From Arthrobacter sp. zg-Y844 (GTDB taxonomy: Bacteria; Actinomycetota; Actinomycetes; Actinomycetales; Micrococcaceae): DNA of 64,000 nt. The stretch spans positions 310,001 through 374,000 of the forward strand of contig NZ_JANFLS010000004.1 in the NCBI RefSeq assembly GCF_024385465.1, given 5' to 3'. Both the position numbers and the translations under genes were made by a program. Under the pieces are notes generated by a model, which was not told where the DNA came from, made no database searches, and was given only the letters and a program-made list of their open reading frames with translations. Shown one piece after another: positions 1 to 64,000 of the stretch. Each line of letters begins with the position of its first letter. Position 1 is the stretch's first letter.

Positions 1-1158
1 TTGGCCAAATACCGCTTCTCCTCCACCCAGCTTCCCCGGGTCTACAACGATCCGCCGATCCTGGGCTCGAAGGCGGCGGATTACGTGGGGGATGAGTCCC
101 GCCCGGTCCAGCGCGTGCGCCGCCTGCAGCAGATCCTCGCCTCGGAGGGTTTCTTCAGCAACGGCAAGGAGGGGGAGACCCCCTCGCTGCCCGGCCACGG
201 AGCCGCGCGGATGCTGCGGCTGATGGACGCGGACCAAATGGTCGGCGACGACGAGCAGTATGCCGTCGCCATGGCGTTGATGGCACGCAAGCTGGGCATC
301 CCGGCTCGCGTGGTCATGGGCTTCTATCCGGATTGGGACGAAGTGAAGGATCCGTCGGCGCCGCTGGAAATCACCGGTGACGACGTCCACGCCTGGGTGG
401 AGGTGGAGTTTGAACACGTGGGCTGGGTGCCCTTCTTCCCCACCCCGGATGAGGACAACGAACCGGTGCCGCCGCAGCAGCAGCCGAAGTCCACGCCGAA
501 ACCCCAGGTCCTGCAGCCGCCGCCTCCGCCGCAGGAACCTGCCGAGCTGCCTCCGGACACCGAGGCCGAGGCCCAGGACCCGGAGGAGCAGGAAGACGAC
601 TTCTGGGCTACGTTCCGGTACTGGCTGCGCCTTGTGGCCCTGGCCTCGCTGCCGCTTGTCATCCTGCTGGGCCCGTTGTTGCTGATCCTGCTGGTCAAGG
701 TCCGACGGCGCCGGTCCCGGCGGAAGTCCGGCACACCCTCCCTGCGGGTCGGCGGCGGCTGGAAGGAAGTGGTGAGCCTGGCCACCGATCTCGGCAGCCG
801 CCCGCCCAGCACCGCGACCCGGCGCGAACATGCCGCCCTCCTGCAGCATGCGTTCCCTGTCACGGCGGATTCGACTGCTCTCCTGGCCCGGCGCGCCGAC
901 GCAGGTATCTTCGGCCCGGGTGAACCTTCCGAGGCCGAGGTGGAAGAGTACTGGAAGCAGGTTGAGGAGCACCTGGGCAGGCTCGCAGGATCCGTGGGTT
1001 TCTGGCGGCGCCAGCGGGCCCGCTATTCGCCGCGCTCCCTGCTGCTCGACGCGCGGATGTGGACCCGCCGCCTCAGCCCGGGCCGCTGGGCGCTGCCGTC
1101 GGCTAGGGTAAGCAAGAGAACTCGTAAGCCAGATCACTTTAGTGAACCTTCCGGATAG
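1..1158 (+). CDS. Transglutaminase-like membrane protein, C-terminal part (5' truncated by window)
   Basis: The reading frame is open from base 1, so the true start lies upstream; usual relatives are far longer, with several N-terminal membrane helices. What remains is a transglutaminase-like core (about residues 30-150), a proline-rich linker (about 150-195), one membrane helix (about 206-233) and a basic cytoplasmic tail of about 150 residues. The core keeps the His motif (DDVHAWVEVEF) and a GWVPFFPTP motif. The motif that normally carries the nucleophilic cysteine reads GDDEQYA, placing Asp84 where Cys is expected, so peptidase or cross-linking activity is doubtful. It is the first gene of a plus-strand block with a PP2C phosphatase, FHA proteins and a Ser/Thr kinase, a usual setting for this family beside actinobacterial ESX-like loci. 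The family call is firm; loss of catalysis is inferred. Confidence 0.82.
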   Translation: MAKYRFSSTQLPRVYNDPPILGSKAADYVGDESRPVQRVRRLQQILASEGFFSNGKEGETPSLPGHGAARMLRLMDADQMVGDDEQYAVAMALMARKLGIPARVVMGFYPDWDEVKDPSAPLEITGDDVHAWVEVEFEHVGWVPFFPTPDEDNEPVPPQQQPKSTPKPQVLQPPPPPQEPAELPPDTEAEAQDPEEQEDDFWATFRYWLRLVALASLPLVILLGPLLLILLVKVRRRRSRRKSGTPSLRVGGGWKEVVSLATDLGSRPPSTATRREHAALLQHAFPVTADSTALLARRADAGIFGPGEPSEAEVEEYWKQVEEHLGRLAGSVGFWRRQRARYSPRSLLLDARMWTRRLSPGRWALPSARVSKRTRKPDHFSEPSG

Positions 1159-1165
1159 GGCGTGA

Positions 1166-2059
1166 ATGAACTCCGACGAAACTGCATCCCCGGATACCGA
1201 TATGCACGCCGTGTTTGGCTACGCCTCGGACCGCGGACTACGCCGCGAACTGAATGAGGACTCGCTCATCGCCGCAGACCCGATTTTTGCCATCGCCGAC
1301 GGCATGGGCGGGCATGAGGCGGGGGAGGTGGCCAGCAGCATCTGTGTCCGGACCCTTGGTGATTCCCCGATAGTGGGCAAGCACCTGCCGGAGTTCTCCG
1401 CCGAACAGCTGGAGGCCCTGGTCAAGGAGGCGGACCACCGCATCCGTGAAGCCACAGGCGGGCGGGCCGGCACCACGCTGACCGGTGCCGTCCTCGTCCG
1501 GGAAGGGGGAAACCCCTACTGGCTGGTGTTCAACGTGGGCGATTCACGCACCTACCGGCTGAGCCACGGCGTGCTGGAACAGATCACCGTGGACCACTCC
1601 GAGGTCCAGGAACTGGTGGATCTGGGACAGATCACCCCGGACGAGGCCCTGGTGCATCCGCGCCGCCACGTAGTCACCCGCGCCCTGGGCACCGGAAACG
1701 ATGCCGAAGCGGACTTCTGGCTGATCCCGGTGGAACCCGGGGACCGGCTCCTGGTCTGCTCCGACGGCCTCACCGGCGAGGTTGCCGACGGGCACATCCT
1801 GCAGATCCTGACGTCCGTCACCAACCCCCAGGACGCCTGTGCCGCCTTGGTGCAGGCTGCGTTGCGCTCGGGCGGGCGGGACAACGTCACGGTATTGGTC
1901 ATCGATGCCGAGGGCGGACCGGACGGACATGAGTCCGCCGCCATTACGTTGCCCGGAGGGGCCCAGGAACAGCAGCCCACCGGCCCGCGTCCGGTCGAAG
2001 GCGACCCGGCGGGTGCCGGCACCGACCCGGCGGTATCACGGAAGACCCCGGAGGAATGA
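1166..2059 (+). CDS. PP2C-family Ser/Thr protein phosphatase
   Basis: This 297-residue protein is a soluble PPM/PP2C phosphatase that would remove phosphate from Ser/Thr using two metal ions. Metal-binding motifs are visible: ELNEDS and ADGMGGHEAGE near residues 30-50, CSDGLTGEV near 195, and GGRDNVTVLV near 235-245. The last 45 residues are a low-complexity Pro/Gly tail. The ATG lies 8 bp after the transglutaminase-like stop codon; a second Met (residue 13) directly precedes the domain and is a possible alternative. It overlaps the next FHA gene by 4 bp and sits two genes before the Ser/Thr kinase, so it probably opposes that kinase in the same signalling circuit. No membrane segment is seen. 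Confidence 0.93.
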   Translation: MNSDETASPDTDMHAVFGYASDRGLRRELNEDSLIAADPIFAIADGMGGHEAGEVASSICVRTLGDSPIVGKHLPEFSAEQLEALVKEADHRIREATGGRAGTTLTGAVLVREGGNPYWLVFNVGDSRTYRLSHGVLEQITVDHSEVQELVDLGQITPDEALVHPRRHVVTRALGTGNDAEADFWLIPVEPGDRLLVCSDGLTGEVADGHILQILTSVTNPQDACAALVQAALRSGGRDNVTVLVIDAEGGPDGHESAAITLPGGAQEQQPTGPRPVEGDPAGAGTDPAVSRKTPEE

Positions 2060-3642
2060 AAGACCTGCGCTACCGCCCCGGGACGTGGGTGTGCCTGGTT
2101 CGCGATTCGGTACTGTGCCTGCTGCCTCCGGACACCGGGGAAGAGCGGGTACGGGAGATCTGGGCACTGCTGGCCACGGAGCCGGCACTCGACCGCGTTT
2201 TTTCGGTTGTCTCCGGGGGACTCTCCGGCAGCCTGGCCGATATGCCTTCCTTCGGTGTGCTTTCCCTGCGGGACCGGGAGCGCCTGCACGTCATCCTGCG
2301 CGGTCCGCTGGAACTGCAGCAGACCGGGAAGGACGAGCCTGCGGCGTCCGGCGAATTTGTCACCACCTGGAGCGAGCGGGTCCTGCCTGCCGGCGGTTCG
2401 TTCACCCTGAAGACCGCGGCTTCGGCTGGTGCTGCCGGAAGTTCCGCGGAGAATCCGCTGCTGCCGCTCGAAAGCGGCGTTGCCCTGGTTTCGATGCTGG
2501 AATTCGGCTCCCTGGAAGTCGGGGCGCGGGTAGTCGGTGCGCAGGGAACCGCCGGTGCGAAGCCCGCCGAAGCTCAGCCCGCGAAGGTCCAGCCCGCGCA
2601 GGTCCAGCCGGTGCCTGTCCAGCCGGTGGAATCCCGGCCGGCACCAATCCAGGTCGCTTCCCCGGAAGGGAACGCTGCCGCCTCCGGCGAACCCGTTCCG
2701 GCAGCGGAGCAAACCGTCGAACCCGTTCCGGCAGCGGAGCAAACCGTCGAACCCGTGCAGGAGCAGGTTTCCGCAGAGGAACCGGACCTGAGTGAGACCG
2801 TCCGTCCCCCGGAGGAGGCTTTCGTCCCGTCGGATACCCTCCAGCCTGCCGAAGCATCCCTTCCGCCTGCACCGAAGGCGGCTGACGCGCCGTCCGGTGC
2901 GCTGATCGATTCAGTTCCGTGGCTGGGCGGCACCTCGACGGCTCCCGCCGGTGCCCCGGGGCGTCCGGCCACAGCCCCCGTTCCCGCTGCTGCAGCCCCG
3001 GTGCCTGCAGCCCCCGTTCCCGCTGCTGCAGCCCCCGTGCCTGCAGCCCCGGCACCGGCGGCAGCCCCGGCGGCAACTGCCGATCAGGCTCCGGAAGACC
3101 TGGACCACGACGGCGACACCATCATGAGCAGCGAACTGACGAAGGCAGCACCGGCGCCTGCTCCTGCCGGGCACCCGAATACGGCCCCGACGGTTCTGGC
3201 CCGCACCTGCCCGCAGGGGCACGCAAATCCGCCTACGCGCAGCGTGTGCGTACACTGCGGGCAGCCGCTAGGCGAAGAGCCCCACCCGGTTAGCCGTCCT
3301 GCCCTGGGACGGGCCGTGTTTTCCACCGGTCACGCGGAGGTCCTGGACCGGAACATTATTGTTGGACGCCAGCCGTCAGTGGCCAGGACCCAGGGCTCCG
3401 ACATGCCGCGGATGGTGCAGGTGCCCAGCAGCGGAGGCGATATTTCCCGTTCGCATGCGGAGATCCGGCTGGAGGGATGGCACGTGATGCTCCGGGACCT
3501 GTTCTCCACCAACGGCACCGTGCTGGTCCGCGAAGGACAGCTGCCGCACCGCCTTGGCCAGGGTGAAGGGGTAATCGTGCTCGACGGCGACACCGCCGAG
3601 CTCGGCGACGACGTCTGGATCCGGTTCGAAGGACTGGCATGA
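2056..3642 (+). CDS. FHA-domain protein with zinc-ribbon motif and long disordered linker
   Basis: This 528-residue protein has an uncharacterised N-terminal region (1-170), a long Pro/Ala/Glu linker (about 170-370), a CxxGH...CVHC zinc-ribbon-like motif near 382-400, and a C-terminal FHA domain (about 425-520) with the phosphothreonine-binding signatures GRQ, SRSHAEI and STNGT. FHA domains bind phosphothreonine peptides, and the overlapping kinase gene downstream (4-bp overlap, ATGA) is the likely source of its ligands. The linker contains an exact 30-bp tandem duplication and a nearly exact 36-bp one, so its length probably varies between strains. Its place in the T7SS neighbourhood suggests a scaffold or regulator; no substrate can be named from sequence. 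Confidence 0.88.
   Translation: MKDLRYRPGTWVCLVRDSVLCLLPPDTGEERVREIWALLATEPALDRVFSVVSGGLSGSLADMPSFGVLSLRDRERLHVILRGPLELQQTGKDEPAASGEFVTTWSERVLPAGGSFTLKTAASAGAAGSSAENPLLPLESGVALVSMLEFGSLEVGARVVGAQGTAGAKPAEAQPAKVQPAQVQPVPVQPVESRPAPIQVASPEGNAAASGEPVPAAEQTVEPVPAAEQTVEPVQEQVSAEEPDLSETVRPPEEAFVPSDTLQPAEASLPPAPKAADAPSGALIDSVPWLGGTSTAPAGAPGRPATAPVPAAAAPVPAAPVPAAAAPVPAAPAPAAAPAATADQAPEDLDHDGDTIMSSELTKAAPAPAPAGHPNTAPTVLARTCPQGHANPPTRSVCVHCGQPLGEEPHPVSRPALGRAVFSTGHAEVLDRNIIVGRQPSVARTQGSDMPRMVQVPSSGGDISRSHAEIRLEGWHVMLRDLFSTNGTVLVREGQLPHRLGQGEGVIVLDGDTAELGDDVWIRFEGLA
2691..2750 (+). repeat. Exact 30-bp tandem duplication inside the FHA gene
   Basis: Two identical 30-bp copies (2691-2720 and 2721-2750) encode a repeated ten-residue Pro/Glu/Gln segment in the disordered linker of the FHA protein. 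The next six bases begin a third copy. The length is a multiple of three, so the frame is kept. Confidence 0.95.
2974..3045 (+). repeat. 36-bp tandem duplication in the FHA linker
   Basis: Two 36-bp copies (2974-3009 and 3010-3045) differ at a single base and encode alternating Ala/Pro/Val residues. This is in-frame linker expansion next to the zinc-ribbon and FHA regions. Confidence 0.9.
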
Positions 3643-5240
3643 AGAAGCGTGCTCCGGCGCCCCCGCCGGAGATCTCCGGCTACCGCTATCTGCGGCACCT
3701 GGGCTCCGGCGGTTTTGCAGACGTCTACCTCTATGAGCAGGACCATCCCCGGCGGCGCGTTGCCGTCAAGGTGCTGCTCTCGGACCTGCGCACCAACAGT
3801 GCCCGGCGCAGTTTCGAGGCCGAAGCGAACCTCATGGCACAGCTGTCCTCGCACCCGTACATCGTCACCATCTACGAAGCGGACATCACTGAGGCAGGCC
3901 ACTCCTATCTGGCCATGGAGTACTGCTCCCGGCCCAGCCTCGACATCAGGTACCGCCAGGGCGGCCTGCCGTTGGCTGAAGTGCTCACCATCGGCATCCA
4001 GGTGGCGTCCGCCGTCGAGACCGCCCACCGTGCCGGGATCGCCCACCGGGACATTAAACCGGCCAATATCCTCACCACGGACTACAACCGTCCCGCCCTG
4101 ACCGACTTCGGGATTTCCGGCACCACCGAGGCCGCCGAGGACGAGGACCTGGGGCTGTCCATTCCCTGGTCGCCTCCGGAAGCGCTCACCGGCAGCCGGG
4201 CAGACGGAATCCGCGTTGACGTCTGGGCCCTCGGCGCCACCCTGTACACCCTGCTGGCAGCGCGTTCGCCGTTTGTGCTGCCCGGGCAGGGCAATACCCA
4301 GCGTGAACTGATCGACCGGATCGTCAGCCAGCCGCTGCGGCCCACCGGACGGGCGGATGTCCCGGAATCCCTGGAATTGGCTTTGGCCACGGCGATGGCC
4401 AAGTCGCCCGAGTCGCGGTTCTCTTCCGCCTACGCCTTCGGGCTGGCACTGCAGCGGATCCAAGGCGAGCTGAACCTCGCCAGCACCCCGTTCGAGGTGC
4501 TGCAGGAACCGGACCCGACTGAGGAGAGCGGCGAGGACGAGGACCGCACCCGCATCCGGCGCGTCGTCTCCATCGATCCAGGCACCACCACGCCGCCGCG
4601 CCGGGCACCCCTGCAGCGCCCGACGTCGTCAGTCACCGGCGCGCCCGGTACGGCGCGGGCGGCGGTTCCGGCCACGGTTTCCCCGGCCCCCTCCGGCGGC
4701 GGCGAAGCTGCCGCGGTCCATGAGGGCACGGTAATGCGTTCGGGGCTTGCGACGGTGGTACCGGCTCCGGGGGCCGTGGACCCGGCAGCTCCGCAGGCTT
4801 TCAGCTGGCCGGAACCGCCTCGGCGCCGGGGCAAGACCGCACTGCGCATCGGCCTGGTGACAGCGGCAGCGGCCGCCGTCGGCATTGTCGCCGCGGCCCT
4901 GCTGCTGCCCGAGACGGAGCCGAAGAGCGTCCTGCCCACGCCGTCGAAATCCGCGCAGAACCCCTTGGCGGGAACCGAAGGTGCGGTCCTTCCGCCGGAA
5001 TCGCTGGCGGCCACTGTGGCGGACGGTTCGGTGTTGTTCACCTGGAGCAACCCGGAACCCGCAGACGGGGATATCTATCTGTGGCGGACGGTCAGCGCCA
5101 CGGCCCGGGGAGAGATGGTCCGGACCCCGGAGACCAACGCACAGGTTCCGGCGTCGGACGGCGAGACCTGCATAGAAGTGCAGGTGGCGAGGGACAACGG
5201 AAAAGCATCGCCGCCGGTGGCGTTCTGCGCGCCGCAGTGA
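3639..5240 (+). CDS. PknB-type membrane Ser/Thr protein kinase
   Basis: This 533-residue protein has a Hanks-type kinase domain (about residues 13-280): glycine loop GSGGFADVY (22-30), ATP-binding Lys44 in VAVKVLL, catalytic loop HRDIKPAN with Asp138, DFG at 156-158, and a substrate-pocket SIPWSPPEAL motif. A Pro/Ala-rich juxtamembrane stretch follows, then one membrane helix (about 404-428, with LLLPE at its end), and an extracellular region of about 100 residues resembling an FN3-like beta fold rather than PASTA repeats. It lies between two FHA genes and after a PP2C phosphatase, forming a phospho-signalling cassette next to the secretion machinery. Catalytic residues are complete, so it should be active. 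Its substrates are inferred to be the neighbouring FHA-binding proteins or T7SS components. Confidence 0.95.
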   Translation: MKKRAPAPPPEISGYRYLRHLGSGGFADVYLYEQDHPRRRVAVKVLLSDLRTNSARRSFEAEANLMAQLSSHPYIVTIYEADITEAGHSYLAMEYCSRPSLDIRYRQGGLPLAEVLTIGIQVASAVETAHRAGIAHRDIKPANILTTDYNRPALTDFGISGTTEAAEDEDLGLSIPWSPPEALTGSRADGIRVDVWALGATLYTLLAARSPFVLPGQGNTQRELIDRIVSQPLRPTGRADVPESLELALATAMAKSPESRFSSAYAFGLALQRIQGELNLASTPFEVLQEPDPTEESGEDEDRTRIRRVVSIDPGTTTPPRRAPLQRPTSSVTGAPGTARAAVPATVSPAPSGGGEAAAVHEGTVMRSGLATVVPAPGAVDPAAPQAFSWPEPPRRRGKTALRIGLVTAAAAAVGIVAAALLLPETEPKSVLPTPSKSAQNPLAGTEGAVLPPESLAATVADGSVLFTWSNPEPADGDIYLWRTVSATARGEMVRTPETNAQVPASDGETCIEVQVARDNGKASPPVAFCAPQ

Positions 5241-5330
5241 GAAGCAGCAGGTGCGGATGGACAATGAGGACGTAGCGGGGCCATGGGGGAGCCGCACGGA
5301 AAGCCGGGCAACCGGACAAGGGGGAGACGC

Positions 5331-6128
5331 GTGGGGGAGCTTGCCATAGAGTACTGCGGCGAATGGTACGAGCCGCAGGAGCCTGCCGTTTTCAGCATCG
5401 GCAGGGAGGGCGACCTGGCTATCGATGACAATCCCTACCTGCACCGGAAGTTCCTGAGCATTGCCAAGGACAACGGCATCTGGTGGCTGACGAATATCGG
5501 CAGCCGGATTTCGGCCACCATTGCGGACTCGGGCGGCGGTATGCAGGCCTGGTTGGCTCCCGGTGCCCGGCTTCCCATGGTCTTTGAACAGACCCGGATC
5601 ATCTTCAGTGCCGGTTCCACCACCTACGAATTCGATGTCCACCTGAAAACGCCCACCTTCCGGCAGGATCCCCTCAGCGCAGCCGAGGGCGGGGACACCA
5701 CCATCGGTCCCGTGCTCTTCACCGAGTCCCAGAAGGCAGTGATGGTGGCGCTGGCAGAACCGCTGCTGCGGCGAGACGGCACCGGCTACAGTGCCCTGCC
5801 GACATCCGCGGAGGCAGCGGAGCGGCTGGGCTGGTCGCAGACCCGGTTCAACCGGAAGCTGGATAACGTGTGCGAAAAGCTGGACCGGGTGGGTGTGGCG
5901 GGCCTGCGCGGAGCCGAGGGAAAACCGGCGTCGAACCGGCGGGCCCGTCTGGTGGAGCATGCCGTAACATCCCAGCTCGTAACCTCGGCCGACCTGGCAC
6001 TGTTGGACCGTCCTGCCGATAATCCGGCAGGGACCGCTCCCATTCGCGAAAACGTGCAGCAGCAGGCACCCGAAGCGGCATTGCCCGGGGCCCGTACTTC
6101 GATCAACAGAACGACAAGGAACACCTAG
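5331..6128 (+). CDS. FHA-like protein with C-terminal winged-helix-like region
   Basis: This protein of about 265 residues has an N-terminal FHA-like domain (FSIGREGDLAIDD, then HRKF and a degenerate SRISAT in place of the usual SxxH/N-G signatures). A region of about 70 residues (PTSAEAAERLGWSQTRFNRKL and onwards) follows, resembling the helix-turn-helix of bacterial regulators. The GTG at 5331 is preferred because an AAGGGGGAG ribosome-binding site lies 5-6 bases upstream; an ATG at 5283 in the same frame would add 16 residues. The gene stops directly before the RDD-FHA gene. It may couple kinase signalling to DNA binding, which is inference. The FHA core looks partly degenerate, so phosphopeptide binding is uncertain. 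Confidence 0.8.
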   Translation: MGELAIEYCGEWYEPQEPAVFSIGREGDLAIDDNPYLHRKFLSIAKDNGIWWLTNIGSRISATIADSGGGMQAWLAPGARLPMVFEQTRIIFSAGSTTYEFDVHLKTPTFRQDPLSAAEGGDTTIGPVLFTESQKAVMVALAEPLLRRDGTGYSALPTSAEAAERLGWSQTRFNRKLDNVCEKLDRVGVAGLRGAEGKPASNRRARLVEHAVTSQLVTSADLALLDRPADNPAGTAPIRENVQQQAPEAALPGARTSINRTTRNT

Positions 6129-7280
6129 ATGGCCTCCAGCACGAACCTCGTCAATGCCACGGCTTTCCAGCGACTGGCCGCCAAGGTACTGGACGCGCTG
6201 CCGTCCGCGGTGCTGTTGCTGGCCGTGACCTGGCTGTTCTCGCTGGTCGGGGGCGACGACGCCCGGATACTGGGGATGACAACGGGAGCGGTACTGGCCG
6301 GCGGATATGCCCTGTGGCTCTGGATCTGGGAAGCCGGCTCCGGCAAGACCCCGGGAAACCTCGCCTTGGGCATCCGGACCACCGACGCCAACGGACACGC
6401 CCCGGGGCTGGTCCCCGTGCTGCTGCGAAACGCACTGCTCGGGGTGTCCGGCGTCGTGGTGGTAGGGCCGGTGGTTCTGCTGGTCTCCAACCTGTGGGAT
6501 AAGAACCACCAGCGGCAGGGCTGGCATGACAAGGTTGCCGGCACCCTGGTGGTGGACGTGCGGGCCGGCCGTGATCCGCTGCTGACCGGCGGAATCCGGT
6601 CCGCCGACGCCTCCGGGTCTACACCTGCCGTCCCGCCGACGACGACGCCTGCCGGCTCTGCTGCCGCCCCGGTCACTGCGGTGCCGGGGTTCCCCTCTTC
6701 CGCCGTCCCCCAGACTGCTTCGTCCCCGTTCCAGACCGTGCCTGCTGCCGTGGCTGGTGCTCCTGCTGCACCGGCTGGTGCGCCCGTCCCGGCTCCGGTC
6801 TCCCCGCGGCGCGCGGCGGCTGCGGCGCTGACTGCCGGGGCGCTGCCGGCCCCTGTGCCGGCCCCAGCTCCTGCCGCTGCCCCGGCAGACGTTCCCCAGC
6901 ATCCGGACGATGAGCTGGAAATGACCCGGGTAGCGTCCCGGCACCGCTCGACCGGCGTGTTGATGCAGTTCGACGACGGTGCCGCCGTCGTCGTCACAGG
7001 CACCGCGCTGCTGGGGCGGAACCCGGCAACCAAGCCCCAGGAAACGGTGGGGCAGCTACTCGACTTCGCGGACATGGGCCGCTCGGTCTCCAAGACCCAT
7101 CTGCACCTGCAGGCGGATCCAAACGGCGTCTGGGTGACGGACCGCAATTCGACCAACGGCAGCGCCGTCGTCACCGCCCAGGGACTGCGGGAGGAACTCG
7201 AACCGCTGCGCCCTGTCCTTGCCCCCGCGGGCAGCACCGTTTTCTTCGGTGACCGCAGCTTCACCGTCTCCCGGGCATAG
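6129..7280 (+). CDS. RDD-family membrane protein fused to an FHA domain
   Basis: This 383-residue fusion has an N-terminal RDD domain with about three hydrophobic segments (residues 15-140, including GKTPGNLALGIR and the QGWHDKVAGT motif), a long Ala/Pro linker (about 150-255), and a C-terminal FHA domain (about 275-375) with LLGRNP, SVSKTHLHL and STNGS signatures. The FHA core is intact, so phosphothreonine binding is likely, placing a phosphopeptide reader at the membrane. It starts right after the FHA-HTH gene and is the last gene of the plus-strand signalling block, convergent with the EccC-like ATPase gene only 27 bp away. RDD-FHA fusions are commonly found beside actinobacterial ESX-like genes. 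Confidence 0.9.
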   Translation: MASSTNLVNATAFQRLAAKVLDALPSAVLLLAVTWLFSLVGGDDARILGMTTGAVLAGGYALWLWIWEAGSGKTPGNLALGIRTTDANGHAPGLVPVLLRNALLGVSGVVVVGPVVLLVSNLWDKNHQRQGWHDKVAGTLVVDVRAGRDPLLTGGIRSADASGSTPAVPPTTTPAGSAAAPVTAVPGFPSSAVPQTASSPFQTVPAAVAGAPAAPAGAPVPAPVSPRRAAAAALTAGALPAPVPAPAPAAAPADVPQHPDDELEMTRVASRHRSTGVLMQFDDGAAVVVTGTALLGRNPATKPQETVGQLLDFADMGRSVSKTHLHLQADPNGVWVTDRNSTNGSAVVTAQGLREELEPLRPVLAPAGSTVFFGDRSFTVSRA

Positions 7281-7307
7281 GAGTCCCGGGCCGCGTCCAG
7301 CCTGTAA

Positions 7308-10300
7308 TCAGCGCGCCGGTTCTCCCACCAGCACGTCGCTGGCCGTCTCGTTCCAGAACAGCTGGAGGGTCTGTACCGGCCGTCCGGGCTGGACCAACTG
7401 GGCGCGTCCCGGTGGCAGTGCCCGGGCCCGGACACCGTTGATGAGCGTGCCTTCCCCGCGGTCGCCGGAGAGGATCAGCGCAGCGGCACCGGAATCACGC
7501 AGGGCCGTGAAGAAGGACTCGTACATGCCCCGGCTGGCACCGCGGACCCGGCGGGAAAGCACGGCGTGCAGTCCGATTTCCGGGGCCAGCGGCAGGAAGG
7601 GCGTCAACCTGCTCAGGGGGGACGAGCCACCGGCGGTCAGTACGTCATAGTCGTCGATCACCAGCACCACCCGGGGCAGGGCGGCGACCTCTTCGGGGGT
7701 GGCGCTGATCCGTTTCTGCAGCTCCCCGGCTACGGCGGAGGCCAGCTGTTCGGCCAGGGCCGCGCTGGTGGCATAACCGCCCAGGTAGTCGTCCGGCACC
7801 TCGTCCGCGAGCGTGCGCCGCGGATCGAAAACCGCGAACACAATGTCCTCGGCGTTGTGCTGTTCGGCCAGGCGGCGGATCACCGACCGCATGGCGTTGG
7901 TCTTGCCGGCGCCGTCGTCGCCCATGATCACCAGATGGCGTTCCTTGTTGTGCAGGTCCAGCAGCTCGGTGCCCAGGTCCGTCTCGCGCTGGCCCAGCGG
8001 CACAGTGGCCGGGGCCGCCGGCGTGGGGGCGGTTGCTGCGTCCACCACTGCCGGCAGGACGCGGACCTGCATGGCGCGTTCGTCCGTGGAGGCGGAAACC
8101 GCGTCCACCAGGTCCCGCATCCCGGAGTTGGCGGTGTCCGGGTCCGATTCGGAGTCGATGCGCGGAAGGGCGAAATGCCCCTGCAGCTTCCGGTCCATCA
8201 GTGCCCGGCCGGGCGTTCCCGGGCTCACGGCCTCGGCCAGTTTCCGGCCGTGCGCAGACTCCCCGGGATCGGACAGGCGCAGTTCAATCCGGTTGCCGAA
8301 GAAGCTTTGCTGCGCAATGCGGATTTCGTTCATCCGCGAGCAGGTCACCACCACATGGATGCCGTACCCGCCGCCGCGGCTGATCAGGGCATGCACGGAT
8401 TTTTCAATCTCTTCGAACTCGTCCGAGAGCTGCCCGTAGCCGTCCAGCACCATCACGATGTCCGCACTGGGCAGTTCCGGGATGCCGCCCTGCGCACACA
8501 GACGGCGCAAAGTGGGCAGCGAGTCGATCTGGTACTTCTCGAAGATCCGCTCCCGCTGGGAGAGCATGGCCAGGATTTCATCCACCGTCCGGCGGACCAC
8601 CTCACGGTTGGTGCGTACCGCCACACCACCCACGTGGGGGAGCCCTTCGAGCGGAACCAGGCCGCTGCCGAGGAGGTCAATGGCGTAGATACCCACTTCG
8701 GCCGGGGAATGGGTCAGGGACAGGCTGGCGACGAGCGTGCGCAGGGCGGTGCTTTTGCCGGTCTGCGGTCCGCCGACAATTGCCGCATTGCCGCCGTTGG
8801 CAGCCAGGTCCAGTTCCCAGATGCCCTGCCACTGCTTCGCCGGATCATCGAGCAGCCCTACCGGGACCTTCAAACCGCCGCCGGTAGCCAGGCGAATGCC
8901 GTGGCTGGTGGCGTCCAGCCCGCCCGCGGCGATGTCCAGCGCAATGCCTCCGGGGAGCGGCGGCAGCCAGATCGGTTCGACGGCGCGGGGGAATTTCGCG
9001 AGCGTGTCCATCAGGGTGGAGAGCACCGTGGGTCCGGTGGTCCGCTTGGAGCCGGAGGTCGACGCCGGTTTGGCGGGGTCCTGCGGTACAGCCTCTTCGA
9101 GGGTCGCGGCATACCGCGGGACGCGCAGGACGGCGGGCCGCCCGGCGTCGTCGGTCTCCGGCTCGTCCTCTTCTTCCAGCTCAAGGGGGCCGGAGACATA
9201 CCCGGACTTGAACCGGGTGTACGTGGTGGTGTCCACCTTCAGGTACCCGAACCCGGGGACCGGCGGCAGGTGGAAGGCATCGGGGGTGTCCAGCACGGTG
9301 CGGGACTCAGCTTCGGAGAGCGTGCGCAGGCCGATCCGATAGGACAGATAGGTATCCAGGCCGCGGAGCTTGCCGCCCTCGATGCGCTGGCTGGAGAGCA
9401 GCAGGTGCACGCCGATCGACCGCCCAATGCGGCCGATGGACAGGAAAAGCTCAATGAAGTCCGGGCGTGCGGTCAGGAGCTCGCCGAATTCGTCAATGAT
9501 CACCACCAGGTGCGGCAGCGGTGCCAGGTCCTTGCCCTGCGCCAGCAGCTCCTGCCGGTGCAGCTGGTAGTCGGTGATGTTGGCGAGGTTGCCGGCTTCC
9601 TTAAGGACTTCCTGCCGGCGCTGGATCTCGCCGGAGAGGCTGGCATAGACGCGTTCGATCAGGCTGACGTCGTCGGAAAGGTTGGTGATGACGCCGGTGA
9701 CCTGGGGTGCGTTGGCGAAGGGGGCAAAGGTGGCGCCGCCCTTGTAGTCCACCAGCACCATGGCCAGCACCTCGGGGGAGTGCGTGGCCAGCAGGCCCAC
9801 CACGAGGCTGCGCAGCATTTCGGACTTGCCGGAGCCGGTGGCACCCACGCACAGGCCGTGCGGGCCGTGCCCGAACTGTGCCGATTCCTTCAGGTCCAGC
9901 AGGGCCGGACGGCCGCGGTCATCGGGACCCAGCGGAACCCGCAGGAAGTCCACCTCCCCGCGGGGCTTCCACAACCGGCGGATATCGGCTTCATCCAGGC
10001 GCGGGGAGAGGCCCAGCATTTCCAGGAACCCCTGGGAGTTTTCCGAGGAATCGTGTTCCATCGAATCGGGGGAGAGCCGCAGCGGGGCCAGGCTGCGGGC
10101 CAGGGACTGTGCGAGCGGGACCGGCAACTGGTCCAGGGTGCCCGCCTCGATCACCGGCTCCACGGGGTCGGCCCGGTAGTTTTCCACCCGGAAGCCCTCG
10201 CCGTCCTCGCTGATGCGGATGGCCACTTCGCTGGGTTCCTGCCGGCGTTCCTGCACCAGGAACAGCGTGGTGATCCCAAGGGCGCCGGGGGAGGACTGCT

Positions 10301-11315
10301 TGTCCGGGACTGCCAGCTCCACCGGCAGCTCTCCGTAGGAATCGGCAACCACCAGCAGGCGGGGCAGCGCCGTGCCCACGCCTCCGCGCAGGAAGTTTTT
10401 CCGGGACTCCGCGGCCAGGCTGGAACGTCCGTGGAGGTCATCGGCCAGCAGGTCCGACAAGACGTCCATGGACGGGGCGAGCCGCCGGACGGGTCCGGTG
10501 CGGTGAGTGCTTTTCTGGTCGGCCAGGTGGGGCAGCCACGTGGCCCACTCCCAGTTCTCCCGTTCGGCCTCGGGCACGGCCAGGGCCAGGTGGAGGTCCT
10601 CCGGGGAATGGAAAGCCGCACCCTGGACCAGCAGCAGGCGGCTGACCCGCAGCACGAACTCCCGTGAGCCGACAATGCTGACATTCCCGGCGCAGTCCAG
10701 CGGTACCGTCAACGGCAGTTCGGGGCTGGACTCGTAGCGCCGCTTGAGGATCTCCAATTCGGTCGTCATGAAGGTGTCACTCTGCATTACCGCCGAACCG
10801 GAGTTCATGATCTGCACTTCACGGTTCTGGCGCGGACCGGTACCGATGCGCACGTGCAGGAAATCCTCGTTGTGCCGCCGCCGCTCCCAGATCCGGCGGG
10901 TGTTGCGGATGATGTCGAACAGGGCGTCCGGCGGCGGGCTGGCAATCCGGGCCACCTTGACGGCCGTGTGTTCCTCGGCGCGGAGCGTCGCACGGCAGCG
11001 TTCCAGATACTCGAGATAGTTTTCCCGCTGTTCCTTGCGCTGGCGGCCCTGCTTGCCGCGCTGGCTGACCATCATGATGACGGAGGCCAGGATGGTGACC
11101 ACCATGGCCAGAGCGCCCACGGCAGCCAGCGGGGATCCGCGGAAGAGCATCATGACCGTCATGGAGATGCCTGCGCCGAGGAGGGGGACCAGCGACATCA
11201 TGTTCATGCCGCCCTTGCCTTGTTGCATCTGCGGCGGGGCGTCCATGGTGAAGGGTTCCAGGCCGCGGGCGGGCGCCGTGGTCCGGGCCGGCCGGTGCAG
11301 GATTCGAACGCTCAT
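7308..11315 (-). CDS. eccC: EccC-like FtsK/SpoIIIE ATPase of a type VII secretion-like system
   Basis: This 1335-residue protein is the motor of ESX/T7SS machines. Two membrane helices lie near residues 39-84, followed by a domain of unknown function. Three FtsK-type ATPase domains then follow, with Walker A motifs GATGSGKS (about 491), GGPQTGKS (about 843) and GDDGAGKT (about 1130) and Walker B-like motifs VVIIDEF, IVMVLDGY and VVLVIDDY. The length and three-ATPase layout match single-chain EccC/EssC proteins. It is the last gene of a minus-strand block; its start overlaps the ParA-like stop by 4 bp, showing translational coupling. It would recognise WXG100 substrates such as the two encoded at 17.3-18.05 kb. 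A long open frame on the opposite strand is a composition artefact. Confidence 0.95.
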   Translation of the reverse strand: MSVRILHRPARTTAPARGLEPFTMDAPPQMQQGKGGMNMMSLVPLLGAGISMTVMMLFRGSPLAAVGALAMVVTILASVIMMVSQRGKQGRQRKEQRENYLEYLERCRATLRAEEHTAVKVARIASPPPDALFDIIRNTRRIWERRRHNEDFLHVRIGTGPRQNREVQIMNSGSAVMQSDTFMTTELEILKRRYESSPELPLTVPLDCAGNVSIVGSREFVLRVSRLLLVQGAAFHSPEDLHLALAVPEAERENWEWATWLPHLADQKSTHRTGPVRRLAPSMDVLSDLLADDLHGRSSLAAESRKNFLRGGVGTALPRLLVVADSYGELPVELAVPDKQSSPGALGITTLFLVQERRQEPSEVAIRISEDGEGFRVENYRADPVEPVIEAGTLDQLPVPLAQSLARSLAPLRLSPDSMEHDSSENSQGFLEMLGLSPRLDEADIRRLWKPRGEVDFLRVPLGPDDRGRPALLDLKESAQFGHGPHGLCVGATGSGKSEMLRSLVVGLLATHSPEVLAMVLVDYKGGATFAPFANAPQVTGVITNLSDDVSLIERVYASLSGEIQRRQEVLKEAGNLANITDYQLHRQELLAQGKDLAPLPHLVVIIDEFGELLTARPDFIELFLSIGRIGRSIGVHLLLSSQRIEGGKLRGLDTYLSYRIGLRTLSEAESRTVLDTPDAFHLPPVPGFGYLKVDTTTYTRFKSGYVSGPLELEEEDEPETDDAGRPAVLRVPRYAATLEEAVPQDPAKPASTSGSKRTTGPTVLSTLMDTLAKFPRAVEPIWLPPLPGGIALDIAAGGLDATSHGIRLATGGGLKVPVGLLDDPAKQWQGIWELDLAANGGNAAIVGGPQTGKSTALRTLVASLSLTHSPAEVGIYAIDLLGSGLVPLEGLPHVGGVAVRTNREVVRRTVDEILAMLSQRERIFEKYQIDSLPTLRRLCAQGGIPELPSADIVMVLDGYGQLSDEFEEIEKSVHALISRGGGYGIHVVVTCSRMNEIRIAQQSFFGNRIELRLSDPGESAHGRKLAEAVSPGTPGRALMDRKLQGHFALPRIDSESDPDTANSGMRDLVDAVSASTDERAMQVRVLPAVVDAATAPTPAAPATVPLGQRETDLGTELLDLHNKERHLVIMGDDGAGKTNAMRSVIRRLAEQHNAEDIVFAVFDPRRTLADEVPDDYLGGYATSAALAEQLASAVAGELQKRISATPEEVAALPRVVLVIDDYDVLTAGGSSPLSRLTPFLPLAPEIGLHAVLSRRVRGASRGMYESFFTALRDSGAAALILSGDRGEGTLINGVRARALPPGRAQLVQPGRPVQTLQLFWNETASDVLVGEPAR

Positions 11316-12280
11316 GCCGTGGCCCTCGCCAGGACGCCGGCGGCCAGGGCGGCCGCCTCGAGACGGGTTCGCCGGGCGAGCAGGCCAAGGCTGATTTCCA
11401 CTCCGGCGGCGAGGTGCCGGTCATATCCCAGCCCGACGGCGTCGATACCCATGCGCGTCAGACGGCGGGCTTCGGCGTCGGCGCGGAACGGCGCGTCCGG
11501 CTGGTTCCGGACTACCACCACCAGCAGCGGCACGGCCGCCAGTGCCGGGTCCCGCTGCCAGGCCGTGGCGTACAGGCCGGCATCTTCCAGGCCCGCCACG
11601 GAGGCTGTTGTCGTGAAGACCGCCAGATGCGACTGGGAAAGCGCCCACCGCGTGCTGGGGAGATCCAGCCCGGTGCCGCAGTCCATCACGGTGATGGGGC
11701 AGTACCGGGAGATGGTCAGGGACAGTGCCTTGGCGGCGGCGTCGTCGGCGGCCGGCCGTCCACCGGTGCCGCGGCGCCCGGTGACCAGCAGGTTCCCGCG
11801 GCCGGCGGGGGTCAGCAGTGCGGAGAGGTCAGCCAGAGACGTCGGCGGGCGGCGGGACAGCTCAGCTGCGGTGATATCCAGGGAGGCTGCGTCGGGGACA
11901 CCGGTGCGCAGCGCCAGCGTGCCGCCGGAGGGAGCGTTGTCCAGGACCGTAACGGCGTCGGTGCGCATGGAGGAGTAGACCGATCCGAGCAGGGCCGCCA
12001 GCGTGGTCTTCCCGGCACCGCCGCGGGAGCCGACGACGGCGATGCGCCGGCCGGTGGACACCGGCGCCTGCGCCCCGGCCGCGGCCTCGGCCAGACGGTG
12101 CGGATAATCATCCCCGCGGAAGAGGTTCCCCGCGGAGCTGACCGACCGGCGGAGCAGGCCCTCGGCCGGACGGGTCCGCAGGGTGCGGCGGAGTCGCTGG
12201 GGCGTTGATTCGAAGCCGTCCGGAGTGGCGGTACCAGGGGCACCGTAGGGCAGCGGCTCGGCGTTCACGGGTGAGCTCAT
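11312..12280 (-). CDS. ParA/MinD-like P-loop ATPase of the T7SS locus
   Basis: This 322-residue protein is a SIMIBI-class ATPase with a GSRGGAGKTTLAALLGS P-loop (about residues 90-106), a VLDNAPSGG switch region, and a VMDCGTG motif at the Walker B position. ParA-like ATPases of this kind occur beside EccD/EccC genes in actinobacterial ESX-like loci, where their role is not established; positioning the machine at the membrane is one possibility. A strong GGAGGA ribosome-binding site precedes the ATG, and the gene overlaps eccC by 4 bp. The N-terminal 60 residues are poorly conserved and basic. No membrane segment is seen. Confidence 0.85.
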   Translation of the reverse strand: MSSPVNAEPLPYGAPGTATPDGFESTPQRLRRTLRTRPAEGLLRRSVSSAGNLFRGDDYPHRLAEAAAGAQAPVSTGRRIAVVGSRGGAGKTTLAALLGSVYSSMRTDAVTVLDNAPSGGTLALRTGVPDAASLDITAAELSRRPPTSLADLSALLTPAGRGNLLVTGRRGTGGRPAADDAAAKALSLTISRYCPITVMDCGTGLDLPSTRWALSQSHLAVFTTTASVAGLEDAGLYATAWQRDPALAAVPLLVVVVRNQPDAPFRADAEARRLTRMGIDAVGLGYDRHLAAGVEISLGLLARRTRLEAAALAAGVLARATA

Positions 12281-12371
12281 GGCTATAGTCCTCCACCGGC
12301 CGCGGCGGCCGGATCAGCGGGATGAAAGGTGGCGGATGGCGGGCAGGCCCGCGGGTGAAGCGATTCGCCCA

Positions 12372-13697
12372 TCAGAAGCTGTCCAACAGCTGGGAGTAGA
12401 TGCCGAACATCCCGATGACCAGGGGAATCGATGCCAGGATGGCGAAGGTCTCCAGGCGCTTGGCCAGCAGGCGAAGGCGGGCTTCGGCGTGGTCCGGCAG
12501 ATCAAGGGTCAGGCTGACCGCGATGCAGGCGGCAAGGATCAGCACCGCCAGGCCCACAGCCCAGGGCGCGGAGGAGAAAAACCGCAGGGATGCGAGGGTG
12601 AGGGCGGTCAGCCCCACTCCGGACGCGGCGTACAGCGAAATGCGTTCGGCGGCGAGCGGGAAGGACCGGGCCCGGAGGAAGACCGCCAGGGTCAGGGCGA
12701 ACAGCAGCGACAGCGTCCATTTCTGGTGCTCTGTGTCGGTACCGAGCACCCAGAGCCCCAACGCTATGGAAACCGATGTAAGGACCGCGCCCAGGGTGAG
12801 GCCCCGATGGGCACCGGCCACGGCCTCAAGCGCATCCGTCCTGCTGATGGTTCCACCGGTGGCACGCTGGTCATCCAGGGTTGCCAGGCCGGAGGCGGAC
12901 AGTGCCAGCTTCGGGAGCAGGCCGAGCAGGAGGACACTCGCCACGGCGGCCAGCGCTGCCGTGCGGGAAGGGTTCTCGGAAACGATCCCCGCCGCCGCCC
13001 AGATCACGGTGGCCAAGGCAAGGGTGCCGGCGCCCGTGAAGAGGGCCCGCGGGTTGGCTGCGCTCAGCCCCATTCCCACAAGGGTCAGGACGGACAGCCC
13101 GGCGAACAACAGCAGGGTTGTTTCCGGTTCCAGGTCGCCGCGCAGCAGGGCGCCCAGGCCCAGCAGCCAGCCGGCCCCCTGCAGGGTGGGACCGATGGCG
13201 GAGGTCCGGGGCGGCCGTGCCAGCGCAGTGCCGGCCGTGAGGAGCACCAGGGACGCGGAGAGCAGCAGCCACCAGGCGTCGTCGGGGGCCACCGAGCCCA
13301 GGAGGATCTCTGCCCCTGCCCACAGGCCCACGGCAGCGAAGATGCCGGCGGTCAGTTCCCGGAACCTGTCGGTCCAGCGGCCGGAGACGGCCTCGGTCTC
13401 GCTGACCACCAGGTCCGTGACGTCATAGACGACGGCGGCGGGGGGTGCCTCGGACGCGTTGCAGAGCAGCAGGGAGGAACCGTCGGCTATTTCCGCACTG
13501 CTCAGCGTGCTCTCCGCGGCCAACTCGGTGCCGTCGGGTCCCACCAGGACCTTGGCGGCTACCTCATCTGCCGGCGGGTCGTTCAGCAGCTCCAGGACCT
13601 GCGGCATCAGTGCGCCAACGGGCTGGTCCGACGGCAGCAGCAGGTCCAGGTGGCGCCGGGAACCGATCAGTGTCACTCGGGTGAAGGCATGGGCCAT
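12372..13697 (-). CDS. eccD: EccD-like multi-pass membrane protein of the T7SS
   Basis: This 441-residue protein begins with a ubiquitin-like region (residues 1-95, starting MAHAFTRVTLIG) and continues with about eleven hydrophobic segments, the layout of EccD, the membrane-pore subunit of ESX systems. The ATG at 13697 is chosen over longer in-frame extensions because those run into the upstream membrane-anchor gene and read as low-quality Arg-rich sequence. The start lies 5 bp after the stop of that upstream gene, indicating an operon. With the ParA-like and EccC-like genes downstream it forms the core machinery; no EccE or mycosin gene is present in the window. Confidence 0.88.
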   Translation of the reverse strand: MAHAFTRVTLIGSRRHLDLLLPSDQPVGALMPQVLELLNDPPADEVAAKVLVGPDGTELAAESTLSSAEIADGSSLLLCNASEAPPAAVVYDVTDLVVSETEAVSGRWTDRFRELTAGIFAAVGLWAGAEILLGSVAPDDAWWLLLSASLVLLTAGTALARPPRTSAIGPTLQGAGWLLGLGALLRGDLEPETTLLLFAGLSVLTLVGMGLSAANPRALFTGAGTLALATVIWAAAGIVSENPSRTAALAAVASVLLLGLLPKLALSASGLATLDDQRATGGTISRTDALEAVAGAHRGLTLGAVLTSVSIALGLWVLGTDTEHQKWTLSLLFALTLAVFLRARSFPLAAERISLYAASGVGLTALTLASLRFFSSAPWAVGLAVLILAACIAVSLTLDLPDHAEARLRLLAKRLETFAILASIPLVIGMFGIYSQLLDSF

Positions 13698-13702
13698 GGC
13701 GG

Positions 13703-14080
13703 CTAGGATCCTGTCTGCATCGAAAAGGCAACGTTGTACCGGCCGGCGGGGCCGGCGTCGTAATGCGCATCGCGGGGGTCCGAAGAGTGGTAGGCAGCCG
13801 AATTCTGCTGCCGGCGCTGCTCCTCCTGCTTTTGGCGGTTCTCTTCCAGGAGGTTGCTCACGAAGGAATACCCCACGCAGACCGCGGCGATGACCGCTGC
13901 GGCAGCCACGCTGAACAGGAAGAGGCGCACACTGTCCATCCACCGGCGCTCGTTCGGGTTTTCCCCGTACAGCAGGGCGCCGAGCAGCCGGTTCCGGCGC
14001 ACGGTCACGGATTCGATCAGCTGATTGTCATAGTCGCTCGCCAAAATAAGTCCCCCCACCACTTGGACAAGTACCGACAT
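13703..14080 (-). CDS. Short EccB-like single-pass membrane protein
   Basis: This protein of about 125 residues has a cytoplasmic N-terminus with an RRNRLLGALL helix, one membrane helix (about residues 57-79), and a hydrophilic Gln/Arg/Glu-rich tail. The basic helix followed by a single helix recalls the N-terminal anchor of EccB, but the large extracytoplasmic domain of EccB is absent. It is first in the minus-strand operon ahead of eccD. The ATG at 14080 is used, though its AAGGA motif lies very close; a GTG at 14113 would add 11 residues but lacks a ribosome-binding site. The EccB relationship is inferred from position and layout, not from a clear motif. Confidence 0.6.
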   Translation of the reverse strand: MSVLVQVVGGLILASDYDNQLIESVTVRRNRLLGALLYGENPNERRWMDSVRLFLFSVAAAAVIAAVCVGYSFVSNLLEENRQKQEEQRRQQNSAAYHSSDPRDAHYDAGPAGRYNVAFSMQTGS

Positions 14081-14223
14081 ATCCTTACACGATCCGGGTG
14101 GGGTCTGCGTCACACGCGCCGGAGCCGCACCGCCGAAGCTGTGGCGTACGTTGTGGATGCCGGGCCGCGGGTGCTAAAGCTTGAGTAATTATTCACCGCA
14201 CACGCACCGATGAAGGAGCCGCA

Positions 14224-14541
14224 ATGAGCACCAACCCGGAGATGGAAGAGCGCCGACTGGACGATTGGAGCCGGCGCCTCACCCAGGCGCTGCAGATCCT
14301 GGATCTTGAAGTGGACCACAAGATGCTCGTGGAGCTGGCGGAGAAGTCGGCCCGGACCGTTGCAGACAACGCGGGCCTGGTCAGTGCCTTTGTGGTCGGG
14401 TACGCAGCCGGGCTCACCACCACCAGCGGGCGGAAATCCTCTGAAGAAGCGGTCCGGAAAGCGGCGGAAACCGCCTTCCAGCTGGCTGAAACCGGCTTGG
14501 AAGGTCCGGACCAGCCCGGTTGGAAGGGCTCTGCCCAGTAA
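14224..14541 (+). CDS. DUF6457 protein, probably molybdenum-cofactor related
   Basis: This 105-residue acidic protein matches the DUF6457 pattern (LDDWSRRLTQALQI at the N-terminus, then an AEKSARTVADNAGLVSAFVVGYAAG helix). Members often occur fused to or beside molybdopterin-guanine dinucleotide biosynthesis proteins. That fits the convergent molybdopterin oxidoreductase gene next door. The biochemical role is unknown. An AAGGAG ribosome-binding site precedes the ATG, and a strong hairpin terminator follows the stop. The gene is divergent from the T7SS machinery operon. Confidence 0.75.
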   Translation: MSTNPEMEERRLDDWSRRLTQALQILDLEVDHKMLVELAEKSARTVADNAGLVSAFVVGYAAGLTTTSGRKSSEEAVRKAAETAFQLAETGLEGPDQPGWKGSAQ

Positions 14542-14554
14542 GCAGACGTCAATA

Positions 14555-14597
14555 CGCACAACAGGCCGGGACCGAAGTCCTGGCCTGTTGTGCGTTT
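14555..14597. terminator. Bidirectional hairpin between the DUF6457 and FdhF-like genes
   Basis: A 13-bp perfect stem (14555-14567 pairing with 14582-14594) can be extended inward to about 18 pairs around a CGAA tetraloop. A short T-run follows on the plus strand. It lies between two convergent genes and probably ends transcription from both. Confidence 0.8.
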
Positions 14598-14603
14598 GGC
14601 TGC

Positions 14604-14644
14604 CTACATGGGTGCCGCCACATGGGTGCCGCTACATGGTGCCC

Positions 14645-14658
<14 letters not shown>
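14604..14658. repeat. Four imperfect 13-15-bp repeats over the end of the oxidoreductase gene
   Basis: The units CTACATGGGTGCCGC, CACATGGGTGCCGC, TACATGGTGCCCC and TACACGGGCGCCG follow one another directly. The last one overlaps the stop of the minus-strand oxidoreductase gene at 14645. No function is evident. Confidence 0.6.
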
Positions 14659-16993
<2,335 letters not shown>

Positions 16994-17089
16994 GCCGCAC
17001 TTCCCTTCATCGCGATGTCTGCCGCTAAGGCGGCGACTGCTTCTACCGCAGTTTATCTACCAACAGGCCTAGCAGTCCGGGCGCACCGC

Positions 17090-17114
17090 CGCAAGGACCG
17101 CTGCCGTCCTTGCG
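17090..17114. other. Hairpin in the intergenic region upstream of the oxidoreductase gene
   Basis: A perfect 9-bp stem (17090-17098 with 17106-17114) encloses a 7-base loop. There is no T-run, so a factor-independent terminator is unlikely. It divides the 337-bp gap between the oxidoreductase start (16993) and the first WXG100 gene (17331). The rest of that gap holds the promoter candidate and palindrome listed separately. Confidence 0.45.
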
Positions 17115-17161
17115 ACGGCGGGCGCCTTCGGAATTGGTGGATGTTATCCGTGGGCACACAC

Positions 17162-17185
17162 CACATGGGTAGTTCTGCCCATGTG
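17162..17185. promoter_or_regulatory. Palindrome upstream of the WXG100 promoter, candidate operator
   Basis: CACATGGG and CCCATGTG form a perfect 8-bp inverted repeat with an 8-base spacer. It lies 6 bp upstream of the candidate -35 box of the WXG100 genes, a position suited to a dimeric regulator. Confidence 0.45.
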
Positions 17186-17191
17186 TTTTCC

Positions 17192-17220
17192 TTGACCGGG
17201 TTGGTTTTGGTGGGTTTGAT
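17192..17220 (+). promoter_or_regulatory. Candidate sigma-70-type promoter of the WXG100 genes
   Basis: TTGACC (17192-17197) and TTTGAT (17215-17220) are separated by 17 bp. The -35 box matches consensus at five of six positions and the -10 box at four of six. It would give a leader of about 105 bases before the start codon at 17331. Confidence 0.4.
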
Positions 17221-17330
17221 GGGGGTTACCGGCAAATGGAACGGGATTTACCTTTTTGGTGAATTCGTCCGGCTGCTCGGGGGAACAGTTCGGACGAGGG
17301 CGCCGTGGGGTGCCGAAAAGGTGGTTTGCC

Positions 17331-17666
17331 ATGAAGTTTGATATGGGTTCTTCGACCCTTGGGACGTTGACGCAGCAGACGAGTTCCTCCAATGAGGATC
17401 TGGGTCAGCTGGTGCGGAGCCTGATGGAGGCTGCGGCGCCGCTGGAGGGCAAGTTCAACGGTGCCGGCCGGGTGAAGTTTGACGAGTTCAAGGCCCGCAC
17501 GGATGAGGTTGCCAATGAGCTCAACAGCTCCCTCTCGGCGATCCTGATGGGTCAGTCGGAGATGGACCGGCACTTCCAGACCGGTGATCAGGAGGCTGCG
17601 GACAATGCGGCCCAGCAGCAGGGGTCGGCGTCGTTCGACTCTGCGCGTTTTGGTTCTTCGCGCTAG
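17331..17666 (+). CDS. WXG100-like (ESX) secreted protein 1
   Basis: This 111-residue, helix-rich protein has the size and two-helix pattern of WXG100/ESX substrates. The turn normally carrying Trp-X-Gly reads FNGAGRVKF, so Phe replaces Trp. Past the second helix, HFQTGD offers a Phe-xxx-Asp in place of the usual Tyr-xxx-Asp/Glu export motif. The ATG at 17331 has an AAAGGTGG ribosome-binding site; upstream in-frame extension is unlikely. A second WXG100-like gene lies 79 bp downstream, and the pair probably forms a heterodimer exported by the EccC/EccD machinery. Codon use favours GGT, GTT and TCC more than neighbouring genes do. Confidence 0.85.
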   Translation: MKFDMGSSTLGTLTQQTSSSNEDLGQLVRSLMEAAAPLEGKFNGAGRVKFDEFKARTDEVANELNSSLSAILMGQSEMDRHFQTGDQEAADNAAQQQGSASFDSARFGSSR

Positions 17667-17745
17667 TTCTTCTGTCCCTTTTCCTAGTTCTTCCTTAGTT
17701 CGGTTGCTTTCCGGCGCGTGGGTGCCGGTGTTGAAAGGATTTGCC

Positions 17746-18051
17746 ATGTCCCAGGATCGTTTGAGCTATGACACTGATACTTCCTCTGCGGTGCAGGGGG
17801 ATATCCAGTCGATTGTTGCCCGGCTGGAGTCGTTGATCGGTGAGCGTGAGAAGGCTGTGAATGCGGCTATGTCGGATTTCCAGGCTGACGGTGTTTCGGA
17901 GGATTACCAGGCGGTGGAGAACCGTTTCCGGAATGCTGCGAATGAGACGCGGAACATTATTGCGTTGGTGAAGCAGACGCTGTCCCAGAATGATGAGACG
18001 GCTGCGGGTGCGGGTGCGCGGGCTAAGTCCGCCGTGCAGAACATCGGCTAA
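17746..18051 (+). CDS. WXG100-like (ESX) secreted protein 2
   Basis: This 101-residue protein is all helical by composition, with a central FQADGVSEDYQAVENRF turn in place of the Trp-X-Gly motif and a tail LSQNDETAAGAGA that parallels the FQTGDQEAADNAA tail of its partner. These are the general features of ESX-family substrates with Phe replacing Trp. The ATG at 17746 is supported by a GAAAGGA ribosome-binding site. Codon choice is rich in T-ending codons (CGT, GTT, GAT, ATT), unlike the GC3-rich neighbours, which may mean high expression. A strong terminator follows. Secretion by the nearby machinery is inferred. Confidence 0.82.
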   Translation: MSQDRLSYDTDTSSAVQGDIQSIVARLESLIGEREKAVNAAMSDFQADGVSEDYQAVENRFRNAANETRNIIALVKQTLSQNDETAAGAGARAKSAVQNIG

Positions 18052-18067
18052 TCACTGATTGCACAAC

Positions 18068-18106
18068 ACAACGGCGCCGGGCTGGATCCGGTGCCGTTGT
18101 TGTTTT
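18068..18106 (+). terminator. Factor-independent terminator after the WXG100 pair
   Basis: A 13-bp stem (18068-18080 with 18088-18100, one G-U pair) with a 7-base loop is followed by TGTTTT. It begins 17 bp after the stop of the second WXG100 gene. Confidence 0.88.
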
Positions 18107-18218
18107 AATGCGCACGCGTGCATAGCGGCCTTATCCGGGATTTGGATGTGTTCCGGCCCCTCGGCAGCCCTGAACTGCACCACATACACGGGTTTATCGT
18201 TATTCGGAAGATACGGGA

Positions 18219-18761
18219 ATGGAATGTGGAGAAGGGTGCAGGCGGTTGAATGAGGAAACTCGGGGACCCGAAGATGCAGGCCGCCGCGGAGCTTCCCGTC
18301 CCGTGTCCCAACCCCTACCGGAGACGCTTCCGAACGGTATGCTGCCGCCCGGTAAATACGCGGTGTGGAGGGGACGGTGGTACCGGGCTGCGCGGCTGCG
18401 TAAGGGGTTCATCACTCTGTTTCATGAGGCGGCGCCGCCGGGACCGGAATGGACCTCCATTTCGGCGAGGGATGGACGAGGCGGGCACGCCTCGTGGACC
18501 CTGGAAATCGCCGATTATGAGGTGGACCGTTTTGTGAGGCTCGCCGTGACCGCGACGTGGCATGGCAACAAGATCGGCATCGCCAGGTATGCCGACGGCG
18601 TCGTTCACGCCTGGGTGGAACCGCACCCGGCCCAGGAACCGAAGATTGACCGGGGAGAAATTCCCGAGATTGTCCAGGTCGATCGGATTGAGTATGTGGG
18701 CACCTTCCGGTGGGAGGATCTGGAAGACATCAGGATGGAAGAAAAGGACCTGATGCAGTAG
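18219..18761 (+). CDS. Hypothetical protein, member 1 of a tandem paralogous pair
   Basis: I do not recognise this protein (up to 180 residues). It has no signal peptide or membrane helix. After a variable N-terminus comes GKYAVWRG, a beta-rich middle (LRKGFITLFHEAAPPGPEW), a DYEVDRFVRLAVTATW segment, and an acidic C-terminus ending VGTFRWEDLEDIRMEEKDL. The start is uncertain: ATG 18219, TTG 18246 and the ATG just before LPPGKY are all possible. The same landmarks recur in the next gene (18769-19350), so the two are probably diverged duplicates. Small soluble tandem paralogues after ESX substrates can be immunity proteins, but no toxin gene is present here, so that is only a suggestion. Confidence 0.65.
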   Translation: MECGEGCRRLNEETRGPEDAGRRGASRPVSQPLPETLPNGMLPPGKYAVWRGRWYRAARLRKGFITLFHEAAPPGPEWTSISARDGRGGHASWTLEIADYEVDRFVRLAVTATWHGNKIGIARYADGVVHAWVEPHPAQEPKIDRGEIPEIVQVDRIEYVGTFRWEDLEDIRMEEKDLMQ

Positions 18762-18768
18762 GAAGTGT

Positions 18769-19350
18769 TTGTCGCTGTCTGAGGGCAGTTTTGATCGTCG
18801 GAAACGGTTGTTTCTTAGAACAACCAATTCCGGTAGTAATGGTTTGGCGGCGGTATATTTCCTGGCTATGTGGAGTTCCAGCGGCACGAAATTGACCGGT
18901 TCGTACGGTACGTGGAGGGGGCAGGAAGTCGAGGTTGATTCGACGACGCCTTATGACAGAACGATCTTGCTTATTAAATATGGCGGAAACTCTCCAGGTG
19001 TGGGCTGGATGACGATTGACCATGGGGACCAGTTCCCCTCGCCCGGCGTCAGGCATTCGCTGAGGGTTCCATATGAGGAGGTTTCGAATATTCACGCCGT
19101 GCGGGCAACTGGAGAGTTGAGCCCCAGGGGCGTCGTGACGATCCATGGTGAGGATCAGGGCGGAAACCTTGCTGTTATTACCAAGTTCACCACCGACCTT
19201 GGACTGAAGGAGCGGTTGCTGAAAGATCACGGGTTCCATACGTTTCATGACGAGCCCGTCACCCGGTCGGCGGTTTTCGGTTGGCTCCAGGCTGCCTTGG
19301 TCGGCAATATCAAGTCCGAAGTCTCATGGCGGAAAGACGACGACTTATGA
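18769..19350 (+). CDS. Hypothetical protein, member 2 of a tandem paralogous pair
   Basis: This protein has up to 193 residues and no recognised family. Landmarks shared in order with the preceding gene product are GSYGTWRG (GKYAVWRG), ILLIKYGGNSPGVGW (ITLFHEAAPPGPEW), VPYEEVSNIHAVRATG (ADYEVDRFVRLAVTATW), GVVTIHGEDQGG (GIARYADG), and a C-terminus VGNIKSEVSWRKDDDL (VGTFRWEDLEDIRMEEKDL). A TTG at 18769 follows a GGAAG motif 7 bp after the previous stop; an ATG at 18868 is a shorter alternative. The sequence is AT-richer than its surroundings, with codons such as TTA, AAA and ATA that are rare in neighbours, suggesting acquisition by transfer. Confidence 0.65.
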   Translation: MSLSEGSFDRRKRLFLRTTNSGSNGLAAVYFLAMWSSSGTKLTGSYGTWRGQEVEVDSTTPYDRTILLIKYGGNSPGVGWMTIDHGDQFPSPGVRHSLRVPYEEVSNIHAVRATGELSPRGVVTIHGEDQGGNLAVITKFTTDLGLKERLLKDHGFHTFHDEPVTRSAVFGWLQAALVGNIKSEVSWRKDDDL

Positions 19351-19452
19351 TTCTGAAGCGGAACGGGATGCGGACAACGACAGCCCGGCCGGTCCGGCGT
19401 CGTAGTCCCGCAAAACTCCCGGAACCGGACGCTATACGGCAAGATTGGTTAG

Positions 19453-22520
<3,068 letters not shown>

Positions 22521-22534
22521 CTGCGGCTGGACGC

Positions 22535-22546
22535 TAGTCTGCTGGG
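22535..22546 (+). promoter_or_regulatory. Leaderless promoter -10 box (TAGTCT-N6-ATG)
   Basis: TAGTCT at 22535-22540 lies exactly six bases before the ATG at 22547, with no ribosome-binding site. This fits leaderless transcription starting at the A of the start codon. Confidence 0.55.
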
Positions 22547-23410
22547 ATGGAATCTTGGCATCGGAATCGTCTGAGCGCGCGGCAGGCTGAACTTGTCGAG
22601 GCTTGGCTGCCGGGGGTGTGTCTCGTTACCGATCTCTCCTGGAACCTTCTGGATACCGCGGTCCTTGAAGTAGCGCACGCAGTTGACGGGCAGCGCACGT
22701 ACATCGTCAAAGCTGCCGGTCCCTCCAACCACCACATAAGCCGTGAAATAGACGCCCACGAGTCATGGGTCAGCGTCTGGGCCCGGCAGAACCGTGCGCC
22801 CATGCTCGTCCACGCGGACCGTTCCGAAAACATCTTGGTCACGGAGTATCTGGAAGGTTCTCTCGTGGAGGGAACCGCAGCTGAATATGACCCGGATACG
22901 TATCGGCAAGCCGGGTATCTTTTGCGGATATTCCATGAGCAAACTGCGCGTACTGACGTCGACTACGAGGCACGCGCTACTGCCAAAGCGTTGTCTTGGC
23001 TGGAGAGACCTCACCGCATTTCCAGGTCCGATGGTGAACAGGCCAGGGCCATTCTCGGCGCGTATCGTCCCAAGCCGGTGGTTCTCGTTCCGACCCATGG
23101 TGACTGGCAACCTCGCAACTGGCTCATGGACGGCAGCGAGTTGAGGATCATCGATTTCGGCCGGTACGACTTGAGGCCGGCCGTGACCGACCTTTGTCGC
23201 TTGGCGGTGCAGCAATGGAAGTCTCACAGTTATCTGGAGGGTGCCTTTTTCGAGGGGTACGGTACGGACTGCAGGGACAGCGAACTCTGGAACCTAACAC
23301 TGCTGTGCGAAGCTGTCTCCACTGCTGCCTGGGCTTACCAAGTCGGCGACCCTAAGTTCGAGGCACAAGGCCATCGGATGCTCCGGGATGCGCTGGGGAA
23401 CTTCTCGTAG
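22547..23410 (+). CDS. Aminoglycoside phosphotransferase-family protein
   Basis: This 287-residue protein has the kinase-like fold of the APH family. The catalytic loop THGDWQPRNWL (about residues 183-193) and metal-binding IIDFGRYDLRP (about 200-210) are intact, and a TYIVKAAG lysine sits in the N-lobe. It would transfer phosphate to a small molecule; the substrate is unknown, and antibiotic resistance should not be assumed since most relatives lack it. It has its own leaderless promoter. Base composition is somewhat AT-richer than ligA (codons such as TTG, AAA, GTT), so recent acquisition is possible. Confidence 0.85.
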   Translation: MESWHRNRLSARQAELVEAWLPGVCLVTDLSWNLLDTAVLEVAHAVDGQRTYIVKAAGPSNHHISREIDAHESWVSVWARQNRAPMLVHADRSENILVTEYLEGSLVEGTAAEYDPDTYRQAGYLLRIFHEQTARTDVDYEARATAKALSWLERPHRISRSDGEQARAILGAYRPKPVVLVPTHGDWQPRNWLMDGSELRIIDFGRYDLRPAVTDLCRLAVQQWKSHSYLEGAFFEGYGTDCRDSELWNLTLLCEAVSTAAWAYQVGDPKFEAQGHRMLRDALGNFS

Positions 23411-23573
23411 GTTGCATTTGCCGGGTTTGTTCAAAGTGATCTTCGGTGGTCTGGTCCTCCTCGGCCACCAAGTGCACGGACGGCACGGCGTCAGGGCTGA
23501 GCGTGCCAACTGGGCGCCGCCGGTGGCTTGGTTTATGGGTAGGTAGTTGCGTTCGAAAGACGGGTATTTCCGG

Positions 23574-23614
23574 TTTCCGGGAGCCCTCTTTTGGGCCTGT
23601 TTTCCGCCCGGAAA
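23574..23614. other. Nested inverted repeat upstream of the DUF222/HNH gene
   Basis: TTTCCGGG (23574-23581) and CCCGGAAA (23607-23614) pair around an inner CCC-TCTTTT-GGG hairpin. The remainder of the 231-bp gap (23411-23641) shows no clear promoter. The element would lie in the leader or promoter region of the downstream gene. Confidence 0.5.
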
Positions 23615-23641
23615 TGTCAGTGCCGGATGAAATCCTGAGGT

Positions 23642-25480
23642 ATGGATCAGCTCGGGAATGCAGAACCGACAACCGAAGAGCAGGGCAGTGAAAACCAGCT
23701 GCCTGCTGGCACCACTGGTGAAGCGGATGAGCCCCGCGGGGCCTGCACCCTGTCGGTGTACCGGGCTGAACCGGCGGCCCCCGAGTCTGACGGGACCGCT
23801 AACGCGAGTGCCGGCTCTTCGGCTCCGGAGAACGACGCCGAGGCAGGCACCCAGCCAGCCGAGAATCCCGTTCCTGATGCCGGCCCTCTCCATGCCGGCC
23901 CCTCCGCTGCCGAGCCAGCCGAACACGAACCTCCCGCTGCCCCCGATTCCGACGCCGATAGTTCTACCTCCGCTTTCCGAGACGGCTTCACTGGGACACT
24001 GGCGTTGCAGAACCTTGAAGCCTTTGACGAGCAGACGGTCGCCGAGGCCCTGTCCCGGATGGCGCATTTGATGTCCTGGGTGCAGGCGCAGGAAGCCCGC
24101 CTGGTCAACCGGATGGGGGAGCTCTTCCGGGACGACATGTATGCCGCTTCCAAATGGATCGAACCGGGGCTGGCCTTTAGCCTCGCAGCTTCCGAATGCG
24201 CGGCCATCCTGAATGTTCCGCAAGTCACCGGACAGCGGCTCCTGAGTGAAGCGACGAGTCTCTGCACTTCCCATGCGGCTACCCTGACCGGGCTCGAAGA
24301 GGGACGCTTTTCCTACCAGCATGCCCAAGTGGTCCTGGATCAGTGCCAGAACGTTCCAGCCGCGGCGTTCCCGGAATTTGAGGCCGATCTGCTGGCAGCA
24401 GCCGAGGGCCAGACGCGCTCCCAGTTCTCCGCAAAGGCCCGCCGGCTGCGCGAGAACCGCTATCCGGAGACCATCAACAAACGTCACCTGACCGCGTTCG
24501 AGCAGCGCAAGGTCACCCTGGACCGGGAAGAGGACGGCATGTCCTGCCTCTCCGCCCATCTGCGGGCAGCGGAAGCGCAGCAGATTTACACCGCTCTCAG
24601 TACTGCGGCGCGGGGTGAGCAGGCGGGAGGGGATTCCCGGACCACGGATCAGCTGCGTGCGGATATTCTGGCGCAGCTGCTGATGGGCAGCACGGGTGCA
24701 CCTCGTGTGAGGGATACCGGCGGGGTCGGCCGGTCAGTCCGTGGTGGCGGAGGGGGCCGGACGGGCAGCGATGCGGGTAGCGGTTCAGCCCGTGTTGGAG
24801 GAGTGGAGAGTGGCGGTTCGGAGAGCGGTGCGGCAGCGGGTGAAACCGCGACCAACCCCCACACCGGACCGGACGATGGAATCGTCCCTCGGGCGGAAAT
24901 CATGGTCCTGATCAACGCGGAGACCCTCTTCGGCGCGGACGACCAGCCCGCCGAGCTGCACGGGTACGGGCCCATCAGCGCCGAAGCGGCACGCAGGCTG
25001 GCCCGCAACGCCGTCGGTTGGACCGGACTGGCCCAGGACCCGCAGACCGGAGAGATCCTGGGCGTAGGACGGCGCAGAAAGGTTCCGGCCGGGCTCCGCC
25101 GCTGGCTCCGCGCAAGGGACGGAACCTGCCGGTTTCCCGGGTGCCGGGTCAGCACCGCGAACTCGGACGTCGACCACACCGTCGACTGGGCGAAGGGGGG
25201 TCCCACGGTCCACGGGAACCTGGAACACCTCTGCCGTCGCCACCACCGGTTCAAGACCCTCGGTTACTGGAAAGCATGTCAGCCCGTGCCCGGGGTGATC
25301 GAGTGGACCTCGCCAACCGGCCGGGTTTATCGGACCGAGCCCTTTTTGGAACTGGACCTGCCAGGTCCGGCAGTAAATCGGAGTACGGATCCCCGGCAGG
25401 AGGAGTTCAGGCCGACGGATTCCAGGGCGAAGGATTCAACGCAGGACGATTCCCGATTGGAACAGATGCCGCCATTCTGA
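23642..25480 (+). CDS. DUF222 and HNH endonuclease-domain protein (13E12 repeat family)
   Basis: This 612-residue protein has an acidic, low-complexity N-terminus (1-110), a DUF222 helical region (about 120-330), a Gly/Ser-rich linker (about 345-405), and a C-terminal HNH nuclease domain (about 480-560) with CRFPGC, VDHTVDWAKGG, HGNLEHLCRRHHRFK and Cys/His metal ligands. This family is multi-copy in actinobacterial genomes; its role is unsettled, with links to mobile DNA proposed. The HNH residues look intact. The ATG follows a TGAGG motif. It converges with the methyltransferase gene 33 bp downstream. Confidence 0.92.
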   Translation: MDQLGNAEPTTEEQGSENQLPAGTTGEADEPRGACTLSVYRAEPAAPESDGTANASAGSSAPENDAEAGTQPAENPVPDAGPLHAGPSAAEPAEHEPPAAPDSDADSSTSAFRDGFTGTLALQNLEAFDEQTVAEALSRMAHLMSWVQAQEARLVNRMGELFRDDMYAASKWIEPGLAFSLAASECAAILNVPQVTGQRLLSEATSLCTSHAATLTGLEEGRFSYQHAQVVLDQCQNVPAAAFPEFEADLLAAAEGQTRSQFSAKARRLRENRYPETINKRHLTAFEQRKVTLDREEDGMSCLSAHLRAAEAQQIYTALSTAARGEQAGGDSRTTDQLRADILAQLLMGSTGAPRVRDTGGVGRSVRGGGGGRTGSDAGSGSARVGGVESGGSESGAAAGETATNPHTGPDDGIVPRAEIMVLINAETLFGADDQPAELHGYGPISAEAARRLARNAVGWTGLAQDPQTGEILGVGRRRKVPAGLRRWLRARDGTCRFPGCRVSTANSDVDHTVDWAKGGPTVHGNLEHLCRRHHRFKTLGYWKACQPVPGVIEWTSPTGRVYRTEPFLELDLPGPAVNRSTDPRQEEFRPTDSRAKDSTQDDSRLEQMPPF

Positions 25481-25513
25481 GTCGGGTTCAGCCGGCCGCG
25501 GCCGCCTCCCGGG

Positions 25514-26266
25514 CTACCGCCGGGCAGCCACAATGATCTCCCGGCTGGACGCTTCCCTGAACGGGCCCCCTTCCCAGTCCCCGTACCAGTCTGCAGAGCT
25601 GAAACCGGCCCGGTCCAGCAGGTCCTTCAGCACCTCTGCCCGCACAAACTTCAGGGTGCTGCGGCTGATGAACCGCTCGCCGTCGGACCGGAAGACGGTG
25701 CGGTCCTCGAACGTGACCAACGCGCCGTCGGGCTGGTCTTCCACCGAGATCAGCTCCCACTCCACCTCCAGCGTTCCCGCCGAAGATGCCTGGACCGACG
25801 GGCCAGCATTGCCGCTGTCCCACTCCAGCCAGGCCTTCGCCGCAGGATTCCGGGTCTCGAAATAGAAGGTGCCACCGGGCACGAGCCGGGACCGAACGGC
25901 CGTCAGCGTTTCGAGGATGGCGGCCTCCGTCAGGAGGCACTGAAACGCATGCCCGGTCATCAGGGCAGCATCAAACGGACCCTGCGGCAGATCCACGGCG
26001 GTGCCCTGCAACCAGGTGACCCTCTCGCCGCCCTCGCGAGACCGCGCCACCTCCAGCATGCCGGAGGCCGGATCGACGCCGGTCAACGTGTGGCCCGCCA
26101 GCGCCAGACGCACGGCGAAACTGCCGGTGCCGCATCCGACGTCGGCGATGCGGAGCGGCTTATCGCCGATAAGGCCGGCATAAAAGTCGGTGTCCCATTG
26201 CCCGGCATTGTCTTCGTCATAGAGAGCCACGAGCCGCGGCTCGTTGTAGAACGTGTCAACCATCAT
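25514..26266 (-). CDS. Class I SAM-dependent methyltransferase
   Basis: This protein of about 250 residues has the SAM-binding motif IADVGCGTGSFAVRLALAG (near residue 40), acidic loop TGVDPASGML, and motif II FDAALMTGHAFQCL, typical of Methyltransf_11/25 small-molecule methyltransferases. The C-terminal beta-rich part (TFYFETRNP, VEWELISVED) resembles enzymes often annotated as ubiquinone/menaquinone-type methyltransferases, but the substrate is unknown. The ATG at 26266, just after a GGGGGA ribosome-binding site, is preferred; a longer start at 26341 would add 25 residues of unlikely sequence. It reads toward the DUF222/HNH gene. Confidence 0.87.
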   Translation of the reverse strand: MMVDTFYNEPRLVALYDEDNAGQWDTDFYAGLIGDKPLRIADVGCGTGSFAVRLALAGHTLTGVDPASGMLEVARSREGGERVTWLQGTAVDLPQGPFDAALMTGHAFQCLLTEAAILETLTAVRSRLVPGGTFYFETRNPAAKAWLEWDSGNAGPSVQASSAGTLEVEWELISVEDQPDGALVTFEDRTVFRSDGERFISRSTLKFVRAEVLKDLLDRAGFSSADWYGDWEGGPFREASSREIIVAARR

Positions 26267-26424
26267 TCCCCCGGATTTCGGACAGTTGACCCGAATCCTA
26301 CCGGGATTAAGCCCTGAGGAAAGGACCGTCATCGGGGGCACTTTTCGGCGCTCCGGCGTCGGATAATTTATCCCGATGCATCCCGATGCATCCCGTGCAG
26401 CACAGACTCACAGGAGGAAAACGC

Positions 26425-26910
26425 ATGCCTAAGAAAGCACCCACGGCCCCGCGCAAAACCATCCGCGGAACGCCCGAGCCAGCAGCGGTCGCGCTGCAGA
26501 CTCCCACCCCGCAGACTCCCACCCCGCAGACTTCAACCCCGCAGACCCCGCCGGAGCTGGACGCGGCCTACTTCGCCCGCCTGATCGACGAGCGGATGGA
26601 ACATACCCGCGAGCAGATCAGCACATTAACGGCCGTGATCCGGGAAGTCACCCTGGCCGCCAAGGACATTCCGGCAGACGACGAACACGATCCCGAAGGA
26701 ACTACGGTTTCCGTAGAGCGGGCCAACGAGGTGGCACTGCTGGCCGCAGCGGAAACATCGCTCCTTGAACTGATGGAGGCACGGGAACGCCTGAACACCG
26801 ATAGCTACGGCATCTGCGAACGCTGCGGGACGGCGATCCCGACGGCCCGGCTCGAAATCCGTCCCGAAACCCGCTTCTGCGTGGAGTGCGCTTCAGCCCG
26901 CCGGCGGTAA
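26425..26910 (+). CDS. TraR/DksA-family zinc-finger protein
   Basis: This 161-residue protein has a C-terminal DksA-type zinc finger (CERCGTAIPTARLEIRPETRFCVEC, quoted in two parts as CERCGTAIP and TRFCVEC) preceded by a long helical, acidic segment (about residues 45-125) resembling the coiled coil that enters the RNA polymerase secondary channel. The N-terminus is basic and then has QTPTP repeats. DksA-like proteins tune transcription of stress and ribosomal genes; the actinobacterial members are less well studied. The ATG at 26425 follows a perfect AGGAGG ribosome-binding site, which rules out the longer in-frame start. Confidence 0.88.
   Translation: MPKKAPTAPRKTIRGTPEPAAVALQTPTPQTPTPQTSTPQTPPELDAAYFARLIDERMEHTREQISTLTAVIREVTLAAKDIPADDEHDPEGTTVSVERANEVALLAAAETSLLELMEARERLNTDSYGICERCGTAIPTARLEIRPETRFCVECASARRR
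26497..26541 (+). repeat. 15-bp tandem repeat (QTPTP) in the DksA-like gene
   Basis: Three 15-bp units, CAGACTCCCACCCCG twice and CAGACTTCAACCCCG once, encode QTPTP-QTPTP-QTSTP. A partial fourth unit follows. It lies in the flexible linker and keeps frame. Confidence 0.9.
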
Positions 26911-26911
26911 G

Positions 26912-26929
26912 CGCACCGGCGACGGTGCG
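26912..26929 (+). terminator. Weak hairpin after the DksA-like gene
   Basis: CGCACCG and CGGTGCG pair around a GCGA loop directly after the stop codon. No T-run follows, so termination would be inefficient or factor-assisted. Confidence 0.4.
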
Positions 26930-26981
26930 GTTGAACCGTGTGCGCCGCCTCACCGCCGTCCGGAAACGCGGCGGGCGGGGA

Positions 26982-26987
26982 TAGAAT
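26982..26987 (+). promoter_or_regulatory. Candidate -10 box for the GNAT gene
   Basis: TAGAAT lies 42 bp before the ATG at 27030 and would give a leader of about 35 bases with an AAGGA ribosome-binding site. No convincing -35 box is seen. Confidence 0.35.
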
Positions 26988-27029
26988 CTACGTGCACTTC
27001 AACCAACACCTTAAGGACTCGTACCACGC

Positions 27030-27524
27030 ATGAGCATCACCATCCGGCTTGCCACCGAGGCTGACTTTGACGACATCCGCCGGATTACCCGTGAGGCTTA
27101 CCTGCACGGCAATCACATCGAGGCTGACAACCCCTACGTCAAGGAACTGGAAAACGTCGAGGACCGCGCCAAGCACACCGAGCTGTGGGTAGCAGAGCTC
27201 GACGGCAAGGTGGCTGCCTCCGCTGCAATCACCTACGCGGGCCAGCCCTACACGGACATCGCCATTGAAGGCGAACTGGAATTCCGGATGCTCGCCGTGG
27301 ATCCGACCCTCCAGCGCGGGGGAGTGGGCCGCGCGATGGTTAACGCCATTGTCGATTACGCCCGGAACAAGGACGGTATCGAGGCCGTCAGCCTCACCAG
27401 CATGACCACCATGCTGAACGCCCACGCCCTCTACCTGTCCTGCGGGTTTGAACGCGTTCCGGAACGGGACTGGACCGTTCCCGGCGAAGACTACATTCTC
27501 TGGGTGTTCCGCAAGGCCGTTTAG
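27030..27524 (+). CDS. GNAT-family N-acetyltransferase
   Basis: This 164-residue protein has the GNAT fold: an N-terminal ITIRLATEADFDDI strand-helix, central beta strands, and the acetyl-CoA-binding motif RMLAVDPTLQRGGVGRAMV (near residues 90-108), followed by LSCGFERVPERDW. The substrate amine is not predictable from sequence. It stands alone between the DksA-like gene and gatC, with its own -10 candidate upstream and a terminator downstream. An AAGGA motif lies about 11 bases before the ATG. Confidence 0.9.
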   Translation: MSITIRLATEADFDDIRRITREAYLHGNHIEADNPYVKELENVEDRAKHTELWVAELDGKVAASAAITYAGQPYTDIAIEGELEFRMLAVDPTLQRGGVGRAMVNAIVDYARNKDGIEAVSLTSMTTMLNAHALYLSCGFERVPERDWTVPGEDYILWVFRKAV

Positions 27525-27547
27525 CCCTCAATCAGTACGCGGCCCCG

Positions 27548-27583
27548 GCCGTCCCGGTGCCCGACGGCGGCGGGACGGCTTTT
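27548..27583 (+). terminator. Terminator after the GNAT gene
   Basis: GCCGTCCCG (27548-27556) pairs with CGGGACGGC (27571-27579), a 9-bp perfect stem, and is followed by TTTT. Confidence 0.82.
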
Positions 27584-27719
27584 GCGCGCGTCGGCAGCGT
27601 GTTGCAGCGCGCCGGCAGGGTGTGGCGGCGGCCTCCATGCCCTGCCCCGAAACGCCGTAGACTGGAACGGATACCGGCGTAAAGCCGAAAAACGTTCCTA
27701 AAAGACGCATGGGAGACTC

Positions 27720-28016
27720 ATGTCTGAGATCAATCGTGAGGCTGTGGCGCATCTGGCGCGGCTGGCCCACATTGAGATGACCAACGACGAGCTGGACAAG
27801 ATGGCCGGCGAACTCGATGTCATCGTGGATTCGATCAAATCCGTAAGCGAAGTTGCCGGCGAGGACATCCCGGCAACCTCCCACCCCATCCCGCTGGTCA
27901 ATGTCTTCCGTGAAGACGTTGTGGGGCAGACGCTGACCAATGAAGAAGCACTGTCCGGAGCCCCGGACAACGCCGCCGGCCGCTTCAAGGTCCCTGCCAT
28001 CCTGGATGAGGAGTAA
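27720..28016 (+). CDS. gatC: Asp-tRNA(Asn)/Glu-tRNA(Gln) amidotransferase subunit C
   Basis: This 98-residue protein is GatC, the small stabilising subunit that wraps GatA and GatB. The pattern [18 protein letters not shown] at the N-terminus and VFREDVVG near residue 60 are characteristic, and the length is normal. It is the first gene of gatC-gatA-gatB. A GGGAGA ribosome-binding site precedes the ATG. The complex amidates mischarged Glu-tRNA(Gln) and/or Asp-tRNA(Asn), which is how actinobacteria lacking glutaminyl-tRNA synthetase make Gln-tRNA. Confidence 0.96.
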
Positions 28017-28024
28017 AAGCTTCC

Positions 28025-29527
<1,503 letters not shown>

Positions 29528-31045
29528 ATGTCCGTCCATATCCAGGATGAAACCCTGTCCTTCGAAGAGGCCATGGAGAAGTACGACCCGGTGCTGGGGT
29601 TCGAGGTCCACGTGGAGCTGAACACCAAAACCAAGATGTTCTCCGACGCCCCGAACATCTTCGGCGACGAGCCCAACACGGCCGTCACCCCGGTGGACCT
29701 GGGCATGCCCGGCGTGCTGCCGGTGGTGAACAAGAAGGCCGTGGAGTACTCGATCCTCATCGGCCTTGCGCTGAACTGCAAGATCGCCGAATCCTGCACC
29801 TTTGCCCGGAAGCAGTACTTCTACCCGGACACGCCCAAGAACTTCCAGACCTCCCAGTACGAAGACCCCATCGCGTACGACGGCTACCTGGACATTGAGC
29901 TTGAAGACGGCACCGTGTTCCGCGTCGAGATCGAACGCGCGCACATGGAAGAGGACGCCGGCAAGCTGACCCACATGGGCGGAGCCACCGGCCGCATCCA
30001 GGGCGCAGACTTCTCCCTGGTGGACTACAACCGCGCCGGCGTGCCGCTGGTCGAGATTGTCACCAAGCCGATCGAGGGTGCCGGCTCGCGTGCCCCCGAG
30101 CTGGCCAAGGCCTACGTGGCGGCCATCCGGGAAATCGTGAAGAACCTGGGTGTCTCCGACGCGAAGATGGAGCGCGGAAACGTCCGCTGCGACGCCAACG
30201 TTTCGCTGCGCCCCTACGGCCAGGAAAAGTTCGGCACGCGTTCGGAAACGAAGAACGTGAACTCGCTGCGCGCCGTCGAACGCGCGGTCCGGTTCGAAAT
30301 CCAGCGCCACGCCGCCGTCCTGGACTCCGGCAACACGATTGTCCAGGAGACCCGGCACTGGCACGAGGACACCCGGTCCACCACCTCCGGCCGGCCCAAG
30401 TCCGACGCCGATGACTACCGGTACTTCCCGGAACCGGACCTGGTTCCCGTGGTCACCACCACGGAATGGATCGAAGAGCTGCGCTCCCGCCTGCCCGAGC
30501 CGCCGGCCGAGCGCCGCAAGCGGCTCAAGGAAGACTGGGGCTACTCCGACGCCGAGTTCCGCGACGTCGTCAACGCCGGAGTCATGGAAGCCATCGAGGA
30601 AACCATTGCCGCCGGTGCGTCCGCGCAGGTGGCCCGCAAGTGGTGGATGGGTGAGGTTGCCCGCCGCGCCAAGGAAGCCGAAGTGGATCCGGTGGACGTC
30701 GGCGTCACGCCCGAGCTGATCGTGGAACTGGACCGCCTGGTGCAGACCGGCAAGATCAACGACAAGCTGGCACGCCAGGTGCTCGACGGCGTGCTCGCCG
30801 GCGAAGGCACCCCGGAGGAAGTCATCGAGAAGCGCGGCCTGGCCGTGGTGTCCGACGACGGCCCCCTGCTTGAAGCGATCGACGCCGCCCTGGCGGCCCA
30901 GCCGGACGTCGCGGACAAGATCCGCGGCGGCAAGGTCCAGGCCGTCGGCGCCATCGTGGGCGGGGTTATGAAGGCCACCCGCGGCCAGGCCGACGCCGGC
31001 CGCGTCCGCGAGCTGATCCTGGAACGCCTCGGCGTGCAGGGCTAA
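29528..31045 (+). CDS. gatB: Asp-tRNA(Asn)/Glu-tRNA(Gln) amidotransferase subunit B
   Basis: This 505-residue subunit binds the mischarged tRNA and catalyses kinase and transamidation steps. It has the GatB cradle domain (VLGFEVHVELNTKTKMFS, HMEEDAGKLTH, ERGNVRCDANVSLRP, TKNVNSL) and the C-terminal YqeY-like helical tail (about residues 345-505). It starts immediately after the gatA stop. A perfect hairpin follows 20 bp after its stop, closing the operon. Confidence 0.97.
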   Translation: MSVHIQDETLSFEEAMEKYDPVLGFEVHVELNTKTKMFSDAPNIFGDEPNTAVTPVDLGMPGVLPVVNKKAVEYSILIGLALNCKIAESCTFARKQYFYPDTPKNFQTSQYEDPIAYDGYLDIELEDGTVFRVEIERAHMEEDAGKLTHMGGATGRIQGADFSLVDYNRAGVPLVEIVTKPIEGAGSRAPELAKAYVAAIREIVKNLGVSDAKMERGNVRCDANVSLRPYGQEKFGTRSETKNVNSLRAVERAVRFEIQRHAAVLDSGNTIVQETRHWHEDTRSTTSGRPKSDADDYRYFPEPDLVPVVTTTEWIEELRSRLPEPPAERRKRLKEDWGYSDAEFRDVVNAGVMEAIEETIAAGASAQVARKWWMGEVARRAKEAEVDPVDVGVTPELIVELDRLVQTGKINDKLARQVLDGVLAGEGTPEEVIEKRGLAVVSDDGPLLEAIDAALAAQPDVADKIRGGKVQAVGAIVGGVMKATRGQADAGRVRELILERLGVQG

Positions 31046-31065
31046 CGCACCGAGAGATCGTGGGG

Positions 31066-31098
31066 GGACCCCGGCAGGCATTGTGCCTGCCGGGGTCC
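31066..31098 (+). terminator. Perfect 15-bp hairpin after gatB
   Basis: Bases 31066-31080 are exactly complementary to 31084-31098 with a TTG loop. There is no clear T-run, but the stem strength and position suggest a transcription terminator. Confidence 0.75.
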
Positions 31099-31100
31099 TG

Positions 31101-31128
31101 CTGTGTGTGGCCCGCTGTGTGTGGCCCG
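31101..31128. repeat. 14-bp direct repeat between gatB and the phosphotransferase gene
   Basis: CTGTGTGTGGCCCG occurs twice without a gap, right after the gatB terminator. It looks like a simple tandem duplication. Confidence 0.85.
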
Positions 31129-31144
31129 CTGCACACCCGGCGGG

Positions 31145-31156
31145 TACGCTGACGAA
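31145..31156 (+). promoter_or_regulatory. Leaderless promoter -10 box (TACGCT-N6-ATG)
   Basis: TACGCT at 31145-31150 lies six bases before the ATG at 31157, which has no ribosome-binding site. Confidence 0.55.
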
Positions 31157-32056
31157 ATGGCCAACCTTCCCGCTGCCGAAATCTCCGCCGACCCTGCGCT
31201 GGTGCGGCAATTGGTGCGGGAGCAGCACCCGGACCTGGGCGGGCATTCCCTGACGCAGGCCGCCAGCGGCTGGGACAACTACATTTACCGGCTGGGCACG
31301 GAGTATGCGATCCGGCTGCCCCGCCGGCAGTCCGCCGCCGGACTCACGGCCAACGAGCAGCGCTGGCTCCCGCAGCTGACCGCCGACGTGCCCGTATCAA
31401 CCTCAGCCCCGCTGTTCCGCGGGACCCCGTGCGAGCTCTATCCCTGGCCGTGGAGCATCACCGCCTGGTTTGACGGCCAGGACGTGTCCTTATCGCCGCG
31501 GGACCGCAACGTTGCCCTGGCCGAGCCGCTGGCCGCCTTCCTGAACGCCTTTCACCGGCCGGCACCGGCGGGCTATCCCCGCAATCCGTTCCGGGGCGGA
31601 CCGTTGGCCGGTCGGGACGAAGCAGTGCAGGGCAGGTTGAACAGCGGCATGGTTCCCCACGCCGCCAGGGTGCAGGAACTCTGGGACCAGGCACAGGACA
31701 TCCCGGCCTGGACCGGGCCCCCGCTGTGGCTGCACGGCGACCTGCACCCGGCGAACCTGGTGGCCAAGGACAACACCCTGCAGGCGGTCATCGATTTCGG
31801 CGATCTCACCGCGGGTGATCCGGCCACGGACCTGGCGGCCGCCTGGCTGGTGTTCGACGCCGAGGGCCGGGACACCTTCCGCCGCAGCCTGGGCGACCAG
31901 TACGACGGCGACCCGTACGTGTGGGAGCGGGCGCGCGGCTGGGCGATCTGCATGGCCACCATCCTGCTGGCGAACTCCGACGATGCCCCGGGGCTGTACC
32001 TGGTGGGCTCGGAAACCCTGATGGAGATCCTCACCGGCGACCGGGAGAGGTTCTAA
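31157..32056 (+). CDS. Phosphotransferase (APH/choline-kinase-like fold)
   Basis: This 299-residue protein has the APH-family kinase fold: N-lobe YAIRLPRRQSA, catalytic loop LHGDLHPANLV (about residues 193-203), and metal-binding AVIDFGDLTAGDPATDL (about 211-227). The ITAWFDGQDV segment is typical of uncharacterised actinobacterial relatives. The start at 31157 is set by the leaderless promoter rather than the longer frame from 31103. A PP2C-like gene starts 4 bp after the stop and an FAD oxidase follows, so it belongs to a three-gene operon. The substrate is unknown. Confidence 0.87.
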   Translation: MANLPAAEISADPALVRQLVREQHPDLGGHSLTQAASGWDNYIYRLGTEYAIRLPRRQSAAGLTANEQRWLPQLTADVPVSTSAPLFRGTPCELYPWPWSITAWFDGQDVSLSPRDRNVALAEPLAAFLNAFHRPAPAGYPRNPFRGGPLAGRDEAVQGRLNSGMVPHAARVQELWDQAQDIPAWTGPPLWLHGDLHPANLVAKDNTLQAVIDFGDLTAGDPATDLAAAWLVFDAEGRDTFRRSLGDQYDGDPYVWERARGWAICMATILLANSDDAPGLYLVGSETLMEILTGDRERF

Positions 32057-32060
32057 CCCG

Positions 32061-32858
32061 GTGGCGGCAGGCAGCTGGAAGCATTCTGTCCGGATTTCCA
32101 CAGAAGGCGACGGGCACGTGCAGGAGGACACCTGCGGCTACGCGGGCGCCACGGCCTGGGTAATCGACGGCGCCAGCTCCCTCTTGCCTCAGCTCGGGCT
32201 GCCCGGGCCCTCTGACCCGGCCTGGTATGCCCGGAACCTTGACCTGTTACTGACTGATGCCGCGGTTGCCGTTGGGGTTGCGCCCGCGCCGCAGGTGCTG
32301 GCCGATGCCCTGACCCGGATGGACCAGCTGGCCCGTACCCTGGCAGGCGAGGAGCGGATCCGTTTCCCGTCTGCGGCCCTGTGCCTGGCCCAGCTGACCG
32401 GGGACGGCGTGGAGATCCTGGCACTGGCGGACTGCCACGCGGTGGTGGAACTGGAAGACGGTTCGTTGGTGCACGTCACCCATGAACCCGCCGATATCCG
32501 GATCGGCACGGAACATTCGGCGGACCCGGCGCGCGAACGCGAGATGCGGGTACTGGACCGGGAACTGCGCAATACCCCGGGCCGGCTATGGGTCGCCCGG
32601 CGGGAAGCCGAAGCCGCTTACCAGGCCCGCACAGTCCGGCTCGGCCCGGCACGGCGGGTAGTGCTCGCATCCGACGGCGCCTGGCGGGCAGTGGACCTGG
32701 GCATTGTCGACGGGCCGGGCGGCTTCCTGGCGGCGGCAGGCTCCGCCGTCCCCGCCCAGGAGATGCTGCTGGCCCTGCGCACGCTGCAGTCCGAGCTGGG
32801 GGAAAGCGCTGACGATGCCACCATCCTGACCCTGGAAAGGACCTCCCATGACGGCTGA
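32061..32858 (+). CDS. PP2C-like protein phosphatase domain protein
   Basis: This 265-residue protein keeps the PP2C metal-binding pattern in divergent form: EDTCGYAGATAWVIDGASS near the N-terminus, LALADCHAVVEL centrally, VLASDGAWRAVDL near residue 205, and SADDATILTLER at the end. It is more distant from PP2C than the phosphatase at 1166-2059. The GTG start is 4 bp after the phosphotransferase stop, and its end overlaps the FAD oxidase start by 11 bp, so translation is coupled. Its substrate might be the product of the neighbouring kinase-fold enzyme or a protein; neither is shown. Confidence 0.8.
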   Translation: MAAGSWKHSVRISTEGDGHVQEDTCGYAGATAWVIDGASSLLPQLGLPGPSDPAWYARNLDLLLTDAAVAVGVAPAPQVLADALTRMDQLARTLAGEERIRFPSAALCLAQLTGDGVEILALADCHAVVELEDGSLVHVTHEPADIRIGTEHSADPAREREMRVLDRELRNTPGRLWVARREAEAAYQARTVRLGPARRVVLASDGAWRAVDLGIVDGPGGFLAAAGSAVPAQEMLLALRTLQSELGESADDATILTLERTSHDG

Positions 32859-33972
32859 CATTTCCTGCGACGTCCTGGTGATCGGCGGAGGGATCGCCGG
32901 CCTGTCCCTGGCCGCCGAACTAGCCTCGCGGCTGGCGGCATCCCCGGAAACCCGGGGGAGGGCCGGCGGGGTTGTCCTGGTGGAAGCTGAACCGACCTTG
33001 GGCTACCACACGTCTTCCCGCTCGGCCCGGCAGCTGATCCCCAGCTACGGTCCGCCCGTTATCCAGGACCTGACCCTGCGTACCCTGGCATTGATTCGGG
33101 CAGCGGAAGCAGATCTGCCCGAACCGATCCTGGCGCCCCGGAGCTTCCTGCTGATCGGGGATGAGGAGGCGGTGCGGGACAGGGCAAGCGCCCACATGCA
33201 TCCGGTCATGCCGGCTGAAGCCCTGGGACTGGCTCCGGAGCTGCGGCCGGAGACTTTCAGTGCTGCGGGATTGGACACCACCTCGGTGTCCTGCAACACG
33301 GACGCCCTGCTGGAATTCCATCGGGCACGGCTGCTGGCAGCGGGGGGCCGGATTATCACCGGGCAGCGGGTCGAAGCTGCCCGGCAGGCAGGGGAGGGGA
33401 CGCAGTGGAAAGTGTCTGCTCCGGGCATGCGTTTCCAGGCTTCAACGGTGGTCAACGCGGCCGGCGCCTGGGCAGACACTCTCGCCGGTGTCTTTGGGGC
33501 GCAGTCCCTGCGGCTCACGCCCTACCGCCGCACCGCCGCCGTCGTCGAGGTTGAGCGACCGCTGGAAGCCGGCGCACCGATGGTGGCTGACGCCTCTGAC
33601 CGGTTCTACTACAGGCCGGAGGGCAGGCAGGTACTGATCTCGCCGTCGGAGAGTGAGCCAAGCGTGGCGGAGGATGCCCGGCCACGGAACGCGGATGTGC
33701 AGGCGCTCGTGAAAGTGGTGAACAGCGTCACAACCATGGGTATCACCGGGGTTGCCCGAGCCTGGACCGGACTGCGGACGGAGGCACCCGACGGGGTGCC
33801 CGTGGTGGGCTGGGACCCAGCCGTGCCGGGGTTCTTCTGGCTCGCGGGACAAGGCGGATACGGGTTCCAGACCTCGTCCGCCATCGCAGAGCTGGCAGCG
33901 GGGATCCTGCTTGGCGAGGCCGGGGGAAAAGAGGCCCGGAACGCCCTTAGCCCCGCTCGAGTGCAAGTGTGA
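32848..33972 (+). CDS. FAD-dependent oxidoreductase (DAO family)
   Basis: This 374-residue protein is a glycine/D-amino acid oxidase-type flavoprotein. An N-terminal Rossmann motif DVLVIGGGIAGLSLAAELA (about residues 8-26) binds FAD, a VVNAAGAWADTLAG motif follows mid-protein, and the C-terminus has FFWLAGQGGYGFQTSSAIAELA, typical of DAO enzymes. The substrate is probably an amine or amino acid but cannot be specified. It is the third gene of an operon with a phosphotransferase and a PP2C-like protein, and overlaps the latter by 11 bp. Confidence 0.9.
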   Translation: MTADISCDVLVIGGGIAGLSLAAELASRLAASPETRGRAGGVVLVEAEPTLGYHTSSRSARQLIPSYGPPVIQDLTLRTLALIRAAEADLPEPILAPRSFLLIGDEEAVRDRASAHMHPVMPAEALGLAPELRPETFSAAGLDTTSVSCNTDALLEFHRARLLAAGGRIITGQRVEAARQAGEGTQWKVSAPGMRFQASTVVNAAGAWADTLAGVFGAQSLRLTPYRRTAAVVEVERPLEAGAPMVADASDRFYYRPEGRQVLISPSESEPSVAEDARPRNADVQALVKVVNSVTTMGITGVARAWTGLRTEAPDGVPVVGWDPAVPGFFWLAGQGGYGFQTSSAIAELAAGILLGEAGGKEARNALSPARVQV

Positions 33973-34122
33973 CGAAAGTCTCACCAATCGGCGCGTAACG
34001 AATCAGCCAAGGTGCGCGCGTATGGTCATTAGGGTCCCGAGACATGCCTAGAGTTGTACTAACAAGCGCGTTCCCAAAAACCCGAATGCATTAAAACTTC
34101 GGTGCCCGAAAGGTCAGTCTCA

Positions 34123-35085
34123 GTGCCAGATTTCTTGCCGCCAAAATTTGTTGGCGTGCAGCAGCGTCCGCTTTACATCCGGGTTCGTTCCATCCTGGAA
34201 ATTCTCAGTACGCTGTGGCTGATTTCTGCCGTTATCGGCATTGGTTTCTTTTCCGGCGGGACCACATCGCTCGCCTTTTCCCTGATTCTTCTTTACGGCA
34301 CGGGTGCGGCCCTGCTGGTTGTCATTACGGCGCTTTACCGCGTCCTTTCCCGTGCGGCACGCCAGCGGGTTGAGGCCGCCCCCGATGACAACGCCGCCGC
34401 CGTGTTCGTGGACACCACCCGGTCAGCGACCGAAGAAATCATGGCCGCTCTCCGTCCGGCCGCGCCGTATGGCCGCCCCGGCGTCTCCGTGCGGATGCCC
34501 CAGTCGGTGGATGCCCTGGATGTGGCCGCAGCCCTGACGGCACGGACGGCTGCAATGACCTCTGCCGTGGCCGCCGAGAAGTCCGCGGCCGCCGCCGCTG
34601 CGATGGTTGCTCCCGGAAAGTCGACTGGCAGCACGTCCGCAGTGAACAAGTCGGCCGTAAACAAGTCGGCCGTAAACAAGTCGGCCGTAAACAAGTCGGC
34701 CGTAAACAAGTCCGCCAGTAAGAAGAAGGCTGCTCCGAAGCAGCCTGCCCAGCCCAAGAAGGCACAGGCCGCCAAGTCCCGCCCCGCCAACAACAACGGC
34801 TCGCGCGGCACCGCCAGCCAGGCCTCCACTGCTCCGAAAAAGAACACCGGCGGCAAGAAGCCGGGTTCGGCCGGGAAAGGTTCCGGTGGGGAGAAGGCCT
34901 CCAGCAGCGGGTCTGCCGGAACCAAGAAGCCTGAACGAGCCGCGGCTCCGGAAGTGAGCATGCCCGGGATCCGCACGGCTCAGCAGGAAATTCTTCCCCG
35001 CCAGGCCGGTGCGCCGTCCTGCGGTCTGTCCGCCGGTGCAACCCGTCCCGCTGGTCCGGGCCTGCGTCAGCTCATCGCCGCCTGA
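34123..35085 (+). CDS. Membrane protein with Ala/Lys-rich repeat tail, unknown function
   Basis: This protein of about 320 residues has two N-terminal membrane helices (LSTLWLISAVIGIGFF and FSLILLYGTGAALLVVITAL, about residues 24-70) and a long soluble part. The middle is Ala-rich; then comes a Lys/Ser/Ala-rich histone-H1-like segment with five KSAVN repeats (about residues 172-196), followed by Lys/Pro/Gly-rich low complexity. The basic tail could bind nucleic acid or anionic polymers. The GTG at 34123 with an AAAGG motif upstream is preferred to the GTG at 34102. No family is recognised and no operon partner is adjacent. Confidence 0.72.
   Translation: MPDFLPPKFVGVQQRPLYIRVRSILEILSTLWLISAVIGIGFFSGGTTSLAFSLILLYGTGAALLVVITALYRVLSRAARQRVEAAPDDNAAAVFVDTTRSATEEIMAALRPAAPYGRPGVSVRMPQSVDALDVAAALTARTAAMTSAVAAEKSAAAAAAMVAPGKSTGSTSAVNKSAVNKSAVNKSAVNKSAVNKSASKKKAAPKQPAQPKKAQAAKSRPANNNGSRGTASQASTAPKKNTGGKKPGSAGKGSGGEKASSSGSAGTKKPERAAAPEVSMPGIRTAQQEILPRQAGAPSCGLSAGATRPAGPGLRQLIAA
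34636..34710 (+). repeat. 15-bp minisatellite encoding KSAVN repeats
   Basis: Four identical TCGGCCGTAAACAAG units (34651-34710) follow one diverged unit at 34636-34650. Each unit adds five residues without changing frame. Identity of the copies suggests recent expansion and possible copy-number variation. Confidence 0.95.
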
Positions 35086-35214
35086 CCGTCCGCGGCGCCG
35101 CATACTCAGGTAGTTGTCAGGTTGTCTTCAGCACCTACCCAGACGGGCCGTTTATCGTCGTTAGTACCTCATAAGGGTGCGAGTGATGAATGGACCGAGT
35201 AGTGACCGGTCCGG

Positions 35215-35277
35215 ACGCCGGCAGACTAGGGTTGTTTCCCCCAACCAGCCCCAAGTCTGCCGGCGTTTTCCCTTTTA
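35215..35277 (+). terminator. Long terminator-like hairpin 130 bp after the lysine-rich membrane protein gene
   Basis: A 13-bp stem (35215-35227 with 35254-35266) encloses a 26-base loop with an inner GGTTG/CAACC stem, and is followed by TTTTCCCTTTT. The 35086-35214 interval before it has no open frame that looks coding. It may end the membrane-protein transcript or a small RNA. Confidence 0.7.
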
Positions 35278-35302
35278 ACCCGCAGGTCTTGCCGGCCCGG
35301 TG

Positions 35303-35602
35303 CTATTCGGCGCTGAACTCGCGGAATTCTCCGGTGGCCGGGGAAAAGGATTCCTCCACGCCGACCACCACGCCCGGAGCCTTCGGGCCGCGCAGGAATT
35401 CCCGAAGTCCGTCCAAGGCCGGTTCCCTGCCCTCGGCCACCACATGGACGGATCCGTCCGCCGCGTTGGAGACCACGCCGGTCAGGCCCAGCCGCACGGC
35501 CTGCCGAAGGGTGCGGTACCGGAATCCGACGCCTTGGACCTCCCCGGTAATCCGGGCCGTCAGCCGGCGGGCGGTTCCTTCCGGATGCTCTTGCTCGTTC
35601 AT
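35303..35602 (-). CDS. acyP: Acylphosphatase
   Basis: This 99-residue protein is a complete acylphosphatase, which hydrolyses carboxyl-phosphate mixed anhydrides. The signature GEVQGVGFRYRTLRQAV carries the catalytic Arg, and GVVSNAADGSVHVVAEG carries the catalytic Asn. The ATG at 35602 is fixed by a leaderless promoter directly upstream; the long in-frame extension is rejected. The gene sits between the lysine-rich membrane protein (convergent) and hutH (same strand, 100 bp upstream). Confidence 0.93.
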   Translation of the reverse strand: MNEQEHPEGTARRLTARITGEVQGVGFRYRTLRQAVRLGLTGVVSNAADGSVHVVAEGREPALDGLREFLRGPKAPGVVVGVEESFSPATGEFREFSAE

Positions 35603-35614
35603 CTGGACAGCGTA
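35603..35614 (-). promoter_or_regulatory. Leaderless promoter -10 box of acyP (TACGCT-N6-ATG)
   Basis: On the minus strand TACGCT is followed by GTCCAG and then the ATG at 35602. No ribosome-binding site is present. Confidence 0.55.
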
Positions 35615-35702
35615 GCTGCATCTGCACAGCGTCGCGCGGGGTGGCCGCACGGGAGCGCCGCGGGATCGCCCCAGGGCGGCCGGAGGTTCTTCGAAGCGAA
35701 AA

Positions 35703-37280
35703 TCAGTGCAGGCGGGTTCCCAGCTCTGCCTCCACCGCTGCCAGCAGGGAGCCGCCGTCGACGAGCACCCTGAGAGCCTCGATTTCCGGGGCGAGGTACC
35801 GGTCCGGACCGGGCCCGGGGACAACACTCCGAATCACGGCCCGTGCCGCCGTCACTGCGGGAGCGCTGCGGGAAGTGGCCGTGCCGCCGTCGCGCATGTC
35901 CAGCCCCCGCGCCGAGGTCAACAGCTCAATGGCCAGTACCCGGGTCAGTCCGTCCAGCGCCCGGCGCAGCTTCAGGCCCGCCGCCCAGCCCATCGAGACA
36001 TGGTCCTCCTGCATGGCGGAGGACGGGATGGAATCCACCGATGCCGGCACCGCCAGTCGCTTGAGCTCCGAGACAATTCCGGCCTGCGTGTACTGCGCGA
36101 TCATGTGCCCGGAGTCCACACCGGGGTCGTGGGCGAGGAAGGCATTGAGGCCGTGGCTGCGGGACCGGTCCAGGAACCGGTCGGTGCGCCGCTCGCTCAT
36201 GGAGGCAACGTCCGCGACGGCGATGGCCAGGAAATCCAGCACATAGGCCACCGGCGCACCGTGGAAGTTGCCGTTGGACTCCAACCGTCCGTCCAGCGTC
36301 ACCACCGGGTTGTCGATGGCTGAGGCCCGCTCGGCTGCGGCCACGGCTTCGGCATGCAGCAGCGTGGAGCGGGTGGCGCCATGAACCTGGGGCGCGCAGC
36401 GCAGCGAGTAGGCATCCTGCACCCGGGTGAATCCGCCCGTCTTCTGCTCCTCGATCAACGCCGATCCGGACAGGACCGAGCGGATGTTCTCCGCCGACTC
36501 GCTTTGCCCGGCCTGGGGCCGCAGCGCCTGGAGGTCGGCGGCAAACACACTGTCGCTGCCGAGCAGGCCTTCCACGCTCATGGCCGCGGCGAGATCCGCC
36601 GTGGCCAGCAGCCGGTGCAGGTCCGCAATGGCCAGGGTCAGCATCCCCAGCATCCCGTCCGTGCCGTTAATGAGCGCCAGTCCCTCCTTCTCCTGCAGCT
36701 CCACCGGTTCCAACCCGGCCGCGGCGAGCGCTGCCGAGGCGGGCACCAGCTGCCCGCCGGCGTCGCGCACTTCCCCTTCACCCATCAGCGCCAGGGCACA
36801 GTGGGAGAGGGGAGCGAGGTCTCCGGAGCAGCCCAGGGAGCCGTACTCGCCGACCACAGGGGTGATGCCCGCGTTGAGTATCCCCGCGTAGGCCAGCGCG
36901 ACGGCGGGACGCACTCCGGTCCGGCCCGTGGCCAGCGTGGCCAGGCGGTTGAGCATCAGGGCACGCACCACTTCCCGGTCCACTTCGGAGCCCGACGACG
37001 CCGCGTGGCTGCGGATCAGCGAGCGCTGCAGCTGGATGCGCTGCTCCGGCGGGATCTGCTTGACCGCCAGGGCACCGAATCCGGTGGAGACGCCGTAGTG
37101 CGGCTTGTCGTCTGCGGCCAGGGCCTCGATGACCCCGCGCGAGGAGGCCATGGCAGCCAGGGCCTCGGGAGCCAGCGCCACCCGCACCCCGTGCCGGGCG
37201 ACGGCGAGGATATCCTCGCCGGAGAGCGGACCAACCCCCAGCTCGACGGCGGCGTCCACGTTGTTGTTGCGTAGCTGCAT
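35703..37280 (-). CDS. hutH: Histidine ammonia-lyase
   Basis: This 525-residue enzyme deaminates histidine to urocanate, the first step of histidine use. The prosthetic-group loop reads GSLGCSGDLAPLSH, so the MIO tripeptide is Cys151-Ser152-Gly153 rather than the usual Ala-Ser-Gly; other landmarks are YGVSTGFGALA at the N-terminus and LVNGTDGMLG-like LINGTDGMLG near residue 205. The ATG at 37280 has an AAGGA ribosome-binding site. It is transcribed away from the IclR regulator gene, with a 16-bp inverted repeat in the shared promoter region, and belongs with hutU, the M20 enzyme, hutF and hutI on the other strand. Confidence 0.96.
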   Translation of the reverse strand: MQLRNNNVDAAVELGVGPLSGEDILAVARHGVRVALAPEALAAMASSRGVIEALAADDKPHYGVSTGFGALAVKQIPPEQRIQLQRSLIRSHAASSGSEVDREVVRALMLNRLATLATGRTGVRPAVALAYAGILNAGITPVVGEYGSLGCSGDLAPLSHCALALMGEGEVRDAGGQLVPASAALAAAGLEPVELQEKEGLALINGTDGMLGMLTLAIADLHRLLATADLAAAMSVEGLLGSDSVFAADLQALRPQAGQSESAENIRSVLSGSALIEEQKTGGFTRVQDAYSLRCAPQVHGATRSTLLHAEAVAAAERASAIDNPVVTLDGRLESNGNFHGAPVAYVLDFLAIAVADVASMSERRTDRFLDRSRSHGLNAFLAHDPGVDSGHMIAQYTQAGIVSELKRLAVPASVDSIPSSAMQEDHVSMGWAAGLKLRRALDGLTRVLAIELLTSARGLDMRDGGTATSRSAPAVTAARAVIRSVVPGPGPDRYLAPEIEALRVLVDGGSLLAAVEAELGTRLH

Positions 37281-37368
37281 GCTTGTTCCTTCTGCGCTTG
37301 GAGGGCCCCGGTTGCTATCCATCTTGCCCTTTCAACCCGGTGCGGAGAGGGACCCGGACGGATTCGGC

Positions 37369-37384
37369 TTCTGGGATCCCAGAC
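37369..37384. promoter_or_regulatory. Candidate HutR/IclR operator in the hutH-regulator intergenic region
   Basis: The sequence TTCTGGGATCCCAGAC contains a perfect 14-bp palindrome (37370-37383). It overlaps the expected -35 position of the regulator's leaderless promoter, suiting autoregulation, and lies 89 bp before hutH. A 14/16-identical copy is found at 38195-38210. Confidence 0.6.
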
Positions 37385-37391
37385 ACTGGCC

Positions 37392-37403
37392 TAGACTCTG
37401 GAC
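37392..37403 (+). promoter_or_regulatory. Leaderless promoter -10 box of the IclR gene (TAGACT-N6-ATG)
   Basis: TAGACT at 37392-37397 is six bases before the ATG at 37404, with no ribosome-binding site. Confidence 0.55.
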
Positions 37404-38237
37404 ATGCCAGCCGCCTATACCCGTGTCCAGGTCCCGGCCGCAGCCCAGGTCCTGGCCATCCTGCGCTATCTGGGCCAGCAGGCCGGTCCGGTCAGTGCGT
37501 CCGCGGTCGCGCGGGACCTTTCCTTGCCGCGCTCCACCACCTACCACCTGCTCGCGGCGCTGGTAAGCGATGGTTTTGCCGTGCACCTGCCGGAAGAACG
37601 CCGGTATGCCCTCGGTGCTACGGCACACGAAATGGGCACCGGCTATGCCCGGCAGGCTCCGCTGCAGCGGATTGCCCGGTTCCCGCTGCGCCGGCTGGTG
37701 GCGCAGACCCGCTTCACCGCGCATCTGGCAGTGCTGCAGGGAACGGACGTGATTTACGTGATCGAGGAACGGGCTCCGCGCCAGCAGCCGCTGGTAACCG
37801 ACGCCGGCATCCGGCTTCCGGCACACCGGACTGCCAGCGGCCGGGTCCTGCTGGCCGGGATGACCGGTGCCCAGCTGCGGGCGCTCTATCCGGATCCGGG
37901 GACGGTACGGTCCTCCCGCAGCAGCGGCGCCGGCCTGCCGGGCCTGCTTGAAGAGGTCCGACGGCGCGGCTATGCCTGGGAAGAGAATGAAGTCACCGAG
38001 GGATTCTCTTCCATTGCCGTGCCCGTACCGGACCGCTCCGGGCACGCGGTCGCCGTCCTGACCCTGACCGCGCCCAACCTGGCCCCGCCACCGGGCATCC
38101 AGGCGCTGGCAGACCAGGTCCTGCCCGATCTGCTGCGGTGCGCCGCAGAGCTTTCCCGCCGGCTCGGCGCCCGGCCGCAGCCTGCTCCCAATGTGTCTGG
38201 CATCCCAGACGTCCGCAGCGGGGTGGATGACCCCTGA
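37404..38237 (+). CDS. IclR-family transcriptional regulator of histidine utilisation
   Basis: This 277-residue protein has an N-terminal winged helix (AAAQVLAILRYLGQQ and SASAVARDLSLPRSTTYHLLAAL, residues 12-52) and a C-terminal IclR effector-binding domain (RLVAQTRFTAHLAVLQG, LPAHRTASGRVLLAGM, VTEGFSSIAVPVPD). It is divergent from hutH and 24 bp upstream of hutU. Two matching inverted repeats flank it, one in its own promoter and one inside its 3' end ahead of hutU. Control of the hut genes, with urocanate or histidine as the likely effector, is inferred from this context. Confidence 0.92.
   Translation: MPAAYTRVQVPAAAQVLAILRYLGQQAGPVSASAVARDLSLPRSTTYHLLAALVSDGFAVHLPEERRYALGATAHEMGTGYARQAPLQRIARFPLRRLVAQTRFTAHLAVLQGTDVIYVIEERAPRQQPLVTDAGIRLPAHRTASGRVLLAGMTGAQLRALYPDPGTVRSSRSSGAGLPGLLEEVRRRGYAWEENEVTEGFSSIAVPVPDRSGHAVAVLTLTAPNLAPPPGIQALADQVLPDLLRCAAELSRRLGARPQPAPNVSGIPDVRSGVDDP
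38195..38210. promoter_or_regulatory. Candidate IclR operator upstream of hutU
   Basis: GTCTGGCATCCCAGAC has 6-bp inverted arms around CATC and matches the site at 37369-37384 at 14 of 16 positions. It is centred about 60 bp before the leaderless hutU start, the place where activators often bind. Confidence 0.6.
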
Positions 38238-38249
38238 ACCGCCCGGGGC

Positions 38250-38261
38250 TACGGTCTGGCT
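38250..38261 (+). promoter_or_regulatory. Leaderless promoter -10 box of hutU (TACGGT-N6-ATG)
   Basis: TACGGT at 38250-38255 is six bases before the hutU ATG at 38262, with no ribosome-binding site. Confidence 0.55.
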
Positions 38262-39947
<1,686 letters not shown>

Positions 39948-39968
39948 GCACCCCGCCTGGAGAAAACC

Positions 39969-41174
39969 ATGGACACTGACACTGTTACCGGCCTGCTCGC
40001 TTCCATTGCCGACGTCGGACGGGATTCCCGGCGCGGCGGCTACTCGCGCCCGGTGTTCTCCACGCCGGAGCTGACGCTGCGCGAGTGGTTCCAGGCGGAA
40101 GCCCGAAGTCGCGGACTGGACGTGGAAACGGACCGCAACGGCATCCTCTGGGCCTGGTGGGGGCAACCCGAACGCGGGGCACTCGTGACCGGCAGCCACC
40201 TGGACTCCGTGCCGGGCGGCGGAGCTTTCGACGGGCCGCTGGGGGTGGCCTCCGCGCTCGCCGCCGTGGACCTGCTGCGTGAGCGGGGAATCAGCCGCAA
40301 CCGCTCCCTGGCCATCACCGTCTTCCCGGAAGAGGAAGGGTCCCGCTTCGGCGTGGCCTGCCTGGGTTCGCGGCTGCTGACCGGCGAAATCGATGCTGAC
40401 AAGGCCCGGAACCTGCGCGATGCGGACGGCACCACCTTTGCGGACGCCGCCCGGGCCAACGGACTCGACCCCGCGCGGCTGGGACGCGACGACGAGGCGC
40501 TGGCCCGGATCGGGGACTTCGTGGAACTGCATGTGGAGCAGGGCCGCGGGCTCGGCGAGGACGGACCGGCGGTGGCCGTAGGCGGATCCGTGCTGGGCCA
40601 CGGCCGCTGGCGGATCAGCGTTTCCGGGCAGGGGAACCATGCCGGCACCACGGCCATGGCGGACCGCGCCGATCCCATGGTTGCCGCCGCCCAGATCATC
40701 CTCGCCGTGCAGAAGGCCGCCGAAGCCGTCGACGGCGCCCGGGCCACGGTGGGCCGGATCGCGCCGGTGCCCGGCGGCACCAATGTCATCGCCTCCCGGG
40801 TGGACCTCTGGCTCGATGCCCGGCACCCCGACGACGCCACCGCGCTGGCCCTCGTGGAAAGCATCCACGGCAAGGCGCAGAAAATCGCCGCGTTCGAAGG
40901 CTGCACCGTCTCCCTGACACCGGAATCCTGGACCGGCGCAGTCAGCTTCGACGCCGCACTGGGCCGCAGCCTGGAACTGGCTCTTCCGGGAGCCCCGGTG
41001 CTGGCCACGGGGGCGGGGCACGACGCCGGCATCCTCGCCGGACACGTGCCCTCCGGAATGCTGTTTGTCCGCAACCCCACCGGGATCTCGCACTCCCCGG
41101 AGGAACACGTGGAAGCCGACGACGCCGACGCCGGAGCCGTGGCGCTTGCCGACGCGCTGGAGGCGCTGCTGTGA
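39969..41174 (+). CDS. M20-family amidohydrolase (allantoate amidohydrolase-like), candidate N-formylglutamate deformylase
   Basis: This 401-residue metallopeptidase-fold hydrolase resembles allantoate amidohydrolase/beta-ureidopropionase. Metal-binding motifs GSHLDSVPGGGAFDG (about residues 75-89), FPEEEGSRFG (about 118-127), ELHVEQG (about 187-193) and a C-terminal GAGHDAGIL are present. In this operon the HutF product releases ammonia and leaves N-formylglutamate, but no HutG-type deformylase gene exists in the locus. This enzyme is the natural candidate for that step; this is inference from context. It is bounded by hutU (21 bp) and overlaps hutF by 4 bp. Confidence 0.88.
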   Translation: MDTDTVTGLLASIADVGRDSRRGGYSRPVFSTPELTLREWFQAEARSRGLDVETDRNGILWAWWGQPERGALVTGSHLDSVPGGGAFDGPLGVASALAAVDLLRERGISRNRSLAITVFPEEEGSRFGVACLGSRLLTGEIDADKARNLRDADGTTFADAARANGLDPARLGRDDEALARIGDFVELHVEQGRGLGEDGPAVAVGGSVLGHGRWRISVSGQGNHAGTTAMADRADPMVAAAQIILAVQKAAEAVDGARATVGRIAPVPGGTNVIASRVDLWLDARHPDDATALALVESIHGKAQKIAAFEGCTVSLTPESWTGAVSFDAALGRSLELALPGAPVLATGAGHDAGILAGHVPSGMLFVRNPTGISHSPEEHVEADDADAGAVALADALEALL

Positions 41175-42607
41175 GCGGTGCGGCGGGCCCCACTGCCGCC
41201 GGTCCTTCGATCGAGGGTGCTGCCGTCTGGTGTGAGGCGGGGTGGTACGAGGGCAGTATCCGGGAAGGCATCCGGCTGACGGTCGACTCCGCCGGTATCG
41301 TTACGGCGGCCGTGCCCGGGACGGAAGCCGAACCCGGGGACCTGGTGCTGTCCGGCGTCGTCTTCCCGGCAGCCGCCAACGCCCACTCGCACGCCTTCCA
41401 CCGGATGCTGCGAGGACGCACCCACACCGCCGGGGACTTCTGGAGCTGGCGGGAGCAGATGTACTCGGCCGCGGGCACCCTCACGCCGGAACTCTACGAG
41501 CAGCTGGCGACGGCGGTGTTCGCGGAGATGGTGGTCTCGGGATACACCAGCGTGGCCGAATTCCACTATGTACACCATGCCCCGGACGGGTCCGCCTATC
41601 CCGGGCACGGAATGGAACTGGCCCTGGCCCGGGCCGCAGTTGCCGCCGGCATCCGGCTGACCCTGCTGGACACCTGCTATCTTTCCGGCGGTTTCGGGCC
41701 CGGCGGGTCCGGGACGCCGCTGGACGCCCGGCAGCGGCGGTTCGGGGACGCCGACGCCGATGCCTGGCTGGAGCGTTTCGCGTCGCTGCAGGCCGCGGCC
41801 GGGGAGCGGTTCGATCCGGAGCAGGTGAGTGTCGGGGCCGCCCTGCACTCGGTCCGCGCCGTACCGGAAGCTGCGCTGGCCCGTATCGCGGAGCGGCTCC
41901 CGGCCGGGATTCCGCTGCACATCCACCTGTCCGAACAGCCGCAGGAAAACGCCGGCTGCCTGGCCGCCACCGGGCTGACCCCCACCGGGCTGCTGCACCG
42001 GCACGGGCTGCTCGGCCCCCGGCTCTCGGCCGTCCACGCCACGCACCTGACGGACGCCGACATCGCCCTGCTGGGAGAGGCCGGGGCCACTGCGGTGTTC
42101 TGCCCCACCACGGAAGCGGACCTCGCTGACGGACTTGGCCCGGCGGGAGCTCTGCGGAACGCCGGAGTTGCCCTGGCGCTGGGCAGCGACCAGCACGCCG
42201 TCGTCGATCCGTGGCTGGAAATGCGGGCGCTGGAATACGGAGAGCGGCTGCGGACCGGAAGGCGCGGGGCGTTTACCCCGGCGGAACTGCACGCCGCCGC
42301 GTCCGACGCCGGGACCGCCGCTCAGGCACGCACAGCCCCCGGGCTGGAACCGGGGAAGGCCTGCGACCTCATGGCCGTGGACCCGCACAGCCTGCGCACC
42401 ACCGGGTCACGGCCCGACCAGCTGGCCTTCTCCGCCACCGCTGCGGACGTGACCGCCGTCGTCGTCGGCGGCCGGCTGCGCGCCCGGAACGGTTCGCACA
42501 CTTCGCTGGGAAACCCGGCCGCCCTGTTGCGGGAGGCCATTGCCGCCGTCGACTCTGCGGCCGCTCCGATGGACAAAACCCGCTTGGAAGGAACCCGGCG
42601 CCCATGA
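41171..42607 (+). CDS. hutF: Formimidoylglutamate deiminase
   Basis: This 478-residue amidohydrolase-superfamily enzyme converts N-formimidoylglutamate to N-formylglutamate plus ammonia. It has ANAHSHAFHRMLRGRTH (the first His pair), a mid-protein HIHLSEQPQENAGC, VHATHLTD and a late LGSDQHAVVDPWLEMRALE motif, the pattern of HutF rather than guanine deaminase. Its GTG start overlaps the M20 gene stop (GTGA), and its own stop overlaps the hutI start (ATGA). The presence of hutF defines the two-step deiminase/deformylase branch of histidine breakdown. Confidence 0.94.
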   Translation: MSGAAGPTAAGPSIEGAAVWCEAGWYEGSIREGIRLTVDSAGIVTAAVPGTEAEPGDLVLSGVVFPAAANAHSHAFHRMLRGRTHTAGDFWSWREQMYSAAGTLTPELYEQLATAVFAEMVVSGYTSVAEFHYVHHAPDGSAYPGHGMELALARAAVAAGIRLTLLDTCYLSGGFGPGGSGTPLDARQRRFGDADADAWLERFASLQAAAGERFDPEQVSVGAALHSVRAVPEAALARIAERLPAGIPLHIHLSEQPQENAGCLAATGLTPTGLLHRHGLLGPRLSAVHATHLTDADIALLGEAGATAVFCPTTEADLADGLGPAGALRNAGVALALGSDQHAVVDPWLEMRALEYGERLRTGRRGAFTPAELHAAASDAGTAAQARTAPGLEPGKACDLMAVDPHSLRTTGSRPDQLAFSATAADVTAVVVGGRLRARNGSHTSLGNPAALLREAIAAVDSAAAPMDKTRLEGTRRP

Positions 42608-43827
42608 GCTCCGCTTCAACACTGGTCACGAACATCGGCGAACTCTCCACCCAGGACGACACCGCGGACACCCCCGTGCTGCGGGACGCGGCCGTGGTGT
42701 TCGAGGGGGAACGGATCAGCTGGATCGGCCCGGCGGGGAACGCACCGGCGGCAGACGAGGTCATCGACGCCGGGGGACGGGCCGGACTGCCCGGCTGGGT
42801 GGACTCGCACACCCATCTGGTGTTTGCCGGGGACCGCAGCGGGGAGTTCGAGGCACGGATGGCGGGGCAGGCCTACGCAGCCGGCGGGATCGCCGTCACT
42901 ACGGAAGCCACCCGGGCGGCGTCGGACTATGACCTGACCCGGATGCTCCTGGCCCGGGCCGCCGAAGCCGCGGCGGGCGGCACCACGTACCTGGAAACCA
43001 AGACCGGCTACGGGCTGAGCGTGGAGGAGGAACGCCGGCATGCCCGGATCGCCTCCACGGTGGCGGACGCCGTCACGTTCCTGGGCGCGCACCTCGTCCC
43101 GGACGGAGCCGACGCCGACGAGTACACGGAGCTGGTCTGCACCGACATGCTCGCTGCGGTGCGCCCGTACGTCCAGTGGGCGGACGTCTTCTGCGAAAAG
43201 GGAGCCTTCACCGAGGAGCAGTCCCGCCGGGTGCTGCAGGCGGCCCGGGATGCGGGCCTGGGGCTGCGGGTGCATGGAAACCAGCTCGGCCCGGGGGCCG
43301 GGGTGCGGCTCGCCGCGGAGTTCGGGGCGGCCAGCGTCGACCACGTGAACCACCTGCCCGACGACGACGTCGCCGCGCTCGCGGACACATGGTCCGGGTG
43401 GGACCCGGGTACCGGCGTTCCCGGAACCGTCGCAACGTGCCTGCCCGCCTGCGACCTGTCCACCCGGGCACCCCTGGCTCCGGCACGGAAACTGTTGGAC
43501 GCCGGGGTGCAGGTGGCATTGGCTTCCAACTGCAACCCGGGAACGTCCTTCACCAGCTCCATGGCTTTCTGCGTGGCCACCGCCGTGCTCCAGATGGGAC
43601 TGACCGTGCAGGAAGCCGTCCGGGCCGCCACTTACGGCGGCGCCCTGGCACTGCGGGTGCACACCGGGTCCGACCGGGACGGTGCCCGGGCTGTCGGCTC
43701 GCTCGCCGTCGGACACCGTGCCGACCTGCAGCTGCTCAACGCGCCCTCAGCTGCCCATCTGGCGTATCGGCCCGGCATGCCGCTGACCGGCATGGTGTTT
43801 CGAGCCGGGGTGCCGGTGCGCCGCTGA
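42604..43827 (+). CDS. hutI: Imidazolonepropionase
   Basis: This 407-residue metal-dependent amidohydrolase opens the imidazolone ring to N-formimidoylglutamate. Key motifs are PGWVDSHTHLVFAGDRSGEFEARM (in part DSHTHLVFAGDR), TTYLETKTGYGLS, DVFCEKGAFT, LRVHGNQLG, SVDHVNHL and ASNCNPGTSF. The ATG at 42604 overlapping the hutF stop is the right start; longer in-frame sequence is hutF read in another frame. It is the last gene of the operon although it acts before hutF in the pathway. The sequence after it (43828-43914) shows no strong terminator. Confidence 0.96.
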   Translation: MSSASTLVTNIGELSTQDDTADTPVLRDAAVVFEGERISWIGPAGNAPAADEVIDAGGRAGLPGWVDSHTHLVFAGDRSGEFEARMAGQAYAAGGIAVTTEATRAASDYDLTRMLLARAAEAAAGGTTYLETKTGYGLSVEEERRHARIASTVADAVTFLGAHLVPDGADADEYTELVCTDMLAAVRPYVQWADVFCEKGAFTEEQSRRVLQAARDAGLGLRVHGNQLGPGAGVRLAAEFGAASVDHVNHLPDDDVAALADTWSGWDPGTGVPGTVATCLPACDLSTRAPLAPARKLLDAGVQVALASNCNPGTSFTSSMAFCVATAVLQMGLTVQEAVRAATYGGALALRVHTGSDRDGARAVGSLAVGHRADLQLLNAPSAAHLAYRPGMPLTGMVFRAGVPVRR

Positions 43828-43914
43828 GCGGGGCCGCGGGGCATGGTCCAGGTTCGATACGAGAGTCGGTAAGCCCGCCTCCTGCATGCCGATGTGTCCG
43901 GCACAATGGTGTCC

Positions 43915-44703
43915 ATGCGCGCTGCCTTCCCCTCCGCCCCCGCCGAATCCCTGGATCCGCGGGCCCGCCGGATGCTGGTGTTCGAAATCCTGATTGTGCT
44001 GGGGCTTTCGCTCGGCAGGTCCGGGGTCTATGCCGTCGTCGAACTCATTGAGAAAGCCACCCAGGCACCGTTGGGCGACCAGACCACCACGTTGAATCCG
44101 GTCCTTGATGATCGGCCGTACTTCGACCTGGTGTACCAGCTGCTGGGGATCTTCTTCTCCCTGCTGCCCGTGGCGCTGGTCCTGTTCCTGCTGACCGAAC
44201 CCGGGAAATCCGCGTTCCGCCGGATCGGGTTCACGTTTGCCCGGCCGCTTCGGGACTTCGCGTTGGGGGTGGCCCTGGCAGCGGTCATCGGTATCGGGAC
44301 GCTTGGCGTTTACGCAGCCGGACGGGCACTGGGCATCACCACCGCAATTGTTCCGGCAGCCCTGGACACCTACTGGTGGACGCTGCCGGTGCTGATCCTC
44401 TCTGCCATGCGGCATGCCGTGCTCGAGGAAGTCATTGTGGTGGGCTATCTGTTCCTGCGGCTGCGGCAACTGGGCTGGGGGACGCCGGCGATCATCCTCA
44501 CCAGCGCCCTGATCCGGGCCAGCTACCACCTCTACCAGGGGATCGGCCCAGGCATCGGGAACTTCCTGATGGGCCTGCTCTTCGGCTACGTCTACACCAG
44601 GACGCGGCGGGTGATGCCGCTGGTGATTGCGCATGCGCTGGTGGACATTGCCGGGTTTGTCGGGTTCGCATTGTTCGGTTCGGCCATCGGGATCGGCGAC
44701 TAG
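43915..44703 (+). CDS. CPBP-family intramembrane protease-like protein
   Basis: This protein of about 262 residues has about seven hydrophobic segments and the CPBP (CAAX protease/bacteriocin-processing) motifs: EEVIVVGYLFLRL near residue 170, SALIRASYHLYQGIGPGIGNF near 195, and VIAHALVDIAGF near 235. The paired glutamates and two histidines needed for metal binding are all present. Actinobacterial relatives have unknown substrates. The ATG at 43915 is preferred; CACAAT seven bases upstream resembles a leaderless -10 box. Starts at 43906 and 43894 are possible. Confidence 0.85.
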   Translation: MRAAFPSAPAESLDPRARRMLVFEILIVLGLSLGRSGVYAVVELIEKATQAPLGDQTTTLNPVLDDRPYFDLVYQLLGIFFSLLPVALVLFLLTEPGKSAFRRIGFTFARPLRDFALGVALAAVIGIGTLGVYAAGRALGITTAIVPAALDTYWWTLPVLILSAMRHAVLEEVIVVGYLFLRLRQLGWGTPAIILTSALIRASYHLYQGIGPGIGNFLMGLLFGYVYTRTRRVMPLVIAHALVDIAGFVGFALFGSAIGIGD

Positions 44704-44729
44704 GCGGGCACCGCGACTCGGCCGGCACA

Positions 44730-44741
44730 TAGGATGGCCCG
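44730..44741 (+). promoter_or_regulatory. Leaderless promoter -10 box (TAGGAT-N6-GTG)
   Basis: TAGGAT at 44730-44735 is six bases before the GTG at 44742. This supports the GTG over the ATG nine bases later. Confidence 0.55.
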
Positions 44742-46559
44742 GTGACACTGATGACCCGCTGGGGTGCAGCCCTGGACCCCGAATCCGTCCTGCCGGAATA
44801 CCCCCGACCCCAGCTGGCCCGCGACAGCTACCTCAATCTCAACGGCTACTGGCAGTACGCCATCACCGGCGCCCGCCGGGAGCAGCCGCCACGGGACGGG
44901 GACTGGGACGGGGACATCCTGGTGCCGTTCTCACCCGAGGCGCCGCTCTCCGGAGTGAACCGGCACCTCCAGCCGCAGCAGCTGCTCTGGTACCGGCGGA
45001 CCGTAACCCTGCCGGAGGGCTTTGCGGGGGAGCGGGTACTGCTGCACTTCGGCGCCGTGGACTCCAGCTGCCGGGTCACGGTCAACGGCATTCCCGTGGG
45101 CGGGCATGACGGCGGCTACCTGCCGTTCTCCCTGGACATCACCGACGCGCTGGCTGCGGGTCCGGACGGCGGTTCCCCCGGGGCCGAGCACGAAATCGTG
45201 GTCCGGGTCCGGGACCTGAGTAACACCGGTTCCGCCAGCCGCGGCAAGCAGACCCTGGACCGAGGCGGCATCTGGTACACGGCGCAGTCCGGGATCTGGC
45301 AGACGGTCTGGCTGGAAGCGGTGCCGCAGGCGAGCATCTCCCGCCTGGTCCTCGTGCCGGACCTGGACTCGGTGACCGCCACGGTGCTGGTCGACGACGT
45401 TCGGTCCGCCCCGGACAGCACTGGCCTGCAGGCGGAAGTCACCGTATCCGCGGGCGGGCAGCAGGTGGCGGCCGCCGTCGTCGTTCCCGGAAACCCGGTG
45501 CGGATCCCGATTCCGGATCCGCACCTCTGGACCCCGGAGGACCCGTTCCTGTACGACGTCGCCGTGCGGCTGCTCACCGATGGGAAGGAAACCGACCGCG
45601 TGCGCAGCTACACGGCGCTGCGGACCGTCGGCACGGGGCCCGACGACGCCGGGCACCTGCGGCTGCTGCTGAACGGGCGGCCGTATTTCCACGCGGGCCT
45701 GCTGGACCAGGGGTACTGGCCGGACGGGCTGTATACCGCGCCGTCGGACGAGGCCCTGGCCTCCGACATCCGTGCGGCGAAGGACCTGGGCTTCAACATG
45801 CTGCGCAAGCACATCAAGATCGAGCCGCTGCGCTGGTACTACCATGCCGACCGGCTCGGCATCCTCGTCTGGCAGGACCTGGTCAACGGCGGCACGTCCT
45901 ACAAGCACGCCGTGGTCACTGCCCCCGCGGTGGGTGCGGCGCACCGGGCCGACGGCGACTACGCCACCTTCGGGCGGACCGACGAGCAGGGCAGGGAACA
46001 GTTCCTGGCCGAACTGCACGGCACGGTGGAGCTGCTGGGCAACAGCCCGTCGATCGTGGTGTGGGTGCCGTTCAATGAAGGATGGGGCCAGTTCGATGCC
46101 AATGCCGTCGCCGAACTGCTGCGGGGCCTGGATCCGACCCGGACCATCGACCATGCCAGCGGCTGGCATGACCAGGGCGGCGGAGACCTCAAAAGCGTGC
46201 ACGTCTACTTTGTGCCGTTCCGGCTGCGGAAGGGCTGGCTGGCCGGGGGCCGTGCAGTGGTGCTGTCCGAATACGGCGGGTACAGCCTGCGCATCCCCGG
46301 GCACACCTTCAACGACAAGGAGTTCGGCTACCGGCGGTTCCGGTCCCGGCGTGCCCTGGCCCGCGCCTACGAGCGGCTGCACCGGCGGCAGATTGAACCT
46401 GCGGTGGCCCGGGGGCTTGCCGCCACGGTCTACACCCAGCTCACCGACGTAGAGGACGAGGTCAACGGGCTTTTGACCTATGACCGCCGGGTGGTGAAGC
46501 TCGACGCCGAGCTGGTGCGGGGACTCAACGCGGGGCTTCTCCGGGCTGCCGGGGGCTGA
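44742..46559 (+). CDS. Glycoside hydrolase family 2 protein
   Basis: This 605-residue enzyme has the GH2 layout: an N-terminal jelly-roll sugar-binding domain (about 1-180, FAGERVLLHFGAVDSSCRVTVNG region), an immunoglobulin-like domain (about 195-290), and a C-terminal TIM barrel (about 295-600). The acid/base Glu lies in VWVPFNEGWGQ and the nucleophile Glu in VVLSEYGGYSL. GH2 includes beta-galactosidases, glucuronidases and mannosidases; this smaller type is usually annotated as beta-galactosidase-like, and its true substrate is not settled. It has no signal peptide, so it acts in the cytoplasm. No sugar transporter is adjacent. Confidence 0.9.
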   Translation: MTLMTRWGAALDPESVLPEYPRPQLARDSYLNLNGYWQYAITGARREQPPRDGDWDGDILVPFSPEAPLSGVNRHLQPQQLLWYRRTVTLPEGFAGERVLLHFGAVDSSCRVTVNGIPVGGHDGGYLPFSLDITDALAAGPDGGSPGAEHEIVVRVRDLSNTGSASRGKQTLDRGGIWYTAQSGIWQTVWLEAVPQASISRLVLVPDLDSVTATVLVDDVRSAPDSTGLQAEVTVSAGGQQVAAAVVVPGNPVRIPIPDPHLWTPEDPFLYDVAVRLLTDGKETDRVRSYTALRTVGTGPDDAGHLRLLLNGRPYFHAGLLDQGYWPDGLYTAPSDEALASDIRAAKDLGFNMLRKHIKIEPLRWYYHADRLGILVWQDLVNGGTSYKHAVVTAPAVGAAHRADGDYATFGRTDEQGREQFLAELHGTVELLGNSPSIVVWVPFNEGWGQFDANAVAELLRGLDPTRTIDHASGWHDQGGGDLKSVHVYFVPFRLRKGWLAGGRAVVLSEYGGYSLRIPGHTFNDKEFGYRRFRSRRALARAYERLHRRQIEPAVARGLAATVYTQLTDVEDEVNGLLTYDRRVVKLDAELVRGLNAGLLRAAGG

Positions 46560-46619
46560 CCCGTCCGTCCATGACACGGCGGAAGGCTCCCGGCTGCATG
46601 CCCCGGGCGGATTCCCTCC

Positions 46620-46709
46620 GTTTTGGGAAAAGCCTGCCGGTTTGGGAAATCCCTGCCACTGCGCAGCGGAGGGATTTCCCAAACCGGCAGCAGAATCCCA
46701 AACCGGCAG
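46620..46709. repeat. Left inverted-repeat cluster flanking the AbiEi/DUF559 gene
   Basis: Two units of the form GGTTTGGGAAA-CCTGC lie in forward orientation, then two in reverse. Bases 46634-46654 are exactly complementary to 46670-46690, giving a 21-bp perfect stem with a 15-base loop. The reverse units AATCCCAAACCGGCAGCAG end 5 bp from the stop of the downstream minus-strand gene at 46715. The same repeat family recurs on the other side of that gene. This fills the gap between the GH2 and AbiEi/DUF559 genes. Confidence 0.9.
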
Positions 46710-46714
46710 CAGGA

Positions 46715-47659
46715 TCAGTGCAGCCGGCCGATACGGGGGAGTCCGGCGTGGATCATGCGGCGCACAAGGCTCTCAGGATGCTCAGGCGGACGGCCTATGT
46801 CGCTCCAAGACCAGCGGACAAACCCGACGCCGGTGGCACGGATGGCGTCTTCCCTCCGTTTTTCCCGGGCAAGGGTTTCCCACGACGGTGAAAGAGCAGA
46901 GCCGTTGGCGCCATATTTCACTGCACCGTCGAACTCCCCAACCAGCATCTGGTCCTTCCAGTAAAAGTCCGACCGAAAGCGCCCCACGGGAGTGCTGAAC
47001 TCCTGCTGGAGTTCCGGGGCAGGAAACCCTAATCGGTGCAGGACGGCGCGGGAATAGGATTCGCCGGCCGACTCGGAGCGGGAATCGCCGAAGTCAATTA
47101 CACGACGAGCTTTGGCCTGCTTGGTCCGGACAGGCAGTTTTCGGGCCAAGTCACACAGGAGCTCTTTGCTCACGGCGGGCATATTGCGGGCGGCGTCCCG
47201 ACGCAGCACGTGGTCCATGGCCGGAACTGCGCGCTCAAAGTCGAGATACGCAGCCATGTCCAACACGGTCTGTGCCCTGGAAGTGAGCAGCATGCCGTCG
47301 AAGGTTTCCAGGGGTTCCAGCAGCCTGCGTTCGGTCCACCGGAGGGCCCCGCGGCGCCGACCGTGGGAGGTGGAAGAGCCCAGCAGCAGTACTTCCGGCG
47401 ACGCCCCGATAAGGGGAAACCCCCAAATTGCTGCTGCGGACTGCTGAATGAGGACACGATGCCCGGGCACCTGTTCCACGGTCGCCCGTACACGGACCCG
47501 GTTCTGTTCCCAGAGGGGCAGCTGCTGCCACGCATCGGCTCGGACGTAGACTCCGGCACGTAGGCGGATCAGTTCACCAGCCCGGCACCGCAGCGCCAGG
47601 GAACGGCGCCCGGCACCGAAGGCATCGGCGTCGGCGGCGAAAATCAGTTCAGGATCCAT
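46715..47659 (-). CDS. AbiEi-like N-terminal domain plus DUF559 nuclease-like protein
   Basis: This protein of about 314 residues has an N-terminal region resembling AbiEi-type antitoxin/regulator proteins (ELIRLRAGVYVRADAW, SAAAIWGFPL, LTSRAQTVLDMA, residues 1-150) and a C-terminal DUF559/Vsr-like PD-(D/E)XK region (about 195-305: ESAGESYSRAVLHRLGF, RSDFYWKDQMLVGEFDG, REDAIRATGVGFVRWSW). The Asp and Glu of the nuclease core are visible. The start at 47659 (ATG) or 47677 (ATG) is uncertain; still longer frames run into the upstream repeats. This family is common and multi-copy in Micrococcaceae, with no known role. Here it is bracketed by the same short repeat family on both sides. Confidence 0.82.
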   Translation of the reverse strand: MDPELIFAADADAFGAGRRSLALRCRAGELIRLRAGVYVRADAWQQLPLWEQNRVRVRATVEQVPGHRVLIQQSAAAIWGFPLIGASPEVLLLGSSTSHGRRRGALRWTERRLLEPLETFDGMLLTSRAQTVLDMAAYLDFERAVPAMDHVLRRDAARNMPAVSKELLCDLARKLPVRTKQAKARRVIDFGDSRSESAGESYSRAVLHRLGFPAPELQQEFSTPVGRFRSDFYWKDQMLVGEFDGAVKYGANGSALSPSWETLAREKRREDAIRATGVGFVRWSWSDIGRPPEHPESLVRRMIHAGLPRIGRLH

Positions 47660-47748
47660 GTCCCCAAGGCTGGACATGCAGCAGCGGACCCGCGAGGGCA
47701 GGCGCCCCGTTTGTGGAAAACCCTCTGGTACCTCGGGCTGGAGAAGCC

Positions 47749-48095
47749 CTGCGGTTTGTCGCGATCCCTGCGGTTTGTGACAATTCCTGCGCCGCGCGGT
47801 GCGGGGATCCGGACAGACCGCAGGGATCCGGACAGGCTGCGGGGACAGGCCGCGGGGATCCGGACATGCCGCAGGGATCCGGACACGGTGCGGGGACAAT
47901 CCGCAGGGATCCGGACAGGCTGCGGGGACAGACCGCAGGGATCCGGACAGACCGCAGGGATCCGGACAGACCGCAGGGATCCGGACAGGCTGCGGGGACA
48001 GACCGCAGGGATCCGGACACGCCGGACAGGCTGCGGGGATCCGGCAGGAAAAACCCGATCCGGCAGGAAAACCCCGAACCGGCAGCAGAAACCCA
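47749..48095. repeat. Right repeat cluster upstream of the AbiEi/DUF559 gene
   Basis: Two forward units (CCTGCGGTTTGTCGCGATC and CCTGCGGTTTGTGACAATT, 47749-47790) are followed by about 13 reversed units from 47805 to 48036. Full units are 19 bp (GGATCCGGACAGACCGCAG and variants), and four 13-bp units lack the GGATCC part. Degenerate units with CGGCAGGAAAA run to 48095. Units abut without spacers. Together with the plain sequence around 47660-47748, this fills the gap between the AbiEi/DUF559 gene and the VOC gene; no coding sequence is seen. Confidence 0.92.
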
Positions 48096-48098
48096 GTG

Positions 48099-48749
48099 CT
48101 AGATCTCGACAGGACCGTTCGCCGTGTCGAAGGTGACGGACATGATGCCCGGTGTACCCGCCGGAGCAATCCACGTGACATCCACGTTCTCCAGCGGCTT
48201 CTCCACGGGATGGCCCAGCCAGTCGGTGACGCGTGCAGCGGACCCGGCAATGGTCAGGGACTTCAGCTTCACCGAACCGGGCATCCCGGGAATGGCGTTG
48301 GAGGGGTGCAGTTCGTCGGTGCCGTCGTCCCAGCGGAGCAGATAGGGAACCTGCGGATCGGCAATCAATCCGTTGATGCCGATCTGCCGCCAGGTCAGCT
48401 CCTGGCCGTCGGGGAACTTGCGGTTGCCCGGCACGGAGGCCCGGCCGAGGCGTTCCTCGAAGGGGGAGAGATCGTCAACGGCAACACACCAGCCCATCCA
48501 TCCGCCGCCGCATTCGGAGCGCTGGCGCACGGCCTGGCCGAACGGAGCCTTGTCCGACGCCGGGTGGTTCAGGACCTCCACCACCTCGACGTACTGGTTG
48601 TTGGCCAGGGGCAGGATCATATTGCGGGTACCGAATCGGGGGTGGACGCCACCCTTCACGTAATCGGCGCCGAGAGCAGCAGCAATCCTCTCGGTGGTGG
48701 CCAAAAGACCGTCGGATTCACAGGCATAAGAAACATGGTCCAAGCGCAT
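48099..48749 (-). CDS. VOC-family glyoxalase-like protein
   Basis: This protein of about 216 residues has a glyoxalase-like fold: MRLDHVSYACES at the N-terminus, VHPRFGTRNMILPLANNQYVEVVEV mid-protein, and a C-terminal WIAPAGTPGIMSVTFDTANGPVEI strand pair. Proteins of this type are usually annotated as VOC/glyoxalase-like with unknown substrate. The ATG at 48749 gives the compact domain; an ATG at 48758 adds three residues. CACAAT seven bases before 48749 could be a leaderless -10 box. It is divergent from the SAM riboswitch and metY. Confidence 0.82.
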   Translation of the reverse strand: MRLDHVSYACESDGLLATTERIAAALGADYVKGGVHPRFGTRNMILPLANNQYVEVVEVLNHPASDKAPFGQAVRQRSECGGGWMGWCVAVDDLSPFEERLGRASVPGNRKFPDGQELTWRQIGINGLIADPQVPYLLRWDDGTDELHPSNAIPGMPGSVKLKSLTIAGSAARVTDWLGHPVEKPLENVDVTWIAPAGTPGIMSVTFDTANGPVEI

Positions 48750-48907
48750 GCGGCCCATTGTGGCACGTTGTGATACGCGTCTCGACCAAGGGAAGCCTAA
48801 GTGCGGAATGTTCCCGGCCGCAGCTCGGAATTACGGCGAAAAAGCGCCGATATTTCACGGTGCGTCATAGAGGTTGCGCGACGGCGGCATATCGGTTTCC
48901 ATGGGTG

Positions 48908-49017
48908 CAGGTCATGAGTGCCAGCAGATAGCCCCGGCTTGCTGGCCGGCAACCCTCCAACCGCGGTGGGGTGCCCCGGGTGAAGACCTGGCCGTACGCC
49001 AAACGGGCGTCCGGCAA
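48908..49017 (+). ncRNA. SAM-IV-type riboswitch
   Basis: The closing helix P1 pairs CAGGTC (48908-48913) with GACCTG (48985-48990). Inside it are the SAM-family core features: CATGAGTGCCAGC, GCCCCGGCTTGCTGGCCGGC, AACCCTCC and GGTGGGGTGCCCCGGGTG. A further hairpin 3' of P1 (48991-49015, GCCGTACGCC pairing with GGGCGTCCGGC) separates class IV from class I. It precedes metY by 87 bp and should repress metY-metX when S-adenosylmethionine is abundant. The upstream part of this gap (48759-48907) presumably holds the promoter, but no clear box was found. Confidence 0.88.
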
Positions 49018-49103
49018 GCGCGGGTCCCACGACCCCACCGGACATCCGGCGTACCCGGATGCACCCCGGCGGCGTTGTGCGGCCCCTGGTTTGAGGGAGC
49101 ATC

Positions 49104-50420
49104 ATGAGTGCAGATTGGTCATTTGAAACCCGCCAGATCCATGTAGGCCAGGAGCCGGACGCCGTCACCGGTGCCCGAGCCCTGCCGATCTACCAGACGA
49201 CATCCTTCGTTTTTCCGAGTGCAGAGGCCGCCGCGAACCGGTTTGCCCTGGCCGAACTGGAACCGATCTACACCCGGATCGGCAACCCCACCCAGGAAGC
49301 GGTGGAAAACCGGATCGCTTCCCTTGAGGGCGGCGTCGGCGCCCTGCTGCTCGCGTCCGGGCAGGCGGCCGAAACCTTCGCGCTGCTGAACCTGGCGCAG
49401 GCCGGTGACCATGTGGTCGCCAGCCCCAGCCTCTACGGCGGCACCTACAACCTGCTCAAGCACACCCTGAAGCGGTTCGGCATTGAAACCACCTTCGTGC
49501 AGGACCCGGACAACCTGGACCACTGGCGCGATGCCGTCCGGCCCAATACCAAGGCCTTCTTCGGCGAGGTGGTCTCCAACCCCCGGCAGGATGTCCTGGA
49601 CCTGGAAGGCATCAGCGCCGTGGCCCATGAGGCGGGCGTGCCGCTGATCGTGGACAACACGCTGTCGACGCCGTACCTCATCCGTCCGATCGAATGGGGA
49701 GCCGACATTGTGGTCCACTCGGCCACGAAGTACCTCGGCGGGCATGGGACGGCCATTGCCGGCGTCATCGTCGATTCGGGCAACTTTGACTTCGCCGCGG
49801 ACCCGGAGAAGTTCCCCGGGTTCAACACCCCGGACGAAAGCTACAACGGGCTCGTCTACGCCCGGGACCTGGGCGTCAACGGGGCCCTCGGAGCGAACCT
49901 GGCCTTCATCCTGAAGGCGAGGGTGCAGCTGCTGCGGGACCTCGGGTCCGCGGTGTCGCCGTTCAACGCGTTCCTGATTGCCCAGGGACTGGAAACGCTG
50001 AGCCTGCGGGTGGAGCGGCACGTATCCAACGCCGTCGCCGTAGCGAACTGGCTCGAAGGCCACGACGACGTCGTGTCGGTTGCGTATGCGGGCCTGGAGT
50101 CCAGCCCGTGGTTTGCGCGCGGCCGCAGATACGGGCCGCGCGGCACCGGCGCCATTGTCTCCTTCGAGATCGAGGGCGGCGTCGACGCCGGCAAGCGCTT
50201 TGTGGACGGACTGGAGCTGCACTCGCACGTGGCCAATGTTGGAGACGTCCGTTCCCTGGTGATCCACCCGGCGTCGACGACCCACAGCCAACTGGGGGCC
50301 GAAGCGCAGCTGGCCGCAGGGGTCAGCCCGGGGCTGGTCCGGCTCTCGGTGGGCATCGAGCACATCGACGACATCCTCGCGGACCTTGACGCGGGGTTCC
50401 GGGCCGCCAAGGGAGCATAG
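49104..50420 (+). CDS. metY: O-acetylhomoserine aminocarboxypropyltransferase
   Basis: This 438-residue PLP enzyme joins O-acetylhomoserine and sulfide to make homocysteine by direct sulfhydrylation. It has FETRQIHVGQEPD at the N-terminus, YTRIGNPTQEAVENRIASLEGG, and the PLP-lysine motif VVHSATKYLGGHG (about residues 205-217), with the length typical of MetY rather than of cystathionine gamma-synthase. A GAGGGAG ribosome-binding site precedes the ATG. It follows the SAM riboswitch and is 5 bp upstream of metX, which makes its substrate. Confidence 0.96.
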   Translation: MSADWSFETRQIHVGQEPDAVTGARALPIYQTTSFVFPSAEAAANRFALAELEPIYTRIGNPTQEAVENRIASLEGGVGALLLASGQAAETFALLNLAQAGDHVVASPSLYGGTYNLLKHTLKRFGIETTFVQDPDNLDHWRDAVRPNTKAFFGEVVSNPRQDVLDLEGISAVAHEAGVPLIVDNTLSTPYLIRPIEWGADIVVHSATKYLGGHGTAIAGVIVDSGNFDFAADPEKFPGFNTPDESYNGLVYARDLGVNGALGANLAFILKARVQLLRDLGSAVSPFNAFLIAQGLETLSLRVERHVSNAVAVANWLEGHDDVVSVAYAGLESSPWFARGRRYGPRGTGAIVSFEIEGGVDAGKRFVDGLELHSHVANVGDVRSLVIHPASTTHSQLGAEAQLAAGVSPGLVRLSVGIEHIDDILADLDAGFRAAKGA

Positions 50421-50425
50421 CGACT

Positions 50426-51568
50426 GTGTCCCGGCACCCGGCACCCCGGCACGAGCCGCTGACGGTGCCCCCGCTGCAGCACCCCGCCGATGGGGTGCTG
50501 CAGTACGCCTCCATCGGCGGACTGGAGCTGGAAACCGGCGGGTACCTGCCCGACGTCGTCCTGGCCTACGAGACGTGGGGGCAGCTGGACCCGGACGCCG
50601 GCAACGCCGTGCTGATTCCGCATGCGCTGACCGGCAGCACCCACGTAGCCCGCGGGAGCAGCACCGAACCGGGCTGGTGGGACGAGCTTGTGGGCCCGGG
50701 CCGGACCGTGGACACTAACCGGTACTTCGTGGTCTCGGTTAACATGCTGGGCGGGTGCTACGGCTCCACCGGGCCTGCCTCGACGGACCCGGACGGATTG
50801 GCCTGGGGCTCACGGTTTCCGTTCGTCACCATCCGGGATTCGGTCCGGGCGGAGGCCCGGCTGGCGGACCGGCTCGGCATTGCCCGGTGGCATGCCGTGC
50901 TGGGCGGCTCGCTCGGGGGAGCTCGGGCGCTGGAATGGGCGGTGACCGAACCGGACCGGGTGCTGCACTGCGGGGTAATCGCAGCCACCGCAGCCAGCAC
51001 GGCCGAGCAGATCGCGTTTGCCCAGGCGCAGCTGGCCGCTATCCGGCTGGATCCGGATTTCAACGGCGGGGACTATTACAACGGCATTCCTCCGCTGGCC
51101 GGCCTCGGCCTGGCCCGCCGCATTGCGCACATTACCTACCGGTCCGAACCGGAACTGGAATACCGGTTCGGGCGCAGTTCCCAGGCTTCCGAGGACCCCT
51201 TCGGTGCCGCCTCCCCGGCCGGAAGGGGCCGGTACTCCGTGGAGAGCTACCTGGACCACCAGGCCCGAAAACTGGCCGACCGGTTCGATGCCAACAGCTA
51301 CCTGGTGCTCACCGAAGCCCTGGTCAGCCACGACGTCGCCCGGGGCCGGGGAACCCTGCGCGCGGCGCTCGCAGGCACGACGGCGGACTTCTTCATTGCC
51401 GCGGTGGAATCGGACCGGCTCTACTTTCCCCAGCAGTCGGCGGACCTGGCAGCGGCCCTGCCCCGGGGAACGCAGGTCCATCTCATTCGGGCGCCCATCG
51501 GGCATGACGGGTTCCTGACAAGCGTCCGGGAGATTTCCGGCGCCTTGAAGCGGGAAGTGTTTGGCTAG
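50426..51568 (+). CDS. metX: Homoserine O-acetyltransferase
   Basis: This 380-residue alpha/beta-hydrolase-fold enzyme acetylates homoserine to feed MetY. Landmarks are LAYETWGQLDPDAGNAVLIPHALTGS (in part HALTGSTHVARG), WDELVGPGRTVDTNRYFVVSVN, the nucleophile elbow VLGGSLGGARALEW (Ser about residue 168), and the catalytic His in APIGHDGFL near the C-terminus. The GTG start 5 bp after metY indicates an operon, so both genes should be under the SAM riboswitch. Confidence 0.96.
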   Translation: MSRHPAPRHEPLTVPPLQHPADGVLQYASIGGLELETGGYLPDVVLAYETWGQLDPDAGNAVLIPHALTGSTHVARGSSTEPGWWDELVGPGRTVDTNRYFVVSVNMLGGCYGSTGPASTDPDGLAWGSRFPFVTIRDSVRAEARLADRLGIARWHAVLGGSLGGARALEWAVTEPDRVLHCGVIAATAASTAEQIAFAQAQLAAIRLDPDFNGGDYYNGIPPLAGLGLARRIAHITYRSEPELEYRFGRSSQASEDPFGAASPAGRGRYSVESYLDHQARKLADRFDANSYLVLTEALVSHDVARGRGTLRAALAGTTADFFIAAVESDRLYFPQQSADLAAALPRGTQVHLIRAPIGHDGFLTSVREISGALKREVFG

Positions 51569-51573
51569 GACGC

Positions 51574-52353
51574 TTAGGCGTCCGGGGCCTCCATCAGCCA
51601 AAACGCTGCTCCGGTGGGGTCGGCCAGCTGGACCATCCGGCCGAAGTCGGAATCCTCGGGCACACTCAGCACCGATCCGCCCAGCTGCTCCGCCTGCTCG
51701 GCCGCGGCGTCGATATCGGCATGGCCGAAGTAGATCTCCCAGTGTGAGGGGATGTCCTCCGGCAGTTCAGCGGCGGCATCCATCACCCCGGCCACCGGGC
51801 GGCCGTTGCTCTGCAGCGTGGTGTAGCGGAACTCGTCCGTGTCTGAGAGGACCTCTGTTTCCCAGCCGAACACGTTCCGGTAAAACGCCAGGGCCGCCGG
51901 ATAGTCATTGGTCATGAGCTCGTACCAGACCGGTGCCCGGGTCTCATCGATCCGCGCGAATCCCCGATGGGTGTCCGGCTGCCAGACACCGATGGCCGCT
52001 CCGGTGGGGTCGCCGAGCACCGCCGCCGTGCCCTGGTCCAGGGCACGCGCCGGGTCCAGCATCACCTGTCCTCCGGCGGCGGCAGCGGAACCGGCTGTGG
52101 CGCTGGCGTTGTCGGAGGCAAGGTACACGGTCCAGAAATCCGGGAACGTGTTCTCCGGCGGTTTCTGCATCATGCCGGCCACCACGTCTCCGTTGTGCCG
52201 GAAGTGGAGGTAATGACCGGATTCCCTGCCCAGGTCCACGGCGTCCCAGCCGAGCAGCCCGGCGTAGAACTCCCGGGCCCGGGCAGGATCGGAGGAGGCC
52301 AGATCCGCCCAGCAGGGGGAACCGGCAGGGAAACGTTCGGGTGCGGCAGGCAT
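51574..52353 (-). CDS. Two-domain VOC-family protein
   Basis: This 259-residue protein has two tandem VOC/glyoxalase-like domains: residues about 5-120 (PCWADLASSDPARAREFYAGLLGWD ...) and 135-255 (VWYELMTNDYPAALAFYRNVFGWE ...). Paired domains of this kind form one compact unit that may bind metal and a small molecule; the actual substrate is unknown. The ATG at 52353 has a GGAAAGGG ribosome-binding site and starts the first domain. It is convergent with metX, 5 bp apart. Confidence 0.9.
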   Translation of the reverse strand: MPAAPERFPAGSPCWADLASSDPARAREFYAGLLGWDAVDLGRESGHYLHFRHNGDVVAGMMQKPPENTFPDFWTVYLASDNASATAGSAAAAGGQVMLDPARALDQGTAAVLGDPTGAAIGVWQPDTHRGFARIDETRAPVWYELMTNDYPAALAFYRNVFGWETEVLSDTDEFRYTTLQSNGRPVAGVMDAAAELPEDIPSHWEIYFGHADIDAAAEQAEQLGGSVLSVPEDSDFGRMVQLADPTGAAFWLMEAPDA

Positions 52354-52469
52354 GGCGGGCCCTTTCCGGAGGAACGGCAGGGGATATCCGCAGTTATACC
52401 AACCCCGTTCGGCGGACAACAGGGGCCTACCCCTTGCCCGCCGCGGCAATTCGTGGGAGAACATTCCCC

Positions 52470-52910
52470 ATGGCAGATCGGATCTCGCTTTCCGGCCGGG
52501 CGCAGTGCACCCCGGAGGTTCTCTGGCACGTGCTCGTTGATAACCGGGCGTCCTGGTGGCCGGACATGGACTTCGCCGCGCATCCGGGAGCGCCCCTGAA
52601 GGAACGGTGGAGCGAGGACGGAGTGGAGCACACCGCCACCGGTACGGTCCTGGCCGTCGCCCCCGGCCGGCTGCTTTCCTTCCGCTGGACCGCACCCGAA
52701 TGGGGTGCCCATACGGTGGTCAGTTTCGAACTGACCGACGAAATAGATGCCACGGCGGTAGCGGTGACCGAGAGCGGCTTTGCGGCGCTCGACGCCGGTG
52801 TGGGCGCCGAACTCTCCGCAGCCCACCGGGAAGGCTGGGCCTTCCACCTGGCGAACCTCATTGAGCAGGCCGAAAAAACCGACCAGGCGCAGCAGGCGGG
52901 TGGTTCCTGA
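52470..52910 (+). CDS. SRPBCC-family (AHSA1/START-like) protein
   Basis: This 146-residue protein has the helix-grip pattern of AHSA1/SRPBCC proteins: RISLSGRAQCTPEVLWHVLVD at the N-terminus, a central LLSFRWTAPEWGAHTVVSFEL, and a C-terminal helix EGWAFHLANLIEQAEK. Such proteins bind hydrophobic ligands or act as ATPase activators; its ligand is unknown. A GGGAGA ribosome-binding site precedes the ATG at 52470. It lies divergent from the two-domain VOC gene. Confidence 0.85.
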   Translation: MADRISLSGRAQCTPEVLWHVLVDNRASWWPDMDFAAHPGAPLKERWSEDGVEHTATGTVLAVAPGRLLSFRWTAPEWGAHTVVSFELTDEIDATAVAVTESGFAALDAGVGAELSAAHREGWAFHLANLIEQAEKTDQAQQAGGS

Positions 52911-52919
52911 AAAACAGGT

Positions 52920-53777
52920 CTAGTCAGCTGATCCCTGCGGCATCCGCTGCCCGAACATCGGGCCGGCCTCGGGACGCTTGGCGGAGATCCCGTCTCCCGA
53001 GGACTGGTGCCGCACCCTGCGGACCACCCACGGGAACAGGAATTCACGGGCCCAGACCATGTCCTCGGAGCGGGCCGTCCGCCAGTTCTTTGCCGGCAGC
53101 GGCTTGGTCTCCAGGGGCTGCAGCGAATGCGGCACCTGCAGGGTATCCAGCACCATCGCGGCAATGGTGTGGTGTCCCAGCGGGGAGAAATGCAGGCGGT
53201 CCGGAGCCCACATCTGCGGATCATTCAACTCGCGCAGCGCCCACATGTCGGCAATGACGGCGCCGTGCCGCTTGGCTACGGTCCGCAGGTTTTCGTTGTA
53301 GACCGCCGCCCGGCCCCGGACACTGCCCAGCACAGGGGTACTCCCGAGATCCGGGCCGGTGAACAGGACCACTCCGGCGCCTGATCCGCGCAGCCGGGCC
53401 ACGGCACCGTCCATGCGTTCGGCGAGCCGGTCCGGATCGCCGCCGGGACGGATCACGTCGTTGCCGCCTGCGCAGATGGTGACCAGGTCCGGCTTCAGGG
53501 CGAGGGCCGGCTCCAGCTGCTCGTCAATGATCTGGTTCAGCAGCCGTCCCCGGATGGCGAGGTTCGCGTAGGAAAAGTCGGGCTGGCCCAGAGCCAGTTC
53601 CTCCGCCACCCGGTCCGCCCAGCCGCGGTTGCCGCCCGGACTGTCCGGATTGGGATCGCCGATACCCTCGGTGAAGGAATCGCCCATGGCCACGAACCGG
53701 GACCACAGGTGCAGCGGCTGCTGCTCCTGCCGGGATTCGGGGGCGGAAACGGCTTCGGGCAAGGAATTTGTACTCAC
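52920..53777 (-). CDS. SGNH/GDSL hydrolase
   Basis: This 285-residue esterase-fold protein has all SGNH blocks: AMGDSFTEGIGDP (block I, nucleophilic Ser), NLAIRGRLL (block II), CAGGNDVIRPGG (block III) and DRLHFSPLGH (block V, Asp and His). No signal peptide is seen, so it is cytoplasmic. It starts from GTG 53777. Its substrate is unknown; such proteins are often lipid or carbohydrate esterases. It shares a divergent promoter region with the 53851 gene. Confidence 0.9.
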   Translation of the reverse strand: MSTNSLPEAVSAPESRQEQQPLHLWSRFVAMGDSFTEGIGDPNPDSPGGNRGWADRVAEELALGQPDFSYANLAIRGRLLNQIIDEQLEPALALKPDLVTICAGGNDVIRPGGDPDRLAERMDGAVARLRGSGAGVVLFTGPDLGSTPVLGSVRGRAAVYNENLRTVAKRHGAVIADMWALRELNDPQMWAPDRLHFSPLGHHTIAAMVLDTLQVPHSLQPLETKPLPAKNWRTARSEDMVWAREFLFPWVVRRVRHQSSGDGISAKRPEAGPMFGQRMPQGSAD

Positions 53778-53850
53778 CGGTCAATACTTGCAAACCGACC
53801 CTTGGCTACGCGACCGTAGGTTGTAAATACCGGCATGCCAGAATAAAAGC

Positions 53851-54513
53851 ATGACGAAATCCGCGTGGAATCCTGTTGTCCTCTGGTCCAAACCCGAAGC
53901 TGAACGGGCCGGCACCCCGCTGCTGGTGCTGTTCCACGGATACCTGGCCAATGAAGAGGACCTGATGGGGCTGGCCGATTACCTGCCCTCGGACTTCACC
54001 ATCGCCTCGGTCCGGGCGCCGCAGCCCTCCGGGCCGGGCTACACCTGGTTCCCGCTGATGAGCGACGCCGATTACTCAGTGGACGCAGTGGTGGACTCGG
54101 TAGCGGACGTGGCCGCGTGGCTCGACATCGTTCGGGACAATCACACCAGCGTGAGCCTCCTGGGCTTTTCGATGGGGATGGCCGTGGCCACCACCCTCAT
54201 GCGGCACCGGCCGCAGGACTTTGCCGCCGTCGTCGGACTCTCCGGTTTTGTGGTCCCTTCGCAGGACAACCCGTTCTTCCACGACGACGAACTGCAGCCG
54301 GGCGGCCTGCAGTTCTTCTGGGGCCGCGACCAGGCTGACCCGGTCATCGACGCGCCGCGGATCGAATACACGCATGCCTGGCTCAATGCCCACACCGCGC
54401 TGACCAAGATCCTCTATTCGAACATGGGCCACGGCATCAACATGCAGGAGCTGGGCCACGTGAAGGAGTTCCTGGTGCATACGGTGCTGCGTGCGGGCAC
54501 CCGGGCGAACTAG
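53851..54513 (+). CDS. Alpha/beta hydrolase, phospholipase/carboxylesterase type
   Basis: This 220-residue protein is a compact alpha/beta hydrolase of the phospholipase/carboxylesterase family. Nucleophile elbow LLGFSMGMA (Ser about residue 105), oxyanion region VLFHGYLANEEDL, Asp in the WGRDQADPVI segment, and His in NMGHGINMQEL are visible. It is cytoplasmic. It is convergent with and overlaps by 4 bp the S4-domain gene, so the two stops interlock. Confidence 0.88.
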   Translation: MTKSAWNPVVLWSKPEAERAGTPLLVLFHGYLANEEDLMGLADYLPSDFTIASVRAPQPSGPGYTWFPLMSDADYSVDAVVDSVADVAAWLDIVRDNHTSVSLLGFSMGMAVATTLMRHRPQDFAAVVGLSGFVVPSQDNPFFHDDELQPGGLQFFWGRDQADPVIDAPRIEYTHAWLNAHTALTKILYSNMGHGINMQELGHVKEFLVHTVLRAGTRAN

Positions 54514-54740
54514 CCCTCGCGGGTAATCCGCACCGTTTCGCCGTTGACGGAGACGAGGTCGCCGGCGTGCAGCTGGCGGCCGCGGCGCTCTTCTATGTCG
54601 CCGTTGACCTTGACCATTCCGTCTTCGATCAGCTGTTTGGCCTGGATGCCGTCCTCGGCCAGGTTGGCGAGCTTGAGCAGCTGGCCCAGGCGGATCATTT
54701 CGTCGCGGATGGGAAGGTCTTGGGCATCGGAAGAACTCAT
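54510..54740 (-). CDS. S4-domain RNA-binding protein
   Basis: This 76-residue protein is essentially one S4 domain: IRLGQLLKLANLAEDGIQAKQLIEDGMVKVNGDIEERRGRQLHAGDLVSVNG (quoted as LGQLLKLANLAEDG and VKVNGDIEERRGR). Small S4 proteins of this kind resemble YaaA/RlbA and Hsp15-like factors that bind rRNA. The ATG at 54740 gives the normal length; the longer in-frame region upstream is proline/glycine-rich and is rejected. It is convergent with the hydrolase gene. Confidence 0.88.
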   Translation of the reverse strand: MSSSDAQDLPIRDEMIRLGQLLKLANLAEDGIQAKQLIEDGMVKVNGDIEERRGRQLHAGDLVSVNGETVRITREG

Positions 54741-54805
54741 GCCTCCATTCTGCCCGACTTTCCCGCCGCTGCTTCCGCCGGCCGGTCCGAGCCGTTTGAC
54801 AGTTG

Positions 54806-54817
54806 TAGGGTAGTCGG
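54806..54817 (+). promoter_or_regulatory. Leaderless promoter -10 box (TAGGGT-N6-GTG)
   Basis: TAGGGT at 54806-54811 is six bases before the GTG at 54818. A consensus TTGACA at 54796-54801 lies too close to serve as its -35 box. Confidence 0.55.
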
Positions 54818-55834
54818 GTGCCAAATGCTGCTGTGCGGATGTCCCCGCTGATCGGTCTGCCCCTGTCCCTCCTTGCCGGGGTTGCCATCCCGTCCCAGGC
54901 CCGCGTCAACGGCGCCCTGGGGGAACGGCTCGACGACGGCCTGGCCGCCGCCCTGGTCAGCTTCCTGGTCGGGCTGGTCGTTATGATCGGCATCAGCCTG
55001 GCCCTGCCCCGCGGCCGGGCCGGCGTCGGGCAGCTGATTCCCTCGCTGCGGGAGCGGCGGTTTCCCCGCTACTACGTGCTGGCCGGCATGATCGGCGGCT
55101 ACTTCGTGCTCTCCCAGACCCTGACGGTGGCCGTGCTGGGCGTGGCAGTGTTCACCGTCGCCGCCGTCGCGGGGCAGACCCTCACCGGGCTGGTGGTGGA
55201 CCGGCTCGGTATTGGACCGGCCGGCAAGAAGGCGCTGACCGTGATGCGCGTAGTGGGCGCGGTGCTGACGATTGCCGCCGTGGCCTGGGCGGTCAGCCCG
55301 AAGCTGGGGGCCGGGGGAGAGCCGTCCGAATGGCTCCTGCCGGTGCTGCTGCCCCTGACCGCCGGCATGCTGATGAGTTTCCAGCAGGCCATGAACGGCA
55401 CCACGGGCATGCATTACGGCACCCCCATCACCGCCACGCTGGTGAACTTCATTTCCGGCACCGTCCTGCTGGGCGCGATGTGGGGGATCAAGGTGGCGGT
55501 TTCGGGACCGGGCAATCCGCTGCCCGGCGAGTGGTGGCTGTACCTGGGCGGGCCGCTGGGCTGCATCTTCATCGGTGTCGGTGCCCTGCTGGTGCGCAGC
55601 CTGGGAGTCCTGCTGACCAGTCTCGGGCTCATCGGCGGACAGCTGATCGGCTCGCTGCTCCTGGACATTGTCTTCCCCGCGCCGGGCTCGGTAGTAGTGG
55701 CGGCAACGGTGCTCGGCACGCTGCTGACGCTGCTCGCCATCGTGCTGGCCACGCTGCCGTGGAACATGCCCGGCGGCGGTCCGTTCCGCCGTCGTCGTAC
55801 CGGCCGGCCCCGGACGCAGTCCACCCCGCGCTGA
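54818..55834 (+). CDS. DMT-type membrane transporter (DUF606/YdcZ family)
   Basis: This 338-residue protein has ten hydrophobic segments arranged as two similar halves, each beginning with a pattern like LPLSLLAGVAIPSQARVNGALGE (first half, in part AIPSQARVNGALGE) and LLPLTAGMLMSFQQAMNG (second half). This matches the DUF606/YdcZ branch of the drug/metabolite transporter superfamily. Substrates are unknown. A basic, low-complexity tail (RRRRTGRPRTQ) ends the protein. The GTG start is set by its leaderless promoter. Confidence 0.9.
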   Translation: MPNAAVRMSPLIGLPLSLLAGVAIPSQARVNGALGERLDDGLAAALVSFLVGLVVMIGISLALPRGRAGVGQLIPSLRERRFPRYYVLAGMIGGYFVLSQTLTVAVLGVAVFTVAAVAGQTLTGLVVDRLGIGPAGKKALTVMRVVGAVLTIAAVAWAVSPKLGAGGEPSEWLLPVLLPLTAGMLMSFQQAMNGTTGMHYGTPITATLVNFISGTVLLGAMWGIKVAVSGPGNPLPGEWWLYLGGPLGCIFIGVGALLVRSLGVLLTSLGLIGGQLIGSLLLDIVFPAPGSVVVAATVLGTLLTLLAIVLATLPWNMPGGGPFRRRRTGRPRTQSTPR

Positions 55835-55944
55835 GCGCGGAAAACGCCGCTCGCGCGGGCCGGTAGGTAAGCGGGGTGTCGCCGCCTTAAGCTGGTAGTT
55901 GTAGCTTTGCCCGGCGGCTCAGAACCGTGCACCCGTTTCGCGGT

Positions 55945-55983
55945 GGTGCGGATGCCCAAGGGACACCAGAAGAGGACCGCACC
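55945..55983 (+). other. Hairpin in the glyS leader
   Basis: GGTGCGG (55945-55951) pairs with CCGCACC (55977-55983) over a 25-base loop. The 190-bp region before glyS has no T-box signature that I can see. A role in glyS control is only a possibility. Confidence 0.3.
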
Positions 55984-56024
55984 CAGCGGCCCCCTCGACA
56001 CGAAAAGAACGGCGGTACCATTCC

Positions 56025-57412
<1,388 letters not shown>

Positions 57413-57413
<1 letters not shown>

Positions 57414-58318
57414 TGGCTATTTCGTTCCGCGAATGGCGGGAAGACGACGATCTCAAGCTCAACCAGCTCTGGGGCGACCCGGAGAGTGCGCAGGCCGGGC
57501 AGTTCCGTGCCGTGCTGCGTCCGTCCTCCAATGAGCCGTGGAGCCGCTGCATCGTGGCCGAAGACGACGGCATTCCGGTAGCAGCCGGCGTTGTCTACGA
57601 GACGAGCCTGCACCCGGACCGGCTGTGGGCCTACGTGGAGGTAGCCCGGGAAAACCGGCGCATCGGCCTGGGCACCACCCTGCTGGGCATGCTGCGCAAG
57701 GAAGCCGAGTCGGCGCCGTCGGGCGTGACCCGGCTCCGCGCCAAGGTGGAGCCGGGCACCCCGGCCGCCGGGTTCGCCGAAGCAGCCGGGCTCGCCCCGA
57801 TCCAGCGGTCCTGCGTGGTGCTGGTGGAACCCGGCAAGCTGAAGCTGCCGGTGTTCACCGACGACGGACCCCAGCTGGACGAAGCGGCCACCGGTTCGGT
57901 GGAGCTCACCCAGGCAGTCACGCAGTTCTACAACGCCGTGCATGACTGGGACCGCGCCGACATGACCCTCGGCAAGGCCCAGCAGATGCTGCTCAACGAC
58001 GCCACCGGTGCTTCCGGCGCCGTGGTGCTGCGGGACAAGCCGAAGAAGGACGGCGGGAAGATCGCCGCCTTCGCCGTGAGCTACACGCAGGAACGCACGG
58101 ACGAACCCGCCGATGTGCTGGTGGGGTATGACACCACCCTGGACCTCGACGAGGCGCAGGCCGCAGTCGAGTCCCTGGTGGCGATGCTCGCGTACCAGTA
58201 CCCGGTGCAGCTGGAAGTGGACGAGTCCATGACCGCAGTTGTCCGGGCCCTGGAACCGCTGATCAAGGCGGGCGTGGCCCGGCAGGTCGGCAGCGAAACG
58301 CTGATCCTCAGCGACTAG
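57413..58318 (+). CDS. GNAT-family acetyltransferase, two-domain
   Basis: This 301-residue protein has an N-terminal GNAT domain (residues 1-140: FREWREDDDLKLNQLW, then AYVEVARENRRIGLGTTLLGMLR as the acetyl-CoA motif). A second, GNAT-like half (about 150-300: AVVLRDKPKKDGGKIAAFAVSYTQ and VLVGYDTTLDLDEAQAAVESLVAML) follows. Fusions of this size are common in actinobacteria; the acceptor is unknown. The start overlaps the glyS stop. A strong bidirectional terminator follows. Confidence 0.85.
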
Positions 58319-58333
58319 CCTGTCCTGGAACGA

Positions 58334-58374
58334 AAAGAGGCGGCCCCCGCACCATGCGGGGGCCGCCTCTTTGG
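58334..58374. terminator. Bidirectional terminator between the GNAT and TetR genes
   Basis: An 18-bp perfect stem (58334-58351 with 58355-58372) with a CCA loop starts with AAA and ends with TTT, giving short T-tracts on both strands. It serves the convergent genes ending at 58318 and 58384. Confidence 0.9.
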
Positions 58375-58383
58375 TGTCAGGGG

Positions 58384-58968
58384 TCAGGACTGCAGCCGCC
58401 CGGACAACGCATAAAGCACGGCTGCGGCCACATCATCCACGGAACGTTCCGGATCGAACACCAGCCAGTCCAATGCACCCATCAAAGTGGCGCCAAAGAC
58501 GCTGCCGGCAATCAGGGTCAGCCGGTCCGATCCGCCGTCGGGCAGGCCGGCGGGCCCGCCGGTCTGACGGATGGGCTCCACGAACTCGGCCAGCGCCTCC
58601 TGCCGCAGCAGGTGCAGGGAGTGCTGCCAGGTCCGGTCTGTGCGCAGGATCTCCGCAGCCATGAGTTTGGCCAGGGCGCGGTTTTCGGACAGCAGCTCCA
58701 GCAGGGCGCGGACCATCGACTCGATGGCCTGCCAACCGGCCAGGCCGCTGCGCGCGTTCCGGAGGCACTCGGTCAGGGCACCCACACCCTCCAGCAGGAG
58801 CTTCTCGAAGAGCTTGTCCTTGGAGGAGAAGTTGTAATAGAGGCTGCCCTTGGCCACCCCGGCCCGTTCGGCCACGTCGTCCATGGTGGTTCCGGAGATG
58901 CCGTTGGCGGCGGCCAGGTCCAATGCGGCGTCGAGGATGGCGCGCTTGGTGCCGGATTCGCGGGGCAT
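58384..58968 (-). CDS. TetR-family transcriptional regulator
   Basis: This 194-residue protein has an N-terminal TetR helix-turn-helix (TKRAILDAALDLAAANGISGTTMDDVAERAGVAKGSLYYNFSSKDKL, in part AERAGVAKGSLYYNF, residues 6-53) and a helical ligand-binding domain. An AAGGA motif lies upstream of the ATG. A 21-bp palindrome (58990-59010) sits just before its start, suited to autoregulation. The short-chain fatty acid transporter gene is directly upstream on the same strand (72 bp), so control of that gene is possible but not shown. Confidence 0.92.
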   Translation of the reverse strand: MPRESGTKRAILDAALDLAAANGISGTTMDDVAERAGVAKGSLYYNFSSKDKLFEKLLLEGVGALTECLRNARSGLAGWQAIESMVRALLELLSENRALAKLMAAEILRTDRTWQHSLHLLRQEALAEFVEPIRQTGGPAGLPDGGSDRLTLIAGSVFGATLMGALDWLVFDPERSVDDVAAAVLYALSGRLQS

Positions 58969-58989
58969 GCGGTAATGGGTCCTTAGGCG

Positions 58990-59010
58990 GAAGGGAAATA
59001 CTGTCCCTTC
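58990..59010. promoter_or_regulatory. Candidate TetR operator
   Basis: GAAGGGA and TCCCTTC form a perfect 7-bp inverted repeat with a 7-base spacer, 22 bp before the TetR start codon. Confidence 0.5.
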
Positions 59011-59040
59011 GATCTTAGATGCCGCCGGGCCCGCGCCGGA

Positions 59041-60438
59041 CTACGGTGCCGGTGCGGGTGCCTCCGGAGGGATCACGGGAGGTTCGAAGCTGAAGGTCAT
59101 GCCCAGCAGCCAGACCAGCAGCAGCACCACCGGGAGGTGGATGGTGAACTGCAGGAAAGTGAATCCCACCAGGTCCCGGGCCCGCAGCTTCAAGACCGCC
59201 AGCAGCGGGAGCATAAAGAAGGGGTTCACCAGGTTCGGCAGGGCCTCGGCTACGTTGTAGATCTGCACGGTCCAGCCCAGGTTCATTTCGACGTCGGTGG
59301 CGGACTGCATCACGTAGGGTGCCTCCACCAGCCACTTCCCGCCGCCGGATGGAACAAAGACGCCGAGGATGACGGTATAGACCGCAATCACCACGGCAAA
59401 GCCGCCGCCGGAACCGATGCTCGTGAAGAACTCGGCCAGATGCGCGGAGACGGTCATGCCGCCCGATCCCTCCGCCTTGGTCAGGATGGCCGCCATGGCC
59501 GCATACAGGGGGAACTGCACCAGGATGCCGGCGGTTGCCGGAACGGCCTTGGTCACCGCCTGGAGGAAGTTGCGCGGGGTGCCGTGCAGCACCAGGCCCA
59601 GGACCAGGAAGACCAGCAGGTAGCCGTTCAGGCTTGAGATCACTGTCAGGAAGGGCTTGGTCACGAACTGCGATACCAGCCAGCCCACGGTGAGCAGGCC
59701 CAGCAGCACCGGCAGGATACGGCTGTACTCGAGCCACTCGCCGGGACGCTCGCGCTTGGCCGCCGGTTCCGGGGAATCGTCCAGGTCCACGCCGAGGTCC
59801 TGCGCCGTGCGGATGGCAGCCCCGCGCGGAGCGGAGAAATGGGCAATGAGGGTGGTCAGCGCGATGAGGATGGCGCAGGTCAGCAGGGACTGCCACGTGA
59901 AGATGGTCTTGCCGAAGTCCAGCACCCCGGTGACCTCCAGCAGTGCCGGCGGCAGGGAGGCCGCCGTCGCCTGCAGCTGGGCGGCTGAGGAAGAGAGCCC
60001 CAGCGCCCACACGGCGCCCAGCCCCATAAACGCCGCTGCTCCCAGGGCGCGGTAGTCCACCTGGAGGTCGCGCCGGCGGGCAATCGCCCGTGCCAGCAGC
60101 CCGCCGAAGACCAGGCTGAGCCCCCAGTTCAGGAAGGACACGGACATGGACAGGAAAGCCACAAAGCTGACGGCGGTTGCCGCGGTCTGCGGAACCAGCG
60201 CCAGCCGGGCGATCAGCCGCGCCACCGGCGGGGACGTGGCCACGGTGTAGCCGGTGAGCACCACCATGGCCATCTGCAGGGTAAAGGCCGTGAGGTCCCA
60301 GAATCCGTTGCCGAAGGAGTCCACCACGGCCTGCGGCGAGGAACCGTTCAGCAGGGCCGCCAAGGCAACAAGGACCACGCCGCCGAGGGCGAAGACATAA
60401 GCATCCGGGAACCATTTCTCCGTCCAGCGGGCCATCAC
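59041..60438 (-). CDS. atoE: Short-chain fatty acid transporter (AtoE family), N-terminus apparently frameshifted
   Basis: This 465-residue protein has about 12 membrane segments and the AtoE landmarks WFPDAYVFALGGVVLV, VSFLNWGLSLVFGGLLARAIA and GVFVPSGGGKWLVEAPYVM. The family is thought to import short-chain fatty acids such as acetoacetate or butyrate. In-frame starts are only GTG 60438 and ATG 60435, with no good ribosome-binding site. A better start, ATG 60500 with a GAGG site, is out of frame: it reads MTTAAKSTSHR and stops at a TAG, while the shifted frame gives SEKGLARVAQVMARW, as expected for AtoE. One frame change near 60455-60475 would join them. Confidence 0.88.
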   Translation of the reverse strand: MMARWTEKWFPDAYVFALGGVVLVALAALLNGSSPQAVVDSFGNGFWDLTAFTLQMAMVVLTGYTVATSPPVARLIARLALVPQTAATAVSFVAFLSMSVSFLNWGLSLVFGGLLARAIARRRDLQVDYRALGAAAFMGLGAVWALGLSSSAAQLQATAASLPPALLEVTGVLDFGKTIFTWQSLLTCAILIALTTLIAHFSAPRGAAIRTAQDLGVDLDDSPEPAAKRERPGEWLEYSRILPVLLGLLTVGWLVSQFVTKPFLTVISSLNGYLLVFLVLGLVLHGTPRNFLQAVTKAVPATAGILVQFPLYAAMAAILTKAEGSGGMTVSAHLAEFFTSIGSGGGFAVVIAVYTVILGVFVPSGGGKWLVEAPYVMQSATDVEMNLGWTVQIYNVAEALPNLVNPFFMLPLLAVLKLRARDLVGFTFLQFTIHLPVVLLLVWLLGMTFSFEPPVIPPEAPAPAP

Positions 60439-60668
60439 CTGGGCTACCCGGGCCAGCCCCTTCTCGGACGGTGCGAGGTGCTCTTGGCAGCGGTGGTCAT
60501 GGGAAACCTCGAATCTTCGGTTGCAGCGGCGAAACCGATGTGATGCGGAAGTGAAAAGTGATGCAGATCACCAGCACGCTAGGGGTGCAGGGAACCGGTG
60601 TCAATTCCCCGCACCGGCAGCGTTGCCCGGGCTCGGCGCGGGGCGGTACCGGATTTGCATCGGCTTGC

Positions 60669-60680
60669 GAGAATAGAGGG
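60669..60680 (+). promoter_or_regulatory. Leaderless promoter -10-like box (GAGAAT-N6-GTG)
   Basis: GAGAAT at 60669-60674 is six bases before the GTG at 60681. It is weaker than the TANNNT boxes elsewhere but has the same spacing. Confidence 0.4.
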
Positions 60681-61853
60681 GTGACTGTTTTATCTCCGGA
60701 ACTCAAGCTTGAGCTTCCCCCTCTGCAATTAGGCCCGATCACCGTGGACACCCCGGTGATCCTGGCACCCATGGCCGGCATCACCAACAAGGCCTTCCGC
60801 CGGCTCTGCCGCGAATACGGGGGAGGGCTGTACGTGACTGAAATGGTCACCTCCCGCGCCCTCGTGGAACGCTCGCCGGAATCCATGCGGATCATCAAGC
60901 ACGACGACGACGAAAAGGTCCGCTCCGTCCAGCTCTACGGCGTGGATCCCAAGACCGTCGGTGCAGCCGTCCGCCTCCTGGTGGAGGAGGACCGCGCCGA
61001 CCACATTGACCTGAACTTCGGTTGCCCCGTCCCGAAGGTCACCCGCAAGGGCGGCGGTTCGGCCCTGCCGTGGAAGCTGGACCTGTTCACCGCCATTGTG
61101 CAGACGGCGGTGAAGGAAGCCTCCCGGGGCAACGTGCCGCTGACCATCAAGATGCGCAAGGGCATTGACGAGGACCACCTGACGTTCCTTGATGCCGGGA
61201 AGATCGCACGCGACTCCGGTGTGGCCGCCGTGACCCTGCACGGACGCACGGCGTCGCAGTTCTACTCCGGCAAGGCCGACTGGTCCGCCATCGCGGAACT
61301 GCGCGAAGCCCTGCCGGACATGAACGTCCTGGGCAACGGCGACATCTGGTCCGCCGAAGACGCCATCCGCATGGTGCGCGAAACCGGGGTTGACGGCGTC
61401 GTCATCGGACGCGGCTGCCAGGGCCGCCCGTGGCTCTTCGGTGACCTGGAAGCGGCTTTCGAGGGAAGCACCGAGCGGCACCGGCCCGGATTGAAGCAGG
61501 TGTCCGACAGCGTGTACCGGCATGCGGAACTGCTGGTGGAGACCTTCGGCGACGAAGTGATTGCCCTGCGTGACATCCGCAAGCACATGGCCTGGTACTT
61601 CAAGGGCTACGTAGTAGGGGGAGACCTCCGCGCTAAACTGGCCACGGTACCGTCCCTGGCGGTACTCCGTGAACTACTGGACCAGCTGGACCCCGATGCT
61701 CCCTACCCCGGCACAGACGCCGAGGGACCGCGCGGACGGGCCGGAACACCCAAAAAGACAGCGTTGCCGGAAGGCTGGCTGGACGGGCGGGAACTCAACG
61801 CCGCCCAGAAATCCATCATCTCGGCAGCCGAACTCGACGTATCAGGCGGCTAA
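60681..61853 (+). CDS. dusB: tRNA-dihydrouridine synthase (DusB type)
   Basis: This 390-residue flavoenzyme reduces uridine to dihydrouridine in tRNA. It has ILAPMAGITNKAFRRLCREYG at the N-terminus, the catalytic cysteine in NFGCPVPKVTRKGGGS (about residue 115), TLHGRTASQFYSG, and NGDIWSAEDAIRMV plus VIGRGCQGRPWLF for FMN binding. The GTG at 60681 gives the normal start; an in-frame extension from 60558 is rejected. dgt follows 8 bp after its stop. Confidence 0.95.
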   Translation: MTVLSPELKLELPPLQLGPITVDTPVILAPMAGITNKAFRRLCREYGGGLYVTEMVTSRALVERSPESMRIIKHDDDEKVRSVQLYGVDPKTVGAAVRLLVEEDRADHIDLNFGCPVPKVTRKGGGSALPWKLDLFTAIVQTAVKEASRGNVPLTIKMRKGIDEDHLTFLDAGKIARDSGVAAVTLHGRTASQFYSGKADWSAIAELREALPDMNVLGNGDIWSAEDAIRMVRETGVDGVVIGRGCQGRPWLFGDLEAAFEGSTERHRPGLKQVSDSVYRHAELLVETFGDEVIALRDIRKHMAWYFKGYVVGGDLRAKLATVPSLAVLRELLDQLDPDAPYPGTDAEGPRGRAGTPKKTALPEGWLDGRELNAAQKSIISAAELDVSGG

Positions 61854-61861
61854 AGCAACCC

Positions 61862-63145
61862 ATGACCTTCCCGCAGGCAGTCCAAACCGCAGGCTATACC
61901 GAAGTTGACCTGGCCCGCTGGGTTACGGAACCGGCGAAAAACACCAACCGCACGCAGTTCGGCCGCGACCGTGCGCGGGTGCTGCATTCCTCCGCGCTGC
62001 GCCGGCTGGGTGCCAAGACCCAGGTGGTCGCCCCGGACACGGACGACTTCGTCCGCACCCGGCTGACGCACAGCCTCGAAGTTGCGCAGGTGGGCCGGGA
62101 ACTGGGCAATGCGCTCGGCTGCGATCCCGACGTCGTCGACGCCGCGTGCCTGTCCCATGACCTGGGGCACCCGCCCTTCGGCCACAACGGCGAAACCGCG
62201 CTGAACGACATTGCGCATGCGATCGGCGGCTTCGAAGGAAACGCACAGACGCTGCGGCTGCTGACCCGGCTGGAACCGAAGATCATTGCTCCCGACGGCA
62301 CGCCTGCCGGGTTGAACCTGACCCGGGCCAGCCTGGACGCCGCCACCAAATACCCGTGGTCCATTGCGGATGCTCCGATCGTCAACGGGCACCGCACCAC
62401 CAAGTTCGGTGTCTACGAGGATGACCTCCCTGTCTTCACCTGGCTGCGCGACGGCGCTCCGGACGGACGTTCCTGCCTTGAGGCGCAGGTGATGGACCTG
62501 GCGGACGACATCTCCTACTCGGTGCACGACGTCGAAGACGCGATAGTCGCCGGCCACGTCCAGCTCAAGTGGCTGGACAATCCCGACCAGCGTGCACGCG
62601 TGGTCGGCTACACGCAGCAGTGGTACCTGCCCGGTGTTGAAGCCGCCGCCATTGATGCCGCCCTCGCCCGGCTGGAAGCCACCAACGTGTGGGTGCGCGA
62701 ATCGGACGGCAGCCGCCGTGCGATGGCGGCCCTGAAGGACATGACCAGCCAGCTCATCGGCCGGTTCTGCAACAGCGCCCTCGAAGCGACGCGGGGCATC
62801 TACGGCACCGATCCGCTGACCCGGTACAACGCCGAAATGGTGGTCCCCGAGGTCACCCAGCTGGAAATCGCCGTCATGAAGGGCCTGGCCACCACGTTCG
62901 TCATGACCACTGACCAGCGCCAGCCCCTGTACGAACGCCAGCGTGAAATCCTCACTGCCCTTGTCGCCCAGCTCTCCGCCACCGGGGACAAGCACCTGGA
63001 CCCGATGTTCGCGGCGGACTGGCGGGACGCGCCCGACGACGGCGCCCGGCTGCGCGTCGTCGTCGACCAAGTGGCCTCGCTGACGGACGGTTCGGCCCTT
63101 GCCCTGCATGAGCGGCTGGTAGGACCGGTTCCGGCGCTCTGGTAG
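61862..63145 (+). CDS. dgt: Deoxyguanosinetriphosphate triphosphohydrolase-like protein
   Basis: This 427-residue HD-domain enzyme hydrolyses dNTPs to the nucleoside and triphosphate. The N-terminal NRTQFGRDRARVLHSSALRRL and the HD motif set (HSLEVAQVGRELGNAL, SHDLGHPPFGHNGE) and a later DLADDISYSVHDVEDA are diagnostic. The gene lies 8 bp after dusB, so the two probably share a transcript. Actinobacterial Dgt-like proteins usually lack full biochemical characterisation. Confidence 0.94.
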   Translation: MTFPQAVQTAGYTEVDLARWVTEPAKNTNRTQFGRDRARVLHSSALRRLGAKTQVVAPDTDDFVRTRLTHSLEVAQVGRELGNALGCDPDVVDAACLSHDLGHPPFGHNGETALNDIAHAIGGFEGNAQTLRLLTRLEPKIIAPDGTPAGLNLTRASLDAATKYPWSIADAPIVNGHRTTKFGVYEDDLPVFTWLRDGAPDGRSCLEAQVMDLADDISYSVHDVEDAIVAGHVQLKWLDNPDQRARVVGYTQQWYLPGVEAAAIDAALARLEATNVWVRESDGSRRAMAALKDMTSQLIGRFCNSALEATRGIYGTDPLTRYNAEMVVPEVTQLEIAVMKGLATTFVMTTDQRQPLYERQREILTALVAQLSATGDKHLDPMFAADWRDAPDDGARLRVVVDQVASLTDGSALALHERLVGPVPALW

Positions 63146-63231
63146 GGATTGCAGTTCGGGGCTGACGACGGCATTTTCGGGCAGCTCTCTGGTCGGTGGG
63201 TCCACCGGCCGTTAGCGTGTGGCGTCCAGAG

Positions 63232-63254
63232 TCTCCCGAGCCACTGTCGGGAGA
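63232..63254. other. Hairpin upstream of the thioester-domain gene
   Basis: TCTCCCGA (63232-63239) pairs with TCGGGAGA (63247-63254) over a 7-base loop. It could be a weak terminator for dgt or part of the next gene's leader. No T-run follows. Confidence 0.45.
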
Positions 63255-63286
63255 TGCCCAGCCGGACACGCGTATCGAGGACCCTT

Positions 63287-64000
63287 ATGAGCAGCCAGCT
63301 GTCTCCTGCAAAACGCCCACGTCATGTCTTTGCCTGGACACGGACGACCCGAGTCCGGCGGATACTGGTTTTTCTGCTGACCCTGGCCTTGGCCGGGTTT
63401 CCCCTGGCTGTGCCGGCACAGGCGCAGATTGTTCCGGAACCGCCGCGGAACGAAGCGCCTGCCGACGCGGCGAATACGGACATCGTGATCACCTCGCTGG
63501 GAGCCGGGAGAAGCGTGTCGGGAGGGTTGCCGCCCCTGGGGCAGACCTGGCCCATTGACGCGTACCCCGCCGGTGTCCCGGCCGGGTACCAGACGGAAAA
63601 CGTCAGCTTTGCCGGCATCATCAATACCCAGGACGCCTACGGCACCACCACCGCCGAGATGTACTGCATCGATCTCCGCACCGCCACGCGGGTCGGGATC
63701 GGCTACGAAAACGGCACCTGGGACGAGTCCAACATTCCCAACATCGGCTACGTCAACCGGATCCTGAACAGCTATTACCCGACTACCGACCTCCCGGCAG
63801 GCAACGTCAACAACAAAGCCGCCGCTGTGCAGGCTGCCATCTGGTTCTTCACGGACGGGTTTGTCCTCAATCGGCAAAGCAATCTCTATTCGACCGTCGC
63901 TGCGATCGTGAATGACACCATCGCAGCCGGCCCCTTGGAGGAACCCGACCCACCGGCTATCGCCATCACGCCGCCGGTCACGGAGGCACCCGTGACCCAA
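63287..64000 (+). CDS. Secreted thioester-domain (TQXA) surface protein, 3' truncated by window
   Basis: The frame is open from ATG 63287 to the window end (238 residues so far). A basic N-terminus is followed by a signal peptide (about residues 24-46, hydrophobic LVFLLTLALAG, cleavage after AQA). The next domain has the thioester pattern: Cys127 in AEMYCIDL and Gln182 in AAAVQAAIWFFTDGF, the pair that forms an internal Cys-Gln thioester in Gram-positive adhesins. The visible end is Pro/Thr-rich, as expected for a stalk. Such proteins usually end in a sortase signal. A GAGGA ribosome-binding site precedes the ATG. Confidence 0.85.
   Translation, partial: MSSQLSPAKRPRHVFAWTRTTRVRRILVFLLTLALAGFPLAVPAQAQIVPEPPRNEAPADAANTDIVITSLGAGRSVSGGLPPLGQTWPIDAYPAGVPAGYQTENVSFAGIINTQDAYGTTTAEMYCIDLRTATRVGIGYENGTWDESNIPNIGYVNRILNSYYPTTDLPAGNVNNKAAAVQAAIWFFTDGFVLNRQSNLYSTVAAIVNDTIAAGPLEEPDPPAIAITPPVTEAPVTQ

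Follow-up and report, generated by a model that had tools for sequence, protein, structure and literature searches.

In the window that we analysed (a 64,000-nucleotide stretch of a 3.37-Mb genome, here called G000, whose nearest named relatives are Arthrobacter), a gene for an AbiEi-like, nuclease-like protein stands between two clusters of short inverted repeats. A preliminary description of this locus likened the arrangement to REP/REPIN elements tied to RAYT transposases, with a protein that is not a RAYT. The locus raises the question of whether the repeats belong with the gene that they flank and, if so, what the two might do together.

The gene and its flanking clusters

The features of the locus, in window coordinates, are as follows.

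46618..46709, no strand: left (3'-side) cluster, 92 bp, with forward 19-bp units at 46618 and 46637, a palindromic centre, and reverse units at 46669 and 46688
46634..46690, no strand: perfect 21-bp stem hairpin of the left cluster, arms 46634-46654 and 46670-46690, loop of 15
46715..47677, minus strand: gene for the AbiEi-like/Vsr-like protein, 320 aa
46718..47092, minus strand: C-terminal predicted Vsr-like (DUF559-like) nuclease domain, residues 196-320
47117..47650, minus strand: AbiEi-like part, about residues 10-187
47707..48094: right (5'-side) cluster as a whole, 388 bp, forward units and then reverse units of 19 and 13 bp
47707..47789, plus strand: forward units of the right cluster, degenerate at 47707, with units at 47752 and 47771
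47712..47720, minus strand: DnaA-box-like TTTTCCACA, between the array and the start codon
47790..47801, no strand: palindromic centre of the right cluster
47802..48024, minus strand: reverse array of the right cluster, 19-bp units alternating with 13-bp units, copy spacing 32, 19, 32, 19
48035..48094, minus strand: about three further reverse 19-bp units of the left-cluster type

The preliminary description had placed one family of units on both sides of the gene, with a switch from forward to reverse copies that makes hairpins, a perfect 21-bp stem on the left, and an alternation of 19 and 13 bp on the right. Each of these points was borne out, the switch being visible in the left and in the right cluster. 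The 21-bp arm is the longest perfect one in the window, against 10 to 13 bp in 20 mononucleotide shuffles (loop of at most 20). Folded as single-stranded DNA, the left cluster has a z-score of -8.2 (0 of 200 shuffles equal it) and the core of the right cluster one of -4.1 (equalled by 2 of 200). A loose pattern of the unit gave 40 matches across the whole window against 26.6 expected, a number reached by 1 of 100 shuffles; enrichment is only mild for this loose pattern and is clear at the scale of the genome. The left cluster, beyond the 3' end of the gene, adjoins a convergent gene. Known RNA families gave no match at the gathering score.

The gene is real, having an ortholog in 27 of the 28 same-genus genomes (G000 counted). 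Translation may begin at the ATG at 47659, because MxPEL opens most of the aligned orthologs. With the window protein (P0001) as the query, it was the single family gene found in G000. Its two neighbours in the window encode a GH2 glycosidase and a glyoxalase-like protein (Glyoxalase_3), and no DUF1814 toxin gene is adjacent. The site of the gene near the GH2 glycosidase gene is constant within the genus: in all 27 of the genus genomes that have the ortholog, it lies within about 1.1 kb of GH2, with another gene seemingly between the two in G002.

The preliminary description had also called the product AbiEi-like and DUF559 nuclease-like. The AbiEi part of that name held up: PADLOC matched AbiEi over residues 14-183 (E = 2e-5), and AbiEi models were the only profile matches of P0001, although Pfam AbiEi_4 scored 16.9 bits, under its cutoff of 25. 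A model of the whole protein (mean pLDDT 88.6) found AbiEi (6y8q, E = 2e-4) and Rv2827c (1zel, E = 1.8e-3) as its first Foldseek matches, with low TM-scores by query (0.30-0.36). When the C-terminal domain was modelled alone (pLDDT 84.2), its matches were two mitoribosome chains first and then Vsr (1vsr/1cw0, probability 0.98-0.99, E = 0.018-0.024); it also matched the homing endonuclease I-Bth0305I (probability 0.97, E = 0.09). Residues E206, D237, E248, D250, K254, and E272 are invariant in 36 aligned sequences. We predict from these models that the domain is a Vsr-like nuclease, its activity being inferred. The Pfam DUF559 model (PF04480) did not support the other half of the name, since it rose above its cutoff in no sequence, reached E = 0.027 in 1 of 17 members, and gave 0 matches at E ≤ 0.01 in 36 sequences; a search of solved structures by sequence profile likewise gave no match. 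What supports the name DUF559 is the predicted fold and the motif; the Pfam model does not.

Matching flanks and repeat types across lineages

Flanking hairpins are present among the relatives as well, and their sequence differs between species. The left and right flanks of one locus nevertheless match each other. Over 30 loci (27 from the genus and 3 others), the left-right match scores summed to 1764, compared with a maximum of 1322 in 20,000 permuted pairings, and 20 of the 30 loci lay above the 95% point of shuffles (26), while 10 did not. A scan of named genomes yielded 61 loci, from which 8 that were cut short or partial (L097, L105, L107, L123, L124, L126, L127, and L128) were dropped; these 8 are absent from the flank matching, hairpin, control-window, and DnaA-box/spacing counts. 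The 53 named loci gave a sum of 2465, against at most 1568 in 10,000 permutations. A score of at least 35 was reached by 27 of the 53 and missed by 26; among control windows it was reached by 2 of 53 placed 1.0-1.45 kb out and by 0 of 53 placed 2.0-2.45 kb out. The nearer controls summed to 1326 (reached by 7 of 5000 permutations), and the farther ones summed to 1178 (reached by 4028 of 5000). No downstream partner repeat was found at L050, L052, L056, L058, or L059.

Counted as hairpins with at least 15 pairs in 19, two-sided flanks are frequent, not universal. In the genus, a hairpin lay upstream in 13 of 27 loci, downstream in 21, on both sides in 10, and on either side in 24 (control windows, 4 of 104); the flanks of the named loci passed the same threshold in 25 of 53 and 28 of 53 cases, against 27 of 318 controls. 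Covariation was scored in 23 gene-flanking hairpins (22 from the genus and 1 other). There, 83% of cells pair, a percentage biased upward because hairpin centres were chosen by self-pairing, and stem cells changed on both sides numbered 85, compared with 30.9 in shuffles and at most 24 in slid pairings. Repeats in the flanks are most often spaced 19 bp apart in three groups whose sequences are unrelated: the Arthrobacter set (127 versus 2 in controls), a more distant type (169 versus 3; the best spacing at 16 of its 24 loci), and Phycicoccus (32 versus 0). Other spacings occur: a third type, with 11 loci, has 31 first and 19 second, the A. castelli group of two loci has 39, and Micrococcus, which has few tandem copies, has 30.

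We combined eight elements from eight distant genomes, chosen for their clear flanks, in a single query against the same eight genomes, some of which held more candidates than were scored, so that the counts are lower bounds. The best match in each genome was its own element. Flanking and further places of the own element numbered 2 and at least 5 in Phycicoccus, 2 and at least 3 in a Micrococcus MAG, 2 and at least 18 in A. castelli, 1 and at least 4 in Leaf141, and 2 and at least 1 in A. cavernae, while Hiyo8, A. alkaliphilus, and NtRootA1 had weaker or mixed further matches. Of these eight picked genomes, then, four have the element in several further places, a fifth in one, and three more weakly. 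Two elements of the Leaf141 type lie 1.1 kb apart in A. cavernae, and a family gene between them was guessed beforehand and then found (E = 3.6e-133). The protein that it encodes is 68% identical to that of Leaf141 and 37% identical to the other family protein of A. cavernae. Of five same-genome pairs, the two close paralogs (82% and 69%) have common flank repeats (scores of 74 and 102), and the three distant ones (28-35%) do not (24-28). Across 43 of the 53 loci (the rest were out of frame or had stops), protein identity correlated with cross-flank similarity (rho = 0.448; 0 of 2000 permutations), the mean cross-flank score climbing only from 21.6 to 31.8. As far as these sequence comparisons go, repeat type follows the type of protein and not the genome.

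A search of plasmid records with the protein, which took no account of repeats, turned up three records at E = 1e-10; their hosts belong to other orders or, for Collinsella (Coriobacteriia), to another class. All three had matching flanks, with scores of 111 and 144 for two Tsukamurella genes (maxima of 200 shuffles, 31 and 43) and 86 for the Collinsella gene (28); these three genes were set against shuffles, not against other genes. Within the plasmid records, the Collinsella and Tsukamurella elements were found only in the gene's own record, at 5 and 3 places, so that dispersal away from the gene is not shown for them. In Collinsella aerofaciens (L251, NZ_OY725717.1), several TGTCTCGATCTGTAACATC...TGTTACAGATCGAGACA inverted elements can be seen on both sides of the family gene.

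Dispersed copies, gene presence, and turnover

The unit CGGTTTGTNNNNATCCCTGC has 47 + 56 matches in G000 at up to three mismatches, against 9 + 8 for a reversed control, and 18 + 24 at up to one mismatch, against 0. There are 19 further clusters away from the gene (17 stretches were fetched). At up to three mismatches, 18 of the 19 keep the forward-then-reverse order, the exception being L023, where a stray reverse unit lies ahead; successive forward units begin at intervals of 19, and 30 separates the last forward start from the first reverse start. Six clusters lie between convergent genes, nine between tandem genes, and four overlap a crude ORF call; by these crude gene calls, none of the 19 lies between divergent genes. 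Of the 28 genus genomes, 6 have many copies of the exact unit (16-70 matches) and the remaining 22 have few (0-5). Another unit, TTTGGGTTTCTGCTGCCA, is present in two genomes, with 4 of 6 copies in G007 and 5 of 9 in G011 no more than about 150 bp from the gene.

These counts bear on what the preliminary description had left for checking. A genome-wide excess of the unit was found, and family loci outscored their control windows. That the repeats are bound to gene loci stood in part: flanks match across lineages, including the three distant relatives, but in G000 the repeats also occupy the 19 places without the gene, as REPs do. The central idea, a REP/REPIN-like family tied to a non-RAYT protein, gained support from the matched flanks, from repeat type following protein type, and from the lack of any match to the Y1/RAYT transposase family (PF01797) in G000; 5 of 14 control genomes were positive. 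A RAYT acting in trans was ruled out on that last result, PF01797 being the only transposase family looked for. No phage copies were found at E = 1e-5.

Individual clusters vary in form. At L034 (G000 C4:83102-83285), a reverse unit occurs five times at intervals of about 40 bp, separated by G-runs, and copy number is different in the orthologous clusters of G027 and G012. At L161 (G012 C11:336649-337321) and L131 (G027), the whole element is found at intervals of about 200 bp (four times over in G012), which suggests tandem duplication of the complete element.

Counts of elements were compared among genomes with a covariance model, R1, trained on the gene-flanking hairpins of the Arthrobacter group (both strands, strict filters). 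The 27 genus genomes with an ortholog have 6 to 65 matches, and the gene-less genome, G009, has 1. Elsewhere, G031, of another genus and with a similar unit, has 40, and the other 30 genomes have 0-3. Because G034 and G036 carry orthologs (43-45% identity; flanks of another type or unclear) and yet give 0 and 1 matches, R1 appears blind beyond its own repeat type. Within that type, abundance of the repeat accompanies presence of the gene, on the evidence of only one gene-less genome.

G009 has no ortholog, merely a distant match (E = 2.2e-7), and both the gene and its hairpins are absent, with other DNA between the GH2 and glyoxalase-like genes. Its sister in a GH2 tree is G026 (support 100/99), which has R1 elements at eight places against one in G009 that is common to both. 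Five G026 elements could be located in G009: four are absent (three with shorter DNA, one replaced), and one is unresolved, the flanks at the compared sites being 81-99.6% identical. We also considered import of the element sites with their flanks into G026, and rejected it, because at the four resolved sites the flanking DNA of G026 mostly resembles that of G009 more than that of G027 or G012; for the same reason, loss of the elements in G009 is the simpler reading, even though the G026 gene groups with those of G015, G027, and G012.

Turnover of the elements is slow, since most compared sites are common to G000 and G027/G012; changes in unit number are seen between orthologous clusters. At one site (L133), G027 and G012 carry an element that G000 lacks, the flanks being 94-95% identical, and at another (L142), G027 has one and G012 differs; no target-site duplication is visible at either. 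A G000 element in L024 was thought private, and this was rejected, as the region aligns through in G027. Repeats also persist beside seemingly broken genes, whether by natural decay or by assembly error: the gene is in two pieces in G012 (C15:36912-37858; 70 unit matches in the genome) and in G026 (C6:629046-629991), and it has a stop in L064 and L120, with repeats beside it.

A proposed two-part system and its rivals

The anatomy of the locus, the matching of its flanks, the drift of the unit between lineages, its dispersal, the correspondence of repeat type with protein type, and, in one sister pair, the absence of elements along with the gene are all demonstrated by these comparisons. The account that we think probable is of a two-part system, RAYT/REPIN-like with an unrelated protein, in which binding, cutting, and spreading of the repeats by that protein are inferred. 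One part would be the fixed-site gene, whose product joins a putative AbiEi-like DNA-binding module to a Vsr-like nuclease. The other would be non-autonomous palindromic elements, inverted 19-bp units around a palindromic centre, lying beside the gene and scattered elsewhere. The AbiEi-like module would recognise the cognate unit, an inference from AbiEi and Rv2827c, whose own promoters contain 23-bp inverted repeats that they bind (PMC7319586). The nuclease would then nick or cut at the element, perhaps as a hairpin or single strand at replication, and repair or copying would keep, expand, and occasionally spread the elements. Fusion of such a module to a nuclease, together with inverted 19-bp units at the gene and elsewhere, suggests both unit recognition and palindrome cutting. 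We favour, with somewhat less assurance, the broader proposal of a phylum-wide class, independent of RAYT/REPIN, in which AbiEi-like/Vsr-like nucleases maintain and spread their own lineage-specific palindromic elements and several such pairs may share a genome without crossing.

The same binding data could be read as pointing to regulation, with the protein an AbiEi-kind repressor, the 5' repeats its operators, and the scattered repeats a regulon of binding sites or decoys, nothing being mobilised and the nuclease fold lying idle. The resemblance of the window protein to both AbiEi and Rv2827c would fit, as would lineage drift of the unit if operator and repressor changed together. We nevertheless judge this unlikely, as matching repeats also lie past the 3' end, by the convergent gene, the nuclease-type residues are invariant, and no G000 cluster was placed between divergent genes; also unlike operators are the arrays, the varying number of units, and the sites that carry an element in one species but not in another.

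A homing or gene-drive system has a weaker claim still. The nuclease would cut alleles or genomes without its own repeat type, the gene and flanks would replace them, and scattered copies would be by-products of repair. In the protein tree, G026 groups with G015, G027, and G012 (100/100), in conflict with its place beside G009 in the GH2 tree, a difference that makes exchange of the locus between species probable. With relatives that are 88-95% identical in GH2, identity of the protein is just 63-76% (over 26 genomes, identity to G000 is 55-76% for the protein and 65-95% for GH2), and the predicted fold resembles that of I-Bth0305I. The gene seems to outpace its neighbour in divergence, and allele exchange could equally cause the low identity; rapid change without exchange would also yield it. 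Homing targets usually span the insertion point, but the repeats here lie beside the gene and not across it, and the site of the gene is constant in the genus. Identity of the protein to that of G000 stays at 55-76% irrespective of GH2 distance.

That the repeats are bystanders, ordinary REP-like intergenic repeats or terminators spread by an unknown enzyme and settling between genes, is a reading that the window genome alone would permit, with its 19 clusters away from the gene and many of them near gene ends, and one that the comparison across lineages strongly disfavours, since it leaves unexplained the matching flanks in lineages with unrelated repeat sequences, the three out-of-sample relatives of three, and the following of protein type by repeat type.

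The two-part system that we propose can be set beside three known ones. RAYT genes are described as flanked by inverted REPs, changing together with them, evolving faster than neighbouring genes, and linked to REP number (PMC2817692), as single copy and vertically inherited (PMC8049555), and as having REPs arranged in inverted doublets (PMC3116915). The likeness extends to a fixed-site gene between palindromic inverted repeats, flank repeats that differ among species and stay paired, repeats scattered genome-wide and few where the gene is missing, and a gene diverged more than its neighbour. Unlike a RAYT, the present protein is AbiEi-like and Vsr-like, without a Y1/HUH transposase domain; its basic unit is a 19-bp repeat, found also in tandem arrays; vertical descent is less strict, and mobilisation is inferred. 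With the AbiE type IV toxin-antitoxin system (AbiEi antitoxin, Rv2827c) it shares the resemblance of its N-terminal and middle parts and inverted repeats near the gene, which AbiEi is described as binding; it differs in its extra C-terminal nuclease-like domain, in having GH2 and Glyoxalase_3 as neighbours in place of a DUF1814 toxin, and in repeats on both sides and genome-wide. As for Vsr/DUF559-like nucleases and I-Bth0305I, a likeness is suggested by the predicted C-terminal fold, whose Vsr matches have weak E-values and rank behind two mitoribosome chains, and by conserved acidic residues; Pfam DUF559 is not reached, a DNA-binding module is joined on, and a repeat family is tied to the protein.

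By analogy, the system appears to work in a RAYT-like way without being a RAYT. Its enzyme is unrelated to RAYT, so that the chemistry would have to differ, and we count it for that reason as a new kind of system; if any enzyme-repeat pair is one kind, it is a variant of that kind. Among the matches listed in a search of open-access titles and the starts of abstracts, which covered no subscription papers or preprints, none linked a dispersed repeat family with proteins of the DUF559 or AbiEi type. Should the proposal be correct, enzyme-repeat partnerships, for which RAYT/REPIN is the model of a domesticated enzyme with dependent repeats, arose more than once, and an origin would be offered for short palindromic repeats in actinobacteria without RAYTs. 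A testable role would also follow for genes annotated as 'AbiEi family antitoxin domain' or 'hypothetical', annotations that the out-of-sample genes carry. Because lineages have different protein-repeat pairs, specificity is directly testable with natural pairs.

A last observation concerns the DnaA-box-like motif upstream of the gene. The form TTNTCCACA, on the gene strand and within 160 bp upstream, occurs in 42 of 53 relatives and in 0 of 424 control windows. In that orientation it is absent upstream in Phycicoccus and Micrococcus. It is kept upstream in L068-L121 even where the repeat sequences are unrelated, and expression of the gene may be tied to replication.
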